Source of the DNA: Candidatus Binataceae bacterium
GTDB taxonomy: Bacteria > Desulfobacterota > Binatia > Binatales > Binataceae
Reading direction: 5' to 3'
DNA: 64,000 nucleotides
Assembly (NCBI GenBank): GCA_036495685.1
Contig: DASXMJ010000149.1
Location: 1 to 64,000, forward strand
The translations under genes and the position numbers were made by a program. The first letter of the stretch is position 1; each line of letters begins with the position of its first letter. Of this stretch, positions 1-64,000 are shown piece after piece. The notes under the pieces are model-generated. The model saw only the letters and a list, made by a program, of their open reading frames with translations, searched no databases and was not told the origin of the DNA.

Positions 1-125
1 AGATTCTGGAGCGGATGCTCGCCGATTGCTCTGCCGGCGACATCGCCATCTTCATGTCCAACGGTCCGTTCGACGGCTTGAAAAACCGTTTTCTGGAAGC
101 GTTGCGTGGCCGCGGCACTTCCTAG
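1..125 (+). CDS. mpl: Mur ligase C-terminus, probably Mpl (partial, 5' end outside window)
   Basis: Only the last 40 residues are present, read from base 3 to a TAG at 123-125. They contain a glycine-aspartate turn followed by an MSNG-x-F-x-G motif and a short amphipathic helix. This is how UDP-N-acetylmuramate:L-alanyl-gamma-D-glutamyl-meso-diaminopimelate ligase (Mpl) proteins end; MurC ends differently. Mpl attaches recycled murein tripeptide to UDP-MurNAc in the cytoplasm. The assignment rests on this C-terminal motif only, so another Mur ligase paralogue cannot be excluded. The gene converges on the minus-strand YqgE-like gene. Confidence 0.6.
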   Translation, partial: ILERMLADCSAGDIAIFMSNGPFDGLKNRFLEALRGRGTS

Positions 126-244
126 CTGGGTTTGTCACGGCCCACAACAATCCTGATGCAGCTGACCTCTTCACCGTTCCTGATTAGCGCCTGGCGCGGC
201 CAGTTTCTCCCCTGGGGAGAAACCGTGTTTCGGGCGAGGATGGG

Positions 245-934
245 TCAGCGTGGCGAGGGCGGAAGGCTCTGCTCGATAGAATCTGGTGGCAATTCAAGAA
301 TCTTTAGTAGTGGGCCGCCCTCCGGAATTCGTCCTTTAGCGATCAGTTCGTCCCAGAGGTGCGCCGGCGAGGTGCTGAAGACCGCGTCTGCGTTCACCGG
401 GACCTCAAACCAGGAACCCCGCGCCTTTTCGTCGTGCAGTTGGTCGATGCTCCATTGCGAGTAGCCCTGGAAGACGCGGACGCTCTCCTTGTCTAGATGC
501 GGGTCCTTTAAAATCGCGGCGATGTCCTTGGGATCGACACTCAGGTATAGGTTGCCGAACACGTGGTGGTCGTCCTGGTTCGGGCTTGAAGTGCGCCGCA
601 CCATGAGCGTCGCGTCCAGCTCCACGGGACCGCCGAAATAAATCACATCCGCCGCGTTCGGGAGGTCGACCGAGTTGGGGAACGCTTTCTTGACGCCTAT
701 CGTGGTCGGTTTGTTGATAATTACCCCTTCTACCAGCTGAGGCATTATCTCGGGTGGGAGCATCAGAATGACCGATTGGTCGAAAAGGGGATCGCCCAAC
801 TCGGGCCTGGCCACCAGGAAGTTGGGCTCATCGGCGGATGCGGTCCCCGCCGACAGGGCAACCACCATAACCGCGATTGCCAGCAAGATTCTCGGCCGTT
901 TCACGGAGGCCACGATATTTTGGACTTGAGTCAT
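245..934 (-). CDS. YqgE/AlgH (DUF179) family protein with signal peptide
   Basis: The 229-residue product carries the YqgE/AlgH fold signature: an FLVARPELGDPLF opening, a central YFGGPV block, and a late GYSQWSIDQL segment. The family's role is poorly defined; AlgH was first linked to alginate regulation. Unlike ordinary cytoplasmic YqgE (about 185 residues), this one begins with a basic, then hydrophobic stretch ending in an A-x-A-like site near residue 33, so export is predicted. I chose the ATG at 934 because the longer frame would run into the upstream dehydrogenase, which stops at 960. The 25-base gap suggests both are in one operon. C-terminal residues match the family less well. Confidence 0.82.
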   Translation of the reverse strand: MTQVQNIVASVKRPRILLAIAVMVVALSAGTASADEPNFLVARPELGDPLFDQSVILMLPPEIMPQLVEGVIINKPTTIGVKKAFPNSVDLPNAADVIYFGGPVELDATLMVRRTSSPNQDDHHVFGNLYLSVDPKDIAAILKDPHLDKESVRVFQGYSQWSIDQLHDEKARGSWFEVPVNADAVFSTSPAHLWDELIAKGRIPEGGPLLKILELPPDSIEQSLPPSPR

Positions 935-959
935 CGGCACAACCGAGGCCGACACATAG

Positions 960-1967
960 CTAGTAGCCGAGGAGCGGATCCACCACATTTAGCAGTTGGG
1001 TTCCCGCGGTAAAGCGCCGCAGGTTCTCGGCGAACAATTCGCACGCCTTCTCCATATAGCCGCGGTTGGCTCCCGACATATGGGGGGTAAGGATGACGTT
1101 TTCCAAATCCCACAGGGGACTGGAGGCTTCCAGCGGCTCATGCTCGAACACGTCAAGGCCGGCGCCGCCGATTTTTCCGCCGCGCAGGGCTTCGATCATG
1201 GCCTGCTCGTCGATCACTTCTCCGCGTCCAATATTCACAATGTATGCGCCGGGCCTCATCGCGGCGATTTCCTTTGCCCCGACAAACTTGCGAGTCGCGG
1301 GGGTGAGCGGCAGGGTCACCGTCAGGTAGTCGCTCTCCTCCATGATCGCCTGACATTGGTCGGGTCCGAAGAACTTGCGGGGAAGCTTTCCTTCAGGGTC
1401 CCCGAGGCCTGCGGGGCACCATCCCCGGTCGCGGCGGTCCCCCGGGTTTCGCTTCAGCGCCAGCACCTGCATTCCCAGCGCGTCAGCGAGCCGCGCGGTC
1501 TCGCGGCCGATCGAGCCGTAGCCGATAACGCCCAGGGTCTTTCCGCGCATCTCCTCGATGGTGTCCATGAAACCGGTGCGGCGATGCCATTCGTGGCGAA
1601 GCTGCGCTCTGATCATAACATGAAGCTGGTGCGCGTAAGCGAGCATCGAGGCTATCGTGTATTCCGAGATGGCAGTGGCGTGAATGCCACTTGAGGTGGT
1701 TACGGGAACTTTCCCGTTCTTGCCGATCCACGACGAAACGTGGTCCGCGCCCGCGCTTAGCAGCTGAATCCATCTGAGACCGGGCGCGCGCTCCAGCAAG
1801 TCGTCCGGCACGCGAAAACCGAGCATCACGTCGCATCCGCCAGCCACCAGCGCCCGAACGTCTTGGTTGGTCCGGCAGACGCGGTCGGAGATTTCGGCCC
1901 GTGGGGCGGCCTGCTGAACCACTTCTCGCAGTTCAGGCGTGAGCGGGATGGTGGCGATGATTTTCAT
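960..1967 (-). CDS. D-isomer-specific 2-hydroxyacid dehydrogenase
   Basis: This 335-residue protein is a NAD(P)-dependent D-2-hydroxyacid dehydrogenase, a cytoplasmic enzyme interconverting 2-oxo acids and D-2-hydroxyacids. The Rossmann motif GYGSIG lies near residue 150. The catalytic triad is visible as Arg in NIGRGEVID, Glu in FEHEPLE, and His in the TPHMSG block near the C-terminus. A roughly 25-residue charged insertion follows the cofactor strand (RNPGDRRDRGW region) and is not typical. The ATG at 1967 gives the usual KIIAT first strand; an upstream start at 1991 adds eight residues. The substrate is not predictable. It is the first gene of a likely two-gene operon with the YqgE-like gene. 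Confidence 0.88.
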   Translation of the reverse strand: MKIIATIPLTPELREVVQQAAPRAEISDRVCRTNQDVRALVAGGCDVMLGFRVPDDLLERAPGLRWIQLLSAGADHVSSWIGKNGKVPVTTSSGIHATAISEYTIASMLAYAHQLHVMIRAQLRHEWHRRTGFMDTIEEMRGKTLGVIGYGSIGRETARLADALGMQVLALKRNPGDRRDRGWCPAGLGDPEGKLPRKFFGPDQCQAIMEESDYLTVTLPLTPATRKFVGAKEIAAMRPGAYIVNIGRGEVIDEQAMIEALRGGKIGGAGLDVFEHEPLEASSPLWDLENVILTPHMSGANRGYMEKACELFAENLRRFTAGTQLLNVVDPLLGY

Positions 1968-2088
1968 AGCGGCTACAAGGCAATCTCGCATGCCGGTGGC
2001 GCTGGCTTCAAGCAGCTAACGCGGCCATTGAGCACAGGCGCCCGCAGGCTTATGATCGTGGCGCTCCGAGAGCGGCAAAGGCGCATAG

Positions 2089-2868
2089 ATGAACCGGCTT
2101 AATATTTTTGCAGCGATCGTGTTTTCCGCAGCCTTGTTGATCGCGTCCTACTCCGGAGCGCAAAGCATCAATTCAAATTCCCAGGTTCAATCGCCGCCGC
2201 AGGGTCAAGAGCTGAATCAACCGGCGCCGCAAGGCGAAGAGAACGACTCCACGCTGGAACTGGCTCCACAGCCTGGGGCGCAAAAGCCGGGGGTCGAGGA
2301 AATTCCGGGTCCCCGCAGCTTTCATCCGAACAGCGATACCTCGTCGCTAAACCCCAATTTCAATCCCAACACTGAGAACGGCGATTCGTCACGCCTTTCC
2401 CGTCACGGACGCCCCTACCTTGGCGTCGAAGTCCAGTGGGCGAGCGAGTGCTTCAAGGGCGCCGAAGAGTATGGGCTAAAAGTAACCAAGGTAGATCCGC
2501 AAAGCCCCGCGGCAGTAGCCGGGCTCCAGGCGGGACATGAAATCAGTCCGGCGGGCGCCGCGGCGATAACCCTCACTGGATTGATCCCGTTGGCAACCCC
2601 TCTCCTGGGCCATTTCCTCAACAAGCCGGGGGCCATAGGGAACGACGGCGACCTTATCATCGCGGTGGACGATCAACGGATTCGCAATCAGCAGGACCTT
2701 GACGACAAAATGGCTCAGCTCAAGCCTGGCGATACGCTCTATATGACCGTGATCCGGCCGAACGGAGATGGCAGCCATAAGACCCTTAAGATCGCCGTGC
2801 GTGTGGGCGAATGGGGCCAGCCAGTCGCGAACGCAGATCCTGCATCGAACGGCGCCGCACCGCAGTAG
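2089..2868 (+). CDS. secreted PDZ-domain protein
   Basis: The 259-residue product starts with a signal peptide (hydrophobic residues 6-20). A low-complexity Gln/Pro/Asn-rich linker follows to about residue 105, then a single PDZ-type domain to about residue 250. The carboxylate-binding-loop region is RPYLGVEV, and the domain ends with GDTLYMTVIRP and KTLKIAVRVGEWG strands. Between the AGLQAG turn and the expected GDLIIAVDDQ strand there is an insertion of about 30 mostly hydrophobic residues (GLIPLATPLL core). There is no protease domain, so it is not HtrA itself. It probably binds C-termini or unfolded segments in the periplasm. It is divergent from the dehydrogenase. Confidence 0.75.
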   Translation: MNRLNIFAAIVFSAALLIASYSGAQSINSNSQVQSPPQGQELNQPAPQGEENDSTLELAPQPGAQKPGVEEIPGPRSFHPNSDTSSLNPNFNPNTENGDSSRLSRHGRPYLGVEVQWASECFKGAEEYGLKVTKVDPQSPAAVAGLQAGHEISPAGAAAITLTGLIPLATPLLGHFLNKPGAIGNDGDLIIAVDDQRIRNQQDLDDKMAQLKPGDTLYMTVIRPNGDGSHKTLKIAVRVGEWGQPVANADPASNGAAPQ

Positions 2869-3135
2869 AGAGTCCGCGCAGCATACAATCGGGCAGTCAA
2901 CTCTCGCCAAGCTGCGCGGGAGTCTGCTTTTACTCAGTCAGCGGGGTCAGAAGGTTTGGGCGGGCTCTTCCGCGCACCCTGCGCAGAGCTGTGTCGTTAA
3001 ACACAAGGGAAACCAGACCACCTGGACTCCCCTCGTAATGAGAGTGGTGCCTAACTTCGACACAAACTCGCTCACGGAGTCTAAAACGGCCAAGTGGCCT
3101 CACCGCGAATGCTTCAGACCTATGAGGTAGCCCCG

Positions 3136-3999
3136 ATGCTGACGACCGCCAAAGAGTTCTTGCAGCAGGTGTTTCGCGATTTCTCGCAAGACGAATGCCC
3201 ATCGATGGCCGCGGCTCTTGCATATGCCACGCTGTTCGCGCTGCCTTCCCTGTTGCTGATCGTGATTTTCATAGCTGGACTTGTTCTTGGTCCAAAGGCT
3301 GCGAACGGCGAGATCGAGAAAAGCTTAAGCGGTGCGATGGGTCCTCAGGCGGCGGCGCAAATCCAGACGATGGTCAGCAGCCTGGCTCAGAACCGAACCG
3401 GGGGGATCATCGCAACGGTCCTCGGATTGGTCGGTCTGATAGTTTCAGCAACGGGAGTGCTGATACAGCTTCAGCAATGCCTCAACAAAGCCTGGAAGGT
3501 AAAGGTGGTCGGTTCCGGTCTGCGATACTTTGCGATGCAACGTATGCGCTCCGGACTTCTGCTCGTGGGCGCCGGGATACTGGCGATCGTTTCGCTAGCA
3601 GCGAGTTCCGCGATTGCGGTGCTGACCAGGGAGCTACCGTTTCCAGGCGCCACTCACGCCGGCGAGATGCTGACCTCCATGGCGATGTTTGCGATCATGT
3701 TCGCCGCCATCCTCAAGGTGATGCCAGACGTCCAACTGCGGTGGAGTGATGTGTGGGTGGGAGGACTGTTCATCGCGCTGCTCTTCGTGATCGGGAAATT
3801 CTTGATCGCGATTTACATGGCGCACGCTGGGAAGGCCAGCGCGTATGGTGCCGCGGGGTCGCTCGCGCTGATTCTGATGTGGACCTACTATTCCGCGCTT
3901 ATCTTTCTGCTCGGCGTCGAGTTGACCCAGGTCTGGGTACGCCGCGGCGGCCGCGAGGTCCCACCAAAACTCGGCGCGGTTCGCACGGCGTCGGCCTGA
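3136..3999 (+). CDS. YihY/BrkB family inner-membrane protein
   Basis: The 287-residue protein has the YihY/BrkB layout: an N-terminal amphipathic segment with DECPSMAAALAYATLFALPSLL, then about six hydrophobic spans, ending with SLALILMWTYYSALIFLLGVEL before a short basic tail. The family is an inner-membrane protein of unresolved function; older claims of RNase BN activity were withdrawn, and transporter or virulence roles have been proposed. I took the ATG at 3136, which places the conserved helix at the N-terminus; the frame is open back to 3094. It stands alone, about 270 bases after the PDZ gene and 300 before mfd. Confidence 0.88.
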   Translation: MLTTAKEFLQQVFRDFSQDECPSMAAALAYATLFALPSLLLIVIFIAGLVLGPKAANGEIEKSLSGAMGPQAAAQIQTMVSSLAQNRTGGIIATVLGLVGLIVSATGVLIQLQQCLNKAWKVKVVGSGLRYFAMQRMRSGLLLVGAGILAIVSLAASSAIAVLTRELPFPGATHAGEMLTSMAMFAIMFAAILKVMPDVQLRWSDVWVGGLFIALLFVIGKFLIAIYMAHAGKASAYGAAGSLALILMWTYYSALIFLLGVELTQVWVRRGGREVPPKLGAVRTASA

Positions 4000-4301
4000 A
4001 CAAGCACCGGCTTCTGAAAGAAACCTTGGTCCGTTGAGCTGCTCGACGAACGCGCCATATCGCTTCGCCTAATCCGCTTAACAACCGGCACAGATCTCCA
4101 TTGTGCAGCAAGAATCGCCTCTCCGGTACGGCTCGCGCGAGCGGTTCGCAAGCGCCAAAGCTTCTTACCAACCGCAGTACCGAAATGAGCTTTCCTTCAA
4201 CTCGCGATTGATTCTTTGCTAGTGTTCCAGCGTCGACCGCCCATCACGCGCTCCTTCGCGCGCAGTGGGAAGGCCGTGGTGCGTTTGCCGAGTTAGAAAT
4301 C
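4000..4301. other. intergenic stretch upstream of mfd
   Basis: These 302 bases between the BrkB-like gene and mfd hold no reading frame that resembles a protein and no RNA I recognise. A short GC-rich hairpin (GGCTCGCGCGAGCGG, about 4128-4142) is present, without a T-run. The mfd promoter presumably lies in the more AT-rich 4190-4230 part, but I see no clear -35/-10 pair. Confidence 0.5.
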
Positions 4302-7300
4302 GTGTACAGGAGCATTAAAGAGGCAGCCAGCGAGCTTGATGCGCGGATCCGTGCGGGGCGCGACCGTCGTTTCCCGGTAATGGGCCTCAAGGGTGCAGCC
4401 GGAGCTTTGATGCTGCGCGAGACCGTGCTCAGGCTTGAACGGCCGCTGGTCGCGATTGCGCCGCGTGCGAATGAGGCCGAGGCGCTGGCTCACGAGCTCA
4501 AGTATTTCTTGGGCCAGTCAGAGGACTCTGATGCCGGGTCGAACCGCATCCATCATCTGCCGGCCTGGGAGATTAGACCGTTTGCGCACGTCTCGCCGCC
4601 GTCCGACATCCAGGGAGCGCAGGTCGCCGCCCTTTATTCGATGCTCCGCCAGCCCGCGCCGGTTGTGATCTCCTCGGTCGAGGCGCTGATGATGCGCACC
4701 ATTCCGCGCGCGATTCTGAACGATTCGATAGTTCGGGTGTCGGTCGGCGATCGGCTTGATCTCGAGACTCTGATCGATGCGCTCACGACCGCCGGCTATC
4801 AACGGATCCCGCAAGCCGAGGAACCCGGAGACTTCAGCGTGCGCGGCGGAATCGTCGACGTATTCTCTCCCCTGCTCAGCGCACCGGTGCGGATCGAAAT
4901 GGAGGACGACCGGGTGACGTCAATCCGTCGCTTTGAACCAGCCTCTCAGCGTTCCGCCGGCGCGATCCAGGAAGCAGCAATCGTGCGTACCCGGTTTGTC
5001 GCCTCGTCGTCTTTAAGGGTTACTCGCGTCGGTGCGGCCGTCGCAGTACGCGCGGCCGACCTGGGGATGGTTCGCAAGGAGGTCGCGGAACTGGAAGAGA
5101 CATTGGCGAACGGATTGCTCTTTCCAGGGGTGGAACTGCTGATGCCGTACCTGTTCCAGGCGCCGCTGGAACCGATCTTCAACTACGTTCCAGACGACGC
5201 GATTTGGTGGCTGCTCGATCCGGGACGGCTCGTCGCAGAAGCGCAGAAGTATAGCGAGAAAATTGCAGCCGAAGCTGCCGCCTCCGCCGAAAAGCATTCA
5301 TTCCATCCGGATCCGGCGTCCTTGTATGTGGGCGCCGACGAATTCGAGAACGCGCTGGCCAACCAGGTGGCCGTGGAAGTCGGATCGCTCATCACCGTGA
5401 GCGCGCCCCGGGAGGGGTGGGCCGAGCCAGTTGAGGTACGGTCGCAAGCGAGCCTGCGGCTCTCGTCGTCGGAGCTGTCCGGCGCCCGTGCGGTGCCGAG
5501 TTTCGAACCGCTCGCCGACCAGCTTAAGGAAGTGCAGCGGCAGCAGGGCAGGGCCCTGATGATCGTCGAGGGACCCCATCAGGTGGCGCGCCTCAAGCGG
5601 CACCTGGAGGCGTACGATCTCGAAATCAACACCGAGTGCAGAAGTTTTGCCCAATTGCTCGAGTGGCCGGATTTCAGGCCGGCGATCATGGAGGGGGAGA
5701 TTTCGGCCGGGGTGGCACTGGAGGCCGACGGAATCTATCTATACAGCGAAGAGGAATTGTTCGGAGAGCCCCGGGTCCGCCGCCGCACGCGTCCGACCGC
5801 GAAGGGCGCTATTCTGGATCTGGAAGAACTCAAGCCCGAAGACCTGGTCGTGCACATCGACCACGGCATCGGACGCTTTCGTGGCCTCAAGCACCTGCGA
5901 GTCGCGGACATCGAGGGCGACTTTCTCAATCTGGAGTATGCCGCGAACGACACGATGTACGTACCGGTCGAGCGCATCAACCTCGTGCAGCGGTATATCG
6001 GCGGCGATGGTGAAGCACCCAAGCTGGATCGGCTGGGAAGCGGTTCGTGGGACAAGGTAAAGCAACGGACGCGCAAGGCGGTGCTGGCAATGGCCTCGGA
6101 ACTGCTGGAGGTCTATGCGGCGCGTGAAGTGCTAGAGGCAAGTCCCTTCACCATTCCCGGCGAATACCAGGAGTTCGTCGACCGCTTCGAATTCGAGGAG
6201 ACTGCCGATCAGCAGTCCGCGATTGACGATGTGGTCCACGACCTGACTCGGACTAAGCCGATGGACCGGCTCATTTGCGGCGATGCGGGTTTCGGCAAGA
6301 CTGAGGTCGCGCTGCGCGCCGCGTTTATCGCCGCGATGGATGCACGGCAGATCGCGGTGCTGGTGCCGACCACGGTGCTCGCGGAGCAGCACTTGAACAC
6401 CTTTCGCAAGCGCTTTGTCGAGTATCCGTTGCGGATCGAGATGGTGTCGCGTTTCCGCAGCCCCAAAGAAAATCGCCAGGTGGTCGAAGACCTTGCTGCC
6501 GGCAAAGTGGACATTGTGATTGGGACGCATCGCCTGCTGCAGGAGGGGGTGAATTTTCCGCGGCTGGGGTTGCTCATCATCGACGAAGAGCATCGCTTCG
6601 GAGTGGTGGACAAGGAACGCATTAAGAAACTGCGCAAGCTGGTTGCTGTGCTGACGCTGACCGCGACGCCGATACCCCGGACGCTGCACATGGCGATGCT
6701 CGGGATGCGCGATCTTTCCGTCATCCAGACCGCGCCGCCCGACCGTCAGCAGATACGAACCTTCGTTGCGCACTTTGATGACGCCCTGATTCGCGAAGTG
6801 GTGTTGCGCGAATTAAACCGGCGCGGACAGGTCTTCTTCGTGCACAATAGGGTGGAAAATATCGACTATATTGCGCGCCATCTGCGGACCCTGATCCCGG
6901 AGGCGAAAATCGCGGTGGCACACGGACAGATGAAGGAGCGCCAGCTCGAAGACGTGATGCGCGAATTCGTCGACAACCGGGTAAACCTGCTGGTCTGTTC
7001 GGCGATAATCGAGTCCGGCCTGGACATTCCGAACGCCAATACGATGATCGTCAATCGCGCCGATCATTTCGGGCTGGCGCAGCTTTACCAGTTGCGCGGA
7101 CGCGTCGGCCGCTCGCGCCAGAAGGCCTACGCCTATCTCCTCATTCCGGGCGAACACATCATCACTCGCGATGCCAAGCGGCGCATCGATGCGCTCCGCG
7201 AGCTCGTCGAGGCGGAGGCTGGCAGCGGCTTCAAGCTGGCGATGGCCGATCTTGAGCATCGGGGCGCTGGCAATTTGCTAGGACGCGAACAATCGGGCGA

Positions 7301-7874
7301 GATCGCGGCGGTGGGGTTCGAGCTGTACACCGAGATGATGGAGCAGGCGATTGCCCAGTTGCGCGGGGAAGAGCGGCGGCCCGACTTCGAACCGGAACTG
7401 AAACTGGGCATTCCCGCGTACATCCCCGATGCGTATGTCCCGGACGAGAACGAGCGGCTGGTGCTCTATCGACGATTTGGCCGTGCCAATACCGAGCAGG
7501 ATTTGTTCGACCTCCGCGACGAGATCCGCGATCGTTTCGGTCCGGTCCCGACGCTGGTTGAAAACCTGGTGGCGGCCATGAATCTGCGCCGCCGCATGAA
7601 GGAGCAGATGATCCTGACTGCGATCGTCAAGGGCACGCAGCTTGAGGTCAGGTTTCATCCCGATGCCCCGGTCGAACCCGCGAAACTTGTCGCCCTGGCC
7701 AAGGAAAACCGGCGCACCATGAAATTAACGCCCTCGTACCAGGTTATCGCGAGGATTGAAGCAGGCGAGTACCCGCAGGTATTTGCCCAGGTCGACGGTA
7801 TCTTGCAGGCCTTGGCCACCTGTGAAAAGTTGGAGCATCCGATGACGAGTGTGGCGAGTCCTATAATTAACTAG
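4302..7874 (+). CDS. mfd: transcription-repair coupling factor Mfd
   Basis: The full-length 1190-residue Mfd is an ATP-dependent DNA translocase that pushes stalled RNA polymerase off lesions and recruits UvrA. The N-terminal UvrB-like modules occupy about 1-400. A CarD-like RNA-polymerase-interaction domain lies near 505-580 (EDLVVHIDHGIGRFRGL). Superfamily 2 helicase motors follow: Walker A GDAGFGKTEVA near 660, DEEH box in LIIDEEHRFGV, TATPIPRTL, and QLRGRVGRS. A TRCF C-terminal domain lies near 1030-1130. The start is GTG; no better upstream start exists. It heads a run with surA-like, pdxA and uvrA, placing it close to its partner UvrA. Confidence 0.97.
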   Translation: MYRSIKEAASELDARIRAGRDRRFPVMGLKGAAGALMLRETVLRLERPLVAIAPRANEAEALAHELKYFLGQSEDSDAGSNRIHHLPAWEIRPFAHVSPPSDIQGAQVAALYSMLRQPAPVVISSVEALMMRTIPRAILNDSIVRVSVGDRLDLETLIDALTTAGYQRIPQAEEPGDFSVRGGIVDVFSPLLSAPVRIEMEDDRVTSIRRFEPASQRSAGAIQEAAIVRTRFVASSSLRVTRVGAAVAVRAADLGMVRKEVAELEETLANGLLFPGVELLMPYLFQAPLEPIFNYVPDDAIWWLLDPGRLVAEAQKYSEKIAAEAAASAEKHSFHPDPASLYVGADEFENALANQVAVEVGSLITVSAPREGWAEPVEVRSQASLRLSSSELSGARAVPSFEPLADQLKEVQRQQGRALMIVEGPHQVARLKRHLEAYDLEINTECRSFAQLLEWPDFRPAIMEGEISAGVALEADGIYLYSEEELFGEPRVRRRTRPTAKGAILDLEELKPEDLVVHIDHGIGRFRGLKHLRVADIEGDFLNLEYAANDTMYVPVERINLVQRYIGGDGEAPKLDRLGSGSWDKVKQRTRKAVLAMASELLEVYAAREVLEASPFTIPGEYQEFVDRFEFEETADQQSAIDDVVHDLTRTKPMDRLICGDAGFGKTEVALRAAFIAAMDARQIAVLVPTTVLAEQHLNTFRKRFVEYPLRIEMVSRFRSPKENRQVVEDLAAGKVDIVIGTHRLLQEGVNFPRLGLLIIDEEHRFGVVDKERIKKLRKLVAVLTLTATPIPRTLHMAMLGMRDLSVIQTAPPDRQQIRTFVAHFDDALIREVVLRELNRRGQVFFVHNRVENIDYIARHLRTLIPEAKIAVAHGQMKERQLEDVMREFVDNRVNLLVCSAIIESGLDIPNANTMIVNRADHFGLAQLYQLRGRVGRSRQKAYAYLLIPGEHIITRDAKRRIDALRELVEAEAGSGFKLAMADLEHRGAGNLLGREQSGEIAAVGFELYTEMMEQAIAQLRGEERRPDFEPELKLGIPAYIPDAYVPDENERLVLYRRFGRANTEQDLFDLRDEIRDRFGPVPTLVENLVAAMNLRRRMKEQMILTAIVKGTQLEVRFHPDAPVEPAKLVALAKENRRTMKLTPSYQVIARIEAGEYPQVFAQVDGILQALATCEKLEHPMTSVASPIIN

Positions 7875-7963
7875 CGCCGTTCCGGTCTGGGGCGAGTGCC
7901 GTTTGAACCATGCAGCAGTTTCGCGTTTTCGGTTTAGGAAATCCGCCTGCCGTTGATTGAGCA

Positions 7964-9184
7964 GTGTCCGACGGTATGGCGAAGCCCGCAAGCAAAAGCC
8001 CAAAAACGATGCGCGCGATTCCCCTCCTTGGAGCCGCATCCGTGGCCGCGATCCTCCTGTCACAGGTAGCCGGATGCTCTGCGCTATCCTCGCTCCAGGG
8101 CAAGAGCAAGCCGGCGGCTCAGGCGAGCGTGGCGGCCCAGTCCAGCCCGGCGACCCAGTCCAGCCCGGCGACCCAGTCCAGCCCCGCCAGCGCGGCGAGT
8201 CCCTCGACGCAGGCCACCCCGGCGGCCCTGGCAACCGAGGCGGCGATTCCACCAGATGCACTCATCGCTCAGCCGCCACGCCCACAGGGACCTCACCAAA
8301 CCGTGGCGCATATCGTGGCGAGCGTCGACGGGGAACCGATCACCGCCCGCGACGTCGAGCAATTCAGTACTGCCGTGGGACATCCGGTCAACGCCGAGGA
8401 CATCGCTGACGATCCAGCAGCGAAGGCCGCACTCAAGGCGCTGATATCGCAGAAACTGTTGGAAAAAGAGATCGACCAATACTCCAGCAAGGTCGACGAG
8501 GAGCAGATCGACAACTACATCGAGGTGGTGCGGCGCGATAAGCATATGACTCCCGAACAGTTCAAGGCCGCAGTGGCGCAGAGCGGCATGAGCATGGAGG
8601 ATTTCCGCAAGCACGCGCGCGAAGAGCTGGAGAAGGAGATGATGATCCGCCAACAAGTTCGCCAGCGTGTCGAGATTCCCAACGCGGACATCCAGGCCTA
8701 CTACGACGAGCACAAGGCGGATTTTACGGTGGCCAGCGAGAAGTTGAGGGTCGCGCAAATTCTGATCGGGGTCCCGCAAAATGCAACCCCGCAACAGATT
8801 GCCGCGCTGCAGGCAAAGGCCGACAAGATTCGCGCTGCGGCGGCGGGGGGAGCGGACTTCGCCGTGCTGGCGAAAAAATATTCCGACGACGAGTCCCGCA
8901 ACAACGGTGGCGAACTCGGATGGTTCGGACCACAGGACATTCTCGAGCAGATCTACGCAGCAGTGAAAAACCTCAAACCCGGAGACGTCTCGCAGCTGGT
9001 CCGCACCAGCCATGGGTTTCATATCCTGAAGCTCGAGGAACATCAGGTTGCCGGCCTGCAGCCGCTCGCCGAGGTCAAGGAGCAAATCCGCAATCAGCTC
9101 ATCAATCAGCGAGCGAACGTGGAGCTGGAGAACTGGGTCGAGACCGACCTCACCAAGCAGCACGACGTCGAGACGTTCTACTAG
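7964..9184 (+). CDS. SurA-like parvulin peptidyl-prolyl isomerase, lipoprotein
   Basis: This 406-residue periplasmic chaperone/isomerase has a lipobox (VAGC, Cys about residue 38) after a hydrophobic signal. Then comes an Ala/Ser/Pro/Gln linker including a tandem SSPATQ repeat, a SurA-N-type helical domain (about 115-240), and one parvulin PPIC domain (about 250-350) with KYSDDESRNNGGELGWFG and HGFHILKL. The C-terminal helix follows. SurA of E. coli has two parvulin domains and no lipid anchor; this single-domain lipoprotein is closer to PrsA/PpiD-like proteins in layout. The start is GTG at 7964, with an in-frame ATG four codons later. It is about 90 bases after mfd and 4 bases before pdxA. 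Confidence 0.88.
   Translation: MSDGMAKPASKSPKTMRAIPLLGAASVAAILLSQVAGCSALSSLQGKSKPAAQASVAAQSSPATQSSPATQSSPASAASPSTQATPAALATEAAIPPDALIAQPPRPQGPHQTVAHIVASVDGEPITARDVEQFSTAVGHPVNAEDIADDPAAKAALKALISQKLLEKEIDQYSSKVDEEQIDNYIEVVRRDKHMTPEQFKAAVAQSGMSMEDFRKHAREELEKEMMIRQQVRQRVEIPNADIQAYYDEHKADFTVASEKLRVAQILIGVPQNATPQQIAALQAKADKIRAAAAGGADFAVLAKKYSDDESRNNGGELGWFGPQDILEQIYAAVKNLKPGDVSQLVRTSHGFHILKLEEHQVAGLQPLAEVKEQIRNQLINQRANVELENWVETDLTKQHDVETFY
8138..8191 (+). repeat. 18-bp in-frame tandem repeat, about three copies
   Basis: Units at 8138-8155 and 8156-8173 are identical, and a third, diverged unit runs to about 8191. Each encodes six residues (QSSPAT) of the linker between the lipidated Cys and the chaperone domain. 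The period keeps the reading frame, so copy-number change would lengthen or shorten the tether without breaking the protein. Confidence 0.9.
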
Positions 9185-9188
9185 ACGC

Positions 9189-10223
9189 ATGGCAAACCGC
9201 CGAAAGGCGCCGCCCCAGATTGCGATAAGCATGGGCGATCCGGCGGGCGTTGGCGCCGAGGTCATCCTCAAGTCGGCGGCCGTGCTCGCGCGCCGCCGCC
9301 GTGCGCCCTCGCTGATCGTAATAGGCGACTTGAAGGTCATGCTCGAGACCGCGCGCTGTCTCAAGCGAGTGCCCACACCCAGGCCATGGACGCCTGCGGC
9401 TCCGCCCGTCGGACTCGAACGCGGGCTCAGCGTGCTGGCAGCCAGCGAGCTTCCGCGGCTGGCGCGGCGCCCAGGGCATCCAACCGTCGCGGGTGGGGAG
9501 GCATCGTTTCAATACGTTATGCGCGGGGCGCGCATGGCGATGAGTGGAGAGGTCGACGCTTTGGTCACCGCACCCATCAGCAAGCAGGGCTGGCACCGCG
9601 CCGGACACGAATACCCCGGGCATTCGGAACTGGTCGCCGAAGTTGGACGGGCGCGGGCGTGGCGCATGATGTTCGCCGGCGCGCAGCTCAAGCTGGTGCT
9701 GGTAACCGTGCACATCGGTGTTCGCGAGGTCAGTTCGAAACTGACCCGCGGCACGGTGCTCGAGACAATTCGCCTCCTGCACCACCACCTGCGCGAAGGC
9801 GGGAGCAGGTCCCGGCCGCGAATCGGGGTGCTTGGGTTTAATCCACACGCGGGCGAGCAGGGACTCTTCGGCGATGAGGAAATCCGTGCGATCAGCCCCG
9901 CGATAAAGGCGGCGCGGCACTCCGGAATCGATGCCTTCGGGCCGCTGGCACCCGACACCGCATTCGTCCGCACCAACGGCCGCTTCAACTTCGATGCGGT
10001 GGTGGCAATGTATCACGACCAGGGCTTGATTCCGCTGAAGACTCTGGAGTTTGATCGCGCGGTGAACGTGACGCTGGGTCTGCCATTCATCCGGACCTGC
10101 CCGGATCACGGAACCGCATTCGATATTGCGGGCCTCGGGCGCGCCAATCCGGCTAGCATGATAGCGGCCATCGAGTACGCGTCGCGGGCGGTAGACTCGC
10201 GCGCCGCTCAGCGGGCAGCATAG
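9189..10223 (+). CDS. pdxA: 4-hydroxythreonine-4-phosphate dehydrogenase PdxA
   Basis: The 344-residue enzyme oxidises 4-phosphohydroxy-L-threonine in the DXP-dependent pyridoxal 5'-phosphate pathway. Family motifs are clear: [13 protein letters not shown] at the N-terminus, VTAPISKQ, the metal-site blocks [21 protein letters not shown] and [11 protein letters not shown], and the C-terminal [14 protein letters not shown] chose the ATG at 9189, 4 bases after the SurA-like stop; the frame is open further upstream, but that part is out-of-frame shadow of the preceding gene. The tight spacing to surA-like and uvrA (6 bases) argues for cotranscription. A Pro/Arg-rich insertion ([13 protein letters not shown]) after the first helix is unusual. 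Confidence 0.95.
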
Positions 10224-10229
10224 TGGGTC

Positions 10230-13064
10230 ATGGCGGACAAGATCGTCATCAAGGGCGCCCGCGAGCACAATCTCAAGGATATCGACCTGGAGATTCCGCG
10301 CGACCGTCTGGTGGTGATCACGGGTCTCAGCGGCTCGGGCAAGTCCTCGCTCGCGTTTGACACGATTTACGCCGAAGGGCAGCGGCGCTATGTCGAGTCG
10401 CTGTCCGCGTACGCACGCCAGTTCCTCGAGCAGATGGAGAAGCCCGACGTCGACTCGATCGAGGGGCTCTCGCCGGCCATCTCGATCGAGCAGAAGACCA
10501 CCTCGCACAACCCGCGTTCGACCGTCGGCACCATCACCGAGATCTACGACTACCTGCGGTTGCTGTTCGCCAGGGTGGGGCATGCATTCTGCTACAACTG
10601 CGGACGGGAAATCACCCAGCAGAGCGTGCAGCAGATCGGAGATCGCATCATGTCGTGGCCCGAGGGTTCGCGCCTCCACGTGCTTGCACCCATCGTACGC
10701 GACCGCAAGGGCGAGTATCGCAAGGAACTGGCGGATCTGCGCCGAGCCGGCTTCGTACGCGCGAAAATCGACGGCAAGCTCTACGAGTTGGGCGAGGAGC
10801 CGGTCCTTAACAAGAACCAGCGCCATACTATTGAAGTGCTGGTCGATCGGCTGGCGATTCGCCCGGGCATCGAAAAACGGCTCAGTGACTCGCTCGAAGT
10901 CGCGTTCAAGTACGGCCAGGACCTGCTCAAGATCGAGCGGCTCGATGAGAAGAAGGGAGACGAGGCAATTTACTTCAGCCAGCGCTTTGCCTGCGTCGAG
11001 TGCGGCATTTCCTACCCTGAGATTACGCCGCGAATGTTCTCGTTCAACAGCCCGCACGGCGCTTGCACCGAGTGCTCGGGCATCGGCTCGATCATGTATT
11101 TCGATCCGGAGCTGGTCGTGCAAGACGAAGACCTGAGCATCTCGGACGGCGCCATCGCGCCATGGGCGACCATCAACTACATGCAGCCGGTTCTCGACGG
11201 CATCGCGGCGCACTACAAGTTCAGTCTCGACCAGCCCTGGAAGACGATTCCCGCGAAGGTGCGCAAGGCGATTCTGAGCGGCTCGGGCGAAGAGGAAATC
11301 GAGTTCGCGTACCAGCGCGGACACCATCGCGCCGAGTACGCGAAAACCTTCGAAGGCGTGCTGCAGTGGCTCGATCGGCGCTACAAGGAGACCGAGTCCG
11401 AAGGGGTGCGCGAGTGGCTCGAAGCGTACATGAACATGCGGCCGTGCCCCTCGTGTGCCGGCGCACGCCTCAAGAAGGAGAGTCTCTTCGTCCGATTCAA
11501 CGCGAAATCGATCTCTGAAGTGACCGCGATGTCGATAAAGCAAGCGCTGCAGTTCTTTGCGGCGCCGAAACTGAGCGCGCAGGAAACCGAAATTGGAAGA
11601 CTGATCTTAAAGGAAATCCGCGAGCGGCTTAATTTTCTTGCCGATGTTGGGTTGGACTACCTGACCCTCGAGCGCACCGCCGGCACGCTGTCAGGCGGTG
11701 AGGGGCAGCGTATTCGCCTGGCCACGCAGATCGGGTCCAGCCTGGTCGGTGTTCTCTACATCCTCGACGAGCCGTCCATCGGGCTTCATCAAAGAGACAA
11801 CCAGCGGTTGCTCGCGACGCTGAAACGCCTGAGAGATTTGGGCAATACGGTCCTGGTGGTAGAGCACGATCGCGAGACCATGCTCGAAGCGGATCATATC
11901 GTCGACATGGGACCGGGTGCCGGGGCGCAAGGCGGCTACCTGGTTGCGCAGGGCACGCCCGCGCAAATCATGAAGAACTCGGCTTCGCTGACCGGCAAAT
12001 ATCTTTCCGGCGAAATGGAGCTCGAAATTCCCGCGCGCCGACGTCAAATGCCGGGCCGCTGGCTGACCGTCAAGGGTGCGCGGGCAAATAATCTGCGCGA
12101 CTTGACCGTGCAGTTTCCGCTCGGCGTCTTCACCTGCATTACCGGGGTGTCGGGGTCCGGCAAATCAACCCTGGTTCTCGACACCGTCTATCGCGCGCTG
12201 GCGCAGAAGCTTAATCGATCGCGCGAGCACGCAGGGGCCTACAAGAGCATGGATGGAGTCGAGCACCTCGACAAGGTGATCCATGTCGACCAGAGCCCGA
12301 TCGGGCGGACCCCGCGATCGAATCCCGCGACCTATACGGGCCTGTTCACGCACATTCGTGAGCTGTTCGCGCAACTGCCCGACGCGCGCATGCGCGGTTA
12401 TGGTCCCGGACGGTTTTCCTTCAACGTGAAGGGCGGAAGATGCGAGGCCTGCGAGGGCGACGGCATCATCCGCATCGAGATGCATTTTCTGCCCGACGTT
12501 TATGTGACCTGCGAGGTCTGCGGCGGTCGGCGCTACAATCGCGACACGCTCGAGATTCAGTACAAGGGACGCAACATCGCGGATGTTCTCAATATGACCG
12601 TGGCGGAGGCAGTCGAGTTCATGGGTTCGGTCCCGCCGATTCGGCAGAAGCTGGAGACGCTGCGCGACGTGGGCCTCGACTACATCCATCTCGGGCAGTC
12701 GGCCACCACCCTCTCGGGCGGCGAAGCGCAGCGAATCAAATTGGCCAAGGAACTTTCGCGGCGTGCCACGGGCAGGACTCTTTACATCTTGGACGAGCCA
12801 ACCACCGGGCTGCACTTCGATGATATCAAGCGGCTGCTGGCGGTGCTCGGACGGCTGGCCGATTCCGGCAACACGATCGTCGTCATCGAGCACAATCTCG
12901 ATGTGATCAAAACCGCGGACTACGTGATTGACTTGGGTCCCGAAGGGGGCGACCGCGGCGGCACCCTGGTCGCCAAGGGCACGCCGGAGGAAGTCGCCGC
13001 GGCGACTGCCTCTTACACCGGTCAATTTCTACGCGAAGTCCTGCGTCAGCGCGCGGCCGCATAA
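10230..13064 (+). CDS. uvrA: excinuclease ABC subunit A (UvrA)
   Basis: The full-length 944-residue UvrA is the ATP-dependent damage-recognition subunit of nucleotide excision repair. Walker A motifs GLSGSGKSS (about 32-40) and GVSGSGKST (about 640), ABC signatures [12 protein letters not shown] and [12 protein letters not shown], and three zinc modules (CYNCG/CVECG, CPSC, and CEACEGDG...CEVCGG) are intact. The start ATG is 6 bases after pdxA. Position downstream of mfd in the same run fits a shared repair role, because Mfd hands lesions to UvrA. There is no uvrB or uvrC in the window. Confidence 0.98.
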
Positions 13065-13092
13065 CCGATCCACGGCGAGCGCGGGGACTCCA

Positions 13093-13776
13093 ATGAGGCA
13101 AGTCGGGCTGGTGGCGCTGACCGCCCTGGTGGGGTTGCTTTCGGGGTGCAGCAGCGGCGTTCAGCTCAATTCCACGCCGCTGGACCCAGCTCCAAAGACC
13201 GCGCGGATTCAGGACCTCTCGATGGCCATCGCGCGTTCGCCACGCGATCCGAAGTTCTACGTGGAACGGGCGCAGGCATATGAGGCCAACGGCCAGTACA
13301 AGACCGCGCTGGCCGATCTCGGCGAAGCCATGACGCTGCGCCCCGACAGCGCGAAGTATAGATATCTGCGCGGCATCGCCTATGCCTATGCGGGCGACGA
13401 ACAGGCAGCCAAGCAGGACTTTGCGCGCGCCGAGGCGATGGAGCCCGATTCTGCGGAAAGCTACAACGCTCGCGCGTGGCTGATGGCGACTGCGCCGGAT
13501 CCACAGATGCGTGATGGAAAAAAGGCCGTCGAGTCTGCGACCCGGGCCTGCGAAATGACCAATTGGAACGATCCCGACATGCTCGGAACGCTGGCCGCAG
13601 CCTACGCGGAGACCGGTGACTTCGCAGACGCGATCAAGTGGCAACGGAAAGCGTTGGACCTCACCTCACCTACGCTGTTGGTGACTCTCAACGAACGGCA
13701 GGCACGGCTCGCCCTCTACCAGAACCATCGTCCATGGCGTCCCGCTCCCCCGAATCATCCGCTGACTCCGTCATAA
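13093..13776 (+). CDS. tetratricopeptide-repeat lipoprotein
   Basis: The 227-residue product has a signal peptide with lipobox LLSGC (Cys about 18), then several TPR-like helical pairs: ERAQAYEANGQYKTALADLGEAMTL, LRGIAYAYAGDEQAAKQDFARAEAM, and TLAAAYAETGDFADAIKWQRKAL. TPR arrays mediate protein-protein contacts; the partner is unknown. The ATG at 13093, just after uvrA, gives the signal peptide its proper start, whereas the frame upstream is shadow of uvrA. The 3' end overlaps the convergent DUF488 gene by 22 bases. Confidence 0.8.
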   Translation: MRQVGLVALTALVGLLSGCSSGVQLNSTPLDPAPKTARIQDLSMAIARSPRDPKFYVERAQAYEANGQYKTALADLGEAMTLRPDSAKYRYLRGIAYAYAGDEQAAKQDFARAEAMEPDSAESYNARAWLMATAPDPQMRDGKKAVESATRACEMTNWNDPDMLGTLAAAYAETGDFADAIKWQRKALDLTSPTLLVTLNERQARLALYQNHRPWRPAPPNHPLTPS

Positions 13777-14297
13777 ACGATGTGACCATCGGCGATTCGG
13801 GCGAACGGCGTCATGTCGTGTTGGCGCAATTTGCCATCGGGCATGATGTGATCGACCTGCCATCCGCGTAGCACCAGATAGTCGGAGACGATTCTCCGGT
13901 GGCATCGCCACCACAATCCTTCCGAACACATGTAGGCGGTGCGCGTGGCCCGGGCCGTGGGGGCGGTGAGTTCCTCGAGACCGGCGGCGAATTCTGTAGA
14001 TTCGGTGTAGTCGGCGTACGAACGAAAGGCCGGATGGGTCCACCCGGTGTGCGGCGAATCTTCCCGCCGGCCGTGCCGCCTTCCGCCGAGCCGTTTCAGC
14101 CATTGATATTGAATGCCCGCCCGCAGGAGTGATTGAGAAAGCTCTGCCTGATTGAACTGAGGCCATTTGCGAGAGGAGGGGAAGGATCGCACGTCTGCGA
14201 CCAGCACGATCTGGTGTTCACCGAGCAGCCCGAGGAAACGCTCGATCGGATGGGTCGAGTGACCGACGGTGAAGATGCGCAGCGGCGATTGGTTCAC
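13755..14297 (-). CDS. DUF488 family protein
   Basis: The 180-residue product shows the DUF488 signature: an initial FTVGHSTHPIERFL strand-helix, VADVRSFP, the basic KWPQFNQ segment, LGGRR, and the late WWRCHRRIVSDYL motif. The function of the family is unestablished. I placed the start at the GTG at 14297, just before the conserved first strand; upstream TTG/GTG codons at 14363/14360 would add about 20 weakly coding residues. The tail overlaps the convergent TPR lipoprotein gene (13755-13776), so the two messages share complementary 3' ends. Confidence 0.8.
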   Translation of the reverse strand: MNQSPLRIFTVGHSTHPIERFLGLLGEHQIVLVADVRSFPSSRKWPQFNQAELSQSLLRAGIQYQWLKRLGGRRHGRREDSPHTGWTHPAFRSYADYTESTEFAAGLEELTAPTARATRTAYMCSEGLWWRCHRRIVSDYLVLRGWQVDHIMPDGKLRQHDMTPFARIADGHIVYDGVSG

Positions 14298-14439
14298 TCG
14301 GGAGCTTATCTCACAGGATCGTCGTTGGGGTTCCGGAAACGGACGAGCCACCCGCCGCACCAATTCCGCGCCGGGAAAAAAGGATACTGAGCGGGCCGCA
14401 GTGCCACTCGGACCCGAAGCTTCGGACGGCGCTTAGCGC

Positions 14440-15828
14440 CTACTTGCCGCCGCCGGCTCCCGCGGCGGTCTGGTTCAGCATCGCGGTGTTGATCGCCGCG
14501 TCATGCTGGTTCGCCACCACCACCAGCAGAGCATCGTCGGGGTGCAGATATTTGCGCGCCACCTCGAGCACATCCTGTTTGGTAACCGACTCAATCAGCT
14601 TGGGGTAGTGCTCGGCGTAATCGAGCCCCAGGCCGTACAGCTCCACCTGCAGCATGAATCCCGCGATCTGTTCCTGGCGATCGATCTTTAGAGGAAAGCT
14701 CCCGACCAGGAATTTGCGCGCATTATCCAGCTCCGCGTCGGAAACCGGGCTCTCCTGCATTTGCCGCATCTGCTGCAACACCATCTTGATCGCCTCGTTG
14801 GCACTCTGGTTTTTGGTCTGCAGCACCACCGCGAACGGCCCTGGAAATTTGCGCGCATCGAAAATGCTGGATACATGGTAGGCGAGGCCCGCCTTGCTCC
14901 GGACGGTTTTCATGAGGCGCGAGGCGAACACCCCACCCCCGAGAATGTAATTCATTACTTGAATTTTGTAGTAGTCGGGGTTCGAGCGAGCGATCCCGAC
15001 GAACCCGAGCATCACGTTTGCCTGCTGGACGTTGCGGTCGATGAGCTTGATGTCGAGCCCCGGGGCTAGCGCGGAGACAGTGGGTTGCGGCTGGGCCTCA
15101 ACCGCGCCGCCGGGCCCCGGCAGACTCTTCTCAAGCAAAGCTTTAACTTCGTTTGCGTCGACGTCCCCCGCGACCCCGATAACCGCGCTCCCGAGCTTGT
15201 AATAGTCACGGTAAAAATTGCGCACGTCGTCGCCATTCAGCTTGGCAACCGAGTCGGACGTCCCGGTCGTCGGATAGCCATAGGGCGTGTCGCCGAACAG
15301 ACTCTTTGCGAACGCAACCGCGGCGATGTAGCCGGGCTCTTCTTCGGCGGCTTTGATTCCCGCGACCTGCTCGGCGCGTTTGCGATCTATGTCGGCATCA
15401 CGAAGTCCGGGGCTGGATAGGATTGCGGCCAGCAGTCCGAGGGTGTCCTTTTCGTACTTCTTCAGTGCCGTGAACCCGGCGGTGGCATAGTCGTGCTCGG
15501 CGTCCACGAACAGCGAGCTGCCCATGAAATCGACCTTCTCATCGAAGGCCGTAGCGCTTAGCTCCCGCGTTCCCTGGTTCACGCATCGCGCGGTAAGCAT
15601 GGCAAGCCCGGCTTTGCCCGAGGGATCATGCCGGGAACCCGCATCGAGCGCGATTTCCACGGTGACCATCGGAAGCTCATGGTTTTCCGAAACCAGCAGG
15701 GTCGCGCCGTTGGCGAGCGTCATCCGCTTGATCTCGAGCGCGTACGCGGGCCTCGTGCCCGCGGCTCCCGCCAGCATCAGGCAGCTTGCGAGGATGCTCT
15801 TGAGAATCCAGTTCCTGCGCCGGATCAT
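14440..15828 (-). CDS. M16-family peptidase-like subunit, zinc motif absent
   Basis: This 462-residue exported protein has an N-terminal signal peptide and two M16 domains. Where active pitrilysin-type peptidases have HxxEH after the GSRxD loop, this sequence reads AMLTARCVNQGT, so both zinc histidines are missing and it should be catalytically dead. The C-terminal R/Y-type substrate region is kept (GGGVFASRLMKTVRSKAGLAYHV). In bacterial M16B pairs one chain carries the zinc site and the other supplies the arginine/tyrosine pair. It starts 4 bases inside the end of the active partner (ATGA overlap), so stoichiometric coupled synthesis is likely. Confidence 0.9.
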   Translation of the reverse strand: MIRRRNWILKSILASCLMLAGAAGTRPAYALEIKRMTLANGATLLVSENHELPMVTVEIALDAGSRHDPSGKAGLAMLTARCVNQGTRELSATAFDEKVDFMGSSLFVDAEHDYATAGFTALKKYEKDTLGLLAAILSSPGLRDADIDRKRAEQVAGIKAAEEEPGYIAAVAFAKSLFGDTPYGYPTTGTSDSVAKLNGDDVRNFYRDYYKLGSAVIGVAGDVDANEVKALLEKSLPGPGGAVEAQPQPTVSALAPGLDIKLIDRNVQQANVMLGFVGIARSNPDYYKIQVMNYILGGGVFASRLMKTVRSKAGLAYHVSSIFDARKFPGPFAVVLQTKNQSANEAIKMVLQQMRQMQESPVSDAELDNARKFLVGSFPLKIDRQEQIAGFMLQVELYGLGLDYAEHYPKLIESVTKQDVLEVARKYLHPDDALLVVVANQHDAAINTAMLNQTAAGAGGGK

Positions 15829-17252
15829 CGCGCCACCTCGTCCGCCGTCAGATCGATGTGGCGCACCTGCCCGCCGCTCGGACCGCCGCCCATGGCGCCC
15901 TTGGGAAGCACCCCGGTGGGAACCAGCACGCCAGTCGTACGGTTGTCGCTGACCAGGTATTTGCGCGCTACGCGTTGCACGTCGGCCGCGGTGACCTTGT
16001 CGATACCGGGCAGGTAGGCATCCACCTGCCTGTAGTCACCGAGCATCTCGTAAATGCCAAGCAACATCGCTTGACGAAAAACCGAATCCTGTCCGAAAAC
16101 GAATTGCGCCGCTTCCAGATTCTTCGCCTTCTGCAGCTCATCGGCGCTCACCGGGTGGTCGCGGAGTTCGGCAATCTCCTTGTCGACTTCCGCCAAAGCG
16201 TCCTCGGTTTTGACGCCGGGACGCATCTGGGCGGCGAACATGAAGAGGTTGGGGTCGAAGGAGGTCATGTCGAAACCGGCGTTGATTTCGATCACCATGC
16301 GCTTTTCCATGACCAGCCGCCGGTAAAGCCGCGCGCTTTTGCCATCGGCGAGCACTTCGCCCGCCACTTCCAGCGCGAAGGCGTCGCTGCCCACTTTGAG
16401 GTTAGGCACATGAAAACCTTCTTCAAATGCGGGCAGGTCGGCGGCGTGAAGCAGCTCAATCCTCCGCTCACCTCGCTGCTCCGGCTCGACGATTGGCATC
16501 GGCGGCGGCTTGGGTCCATTCTTGATTGCGGAAAAGGCCTCTTCGATTTGCTTCATGACCTGGTCGGCCTTGAAATCACCCACCGTCACGATCACCGCGT
16601 TCTGCGGCGAGTAGTAGATGCTGTGGTAGGCATAAACGTCGTCGAGGGTTAGACGCCGAATATCCTGCATCCATCCGATCACCGGCCAGTGGTAGGGATG
16701 CTCGACAAAAGCCGCCGCACGGGTCTGTTCGTCGAGCGCGTCTTCGGGCTTGTCCTCGGTCGACATCCGGCGTTCTTCCATCACCACCGCGCGCTCGGAC
16801 TCGAACCCCTGGGGCGCGAAATTCGCCATCCGATCCGCCTCCAGCGAGATGGGCACATCGAGGTGATCCTTGTTGATGTTCACGAAATAGTTGGTGTAGT
16901 CGGAGGTGGTGAAGGCGTTGTCCATCCCGCCGTTTTCCTGAATGATGTTGGAGAACTCCTCGGGCCCGTATTTCTTGGTGCCGCGGAACATCAGATGTTC
17001 AAGCAGATGCGAGATACCGGTCCTGCCGAACTGCTCGTTGCGAGAACCCACATGGTAGAAGACGCTGAAGGTCGCAACCGGAGCCTTGTGATTTTCCAGC
17101 ACCAGCACCCGAAGGCCGTTGGATAGGGTCTTGGACTTGACCGCGTCGGCCATGCCGGCGCGGGCGAGGCTCGCAGTCAGGGTGGAAAACAATAAAGCGG
17201 CCGCGATCGCTGCGGCCGCCCGACAGCTAATAGGCGATAAGATGGTACTCAT
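15825..17252 (-). CDS. M16-family zinc metallopeptidase, active subunit
   Basis: This is a 475-residue exported peptidase. After a signal peptide (hydrophobic through about residue 30), the inverted zinc motif HLLEH lies in GISHLLEHLMFRGT near residue 85, with the third-ligand glutamate region about 75 residues later (EDALDEQTRAAAFVEHPYHWPVIGW). It presumably degrades peptides in the periplasm together with the inactive subunit encoded immediately downstream. I used the ATG at 17252, which gives a compact signal peptide; the frame starts 12 codons earlier at 17288. The gene is divergent from the VWA gene. Confidence 0.92.
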   Translation of the reverse strand: MSTILSPISCRAAAAIAAALLFSTLTASLARAGMADAVKSKTLSNGLRVLVLENHKAPVATFSVFYHVGSRNEQFGRTGISHLLEHLMFRGTKKYGPEEFSNIIQENGGMDNAFTTSDYTNYFVNINKDHLDVPISLEADRMANFAPQGFESERAVVMEERRMSTEDKPEDALDEQTRAAAFVEHPYHWPVIGWMQDIRRLTLDDVYAYHSIYYSPQNAVIVTVGDFKADQVMKQIEEAFSAIKNGPKPPPMPIVEPEQRGERRIELLHAADLPAFEEGFHVPNLKVGSDAFALEVAGEVLADGKSARLYRRLVMEKRMVIEINAGFDMTSFDPNLFMFAAQMRPGVKTEDALAEVDKEIAELRDHPVSADELQKAKNLEAAQFVFGQDSVFRQAMLLGIYEMLGDYRQVDAYLPGIDKVTAADVQRVARKYLVSDNRTTGVLVPTGVLPKGAMGGGPSGGQVRHIDLTADEVAR

Positions 17253-17382
17253 GGCAACAAACCATCTAATGATGCGGATTGCTTGCAAGTCAAGGAAATA
17301 ACTGACGCGGCGGCCGCAGAGGCATCCTGTTCAAATTGCATCGTTGTTTCGGTCTCTGTAACAATCAGGCCCGTATGATCTG

Positions 17383-19464
17383 ATGGGTGACGCCGGCGAA
17401 AAGACTCAGGAACTATACGCGATCAAAGGGGTCGTGACGAAATTCATGCGGATGCTGTTTCCGCTCGAGTTTCGAATCGACTCGATCGCGAATACCAGCC
17501 CGATGCTGCCGTTTCAGTATCCGCTCGTCCCGGGCGAGATGATCTATCTGCCCGAGAAAGTGGAGCCCTTGGGCAAGCCTGGCGGCGCTTACAACTATTA
17601 TTTCGTGACCACGGCCCACCTCGCGGCGCGGCACGACTTTGGCACCTTCAGGCTTAAGCTTGCAGACTTACCGGGATTCGAGGAACGCGCGGAAACTGGG
17701 GTGGAAGCGATCGACAGCTTTGTCGCCTCGTTCGACGATCCCGCCTTAGCTGGCGCCCTCATGCGGCTTGGGGAAGCGGCCCGAATCGATGCGGAACTGG
17801 CGCGACGCTATCGCGGCTTGGCGCCGCGCATTGCCCAGGTCAATGAGGCATTGCTCGAATCGATGCCCCCCGACTCGCTCAGCACCATGCTTTTGCGCGG
17901 CGCGCTGGATCTGCTCGGTGGTGACGACGAAATCGTGCCGAGCTTCGCACGGATGGCGGCGACCTTTTTCGCGCCGTTACGCGAGCGCCACGCCGATGTG
18001 CTGACCACGGCTCAGCAGACCACCTCGCTCTACAAGTGGATCGAAGACCTGATCGCGCGCGCCCGCGAAGCCGGCGAGGGTGAGCCGCTGTCCGGTGACG
18101 CGGACCGCATGCGCAATGATCTGATCAGCAGCCGCATGAAGGCCGCCGAGGGCCCCGACGGTTCGATGGGCGAGGATGGCGAAGAGGCGGACGGCGGGGG
18201 CGAGCCGGACCAGAAGCTCAGCATGGAAACCTCCGGCCAACAGAGCAAAGGCAGCAAGGGTCGCGCCTTGTCTCCCGAGGAGCTGCGCAAGCTCATCGAA
18301 CAAGGTGCGCAGATTCGTCCGTCACAGGGTGATGGCAACGTCGACGGCGAGGGCATGTACCTGACCCAGCTCACCGGCAAGCAGATGAGCGAACTCGAGC
18401 AGATGCGCGAGCAACTCGCGGAAGTAGGTTCGATGACGGGGCAGGGCCGCCTGATGCTTGCGCGCAATCGGCAGGACTCGTACTACGCCTACGACGAGTG
18501 GGACTATGTGCTCGGCGACTATCGGCGCAACTGGTGCCGGTTGCGGGAGATCCCGCTGGCCGGTGACGACGGTGATTTTTACAACAGTACCCTAAGTCGC
18601 TATTCGGAACTGCTCCCGATAATTCGGCGTAACTTCCAGCGCATCCGTCCCGCATCGTATCGGATGGTGCGCGGGCTCGAGGACGGGGAAGAGATAGACC
18701 TGGACCGCAGTATCGAGGCACGGGTGTCGCGGCGGATGGGCGAAATTCCCGATCCCCGCGTCTACAAAGCGCGTAAAAAGGAATCGCGCGATGTCGCCAC
18801 CTTGTTCCTGCTCGACATGTCGGCTTCGACCGACGAACCGATTCATCGCGAGCCGCGCAAGTACAATGAGGATGACGATCCTGACGATTGGATGAAGGCC
18901 TGGCAGCGCAGGCCGCAGGCCGCCCAGCGTCCGCGCCGCATCATCGACGTCAACAAGGAAGCGTTGGTCATCATGGCCCAGTCGCTGGAGGAGTTGGGTG
19001 ACCAGTATGCGATCATGGGCTTTTCCGGTCATGGCCGCGACAACGTGGAATTCTACGTGATCAAGGAATTTGACCAGGAACTGTCTGATGAGGTCCGCGC
19101 GCGCGTGGGCGCGGTGGAACCCAAGCGATCGACCCGGATGGGCGCGGCGATTCGTCACGTGCGCGAGAAGTTCAAAGACGTGAACTCGCGCGCCAAGCAC
19201 GTGATCCTGCTGAGTGACGGCTTTCCCCAGGACTTCGACTACGGACACGACCGCAGGTCCAACGCGTACGGAATTCAGGACACCATGGTCGCGCTCAAGG
19301 AACTCGAGCTGGCCGGGGTACTGCCGTTTTGTATCACGGTCGACAAAACCGGTCACGACTATCTGCGCCAGATGTGCCAGTCCTCGCGGTACCTGGTGAT
19401 CGAAGACATAACCTCCCTGCCGCGCCAACTTCCCAAAGTGTACGAGCAGGTGGTCCGCTGGTAG
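17383..19464 (+). CDS. NorD-like von Willebrand factor A domain protein
   Basis: The 693-residue cytoplasmic-looking protein has a helical N-terminal half, an acidic glycine-rich middle (about 255-330), and a C-terminal VWA domain. The metal-ion-dependent adhesion site DMSAS starts at Asp478, and the tail has SDGFPQDFDYG, YGIQDT and CITVDKTGHDYLRQM, as in NorD/CbbO-type activators. Those proteins work with a MoxR-class AAA+ ATPase (NorQ/CbbQ) to insert metals or activate enzymes. No AAA+ partner is adjacent: upstream is the divergent M16 operon and downstream a convergent nucleotidyltransferase gene. The client is therefore unknown. Confidence 0.82.
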   Translation: MGDAGEKTQELYAIKGVVTKFMRMLFPLEFRIDSIANTSPMLPFQYPLVPGEMIYLPEKVEPLGKPGGAYNYYFVTTAHLAARHDFGTFRLKLADLPGFEERAETGVEAIDSFVASFDDPALAGALMRLGEAARIDAELARRYRGLAPRIAQVNEALLESMPPDSLSTMLLRGALDLLGGDDEIVPSFARMAATFFAPLRERHADVLTTAQQTTSLYKWIEDLIARAREAGEGEPLSGDADRMRNDLISSRMKAAEGPDGSMGEDGEEADGGGEPDQKLSMETSGQQSKGSKGRALSPEELRKLIEQGAQIRPSQGDGNVDGEGMYLTQLTGKQMSELEQMREQLAEVGSMTGQGRLMLARNRQDSYYAYDEWDYVLGDYRRNWCRLREIPLAGDDGDFYNSTLSRYSELLPIIRRNFQRIRPASYRMVRGLEDGEEIDLDRSIEARVSRRMGEIPDPRVYKARKKESRDVATLFLLDMSASTDEPIHREPRKYNEDDDPDDWMKAWQRRPQAAQRPRRIIDVNKEALVIMAQSLEELGDQYAIMGFSGHGRDNVEFYVIKEFDQELSDEVRARVGAVEPKRSTRMGAAIRHVREKFKDVNSRAKHVILLSDGFPQDFDYGHDRRSNAYGIQDTMVALKELELAGVLPFCITVDKTGHDYLRQMCQSSRYLVIEDITSLPRQLPKVYEQVVRW

Positions 19465-19553
19465 ACGCTCGCGGCCCGACCGAAAACCCGCTGGCGGTAC
19501 CCCTCCCGCGCAACGGGATCGCCATCCGATTTCTCTGATCGAGCGACCGGTAA

Positions 19554-20157
19554 CTAATCCCACGGCAGTCGTTGCAGTTTGGGCCACAACCTGGTCCAGC
19601 GCTCGGTCTTGGCTTCGTAAAGCTCCTTGGTGATTTGCATCTTGTTGGGTCGAACGATCATGTTAAACAGGTCGGTCAATCCAAACGGGGCGCAGACGTG
19701 CAAGCCTCCAGCGCTTGTGGTTCTGACGCCCACGCAGGTCGCGGTCGTCGGCCAGGTGTTGATCGCGGCTTCCACGGATTCGTAGGGCGCGATTTCGTAG
19801 CCAAAGTGCTCGGCGTACCAAAGATGCACGCGCGCTTCGTTTTGAATTTCTACCGTGGCATGCAGGTGGGCGAAGAATTCGTTTGCACGCTCTTGGTAGC
19901 GCGTTTGCGCTTCGAGCGAGAGGTCGGAGGCGTAGTGATAAACCAGATCGTAATCCTTGATGCCGAAGGTGGGCTCGAAACCATGCAGGAAATTCCAGAC
20001 CGTCTGCGCGATGCATCCTGCGCCCAAGTACCAATTGGCCATCGCCAGGGACGGCGCCTTCTGCAAAATCTCAGCGATGACCTGGTTGTGGCTCAGATAC
20101 CCGCGCAGGCGCCCCACCTGCCGGGTGAGGTCGCCATCCTGGCCGCCGGCCGGTCGC

Positions 20158-20171
<14 letters not shown>
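19554..20171 (-). CDS. nucleotidyltransferase family protein (DUF925 / NTP_transf_6)
   Basis: The 205-residue product matches the NTP_transf_6 family: WYLGAGCIAQTVWN near 45-60, GIKDYDLVYHYASDLS with the Asp-x-Asp-like metal site, EARVHLWYAEHFG, WPTTATCVGVR, and APFGLTDLFNMIVRPN. The cytoplasmic role is unknown. The track start is a TTG at 20171 overlapping the end of gpmI by 14 bases; a GTG at 20117 is an alternative that removes a poorly conserved, charged leader. It is the last gene of the eno-gpmI operon. I see no functional link to glycolysis beyond position. Confidence 0.8.
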
Positions 20172-22991
<2,820 letters not shown>

Positions 22992-23105
22992 TTAAAGTCC
23001 CTCCTGGTCGCGAAATGTCCGCAGGGTCGTCACGTCCGCGCGTCCTGTCACGATGTTACCGAGGCGTTCGCGGGCAGCAAAATCGAAAGTGATCTGCAGG
23101 CCCTC

Positions 23106-23813
23106 TCAAGCGCCTAGGTAGCGAACCTTAAGGGGTGTCTCAACTACTGAACCCCGTTTGCGCGTCACGCGAAATGCCCGCGCCTTGGGGCGCGAGGAAA
23201 CTATCTCCTTGAGGCGAGTCCCGACGAAATGCGCCCCGGCGCCGTCGTCGAGCGCGAAGGTCGGTACAAATCCGCCGCGAATGAGACCATGGAGCGCGGG
23301 ACGCCGCGCCGCTTCGCCGTCGTAGTGCGGGCAGAATCCGCCGTGCAGAAAACCCAGCCCGCCATCCAGCCGCCGCAAACGGTGCCCAAACGAATCAGTA
23401 ACGCCATGCTCGAACCAACAGATTGCGCCGGCACTCAGACCGGCCAACACTGTCCCGCGGTTCCACGCTGCGCGCAGTGCTCGATCCAATCCGTGCAGCC
23501 TCCACACGGCGAGCAGATTGGCGGTACTGCCGCCACCGACGTAGATAACATCCTGTTCAAGGACGAAGTTCCTTAAGTCCACCACCGTGCGTGCGAAGAA
23601 CTTGAGATGAGTCGCTCGCGCCCGCGCGGGCGGGAAAACTTCATGAAAGCGTGCGATGTAGCCGTCGTTATCGCCACTCGCCGTTGCGATAAAACATATG
23701 CGCGGTTGCGTCCGGGTCCGTGCGAGCGACAATACGAAGTCGTCCAGTAGCGGATTGTCGCCGTCCATGGAGAAGCCGCCGCCTCCCATCGCCACGATAT
23801 GACGCTCAGGCAT
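23106..23813 (-). CDS. peptidase S51 / peptidase E-like protein
   Basis: The 235-residue protein has the class I glutamine-amidotransferase-like fold of peptidase E (alpha-aspartyl dipeptidase). The nucleophile is Ser127 in LAGLSAGAICWF. The YVGGGSTANLL block is typical, and an ATASGDNDGYIARF segment opens the fold. Such enzymes split Asp-X dipeptides in the cytoplasm; substrate range varies between subfamilies. It is a single gene between the eno operon and the CaiB gene, with 275 bases of unrecognised sequence upstream. Confidence 0.85.
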   Translation of the reverse strand: MPERHIVAMGGGGFSMDGDNPLLDDFVLSLARTRTQPRICFIATASGDNDGYIARFHEVFPPARARATHLKFFARTVVDLRNFVLEQDVIYVGGGSTANLLAVWRLHGLDRALRAAWNRGTVLAGLSAGAICWFEHGVTDSFGHRLRRLDGGLGFLHGGFCPHYDGEAARRPALHGLIRGGFVPTFALDDGAGAHFVGTRLKEIVSSRPKARAFRVTRKRGSVVETPLKVRYLGA

Positions 23814-24088
23814 CTCGGTGGTTTAGCTGAATCGCGAGGAGCAGTCGAAACGATTAGGAACTTCGGTTCGATTCAGCTCGAGTTCCCCCTGGTTGAGTTG
23901 ATGCTTTGTTGGAAATCCGAGCCATTTCCGGCGTGCCGGTCAGCGCTCTAGATTGCCTCGGCGACCGACCACACTGCGCCGGTCAAAATCGCCAGCGTCA
24001 GGCCGGAAACGGAGCCGTCTCTAAATTTCGTAGCCGCGATGGTTGCATTCCCGGCCGTGGGAGGTCTCTTTGCTGAACGCGTTCCAGT

Positions 24089-25300
24089 TCAAACCGCGCC
24101 GGACTCGCGCAGCGAACCAATCTCTTCCCACGAATACCCTAGTTCGAGCAGGACTTCCTCGGTGTTGGCGCCGTGCTCGGGCGGCATCTGCGCGACGGTC
24201 TCGACCTCTCCGTTGATCGACACCGGGGTTCCGGTGACCAGCACCTTGCCCGCTACTGGATGGTCGAGTTCCTTCAGGTACCCGTTGACCCGCGCCTGTT
24301 CGCTCTGGAGCATGGTGCGGTAATCGACCACCTCGGTGGCCAGAATATCCGCGTCGTTGAGTGCCGCGAGCCATTCCTTGCTGGTCTTCTTGGGGAAGAT
24401 CAAATCGAGCACCGACTGGATTTTCTCGCCATGGAAGTTGCGCGTTACGTTGTCGCCGTACTCGGGATCTTTTTCCAGCTCTTCGATTCCCATGATTCTG
24501 CAGAACGCCGGCCAGCGTTTGTCGTCGACCCCGGCGATACAGATATGGCCATCCTTGGTCGGGAAGGCGCCCCACACGCCGTGCAGGAACTGATGACCGC
24601 GGCCGGCGCGCTCCGGCTCCTGGCCCGTTATCGAGGTGTAGTTAATCTCCATCCCCTGCATCGCGATCATCGTGCCGTAGATCGACACATCGACCTTTTG
24701 GCTCGTTCCGGTCCGCTCGCGCGCCACCAGCGCCGCGAGTATTCCTCCCGCCAGGCTCAGCGCACCGGTGTGATCTGCGACGAAGATTCCCGCGGCAAGC
24801 GGAGGATCGTTGGGCATTCCCGTCTTGGCCATGATCCCGCTGGCGGCCTGCGCCAGCGTGTCGCGACTCGGCCGCATCACCCATGGCCCCTTTGGTCCCC
24901 ACGAACTGCCCTGCGCATACACGATGCGCGGGTTCAGCTTGCGCACCTCCTCGTAGCCGAGTCCGAGCCTGTCGAGCACGCCGGGACGATAGTTGGTAAG
25001 CAGCACGTCGTAGGCTTTCACCATTCGCCGCACGATCTCGATAGCCGCCGGCTTCTTCAAGTCGGCGGTGATGCTGCGTTTGCCGCGATTCATCGCGATG
25101 AAGTAATGGGACACCGCGGCGTTCCGCACGCCGGGCCCGCCAATCAGCGAGGCTGCCATCCAGCGGCTGAGATCACCGGTCTCCTTGTTTTCGACCTTGA
25201 CCACGTCCGCACCCTGGTCGGCAAGAAACAAGCCGGCAAAGGGTCCCTGGATTTCCTGACCAATCTCGATGACTTTGATTCCCTCGAGCGGCTTCGCCAT
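24089..25300 (-). CDS. CaiB/BaiF family CoA transferase
   Basis: This 403-residue class III CoA transferase moves CoA between carboxylic acids. The GIKVIEIGQEIQGPFAG start, KVENKETGD, the FIAMNRGKRSITADLKK block and the catalytic aspartate Asp176 in ADHTGALSLA are intact. The substrate is not predictable; family members act on carnitine, bile acids, 2-methylacyl-CoA or oxalate. It is divergent from a methyltransferase gene, with 124 bases between. It fits the general acyl-CoA theme of the window's second half. Confidence 0.93.
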   Translation of the reverse strand: MAKPLEGIKVIEIGQEIQGPFAGLFLADQGADVVKVENKETGDLSRWMAASLIGGPGVRNAAVSHYFIAMNRGKRSITADLKKPAAIEIVRRMVKAYDVLLTNYRPGVLDRLGLGYEEVRKLNPRIVYAQGSSWGPKGPWVMRPSRDTLAQAASGIMAKTGMPNDPPLAAGIFVADHTGALSLAGGILAALVARERTGTSQKVDVSIYGTMIAMQGMEINYTSITGQEPERAGRGHQFLHGVWGAFPTKDGHICIAGVDDKRWPAFCRIMGIEELEKDPEYGDNVTRNFHGEKIQSVLDLIFPKKTSKEWLAALNDADILATEVVDYRTMLQSEQARVNGYLKELDHPVAGKVLVTGTPVSINGEVETVAQMPPEHGANTEEVLLELGYSWEEIGSLRESGAV

Positions 25301-25424
25301 GGTGCGATGCCTCCTGACCGATCGTTCAAATAATTGATTGTTGCGGGCGCATTATCGCGCCGTGGTCGGAAAAATCTCAAGCGGCAGATTGCGCATCGCC
25401 GCGGCGCCGGTAAGCTCATCCGCC

Positions 25425-26204
25425 ATGGAACACAGTATCTATGAGTTCCCGAATATTTTTCGCCGGGTACACATGGAGGAGCCGCGCGAAATCGCACAGG
25501 AAGTGGGCTTTCTGCGCCGCATTTGGCGCGAGCATCTAGACCGTCCCGTGAACCGGGTCCTCGACCTTGCCTGTGGCAACTCCCCTCACGGGCAACTCCT
25601 CGCACGAGCCGGTATCGAGGTAGTCGGCATCGATAGATCGAAGACCATGATCGCCGCCGGATGCCGCGAATCCGCCGGCCTCGAAGGTATCCGCTTCTAT
25701 CGGCGGCCCATCGAGCGATTTCGCCTCCCCGAACAGCGCTTCGATGCCGCATTCTTCATGTCGGAAACCTTTCCGGTCATGACCGAGAACCACGATATCG
25801 TGTCCCATCTGCGCAGCGTGGGCCGGTTGCTCAAACGGGGCGCGCTTTACTGCATCGACGTCGATCGGCAGGACGGCATCCGGGCCACGCGCGCGCACAA
25901 GTTGTGGGACCGATCACTGCGGGTCGACGATGCTAGGGTGGAGGTGCGCGGGGTGCATCGCCCGATGCCGTGGTATTCCGGCGTCTACTCCAATTTCGAA
26001 ATCTCGTGTTCGATTCGATTCCCCGGGCGGCGGGTCAATACCCGCGACGTGGTTCCGATTCGCTACACGCTGCCGTGCACGCTGGAGTTGCTCGGTCGGG
26101 CATCGCGGATGTTTGAAATGATCGCAACCTACACCGATCTGTCATTTACGAAACCGCTGTCGAGGTGTCAGCGGCGATGGTGGGGGGTGTTGCGGCGGGT
26201 CTAA
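25425..26204 (+). CDS. class I SAM-dependent methyltransferase
   Basis: The 259-residue protein has a Rossmann-type SAM-binding core: VLDLACGNSPHGQLLARAG (motif I, about 45-62), VVGIDRSKTMI (motif II), and FDAAFFMSETF (motif IV). The C-terminal beta-sheet region resembles small-molecule methyltransferases with a variable lid. The substrate is unknown. I took the ATG at 25425; the frame is open to 25338, but the extra residues lack conservation signs and would reach into the divergent promoter region of the CaiB gene. Confidence 0.82.
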   Translation: MEHSIYEFPNIFRRVHMEEPREIAQEVGFLRRIWREHLDRPVNRVLDLACGNSPHGQLLARAGIEVVGIDRSKTMIAAGCRESAGLEGIRFYRRPIERFRLPEQRFDAAFFMSETFPVMTENHDIVSHLRSVGRLLKRGALYCIDVDRQDGIRATRAHKLWDRSLRVDDARVEVRGVHRPMPWYSGVYSNFEISCSIRFPGRRVNTRDVVPIRYTLPCTLELLGRASRMFEMIATYTDLSFTKPLSRCQRRWWGVLRRV

Positions 26205-26515
26205 TCAAATCTGTGACCGGTACGCGATCGCAGAAGAAAATTCCGAGGGAAGGTGCCGTCAAGAAGTTGGCGTCCTGCAACTCGCCGAACGAAAAGTGCG
26301 TTCGATCCGGTGCGCAGAAATTAGACCTCCTTAGCTCTCCGAACGTGTCGAGCAACGCGCAGCTCCGTGGACGTGGGTTTTGTTATCCTGCGCTCGGTTG
26401 ACCGCTATCTTGGTGACCGATCAAGGTCCGTACTTGATTGGACTGCATGTGTCCACTTTTTTCACCCTCGCTAGTTGAGCTCAAAGGGTCCGCGTCCGAT
26501 TGGCAGCAGCTGCGG
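26205..26515. other. convergent intergenic stretch
   Basis: These 311 bases separate the methyltransferase gene from the convergent beta-helix gene. No protein family, RNA or clear terminator is recognisable. A TTTGTTATCCTG word at about 26380 recurs near 28600 in the same islet, but I cannot assign it a role. Confidence 0.5.
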
Positions 26516-27946
26516 CTATCCTTTACAGAACGCCCCAATTGCGTTTTGGAGCTCCCTCAAGCTGGAGTACCCCTTGGCTGAGGCCGCCGCGTCAAGGCTG
26601 CCGAACTGGCGGTTGAGCGCGCGGACGCTCTCGTCATAACAGTTCGCCTGCCCAGGGTCCCCCGCAAAGTCCTGGAATTCGTACGCACCGATATCGCAGA
26701 CCTGTTCTCCGGTATCTGGACGGAGAAGCCCACGCTGATCGGTCGTAATCGGATTGGGCGGTGAGGCCTGATCAGTGCAGTCTGCCAGCGGAATCGCGTC
26801 AATCGCCGGGCTCCCCGATTGAAGCGCGATGGTCTCTGTCGGTCCGCCGTTATTGGCCAATCCGGCAGCCGAAAGCAGTGGATTCACACCATCGCCATTA
26901 TTCGCGGAGCCGGTCTTGGCGAACCCGCATGAGGCGTCGTCGGAGATGTTGTAGCCGGCGTCGTTAATCGTTCCGGAGCAATTACTAGGAGGGGTAAAGA
27001 TACCGCCGCTGCTATTCGCCAGGATGGTGTTCTTGAGGCTGGCGAAACCCCCATTACAGATACCCCCGTTAGAGATACCCCCGCCCAGACCTCCGCCGTT
27101 GCCGGAGAAGGTGCTGTTGGTGACGGTTAGCGTTCCACAGTTCTGGATGCCGGCGCCGGGGCCAGGAAACGGGGCGGTTGAGGTTGTGTTTTCGAAGAAG
27201 GTGCTGTTGACGACAGTCAAGATCCCGTCATTAGAAATGGCGCCGCCGTCTGCCAATCCGAAATTGTCGAAGAAAGTGCTGTTGGTAACCTTCATCGTTC
27301 CTTCGTTGAAAATTGCGCCGCCGGCACCGGCTTGCCCGGGACCGGCGGTAGTGGCTCTGTTTCCGGAAAACGTGGTGTTGGTGACCGTCAAGCTCCCGGC
27401 ATTGTAAATAGCTCCGCCCTCGTTGAGTGTAAAAATGCCGGGGACGCTCTGGTGGCCGGAGAAAGTGCTGTTGCTGACGTTCAGTGTCCCGTCATTGCTG
27501 ATCCCGCCGCCGGGGCTGGCGTTGAAGCCGTCGGCAATTGTCAGGTGGTTAAGGTTGAGCGTCACCCTCGACGCGACCTGCATCACCTGCACGCCTTGCA
27601 CCTGCTGGAACGGATTGTTGCCGCCATCAATCGTAATGCCAGGTGAGGCGAGGCCGGTAATGGTCAGTTGGCCGTCGGTGACTTCCGGCAGTGTGCTCGC
27701 AAGCGTGATTGTCCCCGCGACCCTGAACTTGATGATGTCGTGGCCACTCCCAGCAGCGCAGGCATTCGTCGCGGTCTTGGTGTTTGCGGCCGTGATGGCG
27801 TCGCGCAGGGCACAGACACCGACCTGGCCGGGGTCGGCGAGCGAATTGACAGTTATGGTCGCTGCGAATGCAGTGCTGCCGACGAACAGACCGAGCAAAG
27901 CCGCAGTGAGAGCGCACAGTGGTAAACACTTCCTCTTGCCAATCAT
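26516..27946 (-). CDS. secreted right-handed beta-helix protein with choice-of-anchor Q-type region
   Basis: The 476-residue product begins with a signal peptide ending in AFAA. A CALRDAITAAN block follows, as in CSLREA-type cell-surface proteins, then repeated NSTFSGN / VTNSTFFDN rungs (about 130-300) that form a parallel beta-helix. Then comes SPAIDAIPLADCTDQ...TTDQRGLLRPD...CDIGAYEF, the region annotated in relatives as choice-of-anchor Q. The last about 45 residues form a separate helical module bracketed by two Cys (NCYDESVRALN...AIGAFC). It is probably an extracellular or periplasmic surface protein; the ligand is unknown. Confidence 0.85.
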   Translation of the reverse strand: MIGKRKCLPLCALTAALLGLFVGSTAFAATITVNSLADPGQVGVCALRDAITAANTKTATNACAAGSGHDIIKFRVAGTITLASTLPEVTDGQLTITGLASPGITIDGGNNPFQQVQGVQVMQVASRVTLNLNHLTIADGFNASPGGGISNDGTLNVSNSTFSGHQSVPGIFTLNEGGAIYNAGSLTVTNTTFSGNRATTAGPGQAGAGGAIFNEGTMKVTNSTFFDNFGLADGGAISNDGILTVVNSTFFENTTSTAPFPGPGAGIQNCGTLTVTNSTFSGNGGGLGGGISNGGICNGGFASLKNTILANSSGGIFTPPSNCSGTINDAGYNISDDASCGFAKTGSANNGDGVNPLLSAAGLANNGGPTETIALQSGSPAIDAIPLADCTDQASPPNPITTDQRGLLRPDTGEQVCDIGAYEFQDFAGDPGQANCYDESVRALNRQFGSLDAAASAKGYSSLRELQNAIGAFCKG

Positions 27947-28073
27947 TGCCGAGTTCCTCCCTTCGAGGCAGCATTAAATCTGAAAAGACACCGAACCTTG
28001 AGGCGTGGAAGTAGCAGAACGGCGAGGTTAGAGAAATCGCTCATTCGCAGCTCTCGCTTTGAAGTGGGCCCTT

Positions 28074-28260
28074 TCAAAGCGGATACGAGCTGGCGGGTTG
28101 AGCGAGCACCAGGGTGAGTATCGGGTACCCGATGTTGATCCCTGTCGGCCGACCGGCGACATCGGATGGGCCGCCTCCCCAGGCACCAGCAGGCCCGGCG
28201 CGGTCCATCGCGTCAGCCTGTCGCAGATCACGTCGAGCAGGAACAGATGGGTGAGCCTTG
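28074..28260 (-). pseudogene. remnant of FAD-dependent monooxygenase (FAD_binding_3 type)
   Basis: On the minus strand a short frame reads HLFLLDVICDRLTRW, then APGLLVPGEAAHPMSPVGRQG. This matches the DG/GD-box of PHBH/UbiH-type flavin monooxygenases (usually GDAAHxMSPVGGxG). At the end of this block a one-base loss shifts the frame, and the adjacent frame continues with GINIGYPI up to a stop at 28074. Nothing upstream restores an N-terminal Rossmann domain. I read it as a decayed fragment. The Asp of the GD box is Glu here. Confidence 0.55.
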
Positions 28261-28780
28261 CGGTTACCGAGCAGACGGGCGGCCATACCTAACGGCAGTC
28301 CCTCCGCCATCTGAGAGAAACTTGCCTGAATCCCGGCTGTCGACCGTTGGAAAAGCGAGCGCGGCGTTGCGTGTTGAGGAAGGCGCGTGCGGTGCTGCCG
28401 TTGCTGAGGAACCGGGGGAGCGGCACCTTGCCCCACACCATTGGCGTCTTCGAGCTTCGAACTCGGTGGCCCGGGTTTTTGACTTCTGTTCCGTTAAGAG
28501 GAGAAGACGATTCGGAACCTGGGCTCTACCGCAACCCTGTCAACACACGAGTGATTTACCGACGAGGACATTTTCGTCCATCAGGCGGGCGCGCAGAGGG
28601 ATTTGTTATCCTGAGCCCTAGAAGAACAGAGTGGAGGATGGGCAACCTCAGTACGGGACGAGGACCCAACCGTCAGCTTCTGAGCAATCCGAAACTGTCG
28701 GCAACGCGAGGCGATTTGGGGAAAATAAAATAATTGCGATACCCAACAGCTCCTGGAGAATGGCCGCAATCGGGCCGCTA
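28261..28780. other. non-coding stretch between monooxygenase remnant and RES toxin
   Basis: No gene is recognisable in these 520 bases on either strand. The plus-strand open frame at 28347-28733 has an Arg-rich, low-information translation typical of chance. The minus strand may hold further, badly frameshifted remains of the monooxygenase at 28074-28260, but I cannot demonstrate them. Confidence 0.45.
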
Positions 28781-29239
28781 CTATCGGAACATTCGTGTAT
28801 CAAAATGAAACGGTACAGGTTCGCCGAATTTGACTTTTTGGAAATCTAGGTGAACAGGGTTGAGGAGGACATTCCATTCGCCGCGAATTGCCGCCGATGG
28901 GACCAACAGGGCTACCGTCCGCCCGGCGCGTATCCATTCATCTCCAAAGTGACGCGGAGATTCATCTCGCGTTTTGCGCCAGTCGCGTGGCAGAGTCTTT
29001 TGGTCGAGTCGTCCAATTTCAAGCTCTTCGGACATCTCGCCTTCGATTGAAACGAGGTCCCTTGGTTGGAGATTCGGCTCTAAGTTCACAAAGGTCTCAA
29101 CTGCTGCGAGCGCGAGAGAGGTTGAGGCGTACACGACGCGGATTCCTCGGCTGTTCCAGCGACCGCCATACAAGCGCGCTCCTTCGCCTGTTGCGGCATC
29201 CGCAGCATAGCGGCGTCGGCAGATTCGCCAAAAGTGCAT
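28781..29239 (-). CDS. RES-domain toxin (NAD+ phosphorylase family)
   Basis: The 152-residue protein is a RES-domain toxin of the type that depletes cellular NAD+. The conserved set is visible: Arg27 in GGRWN, Tyr37 in VVYAST, Glu48 in AAVETFVNLE, and a late NVLLNP motif. The start ATG at 29239 overlaps the antitoxin stop (TGATG), giving translational coupling. The upstream TTG at 29242 is unlikely. Being the distal gene of an antitoxin-first operon is the standard order for RES-Xre modules such as parS-parT (COG5654-COG5642). Confidence 0.93.
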   Translation of the reverse strand: MHFWRICRRRYAADAATGEGARLYGGRWNSRGIRVVYASTSLALAAVETFVNLEPNLQPRDLVSIEGEMSEELEIGRLDQKTLPRDWRKTRDESPRHFGDEWIRAGRTVALLVPSAAIRGEWNVLLNPVHLDFQKVKFGEPVPFHFDTRMFR

Positions 29240-29673
29240 CAACTATATACGCCATATGCAATCCGGCCCGCGACGTCCTCTACCTCGCGAGCGCCGACAT
29301 CGGTATCGAGGCGGTCCAGAGGCGTTTCGCCGCCGAGCGCTCGGTTGGACGTGAGAAGCCATTGAACAGCCCTTTCCTCGTCACCAATCATCGCAACTGT
29401 ATGAGCATATACCCGAGCAAAACGGACGGTGCGGTCGGATTCGGCGGGTGTCAACCGCGACCGCTCGCTCAAACGGCGAGTCATCGTCCGTTGCGGAATT
29501 CCGAGCTTCTTCAAAAGCGCGGCGTTGCCGAGCGAGAGTTTTACGGCCAGGGTCCTTACTGAACTCGCGGGAAGACCTTTGCGGATCAGATCTGCCAGGT
29601 CATCTGGCTTCCTTACGGTCTTGCCAAGAACCTTCCGGCCGCCCAGAACGTTGGCAATGGCTTCGCTTTCCAT
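29239..29673 (-). CDS. Xre/MbcA/ParS-type antitoxin (DUF2384)
   Basis: The 144-residue antitoxin has a basic N-terminal part, an Xre-like helix-turn-helix region (about 55-85, LGIPQRTMTRRLSE), and a C-terminal DUF2384 toxin-binding domain with RFARVYAHTVAMIGDEERAVQWLLTSNRALGGETPLD. It should neutralise the RES toxin encoded directly downstream and repress the operon. I chose the ATG at 29673 over the TTG at 29691, because an AAAAGG ribosome-binding site sits before it and an inverted repeat occupies the longer start. Confidence 0.92.
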   Translation of the reverse strand: MESEAIANVLGGRKVLGKTVRKPDDLADLIRKGLPASSVRTLAVKLSLGNAALLKKLGIPQRTMTRRLSERSRLTPAESDRTVRFARVYAHTVAMIGDEERAVQWLLTSNRALGGETPLDRLDTDVGAREVEDVAGRIAYGVYS

Positions 29674-29676
29674 TGT

Positions 29677-29712
29677 TAGCCTTTTGGCCAATTAGCGTAG
29701 GCCATTTGGCTA
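29677..29712. promoter_or_regulatory. inverted repeat, probable toxin-antitoxin operator
   Basis: Arms TAGCCTTTTGGCC (29677-29689) and GGCCATTTGGCTA (29700-29712) are reverse complements except for three central positions, with a 10-base spacer. It lies 3 bases upstream of the antitoxin ATG at 29673. Autorepression by an Xre-type antitoxin at such a site is the common arrangement; binding here is inferred. Confidence 0.6.
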
Positions 29713-29964
29713 CCCTTGTAAAGCGGTCGATATGTCTCTTGAGCATCCCGTCTTCAGGCTGGTCCCCTTGGCTCAGCTTGGTGTCACAAGGGCCTAAGCC
29801 AAGTCGCTGACGAGCGAGACTTCGTGGCGCTCCGGGACTCCGATGGAGTACAGAGGCGTGTACGCTTTCAACGCGTTCGGCGGAGTCCTTAAGGAAGCTA
29901 TCTGGGGAACCAGACGGAAACGGTGAAATCACCAACGGCAGAGACGCCGTGCGTTCTTTCAGGC

Positions 29965-30338
29965 TCAATCCTCGCCAAAGAATCTTCTTTTAGCTGATTC
30001 GTTCAAGGGCAGGTCGGGTCCGCTAAACAGATGATCAATAACACGCGTCGGATCCTCTGCGATTTTCGGAAGCGCGTAGCGCGGCGGCGGTCCGCTTCTG
30101 GGCCTGACTCACAGAACATGGCGGCAAACAAATCCGATGTTTCGTGTATCACACGGTAGTAGTGATCGTGCGCTTCAGCGTATGCGTGACCGGCCTTGTC
30201 CCAATTCTGTGAGTTCAAGAGGGAGTTCCGTAAGACGCGAATGTCGCGCATTGTCAGGGATAAACCTTGTTCAAAAGAGGGATCACTCGAGGCCGCCGCG
30301 TCCCCGATGAGCGTTAAGTTTTGAAAATAAGCGGCGCC
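29965..30338 (-). pseudogene. C-terminal remnant of FAD-dependent monooxygenase, frameshifted
   Basis: Reading the minus strand from about 30338 gives YFQNLTLIGDAASSDPSFEQGLSLTMRDIRVLR, then a normal helical tail to GPEAD near 30085. This is the FAD-binding LIGDAAxxSDP motif of halogenase/monooxygenase-type flavoproteins. A frameshift at a run of CGC triplets then breaks the frame; the third frame resumes the expected C-terminus (YALPKIAEDPTRVIDHLF, ending RRFFGED and TGA at 29965-29967). A stop codon lies just upstream at 30339-30341. There is no N-terminal domain. The 82-codon frame at 30003-30251 is only the middle of this fragment. Confidence 0.75.
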
Positions 30339-30545
30339 TCAGGTCCGACGTAGGCGTCGCAGAATCAACAGCAAAAGCGTGAGCCGAACTCGTACATCAG
30401 GGGAATTATCAGGTGACTATTGATGAGTCGGCGTATGCCATCAGCAAGTGAAATGCTATCTCGAGGGAATGCGCTCGCACGCAATATTCACAGCTAGCGG
30501 AAGTTGCTCTGCCGAATCGCGTGCCACGAGTTGTCGGAATGAAGA

Positions 30546-31175
30546 TCAGACGCCTTTGAGGTGCCCGATATGGTCCAGCATCGTCGCGCGCCAGCCGCCG
30601 TCCAGCTCAATGACCTGGATCGATCCCAGCTCGACACTCGGCTGGTTGCCCGTCAGATGTTGTACCGCCGTGCGGATCACGCCGCGATGTGCGACCAGGA
30701 GCGCCGCAGATGCGAGGTGTGACTCGGGTCGCCACAGCGACAGCATCTTTCTGACACCACCAATTACTCGTTCGGCGAAGGCGCGGCGGCTTTCGCCGTC
30801 TGGATAGGCATATCCGGGAGCAAGCCGCTCGGTGTTCCACTGGGCATAATGCTCCGGATAGCGTTCGCGAATTTCTTCGGCGGTCAGCCCTTCGAACAGG
30901 CCGAAGTGTACTTCGACAAACTCCTCGAGAACGCAAAGCTCGGCCGACTCGCCAGCGATGAGTCGCGCGCCTTCCGCGGCGCGGACCAACGGACTGGTGA
31001 AAACCCACCGCAATTGCGGAGAACACAGCTCCAGGAGCGCAGCCCGCACTGCGTGCATCTGCGTGCGCCCGAGATCGGACAGCGGCACATCAGTACGCCC
31101 ATGATACCGAATACTGGATTCACCCTCGGTTTCACCATGGCGCACGAGAATAAGCGTCGGTCTCATTGCCCTCAC
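30546..31175 (-). CDS. histidine phosphatase family protein
   Basis: This 209-residue phosphatase of the phosphoglycerate-mutase superfamily has the RHGETEG nucleophile motif at about residue 12. The second catalytic block is VHFGLFEGLTAEEI, and the second His is in LLVAHRGVIRT. Substrates in this family range from sugar phosphates to adenosylcobalamin/alpha-ribazole phosphate, and the sequence does not decide between them. The GTG start at 31175 is preceded by a good GGAAGG site; an ATG three codons later is the alternative. It is a stand-alone gene next to the degenerate islet. Confidence 0.88.
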   Translation of the reverse strand: MRAMRPTLILVRHGETEGESSIRYHGRTDVPLSDLGRTQMHAVRAALLELCSPQLRWVFTSPLVRAAEGARLIAGESAELCVLEEFVEVHFGLFEGLTAEEIRERYPEHYAQWNTERLAPGYAYPDGESRRAFAERVIGGVRKMLSLWRPESHLASAALLVAHRGVIRTAVQHLTGNQPSVELGSIQVIELDGGWRATMLDHIGHLKGV

Positions 31176-31430
31176 AAGAAGACCCTTCCGCGGCGGCCGC
31201 CGGGTTCAACGTTAAGAGGGCTCCTCACCGAACTCGATGCGTTTCCGAGTCCGAACTGGGCGCGCGCGATTCGGCGTACAAAGCAGCTTTCCGGTATCTT
31301 CTCTGCTGTTCCATTCATCTCACCCACCGAACATCGAGCTGGTGTTGACCGCAGGTCCGCTGTCCTATTAAAGGAGGCCCAAGAGATTTCGCATTCAGCA
31401 GAGGCAAGCTCGGATAAGTAGCGCATTGCC

Positions 31431-31589
31431 ATGCAGGTTGGCGACAGCCAGTATTTCGTCGGCTGGGGTACCCTGGCGCTCATCAATGGCGGCCTGGCAC
31501 AGGGCAAGCAGAGAAGCGGGCTCAACTGGTTTTTGCTTTCCATCCTGCTCGGTCCGCTCGCGACTCTAATCCTCCTCTTCCTTGACTAG
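31431..31589 (+). CDS. small membrane protein, 52 residues
   Basis: An ATG at 31431 opens a 52-codon frame: a short polar start, a hydrophobic WGTLALINGGLA stretch, a basic GKQRSG turn, and a C-terminal transmembrane helix (WFLLSILLGPLATLILLFL) ending at a TAG. The alternation of polar turn and membrane helix, and the family-like GxNWFLLSILLGPLAT pattern, argue for a real small membrane protein with one or two spans. The function is unknown. No strong ribosome-binding site is visible directly before the ATG. It converges on the DUF1015 gene. Confidence 0.6.
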   Translation: MQVGDSQYFVGWGTLALINGGLAQGKQRSGLNWFLLSILLGPLATLILLFLD

Positions 31590-31637
31590 GATCGCGGCAC
31601 ACGCTTGTGCGCCGCGGCTCAGTGGTGGTCGAGCGTT

Positions 31638-32927
31638 TCAGTCATCCAACGGATTCAGTACCAACCCGGTCGCCAGCTTCGGAAAAAAGTAGGTCGATTT
31701 TTCCGGCATGGTGGCTCCGGCGTCACTCACCCGCTCGACCTCGTTGATCGACGGCGGGTTCACAAGGAATGCCCCATCAGCGCGGCCGTCGCGGACCGCG
31801 TCGAGGGCCGCGTTCGCGTCGATGGTGTACTCAAGGTTGCCGCCTTTGCGGATTTCAGATGCTGTTAGCGAAAAAATCTGATCGAAGATCAGCGTGTGTA
31901 GAACAGTAACATCGAGACTCCGCACTTCCGCTGGCGCTTCCGGAATCGCCCGCGCGGTCGCGTCGGGGTTCTTAACGCGAACCACGAAAAAGCGTTGCGC
32001 GCCAGCCAGGGCGATTCCGATCGTGCCGTCTCCTCCGTCGACGAGACCGTTGTGCAGCGCGGCGCGGTCGTTGACCGCGCTTACCTCAAAGACTTCGTGC
32101 GCCTGAGCGGCGAACGACGCCATCGCCTGTGGGCGCAGACGCCGCACGATGCGATGGGTCGGCAGAACCACGAGCCCCGGATCGTCGCAGGCGACCAGCG
32201 TCATCATCGTATAGTCGAAGCCTTGCGGATCGCTGGGGTGCTCCGTCGCTCGCCGCTCTCTTCGATAGCTTAGCGCGGTTTCGTAGCGATGGTGCCCGTC
32301 GGCGATAAGTAACCGCGCCGATTCGAGCGCACTTTGCACGGTCGCGATTTCATCGGGCGCCTCGATTGCCCGCAGCTCGTTGCGGATTCCGAGCGAGTCG
32401 TCGGCCTCGATCAGGGGGGTACGCGACATGATTTCGGCGCGCAGACGATCAAGCTCGGGATGCGAGCCGGAATAAAGACCAAAGATCGAGCTGATGTTGG
32501 TGCGGGTCGCGGCGAGCAGCTTGAAACGGTCTTCCTTGGGTGCGGGAAAGGTCTTTTCATGCGGCAGGATTCGGCCGCGGGCGAAGTCCTCCAGCCGAAA
32601 GCGCACGACAAACCCTGTCCGGACGAAGTTGCGCCCTTCAACCTGAAAGCGCTGGGTATAATGGAAGAGCGACGGGCGCTCGGCGCGGCGTAGCACACCC
32701 CGGTCTACCCACTCCCGCAAGGTCGCCTGAGCGGTGGCGTACCGATCGGCATCACGCCCGAGCTCGAGGCGAACCACGTTGTAGGGGCTGCGTTCGTAAA
32801 GATCGCGCTGTTCGGCCTCGCTGATAACGTCGTAGGGTGGAGCGAGCACCCGCGTGAGGTCGCCCACGGTGCGCTGGTCATAGAGGAGGCCCCGCAGGGG
32901 CTCTATCCGCGCGCCCAGACGATTCAT
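31638..32927 (-). CDS. DUF1015 family protein
   Basis: The 429-residue product is a DUF1015 protein: RIEPLRGLLYD at the start, LAPPYDVISEAEQRDLYERSPYNVVRLELG, the ILPHEKTFPAPKEDRFKLL block, the ADGHHRYETALSYR signature near residue 200, and the FLVNPPSI...MPEKSTYFFPKLATGLV tail. Its biochemical role is not established. The ATG at 32927 overlaps the yrdC/sua5 stop (ATGA), so the genes are coupled; the frame itself extends upstream to 32999. It is the last gene of the alr-purH-purD-sua5 run. Confidence 0.9.
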   Translation of the reverse strand: MNRLGARIEPLRGLLYDQRTVGDLTRVLAPPYDVISEAEQRDLYERSPYNVVRLELGRDADRYATAQATLREWVDRGVLRRAERPSLFHYTQRFQVEGRNFVRTGFVVRFRLEDFARGRILPHEKTFPAPKEDRFKLLAATRTNISSIFGLYSGSHPELDRLRAEIMSRTPLIEADDSLGIRNELRAIEAPDEIATVQSALESARLLIADGHHRYETALSYRRERRATEHPSDPQGFDYTMMTLVACDDPGLVVLPTHRIVRRLRPQAMASFAAQAHEVFEVSAVNDRAALHNGLVDGGDGTIGIALAGAQRFFVVRVKNPDATARAIPEAPAEVRSLDVTVLHTLIFDQIFSLTASEIRKGGNLEYTIDANAALDAVRDGRADGAFLVNPPSINEVERVSDAGATMPEKSTYFFPKLATGLVLNPLDD

Positions 32928-33595
32928 TCTAAGGCTTCTCCGGCGAGCGCTGCCGCAATCTGGCGACCCGACACGGCGCCTTCCCGAATAATCCGCCACC
33001 GATCGCCTGCCACCTCCAGAACCGTGCTGGGTGCGCTGGTCCTCAGAGTCCCACCTTCAAGGTATACTTTAACTTTGTTCCCGAGCGCTTTGCGCGCATC
33101 CGCCAGGGTTTTTGCGGGGGACTCGCCGGCGCGGTTGGCGCTGGTCGCCGTGATAGGTCTCTCGAAACCTGCGGCTAGCGCCCGCGCGGTCGGATGCGAT
33201 GATACCCGCACTCCCACCCCTCCACTTACACCGACCAGCTCCGGCGCAATCTGCGCCGCGGCGGGAAGTACGAGCGTCAACGGTCCTGGCCAGAAACATT
33301 CCGCGAGCCGCCGTGCAATTGGCGATACTTCCCGCGCCAGCGAAAACGCCGAGCGGGTATCCGCGGCTATCATAGCGACGGTCTTCGCCGCATCACGTCC
33401 CTTAATTGCGAATAGTCGTTTGAGAGCAGACTTTGACGACGGGTCTGCGGCGACTCCGTAAAAAGTCTCGGTCGGGTAGACGACCAGCTCACCGGCACGC
33501 AGAACGTCTATCGCGTCCTGGATCGTGCTGATCGTCGGATGCGATGCGGAGGCCTTGGCAGAAGAAGAACCCGGCAAGCGAGGCTCCTTGGGCAA
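32924..33595 (-). CDS. L-threonylcarbamoyladenylate synthase (YrdC/Sua5 domain)
   Basis: The 223-residue enzyme makes threonylcarbamoyl-AMP for the universal t6A37 tRNA modification. The KxR/SxN-type motifs are recognisable: VVYPTETFYGVAAD, the FAIKGRDAAKTV lysine-arginine pair, PGPLTLVLPA, GVRVSSHPTARAL, and TSANRAGESPAKT. It has the YrdC domain only, with no long Sua5 C-terminal extension. The start is a TTG at 33595, 11 bases after purD and preceded by an AGAGG site. It is coupled to the DUF1015 gene downstream. Confidence 0.93.
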   Translation of the reverse strand: MPKEPRLPGSSSAKASASHPTISTIQDAIDVLRAGELVVYPTETFYGVAADPSSKSALKRLFAIKGRDAAKTVAMIAADTRSAFSLAREVSPIARRLAECFWPGPLTLVLPAAAQIAPELVGVSGGVGVRVSSHPTARALAAGFERPITATSANRAGESPAKTLADARKALGNKVKVYLEGGTLRTSAPSTVLEVAGDRWRIIREGAVSGRQIAAALAGEALE

Positions 33596-33606
33596 CCGCC
33601 TCTAGG

Positions 33607-34935
33607 TTAGCGGCGGCCGGCATCGCTGCGCGACAACGCCCGATGAGCGATATCGCGCCGCATGTACCTGCCCTCAAATTCTATCATTTGCGCTGCCTCG
33701 TAGGCGCTGGAAACCGCAAGCTCCAGGGAGGGCGCCATCGCGGTAACGGCGAGCACCCGACCTCCATCGGTTACGAGTTGGCCATCTTTGAGCGCGGTGC
33801 CCGCGTGGAAAACCTTGACGCGGACCTTCTTCATTGCCCATCGAACCTTCGCGTCCGAAGGCGCATTGCCCTCGATTTTTTCGATGCCGGTTATGGGAAG
33901 CCCCTTGCGGTAGGTGCCGGGGTAGCCGGCGGACGAAAGTACCACGCAGGCCGCGCTTCTGGGCGACAGGTTAACCGAAACCTGTTTGAGGTTGCCTTCC
34001 GCTGCGGCGAGCAGCAGGGCGCCGAGGTCACCTTCAAACCGCATCATCAGGGCCTGGCATTCCGGATCGCCGAAGCGCGCGTTGAACTCGATCACTGAAA
34101 TCGCCTGCTCGTTCACCATCAGCCCCGCAAACAACACTCCCCTAAAGGGCGTTCCCCGCGCATTCATTTCCCGGAGCGTGGGCTGGATGATCTCGCGCAT
34201 GATGCGCTCTTCAAGTTGGGGGGAAAATTGCGGCACCGGAGAGTACGCGCCCATTCCGCCCGTATTTGGTCCGCGGTCCCCATCGAAGATGGGCTTGTGG
34301 TCCTGGCAGGTCCCGAATGGGATCGCGTACTCGCCGTCGCACAGCGCAAAGAAAGATAACTCCTCACCGGCCAGGAATTCCTCGATGAGCACGCGGCGTC
34401 CGGCTGGGCCGAATTTGCCGCCCTCCATCGCGTCAGTGATCGCGCCGAGGGCGGCCTCGCGATCGGTGCAAATCGTGACTCCCTTACCGAGGGCGAGGCC
34501 GTCGGCCTTCACGACCAGCGGTAGGTCGTGACTTGAGACGTAGCGCCGTGCCGCGGCTGCATCGTCGAAGAGTTCGTAGGGTGCAGTGCGAACCCCGGCC
34601 GCGCGCATGACGGATTTCGCAAACGACTTGCTGGTCTCGAGCTGCGCGGCGGCCCCGGTGGGTCCGAAAATTTTTATTCCAGCCGCGTTGAACTCATCGA
34701 CGATTCCAGCGCCAAGGGGATCGTCAGGCCCGACCACAACCAGATCGACCTTCTTGTCGCCGGCAAACGCAACCAGCGTGGGAAAATCCAACGGTGAGAT
34801 GGGAGCCGGCTCGGCAAGCTGATTGATTCCGGGGCTGCCGCTCGCACAAAACAGCCCCCACACACTTTGGCTCTGATGCAGCCGCCAGCAGAGCGCATGC
34901 TCGCGTCCGCCTTTGCCGATTACCAGGACTTTCAT
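33607..34935 (-). CDS. purD: phosphoribosylamine--glycine ligase
   Basis: The 442-residue GAR synthetase performs the second step of de novo purine synthesis. It begins KVLVIGKGGREHALCW; the ATP-grasp part has FGPTGAAAQLETSKSFAK, VVKADGLALGKGVTI, LIEEFLAGEELSFFALCDG, DRGPNTGGMGAYSP, and NARFGDPECQALM. I chose the ATG at 34935 that starts the conserved strand, not the upstream frame start at 35001. It lies about 200 bases downstream of purH in the same direction, in the purine/alanine run. Confidence 0.97.
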   Translation of the reverse strand: MKVLVIGKGGREHALCWRLHQSQSVWGLFCASGSPGINQLAEPAPISPLDFPTLVAFAGDKKVDLVVVGPDDPLGAGIVDEFNAAGIKIFGPTGAAAQLETSKSFAKSVMRAAGVRTAPYELFDDAAAARRYVSSHDLPLVVKADGLALGKGVTICTDREAALGAITDAMEGGKFGPAGRRVLIEEFLAGEELSFFALCDGEYAIPFGTCQDHKPIFDGDRGPNTGGMGAYSPVPQFSPQLEERIMREIIQPTLREMNARGTPFRGVLFAGLMVNEQAISVIEFNARFGDPECQALMMRFEGDLGALLLAAAEGNLKQVSVNLSPRSAACVVLSSAGYPGTYRKGLPITGIEKIEGNAPSDAKVRWAMKKVRVKVFHAGTALKDGQLVTDGGRVLAVTAMAPSLELAVSSAYEAAQMIEFEGRYMRRDIAHRALSRSDAGRR

Positions 34936-35132
34936 GCCGCGTGGAAGGCCGCCTCGCCGTGGAGCGCACCCTGCCCCCGGATGACGCCGGACCCACATCA
35001 CAAGGGCGGTCGCACAAAAACAGGCGTGTTCGAACTTTACCGCACGATCAGGTCCCTCGCCACCGAGGCCCGCGAAGTTTTGTCAACAGAGGCTGAATTT
35101 CGAACCAATCGGACCAGCACCACTAATCGCCC

Positions 35133-36701
35133 TTAGTGGCGGAAGTGCCGGATGCCGGTGAACACCATGGCCAGACCGTATTTGTCCGCGGCCGCGATCA
35201 CTTCCTCGTCACGGACCGCGCCGCCCGGTTGGGCGATCGCGGTGGCGCCCGCCTCGGCCGCCAGGGTCGGGCCGTCGGGGAACGGAAACAAAGCCTCCGA
35301 AACCAGCACCGAGCCGGCCAAAGAGACTTTGAGGCGTGCGGCTTTCTCGCGGGCGGCGTAAACCGGATCGATGCGCGAGGTTGCGCCGCCGCCCACCGCG
35401 AGCGTGCGATCGTCGGTAACGAATGCGATGGCGTTCGACTTGATGTGCTTGCAGACCTTGATGCCGAATTCCAGTGCACGGAATTCCGCGTCGGTCGGTC
35501 TGCGCCGGCTTACCACCTTGCCGTCGCGAGGATTTTCGATGGCCAGGTCGGGTGTCTGCACCAGCAACCCGCCCACGACTTTCTTCAGGTCGAATTCAGC
35601 GCGCGGGACCTTATCGGCGTGAAACCGCATTACGCGGCGATTCTTCTTCTTGCGCAGGAACGCGAGAACGTCGTCGGGAAATGCCGGTCCGATCAGAACT
35701 TCCGTGAACAGCTCATCGACCGCACGCGCGAACTCCATGTCCCAGGGGCGATTCGAGATGATGATTCCGCCGAATGGCGAATCGGGGTCGGTCGCGAACG
35801 CTTTGTCCCAGGCGGCTTTAAGCGTCGGCCCAAGACCGACTCCGCAGGGCGTGTTGTGCTTCAAGATCGCGACGAGGGCCTGGCGCTCGTCCTGGAACTC
35901 CAGCATCAGGTTCACCGCGGAGCTGATGTCGAACACGTTGTTGAAGGAAAGCTCCTTGCCGTGGAGTTGCTCGGCCACTTCGAGAAAATGGCCATACAGC
36001 GCACCCTGCTGATGCGGGTTTTCGCCGTAGCGGAGGCCCTGCTCGCGGGGCAGCGAGAGGCTGTAGGTCTCACCTAGTGCGGACAGCTCGCCTTCGCCGC
36101 CGTGAGTTCCCAGCCAGTTTGAAATTGCCGCATCGTACGCGGCGACGCGCGCGAACGCCTTGCGCATCAGGCGCCAGCGGGTCGCGGCGCTTACCGTGCC
36201 GCCGTTGCCGTCCAGCTCCGCCACGAACGATCTGTAATCGGCCGGATCTACGACGATCGCTACGTCTTGGTAGTTCTTCGCGGCGGCGCGCACCAGGGTG
36301 GGCCCGCCGATGTCGATGTTCTCGATCGCCTCGGCCAGACTCACGTCCGCGCGCGCAACGGTGTTTTCGAATGGATAGAAGTTCACTACCACGAGATCGA
36401 TCGGCTCGATGCCGTGATCTCGCAGCTGACGTTGATGGCTGGGTTCGTCGCGGCGGGCGAGAATGGCGCCGTGGATCTTCGGATGAAGGGTCTTAACGCG
36501 ACCATCGAGCATTTCCGGGAATCCGGTGAATTCTTCCACCGCTTTTACCCTGATGCCCGCGCCTTCGAGCGCAGCCTTCGTGCCACCGGTGGAGAGCAAC
36601 TCCACCCCATGGTTGGCGAGAGCCTGGGCGAATTCCGCCAGTCCGTCCTTGTTCGACACGCCAAGCAGCGCACGGTGAATTTTAACGCGATCTGCGTCCA
36701 T
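35133..36701 (-). CDS. purH: bifunctional AICAR formyltransferase / IMP cyclohydrolase
   Basis: The 522-residue PurH carries the last two steps to IMP. The N-terminal cyclohydrolase domain (about 1-200) has [28 protein letters not shown] and the [10 protein letters not shown] block. The C-terminal transformylase has [36 protein letters not shown] and the [15 protein letters not shown]...FPFPDGP tail. It follows alr by 6 bases on the same strand, so alr-purH are cotranscribed. purD is next downstream. Confidence 0.98.
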
Positions 36702-36707
36702 ACGATT

Positions 36708-37823
36708 TTAGCCCCGGCAAATTCGCGGTACGCGTTTCCCGACCGTGCACAACATCTCATACGAGATGGTCTGCACCAGCCGAGCCACATCGTTGACGCT
36801 GATCATCGCTTCGCCGGCCCCTCCCCAGAGAATAACTTCGTCCTCGACCGACGCGCCCGGTATATCGGTGACGTCGATAGTCGTCACATCCATCGAGACT
36901 GCGCCGACCACGGGTGCGCGTTTACCTCGAATCAAGACTTCGCCGCCATGTTGCAGGCCGCGCTTGTACCCGTCGGCATAACCTACCGGCAGGACCCCAA
37001 TGGTGCTTTCCCGTGCGGTGACAAAGGTGTGCCCGTAGCCGATGCCGGTTCCCGCGCTCACCCGCTTGACCTGCATCAGACGGGTCTTGAAAGTCATCAC
37101 CGGGCGCAAGTCAACCTTCTCTCTCACTGCGGCTACCGGCGGGAGGCCGTATATGGCTAGCCCCGGGCGTGCCAGATCGAAATGAGAATCGTCGCGCAGC
37201 ACCAGCGCCGCAGAATTCGCGACGTGGCAAATGGTGGGGACGAATCCCGCATCGGAAAGCGCGCACAACGCGCTGCGGAATACTGCAAGCTGGGAATCGG
37301 TAACCTCGCTGGTCGGATCGCTTGCGTTGGCAAGGAGCGTACACAGACCCTCCACCCGAAGGGTCGGCGCGCCACGGAGTCGATCGATGAGCGCCCCCAG
37401 GTCGGACGGCACGACACCGAGGCGGGTAGCGCCGGTGTCGACCTTCAGGTGGATCGAAAACTGCGTTCGCCCGGCCTCGGCGGCCGCTTTTTCCAACGGT
37501 GCAATCAGCGAGGTATGAAACACAAACGGGGTGAGGTCGAGGTCGACAATTTCGCGCGCCTGCGAAGCGAAAAAGCCCGCCTGTAGAAAGATGCGCGCCT
37601 TGAGGCCGGCGTCGCGCAGCTCGCGGGCCTCATCGATGGTGGCGACGCCGAAGTAGTGGCATCCCTCTGCCGCCAACGTGCGCGATACGACGATCGCACC
37701 GTGCCCGTAAGCATCGGCCTTGACCACCACCATCAGCTCGCCGTGCGATGCGGTGGCTTTGAGCGCGTGATAGTTCGCGCGCAACGCGTCGAGATCTATC
37801 TCCGCGAAGGTGGGGCGTCCCAC
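36708..37823 (-). CDS. alr: alanine racemase
   Basis: The 371-residue PLP enzyme supplies D-alanine for peptidoglycan. The Schiff-base lysine is Lys36 in VVVKADAYGHGA, and the opposing catalytic tyrosine lies in GTGIGYGHTFV near residue 260. The end of the beta-domain has MDVTTIDVTDIPG. I set the start at the GTG at 37823, which gives the family N-terminus VGRPTFAEIDLDALRANY. The longer TTG at 37883 would begin right after a hairpin with a T-run and lacks a ribosome-binding site. It is first of the alr-purH pair. Confidence 0.93.
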   Translation of the reverse strand: MGRPTFAEIDLDALRANYHALKATASHGELMVVVKADAYGHGAIVVSRTLAAEGCHYFGVATIDEARELRDAGLKARIFLQAGFFASQAREIVDLDLTPFVFHTSLIAPLEKAAAEAGRTQFSIHLKVDTGATRLGVVPSDLGALIDRLRGAPTLRVEGLCTLLANASDPTSEVTDSQLAVFRSALCALSDAGFVPTICHVANSAALVLRDDSHFDLARPGLAIYGLPPVAAVREKVDLRPVMTFKTRLMQVKRVSAGTGIGYGHTFVTARESTIGVLPVGYADGYKRGLQHGGEVLIRGKRAPVVGAVSMDVTTIDVTDIPGASVEDEVILWGGAGEAMISVNDVARLVQTISYEMLCTVGKRVPRICRG

Positions 37824-37883
37824 ATTTTCCGTCGTAGTGCTGATGTGCTTCCCGCCTGGACCCGTCCTGCGACTTGGGCGCAA

Positions 37884-38202
37884 CTAAAACGCCCGAGCCT
37901 CGTTCATGGCTCGGGCGCTATGTGCTCGATTCGCAACTTGCTTCGATATGGCTTGAGCCACTTCGAATTTCGCCCGTCAAGGGGCGAAATTCAGCTAACC
38001 ACCGCAAGTAGGCACAGTCAATCAAACGCGCTGTGGGTTTGTGGATTGTCGATGTGGCCGAAAACTTCTCTCGTCGGTTGCCTCTCTACGACCGCAAGGT
38101 CGGCCCACGAGCCGGTCGAATGATGGTTGCGAATTGGATCCAAGCGCCAGCGCCTGTCGCCGTTTCGCTTTCTTTATTCGCGCCGAGTGATATAAACAGA
38201 TC
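37884..38202. other. structured intergenic stretch between alr and the TPP riboswitch
   Basis: About 320 bases with no protein-like frame. Besides the terminator-like hairpin at 37890-37917, there is a second perfect stem: GAATTTCGCCC (37965-37975) with GGGCGAAATTC (37982-37992), six-base loop, no T-run on either side. A TATAAA word at 38191-38196 lies about 9 bases before the riboswitch and is the likely -10 box of the thi operon; the -35 is not clear. Confidence 0.55.
37890..37917 (-). terminator. hairpin with T-run, minus-strand terminator or attenuator
   Basis: Arms GCCCGAGCC (37891-37899) and GGCTCGGGC (37908-37916) form a perfect 9-bp GC-rich stem, extended by one flanking C-G pair. 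On the minus strand it is followed by GTTTTAG, the look of an intrinsic terminator. It sits upstream of alr, with no minus-strand gene before it. It may therefore end an unrecognised small RNA or attenuate alr. Confidence 0.6.
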
Positions 38203-38290
38203 AGGCTGGGGGTGCGCCTTAGGCGCTGAGAACTCTCAGACGGGAGAACCCCTCGAACCTGATCCGGGTCATGCCGGCGTAGGGAAGCCA
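38203..38290 (+). ncRNA. TPP riboswitch (THI element)
   Basis: The stretch carries the THI-box core: GGGGGTGC (38208-38215), GCTGAGA (38225-38231), ACCCCTCGAACCTGATC, and the 3' signature ATGCCGGCGTAGGGAAGC (38271-38288). P1 can close between GGCT (38204-38207) and AGCC (38286-38289). It lies directly upstream of thiS-thiG-thiE, the expected target. Downstream expression-platform elements are described in separate entries. Confidence 0.95.
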
Positions 38291-38321
38291 CGACGGCCGA
38301 ACGATCGTTGGTCGGCCGAAA

Positions 38322-38356
38322 GCCGCTTCCCAGGGCGCCCGGGAGGCGGCTTTTTT
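38322..38356 (+). terminator. intrinsic terminator in the thi leader
   Basis: Arms GCCGCTTCCC (38322-38331) and GGGAGGCGGC (38341-38350) pair through ten positions with one G-T wobble, followed by TTTTTT (38351-38356). The 3' arm contains GGGAGG, the probable ribosome-binding site of thiS 11 bases upstream of its GTG. The left arm's GCTTCCC (38325-38331) is exactly complementary to GGGAAGC (38282-38288) in the riboswitch 3' end, giving an alternative antiterminator pairing. Confidence 0.85.
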
Positions 38357-38357
38357 C

Positions 38358-38585
38358 GTGGGTGCGGCCAAAGACTCCAGCGCGTTTACCATCACGCTCA
38401 ATGGCGAGCCGTACCGCCTCGATGGCGAGGCGCGACTCAGTGCGCTGATCGCCGCTCTCAAGATGCGCCCCACCCGAATCGCGGTCGAACTGAACCGTGA
38501 GGTGGTGCCCAAAGCCGACTACGATAAGACCACTCTCAAGACGGGCGACGAACTGGAAATAATCAATTTCGTCGGAGGCGGATGA
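38358..38585 (+). CDS. thiS: sulfur carrier protein ThiS
   Basis: The 75-residue ubiquitin-like ThiS ends in the required C-terminal glycines (FVGGG), which are adenylated and thiocarboxylated to give sulfur to the thiazole ring. The [11 protein letters not shown] strand and [14 protein letters not shown] block match the family. The start is a GTG at 38358, immediately after the terminator T-run, so expression depends on the TPP switch. thiG follows after 52 bases. No thiF or thiO is in the window. Confidence 0.93.
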
Positions 38586-38637
38586 GCTTCGACGCTCAAG
38601 CAAGGAACACAGGCGCGAAGCTTGCGTCGCAAGTTAT

Positions 38638-39417
38638 ATGACTCAAGACTCTCCCTTCAAACTGGCTGGCAAGACCTTCAAGTCGCGCCTCATAGTCGGG
38701 ACCGGCAAATATAAGGACTTCGCCGAGACCCGCAGCGCGGTGGAAGAAAGCGGCGCCGAAATCGTCACGGTCGCGGTGCGGCGCGTCAACATCACCGACC
38801 GCGGCAAGGAAAACCTGCTCGACTATCTCGACCCCAGGCGCTACCAGATTCTGCCCAACACCGCAGGATGCTACACGGCGGAGGAAGCTATTCGCACCTG
38901 CCGGCTGGCGCGCGAAGTCGGCGTCGGCGACATGGTCAAGCTCGAAGTGATCGGTGATGAGAAGACGCTGTTCCCGGACGTGCCCGCCACCATCGAGGCT
39001 GCCAAGGTGCTGGTCAAGGAAGGCTTCAAGGTTCTGCCCTACATCACCGACGATCCGGTTACCTGCCTGAAGCTGCAGGAAGTCGGATGCGTCGCGGTTA
39101 TGCCGCTGGCGGCGCCAATCGGATCGGGGCTCGGCATCCGCAATCCCTACAATCTTGCGATCATCGTGGAGCAGGCCAAGGTGCCGGTCATCGTCGATGC
39201 GGGTGTCGGCACCGCATCGGATGCTGCGGAGGCGATGGAACTTGGCTGTGATGGCGTGTTGATGAACACCGCGATCGCGGGTGCGAAGGATCCGCTTGCA
39301 ATGGCGCGCGCGATGAAGCTCGGGATCGAGGCCGGCCGCATTGCATACTTGTCGGGGCGTATCGAGAAGAAGCTTTATGCGACTGCATCGAGCCCCATAA
39401 CCGGAATCGTTCGGTGA
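38638..39417 (+). CDS. thiG: thiazole synthase ThiG
   Basis: The 259-residue ThiG condenses 1-deoxy-D-xylulose 5-phosphate, dehydroglycine and ThiS-thiocarboxylate to thiazole phosphate. The family landmarks [37 protein letters not shown], the Schiff-base lysine in [16 protein letters not shown] near residue 100, [15 protein letters not shown], and [28 protein letters not shown] are intact. It is second in the riboswitch-controlled thi operon, 7 bases before thiE. Confidence 0.98.
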
Positions 39418-39424
39418 CAGGCGT

Positions 39425-40108
39425 TTGAGCGGAACTCGCCGGGTTAGCTTCCGCCTCTATCTCATTACCGATCGCAGAGCGGTCAAGTCGGCAAGTCTCC
39501 TCGACGCGTGCGAGGCCGTCCTGCAGATCGCGGCGGACCTTGCACCGCCGGGAAGCGTGGCACTCCAGCTCCGGGAGAAGGACCTCGACGCACGCGAAGT
39601 GTACGCACTCGCTTGCAGATTGCGCGAAATGACCACCCGCCTAGGTGCACCACTATTCATCAATGAGCGAGTTGACATCGCGGTCGCTTCCGGTGCCGAC
39701 GGCGTCCATCTGCCGGTCGCATCAATCGGCGCGAGTGCTGCGCGCAAGCTCCTAGGCAATCATCGCCTCGTGGGAGTTTCCACGCATTCTGCACCCGACC
39801 TGATGGCGGCCTCGCGCGAAGGGCAGGCCGACTTTGCGGTGTTCGGCCCCGTGTACCAGCCGTTGTCCAAAGGATCGTACGGTGCGGTCCAGGGCGCCGC
39901 GGCCCTGTTTCAGGCCTGCGAAGCAGGTTCGCTTCCGGTCTTCGCCCTGGGGGGTATAACCCCCGCGCGGGTCGCCGAGCTCTACGCCAACCCGGAGAGC
40001 GTGAATCTTGCCGGGGTCGCGGCCATCGGCTCGATCATCGGGGCAGACTCGCCCCGTCAAGCGATGCGCGCGATGCTGGAAGCCCTCAAGGTTGCGCCGA
40101 GTTCGTGA
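39425..40108 (+). CDS. thiE: thiamine-phosphate synthase ThiE
   Basis: The 227-residue ThiE joins the thiazole and pyrimidine moieties to thiamine phosphate. It has YLITDRR at the start, LQLREKDLDAREV, FINERVDIAVASGADGVHLP, GVSTHSAPDLMAA, FAVFGPVYQPLSKGSYGAVQG, and FALGGITPARVAEL. The start is a TTG at 39425, 7 bases after thiG; no ATG is available before the first strand. The last 23 bases overlap the end of the convergent redoxin gene. The pyrimidine branch gene thiC is absent here. Confidence 0.94.
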   Translation: MSGTRRVSFRLYLITDRRAVKSASLLDACEAVLQIAADLAPPGSVALQLREKDLDAREVYALACRLREMTTRLGAPLFINERVDIAVASGADGVHLPVASIGASAARKLLGNHRLVGVSTHSAPDLMAASREGQADFAVFGPVYQPLSKGSYGAVQGAAALFQACEAGSLPVFALGGITPARVAELYANPESVNLAGVAAIGSIIGADSPRQAMRAMLEALKVAPSS

Positions 40109-40982
40109 CCTCGTGCACCGCTGCGATCAGATCGCCAGAGCGTGGCAGCTGCCGGTAATATGGCGAGGTAAAAACCCACCGCACCTTGCCGGTGTGATCG
40201 AGCACAAAAAAAGCCGGAATGGCGTTGTCGGGCTCACCGTTGCGGTGATGCTGGACCAGCCCGAGCGGTCCCAGGACGGTTTCGTGCTCATCGCTAAGGA
40301 GCGGCACGTCGGAATGCAAAAAGCCGGACAGCATTTTTGAGCGATCGATTGGATCCGCGCTCAGCGCGATTAGCGCCACGCCGTTTTTCCGCAGTTGTGG
40401 CAGCACCGAATTCAGATCCGCGATTTCGTGGCGGGCAAACGCACAGTAGTCACCGCGATAGACGTACACCAGGGTAGCCCTCGACCCTTGGGTCGCAGGA
40501 CCCTGGTGGATGACACCGTGCTGGTCGGGAAGCGCAAATGCCGGGAACCTGCCGCCGACCCCGACCGCCAGATGAAACGGCGGATTCAGGGTGCCACGCA
40601 AGGTGTAACTTATGAATCGCCCGCCGCCGACTCCGATCGCCGCGCTCGCGAAGATCGCCAGCAGCGAGAAACCGAGCTTTGCGTGGGGCGACCACAGCCG
40701 CAGGGCCTCTCGCACGCCGGCCAGCGCGATTACCAGGGCCGCGGCGATCAGACCATACGATGGCCAGGGGATGCGTTCGTGAATGCCGAGAGACTCGGAC
40801 GACCAGAAGTTGAGCAACACCCATTCGTAAGTTCCGAAGCCGATCGCTGTGAGCGCGAGCGCAGCCAGAGCGCGCAACGGTTGGAAGGGCGGGGTGACCC
40901 AGACGACTTCTTCGGGCGCGGGTTCCGACGCTGGTTGCGGGGCGGGAACGATTGTGGCGGCGGGCTCTTGGTCGGCGCGCAT
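40086..40982 (-). CDS. membrane-anchored AhpC/TSA-type redoxin
   Basis: The 298-residue protein has a Pro/Ala-rich N-terminus, three predicted membrane spans (about 36-58, 74-93 and 103-122), and a C-terminal peroxiredoxin-like thioredoxin fold. The active-site block YRGDYCAFARHEIADLN holds Cys180, but the position of the usual second Cys (WCPFCR in relatives) is Ala183. It is thus a one-Cys enzyme if active. It is probably a thiol peroxidase or disulfide-handling protein on the membrane. The ATG at 40982 overlaps the upstream hydrolase stop (TGATG). It converges on thiE. Confidence 0.82.
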   Translation of the reverse strand: MRADQEPAATIVPAPQPASEPAPEEVVWVTPPFQPLRALAALALTAIGFGTYEWVLLNFWSSESLGIHERIPWPSYGLIAAALVIALAGVREALRLWSPHAKLGFSLLAIFASAAIGVGGGRFISYTLRGTLNPPFHLAVGVGGRFPAFALPDQHGVIHQGPATQGSRATLVYVYRGDYCAFARHEIADLNSVLPQLRKNGVALIALSADPIDRSKMLSGFLHSDVPLLSDEHETVLGPLGLVQHHRNGEPDNAIPAFFVLDHTGKVRWVFTSPYYRQLPRSGDLIAAVHEVTNSAQP

Positions 40983-41617
40983 CAGGCTGGAATGAGTTCT
41001 TTGAGCTCGGCAACCGTCGCGAATTCGATTCCCGCGTGCCTCCACTTATGCCGAATGGCATCGGCATCGTCGCCGATATCGGCTATCGCGTCGCTCACGA
41101 TCGTGAGCTTTGGGCCAAGCTGGGTGAGACCCTCCACCGCATGAGCGACGCAGATTTCCGTGTACACGCCGTAGAGCACTACGTCGCGAAACGGCTCCAG
41201 CAACATCCGCAGGATCGCGCGCGCGTGCCGGTTGCCAATAAACACGTCGAACTCCTGTTTCTCGAACACGATTTCCCCCTGGTGACTCAGCGCGGTCTCG
41301 ATCTCTTTGGGGCTGAGCGGATGGTTGGGGATATAGAGCGGATGGAGCGGCTCGGTCTCGGCGATTTTTTTCTGTCCCTCGCTGCCGTCCATGCAGTGAT
41401 CGTCGTGCTTGCCGCCGTTGCGTTTGAGTTCCGGGTCGTTGGGAAAATGGCGATCCACGGAGCACACGATGCGGATGCGATTGTCCCGCGCCATCGTGGT
41501 AAGCGCTGCAAGTGCCGGGATGATCCGCTCCGCGCCGGAGACGTACAGCGTGCCGCCCGGGAGTAGGAAATCGCGCTGCGTGTCAACGTCGTAGAATATT
41601 GTAGATTCCGGTTGCAC
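40982..41617 (-). CDS. isochorismatase-superfamily cysteine hydrolase, nicotinamidase-like
   Basis: The 211-residue protein shows the nicotinamidase/isochorismatase catalytic triad: Asp12 in DTQRDF, Lys120 in IVFEKQEFDVF, and Cys156 in GVYTEICVAHAV. A metal-site-like DRHFPND segment and HDDHCMDGSEG follow the layout of PncA-type nicotinamidases. NAD salvage is plausible, but other amidase substrates are possible. It is coupled by a TGATG overlap to the membrane redoxin downstream, an association whose meaning is unclear. Confidence 0.87.
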   Translation of the reverse strand: MQPESTIFYDVDTQRDFLLPGGTLYVSGAERIIPALAALTTMARDNRIRIVCSVDRHFPNDPELKRNGGKHDDHCMDGSEGQKKIAETEPLHPLYIPNHPLSPKEIETALSHQGEIVFEKQEFDVFIGNRHARAILRMLLEPFRDVVLYGVYTEICVAHAVEGLTQLGPKLTIVSDAIADIGDDADAIRHKWRHAGIEFATVAELKELIPA

Positions 41618-41680
41618 GATCGGAATTCGGTCCGCGCCTCTCTTCAGTGTATTCCGATTCGTGCGTGGTGGGTAAGCGGA

Positions 41681-42589
41681 TTAGAAGTGACCGGGTTCCC
41701 GCTCGCGGCGATTGTCACATTCAAGCTGAACGGTCATGTGATGGATGTTGAATTTCCTCTGCAGCAACTGCGACATCTCTGAGAGTACCTGGTCGTGATC
41801 GACCGCGTCGGTCACCACGCAATGCGCCGAGAGCGCAACCTCGCGGGTGGTCAGACACCATACGTGAAGGTCGTGCACCTCTTCGGTCCCATCCACCGCG
41901 AGCAGATCTTCACGCAGTTGGGCGAGATCTATGTGCCCCGGAACCGATTCCATCAGGATATCGACCCCTTCGCGCACCAGGCCCCACGAGCTGTAAAGCA
42001 CCAGCGCGCCGATCAGTATGCTGACCGCGGGGTCTGCCTGCACGAACCCGGTGAAGTAGACCAGTGCACCCGCGATCAGGACGCCACCCGAACCGATAAG
42101 GTCCGAGAGCACGTGGACAAACACCGCCCGCAACGCCATTCCGCGGCCACCGTGCGGACCGTCTTTGTGCTCGGCCGTCAACCACGCCGAAAACGTATTG
42201 ACAGCAATTCCGACCAGCGCCACTGCCATCACGCCAAGGCCGTGCACCTGTTCGGGATGACGCAGGCGGCTGGCCGCTTCGATCCAGATGAACACGACCA
42301 GCAGCCACAGGAACAAACCGTTGAGCAGCGCACCCAGGATCTCGGCACGAAGATAGCCGAAGGTTTTCCCGACCGTCGCCGGTCGGGCCGAAATCCACAG
42401 CGTCAACAAGCTCAGGCAGATCGCCGCAATATCGGTCATCATGTGGACCGCGTCCGAGAGCAAGGCGAGGCTGTTGGTAAGCCAGCCCGCTACCACCTCG
42501 GCGATGAAATAGAGTGACGCGACCGCGAGCACGATGTACAGGCGGCGCCGATCAGCGGCTACGCTCGAATGTGAGTCAGGCGCGTCCAT
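41681..42589 (-). CDS. cation diffusion facilitator family transporter
   Basis: The 302-residue CDF exporter of the CzcD/ZitB type has six membrane spans (about 16-205) and a cytoplasmic ferredoxin-like domain. The intramembrane metal site is seen as HMMTD near residue 49 and HVLSD near 155, the HxxxD pairs of zinc-type CDFs. The C-terminal domain has HDLHVWCLTTREVALSAHCVV. It should expel Zn2+, Co2+ or Cd2+ in exchange for protons. It is a single gene downstream of apt. An ArsR-type regulator lies 0.7 kb upstream but is separated by apt and lacks metal motifs. Confidence 0.95.
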   Translation of the reverse strand: MDAPDSHSSVAADRRRLYIVLAVASLYFIAEVVAGWLTNSLALLSDAVHMMTDIAAICLSLLTLWISARPATVGKTFGYLRAEILGALLNGLFLWLLVVFIWIEAASRLRHPEQVHGLGVMAVALVGIAVNTFSAWLTAEHKDGPHGGRGMALRAVFVHVLSDLIGSGGVLIAGALVYFTGFVQADPAVSILIGALVLYSSWGLVREGVDILMESVPGHIDLAQLREDLLAVDGTEEVHDLHVWCLTTREVALSAHCVVTDAVDHDQVLSEMSQLLQRKFNIHHMTVQLECDNRREREPGHF

Positions 42590-42631
42590 GGCAGCACGAA
42601 TTCAGCCGGTGGGTGGTTACCGGCGCCGCGC

Positions 42632-43153
42632 TCAATCATATTGGATTAGCGAAGAACAGTTGACGGGCGTGACTCGTGCGCGCCCGCCCAGGGCTTTCAA
42701 CTCGATAATAAACGAACAGCCGATGACCCGACCACCCATTTTTTCAGCCAGCTTGATGCTGGCCGAGGCGGTCCCGCCGGTTGCGAGCAGATCGTCAACG
42801 ATCAGCACCCGCGAGCCGCTGGTAATTCCGTCGCGATGCATCTGCAATGACGCGCTGCCGTACTCGAGCTCATATGACTCATCGATAGTGTCAAACGGCA
42901 GCTTCCCGGGTTTGCGAGCGATGGTGAATCCGACCCCCAGGCGATAAGCGACAGGTGCGCCCACGATGAACCCGCGGGATTCGATTCCCAGCACCACATC
43001 GGCCGCTCCGAGATACCGCTCGGCCATCAGGTCGATAACCTGCGCGAACGCGCGGGCATTTCTTAGTAATGGGGTGATGTCCCGGAAGATGATCCCGGGC
43101 TTGGGAAAGTCGGGAATATCGCGGACGAGGTTTTTCAGCTCCTCGATGGTCAT
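42632..43153 (-). CDS. apt: adenine phosphoribosyltransferase
   Basis: The 173-residue APRT salvages adenine to AMP. It has IRDIPDFPKPGIIFRDITPLL at the start, GIESRGFIVGAPVAYRLG, the RKPGKLP loop, and the PRPP-binding motif VLIVDDLLATGGTASA. The ATG at 43153 matches the family N-terminus (TIEELKNLVRDIPDFP); the frame upstream is shadow. The neighbour downstream is the CDF gene at 42 bases. Confidence 0.96.
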   Translation of the reverse strand: MTIEELKNLVRDIPDFPKPGIIFRDITPLLRNARAFAQVIDLMAERYLGAADVVLGIESRGFIVGAPVAYRLGVGFTIARKPGKLPFDTIDESYELEYGSASLQMHRDGITSGSRVLIVDDLLATGGTASASIKLAEKMGGRVIGCSFIIELKALGGRARVTPVNCSSLIQYD

Positions 43154-43279
43154 TGCCTGGCCTTCTGCGTGTACCGCGTCGCGGGGAAGTACGACGGAGC
43201 ATGTAAGAATACCCGCGGCCAGGTGAAAGAACAATTTGCACAGTCTGGAAGATGCGAAAGCGCAGCCGAAGGGCGGTCA

Positions 43280-43633
43280 TCACTTATGTTTGCGGTCGCG
43301 CTTTTTCTCCCCGGCTTGCAGCTCGCGCAGGTAGTCATCGAGGCGGTCGAAGCTTTCCTCCCAGAAGCGGCGGTAGCGCTCCAGCCACTCGGCCGCATCC
43401 TTGAGCGGGGTCGCTTTAAGACTGCACGGGCGCCACTGCGCTTCGCGGCCCCGCGTGATCAGCCCGGCTCGTTCCAACACCTTAAGATGCTTGGAGATGG
43501 CCGGCATGCTCATCTCGAATGGCTGCGCGAGTTCGGTCACCGAAAGTTCGCCCAACGCCAGACGGGCAAGAATCGCGCGCCGGGTGGGATCGGCGAGCGC
43601 GGAAAAAGTGTTGCTTAGAGTGTCAGGCGTCAT
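43280..43633 (-). CDS. ArsR-family winged-helix transcriptional regulator
   Basis: The 117-residue protein has LADPTRRAILARLALGELSVTELAQPFEMSMPAISKHLKVLERAGLI, the ArsR helix-turn-helix with recognition helix SMPAISKHLKVL. No ELCVCDL metal-binding motif is present, so it belongs to the SRPBCC-associated, non-metal subgroup rather than the metal sensors. Its usual AHSA1/SRPBCC partner gene is not adjacent. The C-terminus is very basic (KKRDRKHK). The target is unknown. Confidence 0.9.
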   Translation of the reverse strand: MTPDTLSNTFSALADPTRRAILARLALGELSVTELAQPFEMSMPAISKHLKVLERAGLITRGREAQWRPCSLKATPLKDAAEWLERYRRFWEESFDRLDDYLRELQAGEKKRDRKHK

Positions 43634-43809
43634 CAGGCCACGAACCTCACCACTAGATAACTAAATGGTTAAATATCGTACGCCCGCTTGTCAATGGGCA
43701 GCGAAAATCACCACGCCCCGACCCGCCCCCTTTGGGGTGGGCCGGCACCCTCACCGCGCACCTTACAGACGCATCACCGTGATGCAGATCATTGTAATTC
43801 CCGCGAAGA

Positions 43810-44589
43810 CTACCACGTCCCGCTCTGCTCGGCGTAAGTGATTCCCGGGGCCGCCGGCGGCTCGGGGAGGTAGGCGAGGGGATTGTGGGCGACATTTTCG
43901 TAGCGCACTTCGAAGTGCAGGTTTGCGCCGGTGGTGCGGCCGCTGGTGCCGATTCGAGCGATGGTCTGCCCGCGCACCACGCGGGCGCCTTCTTTGACCA
44001 GGTTTACTTCGTTGTGGCCATACACGGTTGCGTAGTCGTCGTCGTGACCGATGATTACGACATTGCCGTAGCCATGCAGCACGCCGGAAAAAATCACTGT
44101 ACCGCCATCGGCCGCGTGCACCGGGGTGCCTTCCGGAGCTGCGATGTCGATTCCTTGGTGCATCGCGCCGTTGCGAATCCCGAACCCCGACGACACCATC
44201 CCATCGGAAACCGGCCATCCGAATTGCCGCGACGCGCGCTCGCCGTGATAGGGGAAGGCGTGTGAGGTTCCCGCGTAAGCCGGAGCTGACCCGCGGTAGA
44301 TGCTCGGAATGGTTAGGATCTGTCCCACGCGCAGGTCGCGCGGGTTAGTGAGGCCATTGGCGTTCATCAGGGCGGTGGTGCTAACGCCGAATTTCGCCGC
44401 GATGCGGTAGACCGTATCGCCGGATTTCACCAGGTAGCTGGTCTGCGATGAGGAAACCACCGCCGGGGGAGGAGGCGGTGCACTGCTACCGCACCCGATC
44501 AGTACGAGCACGCTCATCAGCGGCCAGAGCGCAGCCGCCACCCCCGCGTACGTCCGCCACCCGCCAACCTTCACCGCCCCTGTCGCCAA
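43810..44589 (-). CDS. NlpD-like lipoprotein, LysM plus M23 peptidase domain
   Basis: The 259-residue lipoprotein has a lipobox ending at Cys33 (LVLIGC), a Pro-rich spacer, and a LysM domain (YLVKSGDTVYRIAAKFGVSTTALMNANGL, about 55-98). A C-terminal M23 domain has the zinc motifs HQGIDIAAPEG and LHFEVRYENVAHNP, so the peptidase site looks intact. E. coli NlpD lacks an active site and instead activates amidase AmiC. It is followed upstream by pcm at 126 bases, the classical pcm-nlpD neighbourhood. The role is peptidoglycan hydrolysis or its control at the cell envelope. Confidence 0.93.
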   Translation of the reverse strand: MATGAVKVGGWRTYAGVAAALWPLMSVLVLIGCGSSAPPPPPAVVSSSQTSYLVKSGDTVYRIAAKFGVSTTALMNANGLTNPRDLRVGQILTIPSIYRGSAPAYAGTSHAFPYHGERASRQFGWPVSDGMVSSGFGIRNGAMHQGIDIAAPEGTPVHAADGGTVIFSGVLHGYGNVVIIGHDDDYATVYGHNEVNLVKEGARVVRGQTIARIGTSGRTTGANLHFEVRYENVAHNPLAYLPEPPAAPGITYAEQSGTW

Positions 44590-44715
44590 CCTCCTGTGGC
44601 CCTGATTCGTCCGGGCCGGGCATCGGCATTATATCATTGACTGCCAGCTACAGTTCGATCACGTGCCCGTCAAGGTCGGAACGCGCCCCGGACCCTATTC
44701 TGCGCGCGTCGCGCG

Positions 44716-45357
44716 CTACTCGCTGAAACCCTGCTTGCCGGTCATTTTCACGTAACGGCATTCGCCGAAATATTCTTCCTGCCAGTGACCGTTGTTCAGG
44801 CTGACCCTCACCAGGCTCTGTAACTCATCCTCTCCGATCGGGGCGACCAGACGTCCTCCAGGAGCGAGCTGCTGCAGCATCATCCTAGGGATATGGGGCA
44901 TCGCCGCGCTGACTATGATCGCGTCATACGGCGCGGCAGTGGCATAGGCCTCGGACCCATCCCCCAAAATCAGATGTACATTGGCCAGGCCCATCGCGCC
45001 CAGAAGAATTCGCGCCCGCTGATGAAGGTGTTCGATGCATTCGATCGAGTAGACCTCGTGCACCAGGTGCGCAAGCACCGCCGCCTGGTAGCCGGAACCG
45101 GTTCCTACCTCGAGCACCCGCTCGCTGCCCAGGAGCGCGGCAGCTTCGCACGTGAGCGCGACCATGTAAGGCTGCGAGATGGTCTGCGAATCACCGATGG
45201 GCAGCGGGCCGTCGTCGTAGGCATGTTCCGCGTATTCGGCAGGAATAAATCGATGGCGCTCCACCGAGCGCATCGCGGCCAGTACTCGAGGATCGCGAAC
45301 CCCGCGCGCCTCGATCTGCTCCTGGACCATCCGCGCCCGTGCTTGAGTCAAGTCCAT
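44716..45357 (-). CDS. pcm: protein-L-isoaspartate O-methyltransferase
   Basis: The 213-residue PCMT repairs damaged L-isoaspartyl residues using SAM. It has VRDPRVLAAMRSVERHRFIP, the DGPLPIGDSQTISQPYMVALTCEAA block that binds the substrate, the SAM motif VLEVGTGSGYQAAVLA, and a final GRLVAPIGEDELQ. It is adjacent to the NlpD-like gene on the same strand and probably cotranscribed with it, as in many proteobacteria (surE-pcm-nlpD order; surE is not in the window). Confidence 0.97.
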   Translation of the reverse strand: MDLTQARARMVQEQIEARGVRDPRVLAAMRSVERHRFIPAEYAEHAYDDGPLPIGDSQTISQPYMVALTCEAAALLGSERVLEVGTGSGYQAAVLAHLVHEVYSIECIEHLHQRARILLGAMGLANVHLILGDGSEAYATAAPYDAIIVSAAMPHIPRMMLQQLAPGGRLVAPIGEDELQSLVRVSLNNGHWQEEYFGECRYVKMTGKQGFSE

Positions 45358-45527
45358 CGATGCTGACCCCGATTATACGCGTGCCGCCGCAAGCGTTTAA
45401 GGGCAACTTACGCACGACGCGTGGTCCTCACATACCGATCGGTTTGTAATTTCCTTGGCCGCTGTGTTAGGCCGACTGATGAGGTGCGTCGAAGGGGCCG
45501 CACCTTGAATTGGGAGGCGGCACGCTG

Positions 45528-46328
45528 ATGGCGGACGAAGCACAAGCTTGGCGTGAACAGACGGTCGCGGTCGACGGCACCAGCCTAATCGTCGAGAGAG
45601 GCGGCGCAGGCAGACCCTTGCTGGTTCTCCATGACGAGCTGGGTAATCCGGGATGGCTAAAGTGGACCCGCGCACTCGCGAAGCGCCGAACTCTCCTTAT
45701 CCCCCTTCATCCCGGGTTTGGCCGCACCGAGCGCGCGGAATGGATGCTTTCGATTCGCGATCTCGCGGGCTTTTATTCGCGTTACGTCAAGGAAAACGGG
45801 CTCGGCCCGGTCGATGCGATCGGGTTTTCGATGGGCGGATGGATTGCCGCGGACATGGCGGCGTCGAATCCAACCCAATTTCGCAAGCTGGTCCTGGTCG
45901 CACCAACCGGCATTCGACCACCCACCGGCGACATCCTCGACATCTTTCAGGTCATGGCGCCGCAGCAGGTCATCGCCAGCGTGTATAGTCCCGCCAACAC
46001 TCCCGAGTTCGGCGAGCTGTACGGTGGACCCATGTTGCCCGAGCAATTCGAGAAGTTCGAAGAAGCCCGCGCCCAAACCGCGCGACTCGCGTGGACCCCA
46101 TATATGCACAACCCCACCTTGCCGCGCCTCTTGGGAGTTGCGGCTGGACTGCCTACACTGATCGTGTGGGGCAAGCAGGATGCGATCGTCCCGGTGAGCA
46201 CGGCCGAAGCATATCGGCAGGCGATCGGAGGCGCGCGCGTGGTGACGTTCGACAACTGTGGTCATCGCCCGGAAATCGAGAAATCCGCGGAGTTCGTCCG
46301 CGAGGTTGAAGCGTTCCTCGGGGAATAG
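45528..46328 (+). CDS. alpha/beta-fold hydrolase
   Basis: The 266-residue hydrolase has the canonical fold: LLVLHDELGNPGW oxyanion strand, HPGFGRTE, the nucleophile elbow GFSMGG with Ser101, a late aspartate in VWGKQDAIVP, and a catalytic His in DNCGHRPEIEKSAEFV. I took the ATG at 45528, preceded by a GGGAGG site, over the TTG at 45510. It is followed after 27 bases by a large LLM flavin oxidoreductase, so the pair is an operon. The substrate is unknown. Confidence 0.9.
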   Translation: MADEAQAWREQTVAVDGTSLIVERGGAGRPLLVLHDELGNPGWLKWTRALAKRRTLLIPLHPGFGRTERAEWMLSIRDLAGFYSRYVKENGLGPVDAIGFSMGGWIAADMAASNPTQFRKLVLVAPTGIRPPTGDILDIFQVMAPQQVIASVYSPANTPEFGELYGGPMLPEQFEKFEEARAQTARLAWTPYMHNPTLPRLLGVAAGLPTLIVWGKQDAIVPVSTAEAYRQAIGGARVVTFDNCGHRPEIEKSAEFVREVEAFLGE

Positions 46329-46355
46329 GCTCCGGAACGCAGAGGAGATGCGGCC

Positions 46356-47735
46356 ATGCACATAATGTATTTCACCGAGCGTCCCTATCGGCACGTTCCC
46401 AACGATGAAGTTATCAAGAACGGCTTCTTTGGAATTCCGAACAAGCATTTCGATTCCGCCAAGGGCTCGCAGCTGCTCAACGAATATCTCGACGAAAAGG
46501 TCCTCGCGGAGCAGCTCGGCTTCGATGGCGTGATGTTGAATGAACATCACGACACCGCGTTCTGCATGGGCTCGGTGATGAACGTGGAGGCCGCCATTCT
46601 GGCGCGTATCACGGAGCGCGTGAAGATCGTGCTGCTGGGCAACCCGCTGCCGGTGGTCGGCAATCCGCTGCGGCTCGCCGAAGAACTGTCGATGATCGAC
46701 ATGATTTCGCACGGCCGTCTGGTTGCGGGATGGGTTCGCGGCGCGGGCAGCGAGCAATTTGCGACCAACGCCAACCCCGGCTACAACCGCGAATACTTCA
46801 ACGAGGCGCATGAGCTCGTGGTGCAGGCGTGGACTCGGCCGGGCCCGTGGCGCTACGAAGGCAAGCATTTCAACTATCGTTTCGTCGACCCGTGGGCGCT
46901 GCCGCTTCAGAAACCTCATCCTCCCATCTGGATTCCCGGTCTGCTCAGCCCCGAAACCGTCGTCTGGTGCGCACAGCACCGCTATCCGTACATCGCGCTA
47001 GCGACCTTCCTCGAGCCGACCGTCGAACTGTGGAACATTTATCGTGATGCGGCGGCAAAGGAGGGCTACCAGGTAGGTTCCGAGAACTTCGGCTATTTGC
47101 AGAAGGTGTTTGTTGCGGAGACCGAGGAGAAGGCGCGCGACCTCGCCAAATGGGACATGTTCGGCGGCGCGGGAATTGGCTACAGCCTGTTCGGCAAGCC
47201 GCAATGGATGTTCCCCCCGGGCTACAACTCCAAAGAAGCGACCCGGCGCGTCGCGCGGCAATTCTCGGATCCGAATTCTTCGGCGGGCAGTCCGTTTGCC
47301 GACGCGACTACCGGCCGCAGTTCCAACGGCACCAGCGTGGCGGAATCGCAAATCGATTTTCGCACCGGGGTCTGGCAGGAGCAGAAGATCGACGTCGAAG
47401 CCACCCGCAAGCAAATCCTCGAGACCTTCCCCCAGGTGGAACGTTCGCTGCAGGTGATTTGCGGAACGCCCAAGAGTGTCATCCCGAAGATTCGTAAGGT
47501 GCTCGAGGTGTTGCGGCCGGGAATCTTCGGCTTCTGGCAAAACGACGGACCGATTTCGGCCGAGGCGCGCACCACCAATATCCGCCTGATCGCCGAGGAG
47601 GTACTTCCCGCGACGCGGGAAATCGGCAAAGAGTTGGGCCTGGTGTCGCCGTTCGACGTGCAGCCAGGCTCGCGCAAGCTACCGGCCTCGGGTGTTCCGG
47701 AATCGGTCGGCTCACTGGCGCCGCTGGCATCGTAG
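46356..47735 (+). CDS. LLM-class flavin-dependent oxidoreductase, long form
   Basis: This 459-residue bacterial-luciferase-like TIM barrel is larger than the common 300-350-residue type. It has FDGVMLNEHHDTAFC, KIVLLGNPLPVVGNPLRLAEELSMIDMISHGRLVAGWVRG, and PHPPIWIPGL. An extra polar, Ser/Gly-rich insertion (about 310-345, SAGSPFADATTGRSSNGTSV) precedes the C-terminal helices. Such enzymes use reduced FMN or F420 to oxygenate or oxidise organic substrates. An RBS (GAGGAGATG) precedes it. It is coupled to the upstream hydrolase; the substrate is unknown. Confidence 0.9.
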   Translation: MHIMYFTERPYRHVPNDEVIKNGFFGIPNKHFDSAKGSQLLNEYLDEKVLAEQLGFDGVMLNEHHDTAFCMGSVMNVEAAILARITERVKIVLLGNPLPVVGNPLRLAEELSMIDMISHGRLVAGWVRGAGSEQFATNANPGYNREYFNEAHELVVQAWTRPGPWRYEGKHFNYRFVDPWALPLQKPHPPIWIPGLLSPETVVWCAQHRYPYIALATFLEPTVELWNIYRDAAAKEGYQVGSENFGYLQKVFVAETEEKARDLAKWDMFGGAGIGYSLFGKPQWMFPPGYNSKEATRRVARQFSDPNSSAGSPFADATTGRSSNGTSVAESQIDFRTGVWQEQKIDVEATRKQILETFPQVERSLQVICGTPKSVIPKIRKVLEVLRPGIFGFWQNDGPISAEARTTNIRLIAEEVLPATREIGKELGLVSPFDVQPGSRKLPASGVPESVGSLAPLAS

Positions 47736-47747
47736 AAAAAGGAAAAT

Positions 47748-47793
47748 CCGCGGACTTGCGCAGATCTCGGAAATCGACGCTGCGCACCCGCGG
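47748..47793 (-). terminator. long hairpin with T-rich tail on minus strand
   Basis: CCGCGG (47748-47753) and TGCGCAG (47757-47763) pair with CTGCGCA (47780-47786) and CCGCGG (47788-47793). Reading the minus strand, the hairpin is followed by ATTTTCCTTTTTC (47747 down to 47735). This fits an intrinsic terminator for the alpha/beta hydrolase gene ending at 47806; it may serve both convergent genes. Confidence 0.7.
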
Positions 47794-47805
47794 ACGCCCT
47801 GATTC

Positions 47806-48669
47806 TTATCCGATCGTCAGCTTTAGCCACGCCAGCAGATCGCCGAGCACTTCCTCGCGATTGGTCTCGTTCATTACCTCGTGCCGCGCATCGGGGTAGT
47901 AGCGCTCTGACACGTTCGTGATTGCGGCTGCGCGATAACGTGCGGCGACCGGCTTGAGCCATTCAAGTTTGTGATTCACTGGGTCCGCGTCGCCGGCGAA
48001 GAGGTAGATGGGCAGGTCCTTGCGGATTCGTGCGAGTTCCTTGGGATCTGCCAGCCGCAGCGCCGACATCCCCAGACTCATCATCGACGCCGGCGTCAGT
48101 TGAAAACCGCACAGCGGATCGGCAACGTACGCGTCAACCGCGCCGGTATCACGCGACAGCCAGTCGAAGTGGGTCCGCGCCGGTTCGAAGGCCTTGTTGA
48201 ATGCGGTCAGGTCACCATCGGGTGTCGAATTCATCGCGAGCAAATCGGTCGCGACCGATCCGGAAAGAGCGACACCGACAATGTCCAGACTGTGCTCGAT
48301 AATGTATTGCTGGGCCGCAACGGAACCCATGCTGTGACCCAGCAATATCACCGGCAGCGCGTGCTCGCGCTCGCGCGCGATCCTGGTCAGCACCGACATG
48401 TCGTCGACCAGCCCGTTCCATCCTGCCGTCCCGAAATCTCCGATCGAATTCGACCGTGTCCCGCTCAGTCCATGACCGCGATGATCGTTGGCATAGACGT
48501 GGAAGCCCGCTCGATTCAGTGAGGCAGCCACGTGATCGTAGCGTTGCGCGTGTTCGGCCATGCCATGTGAGATTTGAACGATCGCGGAAGCCGGGCCGTG
48601 CGCGGGCCATCGATATGCAGCGATCTCCAGTTGGTCCGAGCTCGTGAACCAGAATTGTTCGCGATTCAT
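47806..48669 (-). CDS. alpha/beta hydrolase, monoglyceride-lipase-like
   Basis: This 287-residue serine hydrolase of the S33/monoglyceride lipase group shows ISHGMAEHAQRYDHVAASL, NDHRGHGLSGTR, and the nucleophile motif GHSMGS with Ser113. The aspartate is in LFAGDADPVNHKLEW, and the histidine in YPDARHEVMNETNREEV. It likely cleaves monoacylglycerols or small esters in the cytoplasm. It has an apparent own terminator downstream and is 34 bases from the methyltransferase gene end on the same strand, so they may be cotranscribed. Confidence 0.92.
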   Translation of the reverse strand: MNREQFWFTSSDQLEIAAYRWPAHGPASAIVQISHGMAEHAQRYDHVAASLNRAGFHVYANDHRGHGLSGTRSNSIGDFGTAGWNGLVDDMSVLTRIAREREHALPVILLGHSMGSVAAQQYIIEHSLDIVGVALSGSVATDLLAMNSTPDGDLTAFNKAFEPARTHFDWLSRDTGAVDAYVADPLCGFQLTPASMMSLGMSALRLADPKELARIRKDLPIYLFAGDADPVNHKLEWLKPVAARYRAAAITNVSERYYPDARHEVMNETNREEVLGDLLAWLKLTIG

Positions 48670-48703
48670 AGACGATGCATTATCGCGATTTTGTGCACGA
48701 ACT

Positions 48704-49465
48704 CTACCGCCACGCGCTCTTTACCGGTGTCTTCTTGATCAGGACGCCCACATAGTGCGAGTTCAGCGGCGCAATGAAGTCCAGCCATGAGCAGAACGCC
48801 CATGCATAGCGACCCAGCCTGCGCGTGATCGGAGGAACCGCTGAAGCGCTGCGCACACGGAGCTCAAAACCCGGGAACGCGCGCGCAATCCGATCGCGGG
48901 TCATCGCGATCATCTCGGCGCCGCCGCGCGGGGGCTGATAGCGGAAGTCGTACCACAGAACGATCCCACCCGGCCTCAGCACTCGCGCGACCTCGGCGGC
49001 AACCTGCATTCGCGTTTGCTCATCGGGAACCAGTGAGAGCACCAGGAACATGGAAACCATGTCGAACGAGGCGTCCTCGAAATCCAGATCCACGGCGTTG
49101 CAGCAACGCAGATCAATACCGGGCAGGGAATGTTCCCGAGCCGCCTGAATTCGTTCCTCCAGAATGTCCACGCCGTGCAAATCGTGCGGTAAGGCGCCCC
49201 ATTCCCCGTAGCGGCGCAGCCAATATCCAAAGCCGCAGCCGACATCGAGGATCTTGCGGCCGGCAAGATTTCGGAAGCCATGCTTCCGAAGCGCGTTTAG
49301 GAACAGACGCTCTTCGGCCTGCACGCGAAACAGATAGCCCGGATCAAACCACTGCTCGCGCTGACTTGGGCGGCGAACCGTTACCTCCCTGATAGCGGTC
49401 GCCAGGTTTCGCTGCGGGGCCTCTTCAGCAGTGAGCTTTTCGATGAGCCTTTCTCGTGCGTTCAC
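48704..49465 (-). CDS. class I SAM-dependent methyltransferase
   Basis: The 253-residue protein has SAM motif I ILDVGCGFGYWLRRYG (near 75), LHGVDILEERIQAARE, FDMVSMFLVLSLVPDE and VLRPGGIVLWYDFRYQPP. A basic N-terminal segment (about 1-50) precedes the core. Relatives act on small molecules, polyketide/glycopeptide scaffolds or lipids; nothing here settles the substrate. It lies upstream of a hydrolase on the minus strand. Confidence 0.85.
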   Translation of the reverse strand: MNARERLIEKLTAEEAPQRNLATAIREVTVRRPSQREQWFDPGYLFRVQAEERLFLNALRKHGFRNLAGRKILDVGCGFGYWLRRYGEWGALPHDLHGVDILEERIQAAREHSLPGIDLRCCNAVDLDFEDASFDMVSMFLVLSLVPDEQTRMQVAAEVARVLRPGGIVLWYDFRYQPPRGGAEMIAMTRDRIARAFPGFELRVRSASAVPPITRRLGRYAWAFCSWLDFIAPLNSHYVGVLIKKTPVKSAWR

Positions 49466-49783
49466 CCGGGCCTCCCCTTCGATGGATCGGCGTCGCCGTC
49501 GGTTGCGCGTCGGTACAGGAGAAGCAGAAAGCGTACCAGCTGCCCAGGTGCGGTTTATGACGCGATCACGCCATTGTCATCTGAGCCCGGTTCCCTCCCG
49601 AAATTTCAATTCAGATGGCGTCCAGCGGTTCGATCTCACGACGGTGCCGATTATCGAAGCGGGCTGCAGGCGAGGTCGAGAATACGAAGTGAGCCGGGGA
49701 GCGCCGGCTTGGCCGTGCTCTTCGTTCGATTGGATCGCCAATGTCCGCTTCGTATGAATGGGGAATTCCGACCAAAATGGGAG
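49466..49783. other. intergenic stretch
   Basis: Between the methyltransferase start and the end of the DUF2147 gene, 318 bases carry no recognisable gene. Plus-strand open frames across this stretch are Arg-rich and overlap the neighbours. It presumably holds the methyltransferase promoter; I see no clear box. Confidence 0.45.
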
Positions 49784-50263
49784 CTAGCGAACGCGATTCC
49801 AGATTTGAGTTTCCCCCAACAGCGAGAAGCCTACGTAGCCCCGTACACGCAAGGTGTTGGCATCCTGCACCGTCAGATTGCAGGAATAGGTGCGGCCGTC
49901 CTCGGGATTGTAAATCCGGCCGTTCTTCCAGACGCTGGGATCGTCGGTCGGTTCGAAACCGTTAAGGAGCGAAAGGCCCACCAGTTTCTGGGTGCGGAGA
50001 GTGAGGTCCGGATTTTTGGAATCGACCGCATCTTTTCCATCGTCACCGAGCGGATCCTTGAGCCATACGATGGTGCCGCACAGGCTCGTCCCGCACTTTT
50101 CGATCTTGACGTGAGAATCGTCGCCCTGGGTCGCCCAGGTTCCCAACGGATTCAGATCGCTGCTTACAGCGTGAGCTCCCGAGGCGGTCAGGAGACAACA
50201 CAGCAACATCGCGATGAATGCCTGCCGGTCGATCAGCTGCCACCTGGCTGTGCCACGGTCCAT
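49784..50263 (-). CDS. DUF2147 secreted protein
   Basis: The 159-residue product has a signal peptide (core AFIAMLLCCLLTASGAHA) followed by a DUF2147 domain: GTWATQGDDSHVKIEKCGTSLCGTIVWL, NPDLTLRTQKLVGLSLLNGF, NGRIYNPEDGRTYSCNLTV, and LRVRGYVGFSLLGETQIWNRV. The two Cys in EKCGTSLCG are typical. The function is unknown, and the protein is periplasmic by prediction. I set the start at the ATG at 50263; an ATG at 50209 is also possible. It follows the GNAT gene by 14 bases. Confidence 0.85.
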   Translation of the reverse strand: MDRGTARWQLIDRQAFIAMLLCCLLTASGAHAVSSDLNPLGTWATQGDDSHVKIEKCGTSLCGTIVWLKDPLGDDGKDAVDSKNPDLTLRTQKLVGLSLLNGFEPTDDPSVWKNGRIYNPEDGRTYSCNLTVQDANTLRVRGYVGFSLLGETQIWNRVR

Positions 50264-50277
50264 AGGTCGCGTCCAGA

Positions 50278-50922
50278 TTATTCCCGCCAAGGAAGCGGGC
50301 CAATTGACTGGGAGGTATCGGTGAGTACACGTGACATAAACCAGTTTCGCACGCCCAACACCTCCGCCTCCGCGACTACCGAGAAGCCGAAGCGCCGATA
50401 GAAGCAGACGTTCTCGCGCTTGTCGGTTTCGAGATACGCAAGCCCGGCGCACTCGTCCATCCGCAAGCAGAAATCAGCCATCAGCGCCCGGCCGACCCCC
50501 TGACCCTGAACAGTGGGCTCTACCGCAACCGGGCCCAGGTGCCAGTGCGGCGCCGACGGATCCCTTCGCGACCACGCGCCGACCCACTGAAGGATGCGCC
50601 CGGCGGTGGCGATTTGGTTGGCTAGCACTACCGAGGGAAGAATTCGCACCTTCTCCGTGAGAGTGGCCTGACAATGTCCTGGCGGGGTGAAGGCGCACAC
50701 CGCAATCATTTCCGCGTCGCGGAAGCCGCCGAGAATCTGTCCGCGCCGATACAAGCCATGCAGCACCGGAGAATAGAAACGCTCCAGCTTTTGGCGGCGG
50801 CCCGCCGCTTCGCCGCCGAACGCGCGCACATCGATCGGATTGTCGCACATCGCACGACTGAGCAGCAGCGCGGCTATGGGCAGCTCGTGGTTCAGTATCT
50901 GGCGAATGGTGATCGGGTTCAT
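50278..50922 (-). CDS. GNAT-family N-acetyltransferase
   Basis: The 214-residue acetyltransferase has the acetyl-CoA loop VEPTVQGQGVGRALM (Q/RxxGxG/A motif near 130-145), the preceding LGPVAV strand, and the C-terminal LETDKRENVCFYRRFGFSVV signature. The acceptor is unknown. It is divergent from the TetR gene, with two palindromes in the shared 80-base region, so it and DUF2147 are likely under TetR control. The ATG at 50922 is the only plausible start. Confidence 0.88.
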   Translation of the reverse strand: MNPITIRQILNHELPIAALLLSRAMCDNPIDVRAFGGEAAGRRQKLERFYSPVLHGLYRRGQILGGFRDAEMIAVCAFTPPGHCQATLTEKVRILPSVVLANQIATAGRILQWVGAWSRRDPSAPHWHLGPVAVEPTVQGQGVGRALMADFCLRMDECAGLAYLETDKRENVCFYRRFGFSVVAEAEVLGVRNWFMSRVLTDTSQSIGPLPWRE

Positions 50923-50931
50923 AGCGCTCTC

Positions 50932-50967
50932 GACAATACAATTGTATTGTCAGCCATACAAGTGTAT
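50932..50967. promoter_or_regulatory. tandem palindromes, probable TetR operators
   Basis: A perfect 20-bp palindrome spans 50932-50951 with the core ATACAATTGTAT at 50936-50947. A second copy of the core with one change, ATACAAGTGTAT, lies at 50956-50967, exactly 20 bases further. Both sit between the divergent GNAT (start 50922) and TetR (start 51004) genes. The spacing of about two helical turns suits two dimers on one DNA face, and repression of both genes is likely. Confidence 0.8.
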
Positions 50968-51003
50968 TCTAATCTCAAAACCGAAGGTTGTCGCGCCTTG
51001 CCG

Positions 51004-51648
51004 ATGATGAAACAGCAGCCGTCCGATCTGACCGCGTATGCGCGGATCCGCAATGCCGCGCTCAGGTTGTTCGGTGAAAAAGGAACGGCCGCCACCTCGA
51101 TTCGCGAGGTCGCCAGTGTGGCCGGCGTGTCGCCCGGACTGGTGCAGCACCATTTCCGAAGCAAGTGGGCGCTTGAATCTGCGGTCAGCGCCTACGTCGC
51201 AGGCAAGATGGCGGAGTTGGCCGGTGCCGGTCTGGAACCCGGAAGAACCGCGCGGACCCTGACCCTGGGCGCGGCTGTCATCGGCTTTATCCGGCGCAAT
51301 CCAGAGCTGGTTGCATACCTGCGCCGCGTCATTCTGGAGGATGATCGGATTGGCCGCCGCCTGCTCGACTCAATAGTGCAGCTGAGTCGTACCTTAAACC
51401 GCCGCCTGCAGGCGAATCATCTGCTGCGCCGCAACCTCGACCCGGTCTGGGCGCCGCTCAACACGATGATTCTGGTGCTCGGTCCTTTGTTGCTGGAACC
51501 GGCGCTGAACCGTTACCTGGACCATCGGCTGCGCAGCGAGGAAGGCCTGGCCCGCTGGGATGCCGCCGTCGAAGACTTGTACCTGCGCGGAATCTATCGC
51601 CATCCGCGCGCACCGAAGCGCCGCGGTGCATCGGCCGGCCGGCAGTGA
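51004..51648 (+). CDS. TetR-family transcriptional regulator
   Basis: The 214-residue regulator has the TetR DNA-binding domain: ARIRNAALRLFGEKGTAATSIREVASVAGVSPGLVQHHFRSKWAL (about 13-57). A helical C-terminal ligand domain of TetR_C type, unassigned, follows. I chose the first of two ATGs at 51004/51007; the upstream frame runs through the palindromic operator region and the antisense of the GNAT gene. It presumably binds the two palindromes before it and controls itself, the divergent genes and perhaps the carboxylase 128 bases downstream. Confidence 0.92.
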   Translation: MMKQQPSDLTAYARIRNAALRLFGEKGTAATSIREVASVAGVSPGLVQHHFRSKWALESAVSAYVAGKMAELAGAGLEPGRTARTLTLGAAVIGFIRRNPELVAYLRRVILEDDRIGRRLLDSIVQLSRTLNRRLQANHLLRRNLDPVWAPLNTMILVLGPLLLEPALNRYLDHRLRSEEGLARWDAAVEDLYLRGIYRHPRAPKRRGASAGRQ

Positions 51649-51776
51649 CTACCCAACCAGCTCGTGAACATTTCAATCCCCCTGCCTGGTCAGCCTTGCA
51701 AGGATACGACCGCGAAAGGTAATCGTCTCCTGAGCAGGGCAAGAAACCTTCATAATGCCGTCGGAGAGGTCGACCT

Positions 51777-54700
51777 TTGTTCAAGCGGGTATTGATTGCC
51801 AACCGGGGTGAAATCGCCATCCGTGTCGCGCGCGCCGCAGAGGCGCTTGGTGTCGAGTCGGTCAGTGTATACGCGCCTGCGGACGCGCTTTCGCTTCATA
51901 TCCGCGTAACCACCGAGTCGCGCGCACTCAGGTCCGAGGCGCCCTCGAACGATCCCGTCCGTGCCTACCTGGACGTGGAAGCGCTGATCGACGCCGCGAA
52001 GGCTGGTGGCTGCGATTGCGTGCATCCCGGATATGGCTTTCTGTCTGAGAATGCCGATTTCGCAGCGCGCTGCCGCCAAGAGGGCATCGCATTTATCGGG
52101 CCGCATCCCGAGACGCTGGCGTTGTTCGGCGACAAGCTGAGAGCGCGCGAGCTGGCCGGCTCGCTGGGCATCCCCATCATTCCGGGTAGCCCGCAAGCGC
52201 TGGCTAGCGCGGAGGAGGCCGCGGCGGTCGCCGAAACGGTCGGCTATCCGGTGATGCTGAAAGCGGCCGCGGGCGGAGGCGGGCGGGGGATGCGCGCCGT
52301 CGCGTCCGCCGATCAGATGGCAGCGGCTTTCGTACGCTGCCAGAGTGAAGCACTCGCAGCGTTCGGCGACGGCGCCCTATTCGTCGAGAAACTGCTCGCA
52401 CGCCCCCGCCATATCGAGGTTCAGGTTCTGGCCGACCGCGCCGGCGATCTGGTTCATCTCCACGAGCGCGACTGCTCGGTCCAGCTTCGCAACCAGAAAG
52501 TCATCGAGATCGCCCCGGCACCGGGGTTGGAAGCCGCTCTGCGGCAGCGCATCCTTGAGGACGCGATCCACCTTGCCCGTGCCGCAGGTTATGTGAATGC
52601 GGGCACAGTTGAGTTTCTGGTCAACCCCGAGCGCGGCGAGCATTTTTTCATCGAGTGCAATCCGCGCATCCAGGTGGAGCACACCGTAACCGAGCAGGTC
52701 ACCGGCATCGATCTGGTCGAATCGCAGTTTCGTATCTCAGCCGGCGAATCCCTCCAATCCTTGGGCATCTCCGACCAGGCCGCAGTTGCACGGCCTCGCG
52801 GGTTTGCCATACAGGCGCGCATCGTAGCGAACGGTACCGGCGTGTTGACCGCCTACAAGGAGCCGACCGGTCCGGGCGTGCGGGTCGATTCCTGCGGCTA
52901 TCTCGGCTATGCGCCCCCGCCGCAGTTCGACCCGATGTTCGCCAAGCTAATCTGCCAGTCGAATTCGACGCACACGTTCAGTTCAGCGCTCGATCGCACC
53001 TTACGCGCACTCGACGAGTTCCACATTTCCGGCCTGCCGACCAATCTTCGCCTGCTCCGCGCGATCCTCTCACATCCGGCGGTGCGGGCGGGTGATGCGC
53101 GCACCAGCTTCTTCTCAGAGCACCCCGACCTTGTCGCTTCGACGGGCGCGAAAGCGTCCGCGTCGGGTTCGCTGGCACTGCTCGAACAACAGGCGATGGT
53201 GCTCCGCGGCGGCAGAGACGGGCTCACCATATCCTCCACGCAGCCCCCATCGGTCAACCTGGTCGTCCCGGCGGGAGAGGAGGGTGTCGAAAGCCCGATG
53301 GCCGGCAATATCATCGAGCTTCCCCTGGAGGTCGGAGCCGCGGTTGAGGCCGGCGCGATTCTGCTGGTCATCAGCGCGATGAAGATGGAAACCGCCATTA
53401 CGGCGCCCTGCGCCGGGGTAGTGACCGCAATCAGCCCCGCCGAGATCGGCGCCACAGTCGCAGCAGGGCAGATCGTCGCGACGATAGCCCCATCCAGTCG
53501 CCCTAGCGCTGCGGCGAAGCCGCGCCACTACGGCGACGACAGCTGGGCACCGATGCTCGCCGACGTGCATGCCTTGCAACAGATCGCTCATCGACGTTTC
53601 GCGCCCGATTCGAGCGATCCAGGCGTCGTCCGCCAGCGGCGCCGAGGGAAGCTGACCTGCCGCGAACGCATTGACCTGTTGCTTGATCCGGGCACCTTCC
53701 GCGAGGTTGGCAGCCTTGCGGGGTTCGCGGATTACGACGACGAGGGACGCATAGCGGGCTTCACGCCCGCCAACCACGTGGGAGGTTGGGGCAAGATTGC
53801 TGGCCGCACGGCGGTGGTATGCGCCGACGATTTTACCTCGCGCGGCGGACACTCTGACGGCGCGATCGGGGGCAAGGCCGCGCACCTCGACCGGCTGTCG
53901 ATCGACCTACGCTGCCCATCGATCCGTTTGCTGGACGGCTCTTCGGGCGGCGGCAGCATTGCAGCAATGGTACCCAAGCAGCAAACGGCGGGTGAAAGCA
54001 GGGCACAAGAAAGCTCCGGCGCGATCGTTGCCGGCCGCCCGCGCGTGTCGGGGGAGGGTGGTTCGTTTCTGCCGGGCCACCTCGGAAGCACGATGTACGT
54101 ATCGCAGCTAAGCCAGGTGCCGGTGGTCAACCTGTTGCTGGGTAGTGTGGTGGGTATCGGCGCGGCGAAGGCGGTCCTCGGCCACTTCTCGGTCATGGTG
54201 CGTGACATCGCGCAGCTGTTCGTGGCCGGACCTCCTGTGGTGAGCCACGCGATGGGGTACGACATCAGCAAGGAGGAGTTGGGCGGCTGGCATATCCACT
54301 GTCGGAATGGTTCCGTCGACAATCTCGCCGACTCGGAGGAAGAGGCGACCGCAATGACGAAGCGGTTCCTTTCCTACCTTCCCTCCAGCGTCTACGAAGC
54401 GCCCCCGGTCTTGCCTCCGGACCCGAGTGATCCGGCAGATCGCCGCGAGGAAGAGTTGTTTACCATCATCCCCCGCAAACGCACCATGACGTTCGACATG
54501 CGCCGGGCGATCCGCCTGATAGCGGATCGCGACTCCTTCTTCGAGATCGGGCCATTGTGGGGGACCGATCAGATCGTGGGTTTCGTCCGCTTCAACGGCT
54601 ATCCGATGGGCTTGCTCGCATCCGACTGCAGGCACGTCAATGGCGGCGCACTCACGGCCGACGGGTGCGACAAACTCAAGCGCCACCTCGACCTCTGCGA

Positions 54701-55202
54701 CATGTTTCACCTTCCCATCCTCAACCTGATCGACAATCCGGGTTTCGCGGTAGGACTGGAGCATGAGTTGACCGGAACGATCCGCAAGGGCGGAGAGTGG
54801 ATGATCGCGTTCGCACAGGTCGAGGTTCCGATCTTCACCGTCATCATGCGCCGGAGCTTTGGGGTGGCCGGCAACAACTTCGCATCGCCCCGCAGCGGCG
54901 CCAGCGCACGCGTCGCGTGGCCCGCCGCCGACGTCGGCGGCATCCCGCCCGAGGGCGGGATCGAAGCCGCGTACAAACGCCAGCTCGCCGAGGCCGCCGA
55001 CCCCGCCGCCCTGCGTGCGGAGATCAATGCGCGCATCGAAAGTGCGCGCGGCCCCATAGGTCCGCTAAACCGTTTTCAGATGGAAGAAATGATCGACCCG
55101 CGCGACACTCGCCCATGGGTGTGTGAGTGGGGAGAAAACGCCTATCGCATCGTGTCGCAACCGTCCTTGCTGGTCCCCCGAGCAATCCAATTCAGGCCGT
55201 AA
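51777..55202 (+). CDS. single-chain biotin-dependent acyl-CoA carboxylase (BC-BCCP-CT)
   Basis: One 1141-residue polypeptide carries a whole acyl-CoA carboxylase. Biotin carboxylase spans residues 1-445 (ANRGEIAIRV, HPGYGFLSEN, ATP-grasp GGGGRGMR, ECNPRIQVEHTVTE). A carrier domain spans about 490-570 with the biotinyl lysine Lys536 in AMKMET. A fused carboxyltransferase follows from about 615 to the end (DDFTSRGGHSDGAIGGK, DGSSGGGS, LGSVVGIGAA, NLIDNPGFAVG, RSFGVAGNN). The order and size match the single-chain long-chain acyl-CoA carboxylase described from Mycobacterium; pyruvate carboxylase is excluded by the CT type. The substrate chain length is not deducible. The TTG start follows a GGAGAGG site. 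Confidence 0.95.
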   Translation: MFKRVLIANRGEIAIRVARAAEALGVESVSVYAPADALSLHIRVTTESRALRSEAPSNDPVRAYLDVEALIDAAKAGGCDCVHPGYGFLSENADFAARCRQEGIAFIGPHPETLALFGDKLRARELAGSLGIPIIPGSPQALASAEEAAAVAETVGYPVMLKAAAGGGGRGMRAVASADQMAAAFVRCQSEALAAFGDGALFVEKLLARPRHIEVQVLADRAGDLVHLHERDCSVQLRNQKVIEIAPAPGLEAALRQRILEDAIHLARAAGYVNAGTVEFLVNPERGEHFFIECNPRIQVEHTVTEQVTGIDLVESQFRISAGESLQSLGISDQAAVARPRGFAIQARIVANGTGVLTAYKEPTGPGVRVDSCGYLGYAPPPQFDPMFAKLICQSNSTHTFSSALDRTLRALDEFHISGLPTNLRLLRAILSHPAVRAGDARTSFFSEHPDLVASTGAKASASGSLALLEQQAMVLRGGRDGLTISSTQPPSVNLVVPAGEEGVESPMAGNIIELPLEVGAAVEAGAILLVISAMKMETAITAPCAGVVTAISPAEIGATVAAGQIVATIAPSSRPSAAAKPRHYGDDSWAPMLADVHALQQIAHRRFAPDSSDPGVVRQRRRGKLTCRERIDLLLDPGTFREVGSLAGFADYDDEGRIAGFTPANHVGGWGKIAGRTAVVCADDFTSRGGHSDGAIGGKAAHLDRLSIDLRCPSIRLLDGSSGGGSIAAMVPKQQTAGESRAQESSGAIVAGRPRVSGEGGSFLPGHLGSTMYVSQLSQVPVVNLLLGSVVGIGAAKAVLGHFSVMVRDIAQLFVAGPPVVSHAMGYDISKEELGGWHIHCRNGSVDNLADSEEEATAMTKRFLSYLPSSVYEAPPVLPPDPSDPADRREEELFTIIPRKRTMTFDMRRAIRLIADRDSFFEIGPLWGTDQIVGFVRFNGYPMGLLASDCRHVNGGALTADGCDKLKRHLDLCDMFHLPILNLIDNPGFAVGLEHELTGTIRKGGEWMIAFAQVEVPIFTVIMRRSFGVAGNNFASPRSGASARVAWPAADVGGIPPEGGIEAAYKRQLAEAADPAALRAEINARIESARGPIGPLNRFQMEEMIDPRDTRPWVCEWGENAYRIVSQPSLLVPRAIQFRP

Positions 55203-55303
55203 TTCCGACTCCTGCAGGACGGTGGAAACGCCACTAGCGCCGCGACCATCCAGTTTGGCGAGCGAAGCGATTTGAACGTGGCCGAACGAAACCGGAGTGC
55301 GCG

Positions 55304-56416
55304 TTATGACTCTGGCCCCTTGGCAGGCAGCGACTCGAACCATGGCAGCACCAACTGCTCATTGATCGAGTAGGGATATGCATGGCCCCATTCCGGGAGC
55401 TCGTGGTAGGTCACCTGGTAGCCGATGCTCTCGAGCAGCTCGCAGGTCTGGCGGGCGAACGCGACCGGAAAGATGAAATCGTGGACCCCGTGAATCACCA
55501 GCATCGGGGTGTCCTTGCCGCGCTCCTGGCGCAGCATCGGATCGACGACCGGATGGAGCGCCCCGGCTACCGGGGCGAGGCCGCGGAACAAGTGGCTGTG
55601 CTCGAGGCCTAAAATGTAAGTGAAGATGCCCCCGTCCGAGAGGCCGGTCAGATACACCCGGGCGAGGTCGATTGAGTATTCGTTGGTGACCTCGTTGAAC
55701 ATGCGCTGGAACGACCGAGTGTCCGGACTGGGTAGGCTCATGTCCCAGGTGTCGCCCCATGACTTGGGTGAGAGGATGGCGTAACCGCGGCTGCGCGCCG
55801 GCCTCACCCACGTCCATATGTATTCCGAGCCGTGACCGTGGCCGCCGTGTAAGGCGACGATCAGCGGCAGGGGTTTATCGTGAGAATAATCTTCCGGAAT
55901 GTAGAGCGTGTAGTCCGAACGTTCCTGGTTGCGCTTGCGCTGGATGAAACCGGTGGTCGCTGCGCTGGCCGCCGGGGCCGGGGTGGGCGCCGGGGCCGGG
56001 GTGGGCGCCGGCGCGCCATCGAGCAGAAAATGCCCAGCGATCAGGGGTAACTGGTCGCGCAACGCATAAAGTTGATACAAGGCCCGGCAGAATGCAGCGC
56101 GGCTATACAAGTAGATGAGCGTCCATTGCGGGCTCGGCTGGGTCATGAACAGCTCGTAAGCCTTGCCCAATTCCCGGACCGCGGCGCAGAGCCGCTGATG
56201 CAATTCCTCCTGGCCGGGCGGCGGCGTCGATGACACGAAGCTTGACTCGAAGCGGCGAAAGATGTCGCGCACCGCGCTGACCATTCGCGCCTGGTGATCG
56301 GCGAGCGATCCGGGTCGGAGCTGTTCCTGGATCGACTCGAAGGTGCGCAGAAACTCCAAGACTTCATTCTGGAGCGCGGTTAGTTGGCCGGCGTAAGTGT
56401 TTTCCTGGTTTGGCAT
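55304..56416 (-). CDS. alpha/beta hydrolase (esterase/PHB-depolymerase-like) with helical N-terminal domain
   Basis: The 370-residue protein has no signal peptide. Residues 1-130 are predicted helical and not recognised, then a PAPTPA repeat linker (about 136-150), then a hydrolase domain. That domain has LIVALHGGHGHGSEYIW, the nucleophile elbow GLSDGG with Ser260, an aspartate in VIHGVHDFIFP, and a final His in ELPEWGHAYPYS. This layout resembles dienelactone-hydrolase/prolyl-oligopeptidase-type esterases. As the third gene of the BVMO-LLM operon it is the natural candidate to hydrolyse the ester made by the BVMO. Confidence 0.85.
   Translation of the reverse strand: MPNQENTYAGQLTALQNEVLEFLRTFESIQEQLRPGSLADHQARMVSAVRDIFRRFESSFVSSTPPPGQEELHQRLCAAVRELGKAYELFMTQPSPQWTLIYLYSRAAFCRALYQLYALRDQLPLIAGHFLLDGAPAPTPAPAPTPAPAASAATTGFIQRKRNQERSDYTLYIPEDYSHDKPLPLIVALHGGHGHGSEYIWTWVRPARSRGYAILSPKSWGDTWDMSLPSPDTRSFQRMFNEVTNEYSIDLARVYLTGLSDGGIFTYILGLEHSHLFRGLAPVAGALHPVVDPMLRQERGKDTPMLVIHGVHDFIFPVAFARQTCELLESIGYQVTYHELPEWGHAYPYSINEQLVLPWFESLPAKGPES
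55971..56006 (-). repeat. 18-bp tandem repeat, two copies, in linker of hydrolase
   Basis: GC-only units at 55971-55988 and 55989-56006 repeat exactly and encode PAPTPA twice in the hydrolase linker, keeping the frame. Confidence 0.85.
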
Positions 56417-56506
56417 CGCTTCCTCCTGCCGAGTGCTGGACGGGGACGGTGACAGGCAATTTCGGGATTCTCCCGAGCGCCAGAGGTTCGCGCGCCAGAT
56501 AGTCGG

Positions 56507-57364
56507 CTACACGCGGGAGATGACTTCCTCGCGGAATTTTTCAAGCCCGCGGGTTACTACCTCCGGCTTGGTGCCCGGAGGATTTACCACCACCCGCGAA
56601 ACTCCCATGTCCGCGAGCATCTTCAGGTCATCCGGCTTGAAGGACCTCGTCAGGCAGGAGAATTCTATCGCATCCGGATTGCGCCCCGCCTTTTGCGCTT
56701 CGGATCGCACGGTTGCGAACAGCTCCTTGAGTTTCTCCGGATTCATCACGGTGGGGAAGAATCCATCTCCGTAGCGCCCGGCGCGCCGAGCGGCCGCCGT
56801 CGAGTGTCCTCCCACGTGAATCGGAACGTCTCTCCTGACCGGCTTTGGATTCGAATGGAGCGGACCGAACCTGAAATGCTTGCCCTCAAACGATGCGGCT
56901 CCATCTTTCCACAGCGCGCGCAGTGCGCGGATCGCCTCGTCGGTCATCGCGCCGCGGTGATGGAAGTCGATTCCGAGCGCCTCGAATTCCTCTTTCATCC
57001 ATCCGCTGCCGATTCCGAGAATTACTCGTCCGCCCGAGAGCACGTCCACGGTCGCGACTTCTTTTGCCGTGTAGATGGGATGCCGCTGCGGCAGGATCAA
57101 TATTCCGGTGGCGAGCTTGATGGTTTTGGTCACTGCCGCCACATACGCGAGCGGGATGAGCGGGTCCGGAATCGCGACATCGTCGCCACCGGGCATGCTG
57201 CCATCCTTGCTGCCCGGATAGGGCAGGTGTTTTACGGGAACCGCGACGTGCTCCACGCTCCACAGCGATTCGAAACCGCAGCGCTCGGCGGTAGTCGCCA
57301 GATGGGCCAGCAGCCCCGGATCGCTGAATTTTCCGGAAGTGGCGAAGCCGATACCGAATTTCAT
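56507..57364 (-). CDS. LLM-class F420-dependent oxidoreductase (TIGR03619-like)
   Basis: This 285-residue luciferase-like protein has KFGIGFATSGKFSDPGLLAHLATTAERCGFESLWSVEH at the start, KLATGILILPQRHPIYTAKEVATVDVLSGGRVILGIGSGWMKEEFEALG, and the short C-terminus found in F420-using family members. I took the ATG at 57364; the longer frame overlaps the preceding monooxygenase end. It lies 23 bases after the BVMO and about 90 before the esterase, in one operon. It could regenerate or oxidise an alcohol in the same pathway. F420 use is inferred from family resemblance. Confidence 0.88.
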   Translation of the reverse strand: MKFGIGFATSGKFSDPGLLAHLATTAERCGFESLWSVEHVAVPVKHLPYPGSKDGSMPGGDDVAIPDPLIPLAYVAAVTKTIKLATGILILPQRHPIYTAKEVATVDVLSGGRVILGIGSGWMKEEFEALGIDFHHRGAMTDEAIRALRALWKDGAASFEGKHFRFGPLHSNPKPVRRDVPIHVGGHSTAAARRAGRYGDGFFPTVMNPEKLKELFATVRSEAQKAGRNPDAIEFSCLTRSFKPDDLKMLADMGVSRVVVNPPGTKPEVVTRGLEKFREEVISRV

Positions 57365-57387
57365 GAGCGTTCCATCCTCCGACCTGC

Positions 57388-59013
57388 CTACTGCAGGACA
57401 AAATCCTTGTAGCCGTTGGCCGCTGCCTCCGTACACTTGGCCCGGTATACGGGTGCCGGACTAGCGTACAGGAGAATCGCGCGAGCCTTTCCGGGAATAT
57501 TCGCGCCGATAAACCACGAGTTAGCGCCGCTCAATAGCGTGTGGCTCCCCACCTCGTTGGCGTGCTCGACCCAGGCGTCTTCCGCCTTCACCGTGGGTGC
57601 GATGCGCGAGTAGCCGTTCGCGCGAACGTGGCGGATAGCGTCGGTGATCCATTCGACGATACTCTCGGCGCATACCGTGTAGTTGCAAAATGCGCTATTG
57701 GTCGCGATGAAGAGATTTGGGAAGCCGGCCGACTGAATGCCCAGCAGCGTGCGCGGGCCATTGGCCCATTTCTCCTTGAGGCTCTGTCCACCTTCTCCAC
57801 GGATATCAATGCGGGTCACCGCGCCGGTGATGGCGTCAAAGCCGGTCGCATAGATGATGACATCGAACTCGTACTCGCGGTCGCGGGTCTTGATACCCTT
57901 GGGCGTGATGCGCTCGATGGATGCCTCCTTGATATCGACCAACAGGACATTGTCGCGGTTGTAGGCCTCGTAATACTCGGTTTCAAGGGGAACGCGCTTG
58001 GATCCGAACGGATGGTCCTTGGGCACCAGTTTTTCCGCCACAGCAGGATCCTTCACGCGCGCGCGGATCTTGTCGCGTACGAACTCGGCGAAGTCTTCGT
58101 TCGCCACCCGGTCGGTCATGATGTCCCTGAAATTGCCCAGCCACTTACCGAAGCCGGGCAGCGCCCACAATTTCTCATACACCGCGAGCCGCTCTTCGCG
58201 CGGGACCTCCAGCGCCGTGCGCCGGTCGAACTCGTGCAGGAAAGCTCCCGTGGTTTCCCGGATTCTCTGGTGTATCTCGGGGTAAGTAGCCTTGAACCGC
58301 CGCTGGGTTTCTTCGCTCACCAGCCCGTTCCTGAGCGGCGCACAGTAATTCGGCGTGCGCTGGAATACGGTGAGATGACCGACCTCCTTGGCGATGACCG
58401 GGATGAGCTGGACGGCAGTGGCGCCGGTGCCGATCACCGCCACGCGCTTCCCGCTAAAATCGACCTTCTCCTTTGGCCACCTGGACGTGTGATATGACTC
58501 GCCCCTGAAGGTGTCGATACCTTCGAACGAGGGAACGTAGCGCGCCGACAGGATTCCCACCGCCGCCACCAGGAACTGCGCGCGCATGCGTTGTCCACTC
58601 TCGAGCTGGACATCCCATCGGTTGGTGCGCTCGTCGTACACCGCGGAAATGACGTGCGAATTGAACTGGATGTGGCGGCGCAGATCGAACCGATCGGCCA
58701 CGTAGTTCAGGTAGCGCTCGTTCTCCAGTTGGCCGGAAAAGTGCTCTTTCCAGTCCCACTCCTGGAGGAGCTCCTTTGAGAAGGAATAGCCGTAGGTCTC
58801 GCTCTCCGAGTCGAAGCGGCAGCCGGGATAGCGATTCCAGTACCACGTCCCTCCCACGCCTCCGCCATCTTCGAGACCCCGGACCGAGAGTCCGAGCTCG
58901 CGTAAGCGATAGAGTTGATAGAGTCCGGCGACGCCGGCGCCAATCACTATCGCGTCAAAACTCTCGATCCGTTCGGAGCGGGTATTCAGTGTCTGTGCTT
59001 GAGAATCTGCCAT
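57388..59013 (-). CDS. Baeyer-Villiger monooxygenase (flavin, cyclohexanone-monooxygenase type)
   Basis: The 541-residue class B flavoprotein monooxygenase has the FAD Rossmann motif GAGVAG at about 25-30, GGTWYWNRYPGCRFD at about 54-69, and the second NADPH motif GTGATA near 195. The type I BVMO fingerprint FxGxxxHxxxW is exact at Phe169, Gly171, His175 and Trp179. It inserts oxygen next to a ketone carbonyl to give an ester or lactone. It heads the operon with LLM and esterase and is divergent from the thiolase gene by 224 bases. Confidence 0.94.
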   Translation of the reverse strand: MADSQAQTLNTRSERIESFDAIVIGAGVAGLYQLYRLRELGLSVRGLEDGGGVGGTWYWNRYPGCRFDSESETYGYSFSKELLQEWDWKEHFSGQLENERYLNYVADRFDLRRHIQFNSHVISAVYDERTNRWDVQLESGQRMRAQFLVAAVGILSARYVPSFEGIDTFRGESYHTSRWPKEKVDFSGKRVAVIGTGATAVQLIPVIAKEVGHLTVFQRTPNYCAPLRNGLVSEETQRRFKATYPEIHQRIRETTGAFLHEFDRRTALEVPREERLAVYEKLWALPGFGKWLGNFRDIMTDRVANEDFAEFVRDKIRARVKDPAVAEKLVPKDHPFGSKRVPLETEYYEAYNRDNVLLVDIKEASIERITPKGIKTRDREYEFDVIIYATGFDAITGAVTRIDIRGEGGQSLKEKWANGPRTLLGIQSAGFPNLFIATNSAFCNYTVCAESIVEWITDAIRHVRANGYSRIAPTVKAEDAWVEHANEVGSHTLLSGANSWFIGANIPGKARAILLYASPAPVYRAKCTEAAANGYKDFVLQ

Positions 59014-59237
59014 AACGATCTTCCAGAATAAGCTGTCCCTCTTCCCCTGGTCCCGGGAAGTTTACCATGCGATAAGCGTTAAAATTTCCCTCCGCGACCG
59101 CACGCTCGGCGATCTTCGCTTCCTATACCATTGCCAAAAAGGCTCTCCAAACGCGTATTCGAAGCTGCCGTTGATCCTCATCGCGGGCGTTTGGAAGTTA
59201 CCAAAGCTTTTTATAGGCTCGCACGCATAAAGCGACG

Positions 59238-60413
59238 ATGGCAAATTTCGAATTAAAGGACCGTGCCGCGATAGCAGGTGTCGGCAATTCGCCGTATGGG
59301 CGGCGGTTGATGCGCAGCCCGATCGATCTGGCCGCCGACGCAATTGCCAGCGCGCTGGATGACTGTGGCCTCACGCGCGATGAGCTGGACGGAATGATCG
59401 TCAGTTTCGGGTCGCCAATCGGTGCCGACGGAGACTCTATTGCGCAGCTGCTGGGGTTAAAGCTGCGGACCTGCAATCAGACTTGGGCTCACGGGCGCTT
59501 TACCGCGAGCTGCATCACGTGGGCCGCGATGCTGGTAAATGCCGGCTTGGCTGATGCCGTCGCCTGTCTCGCCTCGGTGAGCTTCTCGTCAATGCGGCGT
59601 CCGATGATGGGCGGCGCCGGCGACCGCGAGGGCACACGCGAGGCGGGAGGAGGCCACGGAGAAGACCCCGTGTATGGCATGACTTCGCCCGGCGCGGGCG
59701 CCGCTCTGGTGGCGCGACGCTACTTCGATCGCTATGGCTGCGACAGCCGCGCGCTTGCCTCGGTGCCAGTCGCGTTTCGCAAGCACGCCGCAATGAATCC
59801 GGCGGCGATCATGCGCGAACCTATCGATGTCGAAGCCCATCAGCGATCACGCTACGTCTGCGAGCCACTTCGTCTGCTCGACTACTGCCTCATCAACGAT
59901 GGGGCAGCATGCGTGATCGTGACGACCTCGGAACAGGCGCGCGATCTGAAAAAACCTCCGGTCTACATCGGCGGCATGCAGGGATTGCCGGGCGGCCGCG
60001 AGGAGTTCATCTGGGCATATCCCGGGCTCGGCGTGGCCCAACAATCGGTGTTTGAATATGAGGTCGGCCAGCAGCGCGTGTACCAAATGGCCGGAGTAAC
60101 ACCGACAGAGGTCGACGCGCTCTTCACCTACGACGCGTTCTCGATAGTTGCGTGGATTGCGCTTGAGCGCTTCGGCTTCTGCAAACCAGGGGAAGCGGCG
60201 GGCTTCACGCAAGACGGCCGGATCGAAATCGGGGGAGAGCTCCCGATGAACACCAACGGGGGTTTGCTCTCCGAGGCGCACATCATGGGCTGGAATCATC
60301 AGGTCGAAATCGTTCGACAGCTACGCGGCGAATGCGGCGCCAGGCAAGTGAAAGATGCCGAGGTCATTCAGTGGGCGAATGCGTATGGCGACTCGCTCAT
60401 CTATCACAAGTAA
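59238..60413 (+). CDS. thiolase-fold acyl-CoA protein (SCP-x/Ltp2-like), nucleophile absent
   Basis: The 391-residue thiolase-fold protein has AAIAGVGNSPYGRR at the start and the DDCGLTRDELDGMI helix. At the expected CASG nucleophile loop it reads RFTASC (residues 87-92): the position of the catalytic Cys is Thr89, and a Cys occupies the normal Gly slot. The C-terminal motif is GGLLSEAHIMGWNH, not GHPxGxTG. Such proteins with a DUF35 partner include steroid side-chain retro-aldolases (Ltp2 type) rather than true thiolases. It is 5 bases upstream of a DUF35 gene. Confidence 0.85.
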   Translation: MANFELKDRAAIAGVGNSPYGRRLMRSPIDLAADAIASALDDCGLTRDELDGMIVSFGSPIGADGDSIAQLLGLKLRTCNQTWAHGRFTASCITWAAMLVNAGLADAVACLASVSFSSMRRPMMGGAGDREGTREAGGGHGEDPVYGMTSPGAGAALVARRYFDRYGCDSRALASVPVAFRKHAAMNPAAIMREPIDVEAHQRSRYVCEPLRLLDYCLINDGAACVIVTTSEQARDLKKPPVYIGGMQGLPGGREEFIWAYPGLGVAQQSVFEYEVGQQRVYQMAGVTPTEVDALFTYDAFSIVAWIALERFGFCKPGEAAGFTQDGRIEIGGELPMNTNGGLLSEAHIMGWNHQVEIVRQLRGECGARQVKDAEVIQWANAYGDSLIYHK

Positions 60414-60418
60414 CGCGA

Positions 60419-60835
60419 ATGAAAGCAGCTGAGTACCAGAAACCGCTTCCGACGATTTCCTCATTGAACCGCCCTTACTGGGAAGGACTCAGACGACGGG
60501 AACTGCGGCTGCAAAAGTGCGACGGATGTGGGCTGACCTGGTATCCCCCGGCGCCGCTGTGCCCGGCCTGCTGGTCGCGCAAGTTCACCTGGACGCAGCT
60601 CAGCGGCCACGGTCGAATCAGTTCATGGGTGGTGTTTCATCAGGCCTACTTCCGTAGTTTTGAAGCCGACATTCCGTACAACGTCGTGGAAGTTGATCTC
60701 GAGGAAGGTCCGCGGGTCCTGGCAAATCTGCTCGGGGCGAAGGGCGAGATCCACTGCGGCATGCCGGTCGAAATAGTATTCGATGATGTGACCGATGAGG
60801 TCACGCTCGCGAAGTTCAAGCCCCGCACCGTCTAA
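60419..60835 (+). CDS. DUF35 / Zn-ribbon OB-fold acyl-CoA-associated protein
   Basis: The 138-residue protein has a rubredoxin-like zinc ribbon with Cys34, Cys37, Cys48 and Cys51 (CDGCG...CPAC), followed by an OB-fold (GHGRISSWVVFHQAY, YNVVEVDLEEGPRVLANL). DUF35 proteins form stable complexes with thiolase-fold partners and often bind acyl-CoA. I used the ATG at 60419, 5 bases after the thiolase-like stop; the frame is open further upstream but overlaps that gene. The pair is a probable heteromeric enzyme. Confidence 0.92.
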   Translation: MKAAEYQKPLPTISSLNRPYWEGLRRRELRLQKCDGCGLTWYPPAPLCPACWSRKFTWTQLSGHGRISSWVVFHQAYFRSFEADIPYNVVEVDLEEGPRVLANLLGAKGEIHCGMPVEIVFDDVTDEVTLAKFKPRTV

Positions 60836-61023
60836 GCAGACCGCGAGACTCGTCAGCTTTCCTTATGGGCCCGCCAAGATTGAGGATAGAGCTATGGAGG
60901 GCCTTCGCCTGCTTGCCGACCACCGCGGGTAGAGCGCAATCAAGCTGCCCGCTATGATCTAGGGATACGCGAAGCTAATGCGCCACGAGGCGGTCCCGTA
61001 CAACCTGCCTTACGGGGACCTGC

Positions 61024-62121
61024 TTACGATCCGGCGGCGGCGGGATGCGACTGTTCGCGCGCTTCGGCTTTCATCGCGGGCATTACTTCCGACGCGAAGA
61101 GCCGGAGGCTCCGCTCCGCCTCGTCATAGGGCATCCCCCCGTACTTGAACACCCCCACGAACTCCGATGCGCCCAGTGTGTTTTGAACGTTGCGCAACAC
61201 CTCGATGCAGCGTTCCGGTGTTCCAATCACCTGGGTGTCCGCGAACATCTCCGGGAAGCCGCCCGCGGACTTTACCACTTGCGCCATCTGCGCGTGATAC
61301 TCGTAGCCCTTGGCCGCCTTGAAGTGTTCCGGCTCGTGATACTCGTAGTGATTGAGTGCGCTCTCCGCGTAGTTCTTGCTCCACTTGCGCCCGGCTTCCA
61401 TGGCCTCGCGCTCAGTCCTGGCGCAATAGACCCAACATCCAGCGATCGGCGCCTTGGCTTTGAAACCGGCCCGCTCGCACGACAGCTTGTAGGCGTCGTA
61501 GTCCTTGCGATGCTCTTCCCAGGGCTTCTGAGGGATCACGAGCATCCCCATCCCGGCCTTCGCCATGATCTCCCCGGTTTCCGGTGATACGATCGCCCCG
61601 TACATCCGGTTCACCAAATCCCTGTCCAGCGGCTGGGGCCGAATACTCATCTCGGGAATCTGGAAAAACTTGCCATTAAAGGAAAAGTGCTTTTGCGAAA
61701 GCGCCAGCTTGATGATCTCGGCCGCTTCGGCAAACCGCTCGCGCGCTTCGCTCATCGGCACCCGGAACCCATCGAATTCGATGCGCCCGGCGCCGCGACC
61801 GAAACCGAGCGTGAGACTGCGCCCCTGGGCCATGATGTCGAGCATCGAGATTTGTTCGGCGACGCGAACCGGGTCGTGCCACGGAAGTACCACGACCATG
61901 GTGCCGAGACCGATGCGTCGGGTGTGCCCGCATAAGTAGGTCAGAAATTGCAGAACGTCGGGCACCATCGTGTACGGCGAGAAATGATGCTCGACGCTCC
62001 AGATCGCATCAAAGCCGAGCGGCTCGAATAGTTCCGCGAGCTTCAGATCTTCGAGGAACACCTCGTGGTCCGCCTGCTGCTCATGGAAGTTCTGAACGAA
62101 AACGGCTCCGCTGACCTTCAT
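61024..62121 (-). CDS. LLM-class flavin-dependent oxidoreductase
   Basis: The 365-residue luciferase-like TIM barrel has FDAIWSVEHHFSPYTMVPD, TRRIGLGTMVVVLPWHDPVRVAEQISMLDIMAQGRSLTLGFGRGAGRIEFDGF, and MSIRPQPLDRDLVNRMYGAIVSPET. It is a distinct subtype from the other two LLM genes in the window. It likely uses FMN reduced by a partner. It lies 55 bases after the amidohydrolase gene on the same strand and is probably translated from the same message. Confidence 0.92.
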   Translation of the reverse strand: MKVSGAVFVQNFHEQQADHEVFLEDLKLAELFEPLGFDAIWSVEHHFSPYTMVPDVLQFLTYLCGHTRRIGLGTMVVVLPWHDPVRVAEQISMLDIMAQGRSLTLGFGRGAGRIEFDGFRVPMSEARERFAEAAEIIKLALSQKHFSFNGKFFQIPEMSIRPQPLDRDLVNRMYGAIVSPETGEIMAKAGMGMLVIPQKPWEEHRKDYDAYKLSCERAGFKAKAPIAGCWVYCARTEREAMEAGRKWSKNYAESALNHYEYHEPEHFKAAKGYEYHAQMAQVVKSAGGFPEMFADTQVIGTPERCIEVLRNVQNTLGASEFVGVFKYGGMPYDEAERSLRLFASEVMPAMKAEAREQSHPAAAGS

Positions 62122-62176
62122 TGGAATCTCCTCGGGCTATGGGGCGACCATCGTAGTTCGGGTCTCTTTCCACAAC

Positions 62177-63325
62177 CTATGCAGCCGTGTCGTACATGCG
62201 CCAGGACTCGTTCCCGGCCGGCAATTGAAAGAGCTTGGCCGCGTTCTCTCGCATGATGGCCTGCCGTTGTTCCTCTTGAAGGTGGGCGGTGTGCTCGGCC
62301 AGCAATTGCTGCGAGCGAGGCCAGGTTGAATCCGTATGGGGGAAGTCGCTCGCCCACAGGAGCTGCGTGTGTGGCATCTGATGCAGAGAGTTGAAGGCAC
62401 TCAGATCGTCCTGGAAAGTCATCCAGACATTGTTTTTGATGTACTCGCTGGGCAGCTTGGACAGCCCTTTGATTATTCCACCCTCTGCATTGAATTTCGC
62501 GGCGTGGTCCATGCGATACATATAGTGCGGCATCCAGCCGGCATCACCTTCCGCGCAGACCAGTTTCAATTTCGGATGGCGTTCGAACACGCCCCCAAGC
62601 ACCATCAGACCGACGACATCCTGCACCGCGCGGATGATACCGAGAAAATTGTTCATCTCGTGCCCGCGGTGCGGCATGCCGAGAGCCCCGTCGCGTGAGG
62701 TCAGGATATGGAAGCAAATGGGAAGTCCCAGATCGGTCGCGCATTCCCACAGGGCATCATAGTCACGATGGTCATAGTCTTCGTGAATCGGGCGGCCCGA
62801 CATCATCATGCCGACCATCCCCATTTCCTTCGCGCGGCGAAAATCTTCGATCGCGCTGTCGACGCTCAACACCGCGGTTTGCGCCAATCCTAAAATCCGA
62901 TTGGGCGCCTCACTACACATCGCTTGTAGCCAGCGATTGTACGCTTTCATGCAGGCGTCCTTGTACTCGGCGTCGCGATGCATACACAGGCCCATTCCGA
63001 CGGAAGCGTAAACGACCTCGGCCGCGATCCCGTCCTTGTCCATGTATGGCAGCCGCGCGCGCCCCCCATAAGCGCCCTCGCGGACATCCGCAAACTTGAG
63101 TCGCTTGGCACGTTCGTTTCGTTCCTTGATGGTGAAGCCGGCGCCATCAATAAAGCCGAGCGCTACCGGTCGCTTCATTCCCGGCACCACGAAAGCCTCG
63201 GTGCCGTCAGGCTGCGGAAGGATCCGCGGCGCGTCGTCGCGATACTTCGGGTCGATATAGTCGACATAGCAATTGGGGGGTTCGCATACGTGCCCATCCG
63301 ATGAAATGATGCCGCGAGGAATCAT
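62177..63325 (-). CDS. amidohydrolase-family protein (PF04909-type TIM barrel)
   Basis: The 382-residue metal-dependent hydrolase/decarboxylase-fold protein has the opening ISSDGHVCEPP (D-x-H metal ligands), a YASVGMGL strand, a central histidine in ICFHILTS, and LVCAEGDAGWMPHY. The conserved late DFPHTDSTWP holds the catalytic Asp. Related proteins include ACMSD-type decarboxylases and hydrolases of unknown substrate. I chose the ATG at 63325, preceded by a GGAAGGAGAA ribosome-binding site; the frame runs open to 63541. It is first of the pair with LLM downstream. Confidence 0.92.
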   Translation of the reverse strand: MIPRGIISSDGHVCEPPNCYVDYIDPKYRDDAPRILPQPDGTEAFVVPGMKRPVALGFIDGAGFTIKERNERAKRLKFADVREGAYGGRARLPYMDKDGIAAEVVYASVGMGLCMHRDAEYKDACMKAYNRWLQAMCSEAPNRILGLAQTAVLSVDSAIEDFRRAKEMGMVGMMMSGRPIHEDYDHRDYDALWECATDLGLPICFHILTSRDGALGMPHRGHEMNNFLGIIRAVQDVVGLMVLGGVFERHPKLKLVCAEGDAGWMPHYMYRMDHAAKFNAEGGIIKGLSKLPSEYIKNNVWMTFQDDLSAFNSLHQMPHTQLLWASDFPHTDSTWPRSQQLLAEHTAHLQEEQRQAIMRENAAKLFQLPAGNESWRMYDTAA

Positions 63326-63721
63326 GCTAAATTCTCCTTCCGACGTGTGCAGGTTCGCTCCGCGTCCGGCGGTGACGACCGCCACGTCGCGACGCCGTCT
63401 GTTCCGAACGATCGAGTTTTTAGCAAGTGCCGGCTCACTCCGCCATCTCCCGGAGCGGTCTGAATTGGAGACACAGTAACCCGCCGCTGAATGATCCCGC
63501 TTCCTTGACGATCGGAGATCTTCACGGACCCCTAAACTCACCTAACGGCGCGGAAATCCGCAGATTCCAAGGTTACAGGAGTTTTCGCGACCAACCTTGG
63601 ACTCTTGTGTGACGGGATATCGGCTCTCGGCTAGGGCCGACTCCAAAAACCGAGGCCCACGTCTTTGACGGACTGCTCTTCTGCGGGAACGGACGAAGGC
63701 GGTTGGTCCTCGGGTAAGAAA
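63326..63721. other. intergenic stretch upstream of the amidohydrolase gene
   Basis: These 396 bases between the amidohydrolase start and the end of the DUF4239 gene hold only short, Arg-rich chance frames. I recognise no RNA, repeat or strong terminator; the amidohydrolase promoter should be in the 63330-63480 part. Confidence 0.45.
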
Positions 63722-64000
63722 CTACCTTCCAAGTACCGAGAGCGCATTGCGCAGGGGCGCGCTGGAGATCTGAATCAATCCGGAGAATGGATGGTCCAGC
63801 TCCAGGATCAGAAACAACGCGCCTGCGACCGAGAGCGCGCTGATAAACAGCGTCAGGAACGCGGTCGCGTTGCGCGGCGCGAACAGTCCGAAGCTGACGA
63901 AAAGCGTGCTCAGCCAGAAAACCACCACCACCAGGAACGGCGTGGAAATCGAGGATCCGCTCTGTTCGAACAAGAGCCAGCGCATCTGCCCCAAATTGAA
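63722..64000 (-). CDS. DUF4239/bestrophin-like membrane protein C-terminus (partial)
   Basis: The gene runs off the right end of the window; the last about 92 residues are visible. They contain two membrane spans (VVVVFWLSTLFVSFGLF and FLTLFISALSVAGALFLIL) and the DUF4239-typical ELDHPFSGLIQISSAPLRNAL tail. The family resembles bestrophin-like channels; the function is unknown. The frame is open to base 64000, so the true start lies outside. Confidence 0.75.
   Translation of the reverse strand, partial: FNLGQMRWLLFEQSGSSISTPFLVVVVFWLSTLFVSFGLFAPRNATAFLTLFISALSVAGALFLILELDHPFSGLIQISSAPLRNALSVLGR

Follow-up and report, generated by a model that had tools for sequence, protein, structure and literature searches.

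A thiolase-fold gene followed by a DUF35 gene

The window analysed here is a whole stretch of 64,000 nucleotides from a Candidatus Binataceae bacterium (GCA_036495685.1, contig DASXMJ010000149.1, positions 1 to 64,000). Two open reading frames (ORFs) on the same strand, separated by a gap of 5 bases, form the gene pair studied.

59238..60413, + strand: thiolase-fold protein without the nucleophile Cys, 391 aa; proposed subunit of an acyl-CoA retro-aldolase (ORF, Pfam, phmmer, Foldseek, VIA, AlphaFold model)
60419..60835, + strand: stand-alone DUF35 protein (ChsH2-type zinc ribbon and OB fold), 138 aa; proposed partner subunit (ORF, Pfam)
60518..60571, + strand: zinc-ribbon motif Cys-x2-Cys-x10-Cys-x2-Cys of the DUF35 protein (C4 type)

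The thiolase-fold protein matched the Pfam family Thiolase_C_1 with 118.4 bits (cut-off 28), and its match to Thiolase_N was weak (18.1 bits, below the cut-off of 26.4). The genome of the window contains 12 Thiolase_C_1 matches. The DUF35 protein exceeded the cut-offs of both PF01796 (OB_ChsH2_C, 65.7 bits) and PF12172 (zf-ChsH2, 42.6 bits), and no fusion with a MaoC domain was seen by Pfam. An earlier note on this DNA had claimed that a DUF35 zinc-ribbon gene follows after 5 bases and that the thiolase fold and its C-terminal loop are kept; the ORFs and Pfam results confirmed the former, and the Thiolase_C_1 score together with the loop GGLLSEAHIMG at residues 341-351 agreed with the latter. 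When the thiolase-fold protein was compared with NCBIfam, none of the 20 families among the matches listed attained its own cut-off, the top match being PRK07855 'lipid-transfer protein' (276.9 bits, cut-off 469).

Codon comparisons with six orthologues were carried out, and dS could be computed in four of them, giving dN/dS values of 0.068, 0.070, 0.091, and 0.100; dS was saturated in the remaining two. On the basis of these low values, the thiolase-fold gene is under purifying selection and is, therefore, not a pseudogene.

The thiolase nucleophile is missing

The earlier note had read the nucleophile loop (CASG in thiolases) at residues 89 to 92 (TASC), with Thr89 in place of the nucleophile Cys and Cys92 in place of a Gly. 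The alignment and the models described below led to a different register.

59490..59501, + strand: codons His85-Gly86-Arg87-Phe88, the loop bearing the nucleophile in thiolases; Gly86 is at the equivalent position (alignment)
59502..59513, + strand: codons Thr89 to Cys92, the CASG loop in the earlier reading; start of the helix 89-102

In a MAFFT alignment of 131 rows, one of which is a copy of the window protein (L005), the column of Gly86 contained the nucleophile Cys of the Pyrococcus thiolase 7yvy and of BbsB (Cys85) as well as Gly89 of CtSal, and Ltp2 also has Gly in this column. Gly89 of CtSal is named as the nucleophile equivalent by its authors (PMC12329534). The register depended on the aligner, with the nucleophile falling on Cys92 by phmmer, on Trp83 by hhalign, and on Gly86 by MAFFT; alignment of sequences alone is unreliable for this loop.

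The AlphaFold model of the window protein (pLDDT 90.9, pTM 0.93; residues 132-142 and 144-146 below 50) has a strand at residues 78-82 and a helix at residues 89-102. As a control, we modelled a paralogue from the same genome which retains the nucleophile Cys and an HDCF motif. In the control model, Cys85 was located between a strand at 78-81 and a helix at 87-100, two residues ahead of the helix. In the window protein, the equivalent position is residue 85 when counted from the beginning of the strand, 87 from the helix, and 86 from the Gly that follows the helix, so that the modelled control settled the register to the bracket 85-87 and no more closely. Since residues 85, 86, and 87 are His, Gly, and Arg, there is no other Cys in the nucleophile position, and the thiolase nucleophile is missing in the window protein. 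The column of Gly86 and the bracket from the control also indicate that Thr89 is not at the nucleophile place. Thus, the loss of the nucleophile claimed earlier stands, and its assignment to Thr89 and Cys92 does not.

A conserved Tyr/His signature

Two further positions of the predicted active site were defined from the alignment.

60129..60140, + strand: codons Tyr298-Asp-Ala300-Phe (YDAF) (alignment)
60279..60281, + strand: codon His348, in the column of the general acid of Ltp2, Tyr344 (alignment)

Tyr298 replaces the His of the thiolase motif HD(A/C)F and was aligned by MAFFT with the catalytic bases Tyr294 of Ltp2 and Tyr302 of CtSal, and Ala300 occupies the place of Ltp2 His296 and CtSal Cys304. 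His348, which lies within GGLLSEAHIMG, was aligned with the GHP-loop His of 7yvy and BbsB. Since true thiolases also keep this His, the presence of His348 is by itself no sign of an aldol reaction. According to PMC12329534, Tyr302 and Cys304 of CtSal act as base and acid, respectively, and both were essential in mutants; in Ltp2, Tyr294 is the base (important according to its mutant), Tyr344 is the acid, and His296 is an oxyanion residue with a contributory role (14-fold). The same source judges thiolysis by CtSal to be impossible owing to its Gly. Since Ala300 replaces a residue that is essential in CtSal and contributory in Ltp2, the active site of the window protein matches neither of the two fully. 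Gly in place of the nucleophile and a Tyr base in YDxF, which broadly mark aldolases of the Ltp2/Sal kind, were both found in the window protein as Gly86 and Tyr298.

Among the 32 aligned members of the window's subfamily (see below), His85, Gly86, Arg87, Phe88, Tyr298, Asp299, Ala300, Phe301, Glu346, and His348 were invariant; Thr89 and Cys92 were neither invariant nor among the positions conserved in 90%. We counted the residues at columns 86, 298, 300, and 348 in 130 rows, leaving out L005 and including the window protein and five PDB fragments. The most frequent class was G-Y-N-Y (51 rows), followed by G-Y-A-H, the class of the window protein (36 rows), and G-Y-C-H (8 rows), with fewer rows in the others. 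The G-Y-A-H rows span Binatia, Pseudomonadota, and Actinomycetota, plus one haloarchaeal protein. Rows with the Tyr motif (124 of the 130) had Gly at column 86 in 118 cases, a gap in five, Thr in one, and Cys in none, and the five rows with the His motif had Cys (three) or Ser (two); the one remaining row, L093, had Phe together with Ser. If thiolysis gave way to aldol cleavage, the Cys and the His would be expected to disappear together and the Tyr to be gained, as seen here. Two rows of the subfamily depart from the signature, namely L092 (Ser300 and Met348) and L093 (Phe at the Tyr position and Ser at 86).

Structural and phylogenetic placement

The nearest solved structure was Ltp2 (6ok1) by phmmer (E 2e-58), Foldseek (2.2e-37), and VIA (Z 48.4; rmsd 2.7 over 366 residues). 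The VIA Z scores of other structures were 46.7 for 4u4e, 44.9 for CtSal, 44.4 for 6esq, 43.3 for TbSLP, 42.8 for 7yvy, and about 33 for biosynthetic thiolases. The best-scoring true thiolase among them was 6esq, the acetoacetyl-CoA thiolase of an archaeal complex, and phmmer ranked the true thiolase 7yvy (1.7e-39) above CtSal (3e-32). Since CtSal and 6esq are tied in the VIA comparison and 7yvy stands above CtSal in phmmer, the fold alone does not separate aldolases from thiolases.

Orthologues with at least 73% identity were present in 17 of the 57 genomes searched, including that of the window, and the next matches had about 42% identity. The genomes of the near relatives were assembled from metagenomes; many are labelled Candidatus Binataceae, Binatia, or Binatota, and others Deltaproteobacteria or Proteobacteria. 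In the tree, 80 rows were split from the five His rows with an SH-aLRT support of 100. The window's subfamily consisted of 34 rows (SH-aLRT 99) and was sister to a group of 24 rows, mostly with Asn- or Ser-type YDxF and Tyr at 348; TcLtp2, CtSal, and 4u4e fell outside both. When three plasmid proteins were added, the subfamily comprised 36 rows (SH-aLRT 99) and took in the members from Rhodococcus sp. DK17 (pDK3) and Natronosalvus halobius, both of which are G-Y-A-H. Our literature search found no paper on this Tyr/His subfamily, and looking there for the gene cluster pointed to no substrate.

Gene neighbourhoods of the relatives

A DUF35 gene adjoins the thiolase-fold gene on the same strand in 34 of the 35 other G-Y-A-H rows, and all of these DUF35 proteins have the C4 zinc motif. 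The exception is L015, where no DUF35 gene was found nearby; L044, a 20-kb region from that genome, likewise gave none.

Ten of the 16 Binatia orthologue regions encode a family III CoA-transferase within 3 kb downstream on the same strand, three of them (L056, L057, and L058) as a tandem pair. In the other six (L043, L044, L046, L047, L048, and L052), no CoA-transferase was found downstream, the sequence of L047 extending only 2.6 kb in that direction. The structures nearest to two of these CoA-transferases were succinate-hydroxymethylglutarate CoA-transferase and formyl-CoA transferase, and benzylsuccinate CoA-transferase was also among the structures resembling them; none of three such proteins attained an NCBIfam cut-off. 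In addition, tblastn detected an acyl-CoA dehydrogenase gene between two MaoC genes in 7 of 29 loci (the 16 Binatia orthologue regions and 13 others). This block lies on the strand of the orthologue in L045 and on the opposite strand in the other six, and the MaoC proteins of L045 and L051 resemble mesaconyl-CoA hydratase (Pfam).

The window copy itself has neither a CoA-transferase nor the dehydrogenase/MaoC block nearby, and the nearest CoA-transferase is 34 kb away (28-29% identity). Elsewhere, the genome encodes CoA-transferases 74-76% identical to that of the relatives, which shows that such enzymes exist in the genome and not that they act with the window pair. The window's own neighbours, which encode luciferase-like oxygenases, an FMO-like protein, and an amidohydrolase, were dropped as a clue to the pathway since none clustered with the neighbours of the 38 other loci compared.

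Genes near the proteobacterial relatives include another thiolase-fold gene, again with DUF35, and those for a zinc alcohol dehydrogenase (Pfam, L083), MmgE/PrpD (Pfam, L135), and, as read by eye, a branched-chain-type ABC transporter. The clusters of Rhodococcus and Natronosalvus encode an adenylate-forming enzyme, a cyclase-family protein, MmgE/PrpD, and LLM oxidoreductases.

Proposed reaction and alternatives

From the computed fold, the loss of the Cys, the conserved residues, the DUF35 neighbour, and the gene neighbourhoods, we infer that the gene pair probably encodes a C-C lyase for acyl-CoA, a retro-aldolase of the kind of Ltp2 and Sal, with a Tyr/His pair and a substrate that is probably not a steroid. 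The earlier note had likewise preferred a C-C lyase, or another new acyl-CoA activity, to a thiolase. The suggestion gains support from Ltp2 as the nearest structure by all three methods and from the aligned Gly86 and Tyr298, and is also backed by the split between Tyr and His rows, the near-constant DUF35 gene, and the neighbouring CoA-transferase or dehydrogenase and hydratase genes.

We infer how the proteins assemble, how they react, what His348 does, and in which order the steps follow. The thiolase-fold and DUF35 proteins would form two subunits of one lyase, with DUF35 packing against the dimer and shaping the cleft. A beta-hydroxyacyl-CoA would bind to the thiolase-fold subunit, and Tyr298 would take the proton of the beta-hydroxyl group. 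Cleavage of the bond between the alpha and beta carbons would then release an aldehyde or ketone and leave an acyl-CoA enolate, which His348 would reprotonate, perhaps aided by the invariant His85 and Arg87. No acyl-enzyme would be formed, because Gly86 replaces the nucleophilic Cys. The substrate is probably a non-steroid acid converted to its CoA ester by the family III CoA-transferase, and in some relatives the ester would then be desaturated by the acyl-CoA dehydrogenase and hydrated by the MaoC hydratases. A dehydrogenase and two hydratases, as seen near seven of the 29 loci, are what a retro-aldol C-C lyase would need. In the paper on Shy, the order given with Ltp2 is CoA activation, desaturation, hydration, and aldol cleavage.

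The pair might instead catalyse another Cys-free reaction of acyl-CoA: it might decarboxylate a malonyl-type CoA, join two compounds by aldol condensation in the direction of synthesis, or cleave a C-C bond by hydrolysis. We regard this as unlikely. TbSLP, which also lacks the nucleophile, is a weak malonyl-CoA decarboxylase, but CtSal is described as having no such activity (both from PMC12329534). A retro-aldolase is able to run backwards and a cyclase-family gene is located beside the Rhodococcus and Natronosalvus members; the catabolic-looking neighbours, however, favour cleavage.

We consider it quite improbable that the pair is a steroid side-chain aldolase, that is, a functional orthologue of Ltp2 or Sal in Binatia. 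Besides the closeness to the Ltp2 structure in Foldseek and VIA, some gene content is in line with such a function. Contig C205 of the window's genome carries a gene for a KshA-like Rieske oxygenase adjoining HsaA-, KstD-, and HsaD-like genes, the HsaA-like protein scoring 401.6 bits against a cut-off of 450 and the KstD- and HsaD-like ones likewise remaining below theirs. The L043 region encodes a protein 33% identical to this HsaA-like one, and in a few relatives (L053 and L073) the orthologue has a CtSal-like gene beside it on the opposite strand. However, a tblastn search with the KshA-, KstD-, and HsaD-like proteins gave no match at E <= 1e-20, either in the window or in 40 further stretches surrounding its relatives. 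Of the 17 genomes that have an orthologue, 3 (G000, G020, and G029) contained KshA (E <= 1e-30), as did 6 of the 40 genomes that lack one, and G001, a genome of the same genus, carries KshA and has no orthologue. The DUF35 protein of the window is not fused to MaoC. In addition, the window's subfamily lies outside the TcLtp2 group, and forcing the two together lowered the likelihood by 49.9 with a p-AU of 0.032, which is moderate evidence since the Ltp2 group was picked after a tree had been seen. The link to steroids implied in the earlier note is, thus, unsupported by gene content, both in the co-occurrence with KshA and in the 41 stretches searched.

A non-catalytic lipid carrier or scaffold, as the old annotation 'lipid-transfer protein' of the best NCBIfam match PRK07855 would have it, is very improbable: that match stays below its cut-off, Tyr298, His348, and His85-Gly86-Arg87-Phe88 are invariant in the 32 members from several phyla, and the name is a legacy label under which the aldolase Ltp2 (6ok1_A) was deposited too. 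A true thiolase with Cys92 or Thr89 as nucleophile is barely credible, since the phmmer alignment, in which Cys92 is matched to the nucleophile of 7yvy and BbsB, is opposed by MAFFT and the control model, which place the nucleophile at 85-87, by the position of Cys92 as the fourth residue of the helix 89-102 and its replacement by Ala, Ser, or Thr in several relatives that share the signature, and by the Val that replaces Thr89 in six of the eight proteobacterial members (L082-L088 and L135).

Returning to the retro-aldolase, we see about an even chance that, among acyl-CoA aldolases with the thiolase fold, the subfamily represents a third catalytic type, in which Tyr298/His348 stand against Tyr/Tyr of Ltp2 and Tyr/Cys of Sal, and which serves a non-steroid C-C cleavage driven by a CoA-transferase (in places with a dehydrogenase and hydratases) common to Binatia, Actinomycetota, Pseudomonadota, and haloarchaea. 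The names given to annotated relatives are thiolase, acetyl-CoA acetyltransferase, or lipid-transfer protein. Should these proteins prove to be aldolases, pathway reconstructions based on these names would need another last step, namely a retro-aldol cleavage that uses no CoA and releases an aldehyde or ketone. The two steroid aldolases known so far would then be special cases within a wider class of non-steroid enzymes. The contrast among Tyr/Tyr, Tyr/Cys, and Tyr/His would also offer a direct mutational route to the question of how a fold used for Claisen reactions came to catalyse aldol reactions.

Comparison with known systems

The window pair shares its layout with the Ltp2/Sal aldolases, yet it belongs to neither family. 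With Ltp2-ChsH2(DUF35), the C3 side-chain aldolase for steroids of Thermomonospora curvata (6ok1), it has in common the fold (Z 48.4), Gly in the nucleophile column, the Tyr base in YDxF, and a C4 DUF35. It differs in Ala300 for His296 (YDAF, not YDHF), in His348 for the second catalytic Tyr, Tyr344, and in its stand-alone DUF35, which in Ltp2-ChsH2 is part of a MaoC protein; the window pair also falls in a separate clade, with no KshA-, KstD-, or HsaD-like gene found around it.

With CtSal-Shy(DUF35), the C5 side-chain aldolase for bile acids of Comamonas testosteroni (9myr), the fold (Z 44.9), the Gly (Gly89), and the Tyr base (Tyr302) are shared. In contrast to CtSal, the window protein has Ala300 for Cys304 and, thus, no YDCY motif, and the two are 27-29% identical. 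The zinc site of Shy is C3H1 according to PMC12329534, whereas that of the window DUF35 is C4. The putative thiolase 4u4e of Sphaerobacter thermophilus (Z 46.7) shows the same Gly/Tyr/x/His signature but has Ser at 300, lies on a distinct branch, and is 33% identical.

The benzoylsuccinyl-CoA thiolase BbsAB (7pxp) likewise combines a thiolase fold with DUF35, and the bbs operon provides a family III CoA-transferase as a partner, in parallel to the layout in the window's relatives. BbsB, however, retains Cys85 and HDAF where the window protein has Gly86 and YDAF. As a putative nucleophile-less thiolase-fold aldolase with DUF35, the window pair is of a known kind; its Tyr/His pair, its stand-alone DUF35, and its apparently non-steroid context are new.

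Genes around the thiolase-fold gene and steroid-ring-degradation-like genes

In the window, an FMO-like flavoprotein gene (57388-59013; PF00743 match, 58.2 bits) and the thiolase-fold gene are divergent with a gap of 224 bp, in which a regulatory region common to both genes is possible. A single ORF of 1141 aa at 51777-55202 reads, by eye, as a putative biotin carboxylase, biotin carrier and carboxyltransferase on one chain.

Elsewhere in the window's genome, a steroid-ring-degradation-like gene set was found at locus L148 (G000:C205:1-10641), consisting of genes for a KshA_C Rieske oxygenase and for HsaA-like, 3-ketosteroid dehydrogenase-like and HsaD-like proteins. The Rieske oxygenase scored 257.7 bits with KshA_C, a match whose strength was similar in 4 of the 56 other genomes, and the other three proteins all scored below their NCBIfam cut-offs.

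Paralogues and relatives with altered residues

The alignment showed that a paralogue in the window's genome, L003 (L150:6489-8057), has Ser at the nucleophile column and retains the HDAF motif and the GHP His. Its gene adjoins genes resembling, as read by eye, one DUF35 and two family III CoA-transferases. This paralogue is possibly a Ser-for-Cys thiolase. In an aligned subfamily relative (L093:8001-9146), the catalytic Tyr is replaced by Phe and Gly86 by Ser; this protein may be inactive, or its chemistry may be altered.

Two more thiolase-family genes with DUF35 are present on the Natronosalvus plasmid (L145:7644-8894 and L145:16629-17840), and the YDxF motif was not found at the aligned place in either. 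At three loci of relatives, an opposite-strand gene adjoins the orthologue of the thiolase-fold gene:

L073:6467-7585, opposite strand, adjoining the orthologue
L053:7835-8953, opposite strand, adjoining the orthologue
L051:7418-9010, opposite strand, adjoining the orthologue

Each is accompanied by a DUF35 gene, ca. 3 kb from the orthologue. The L073 and L053 genes have the signature G-Y-C-Q (columns 86, 298, 300 and 348) in common, and the L073 gene groups in the tree with CtSal, the bile-acid side-chain aldolase of Comamonas testosteroni (SH-aLRT 100).
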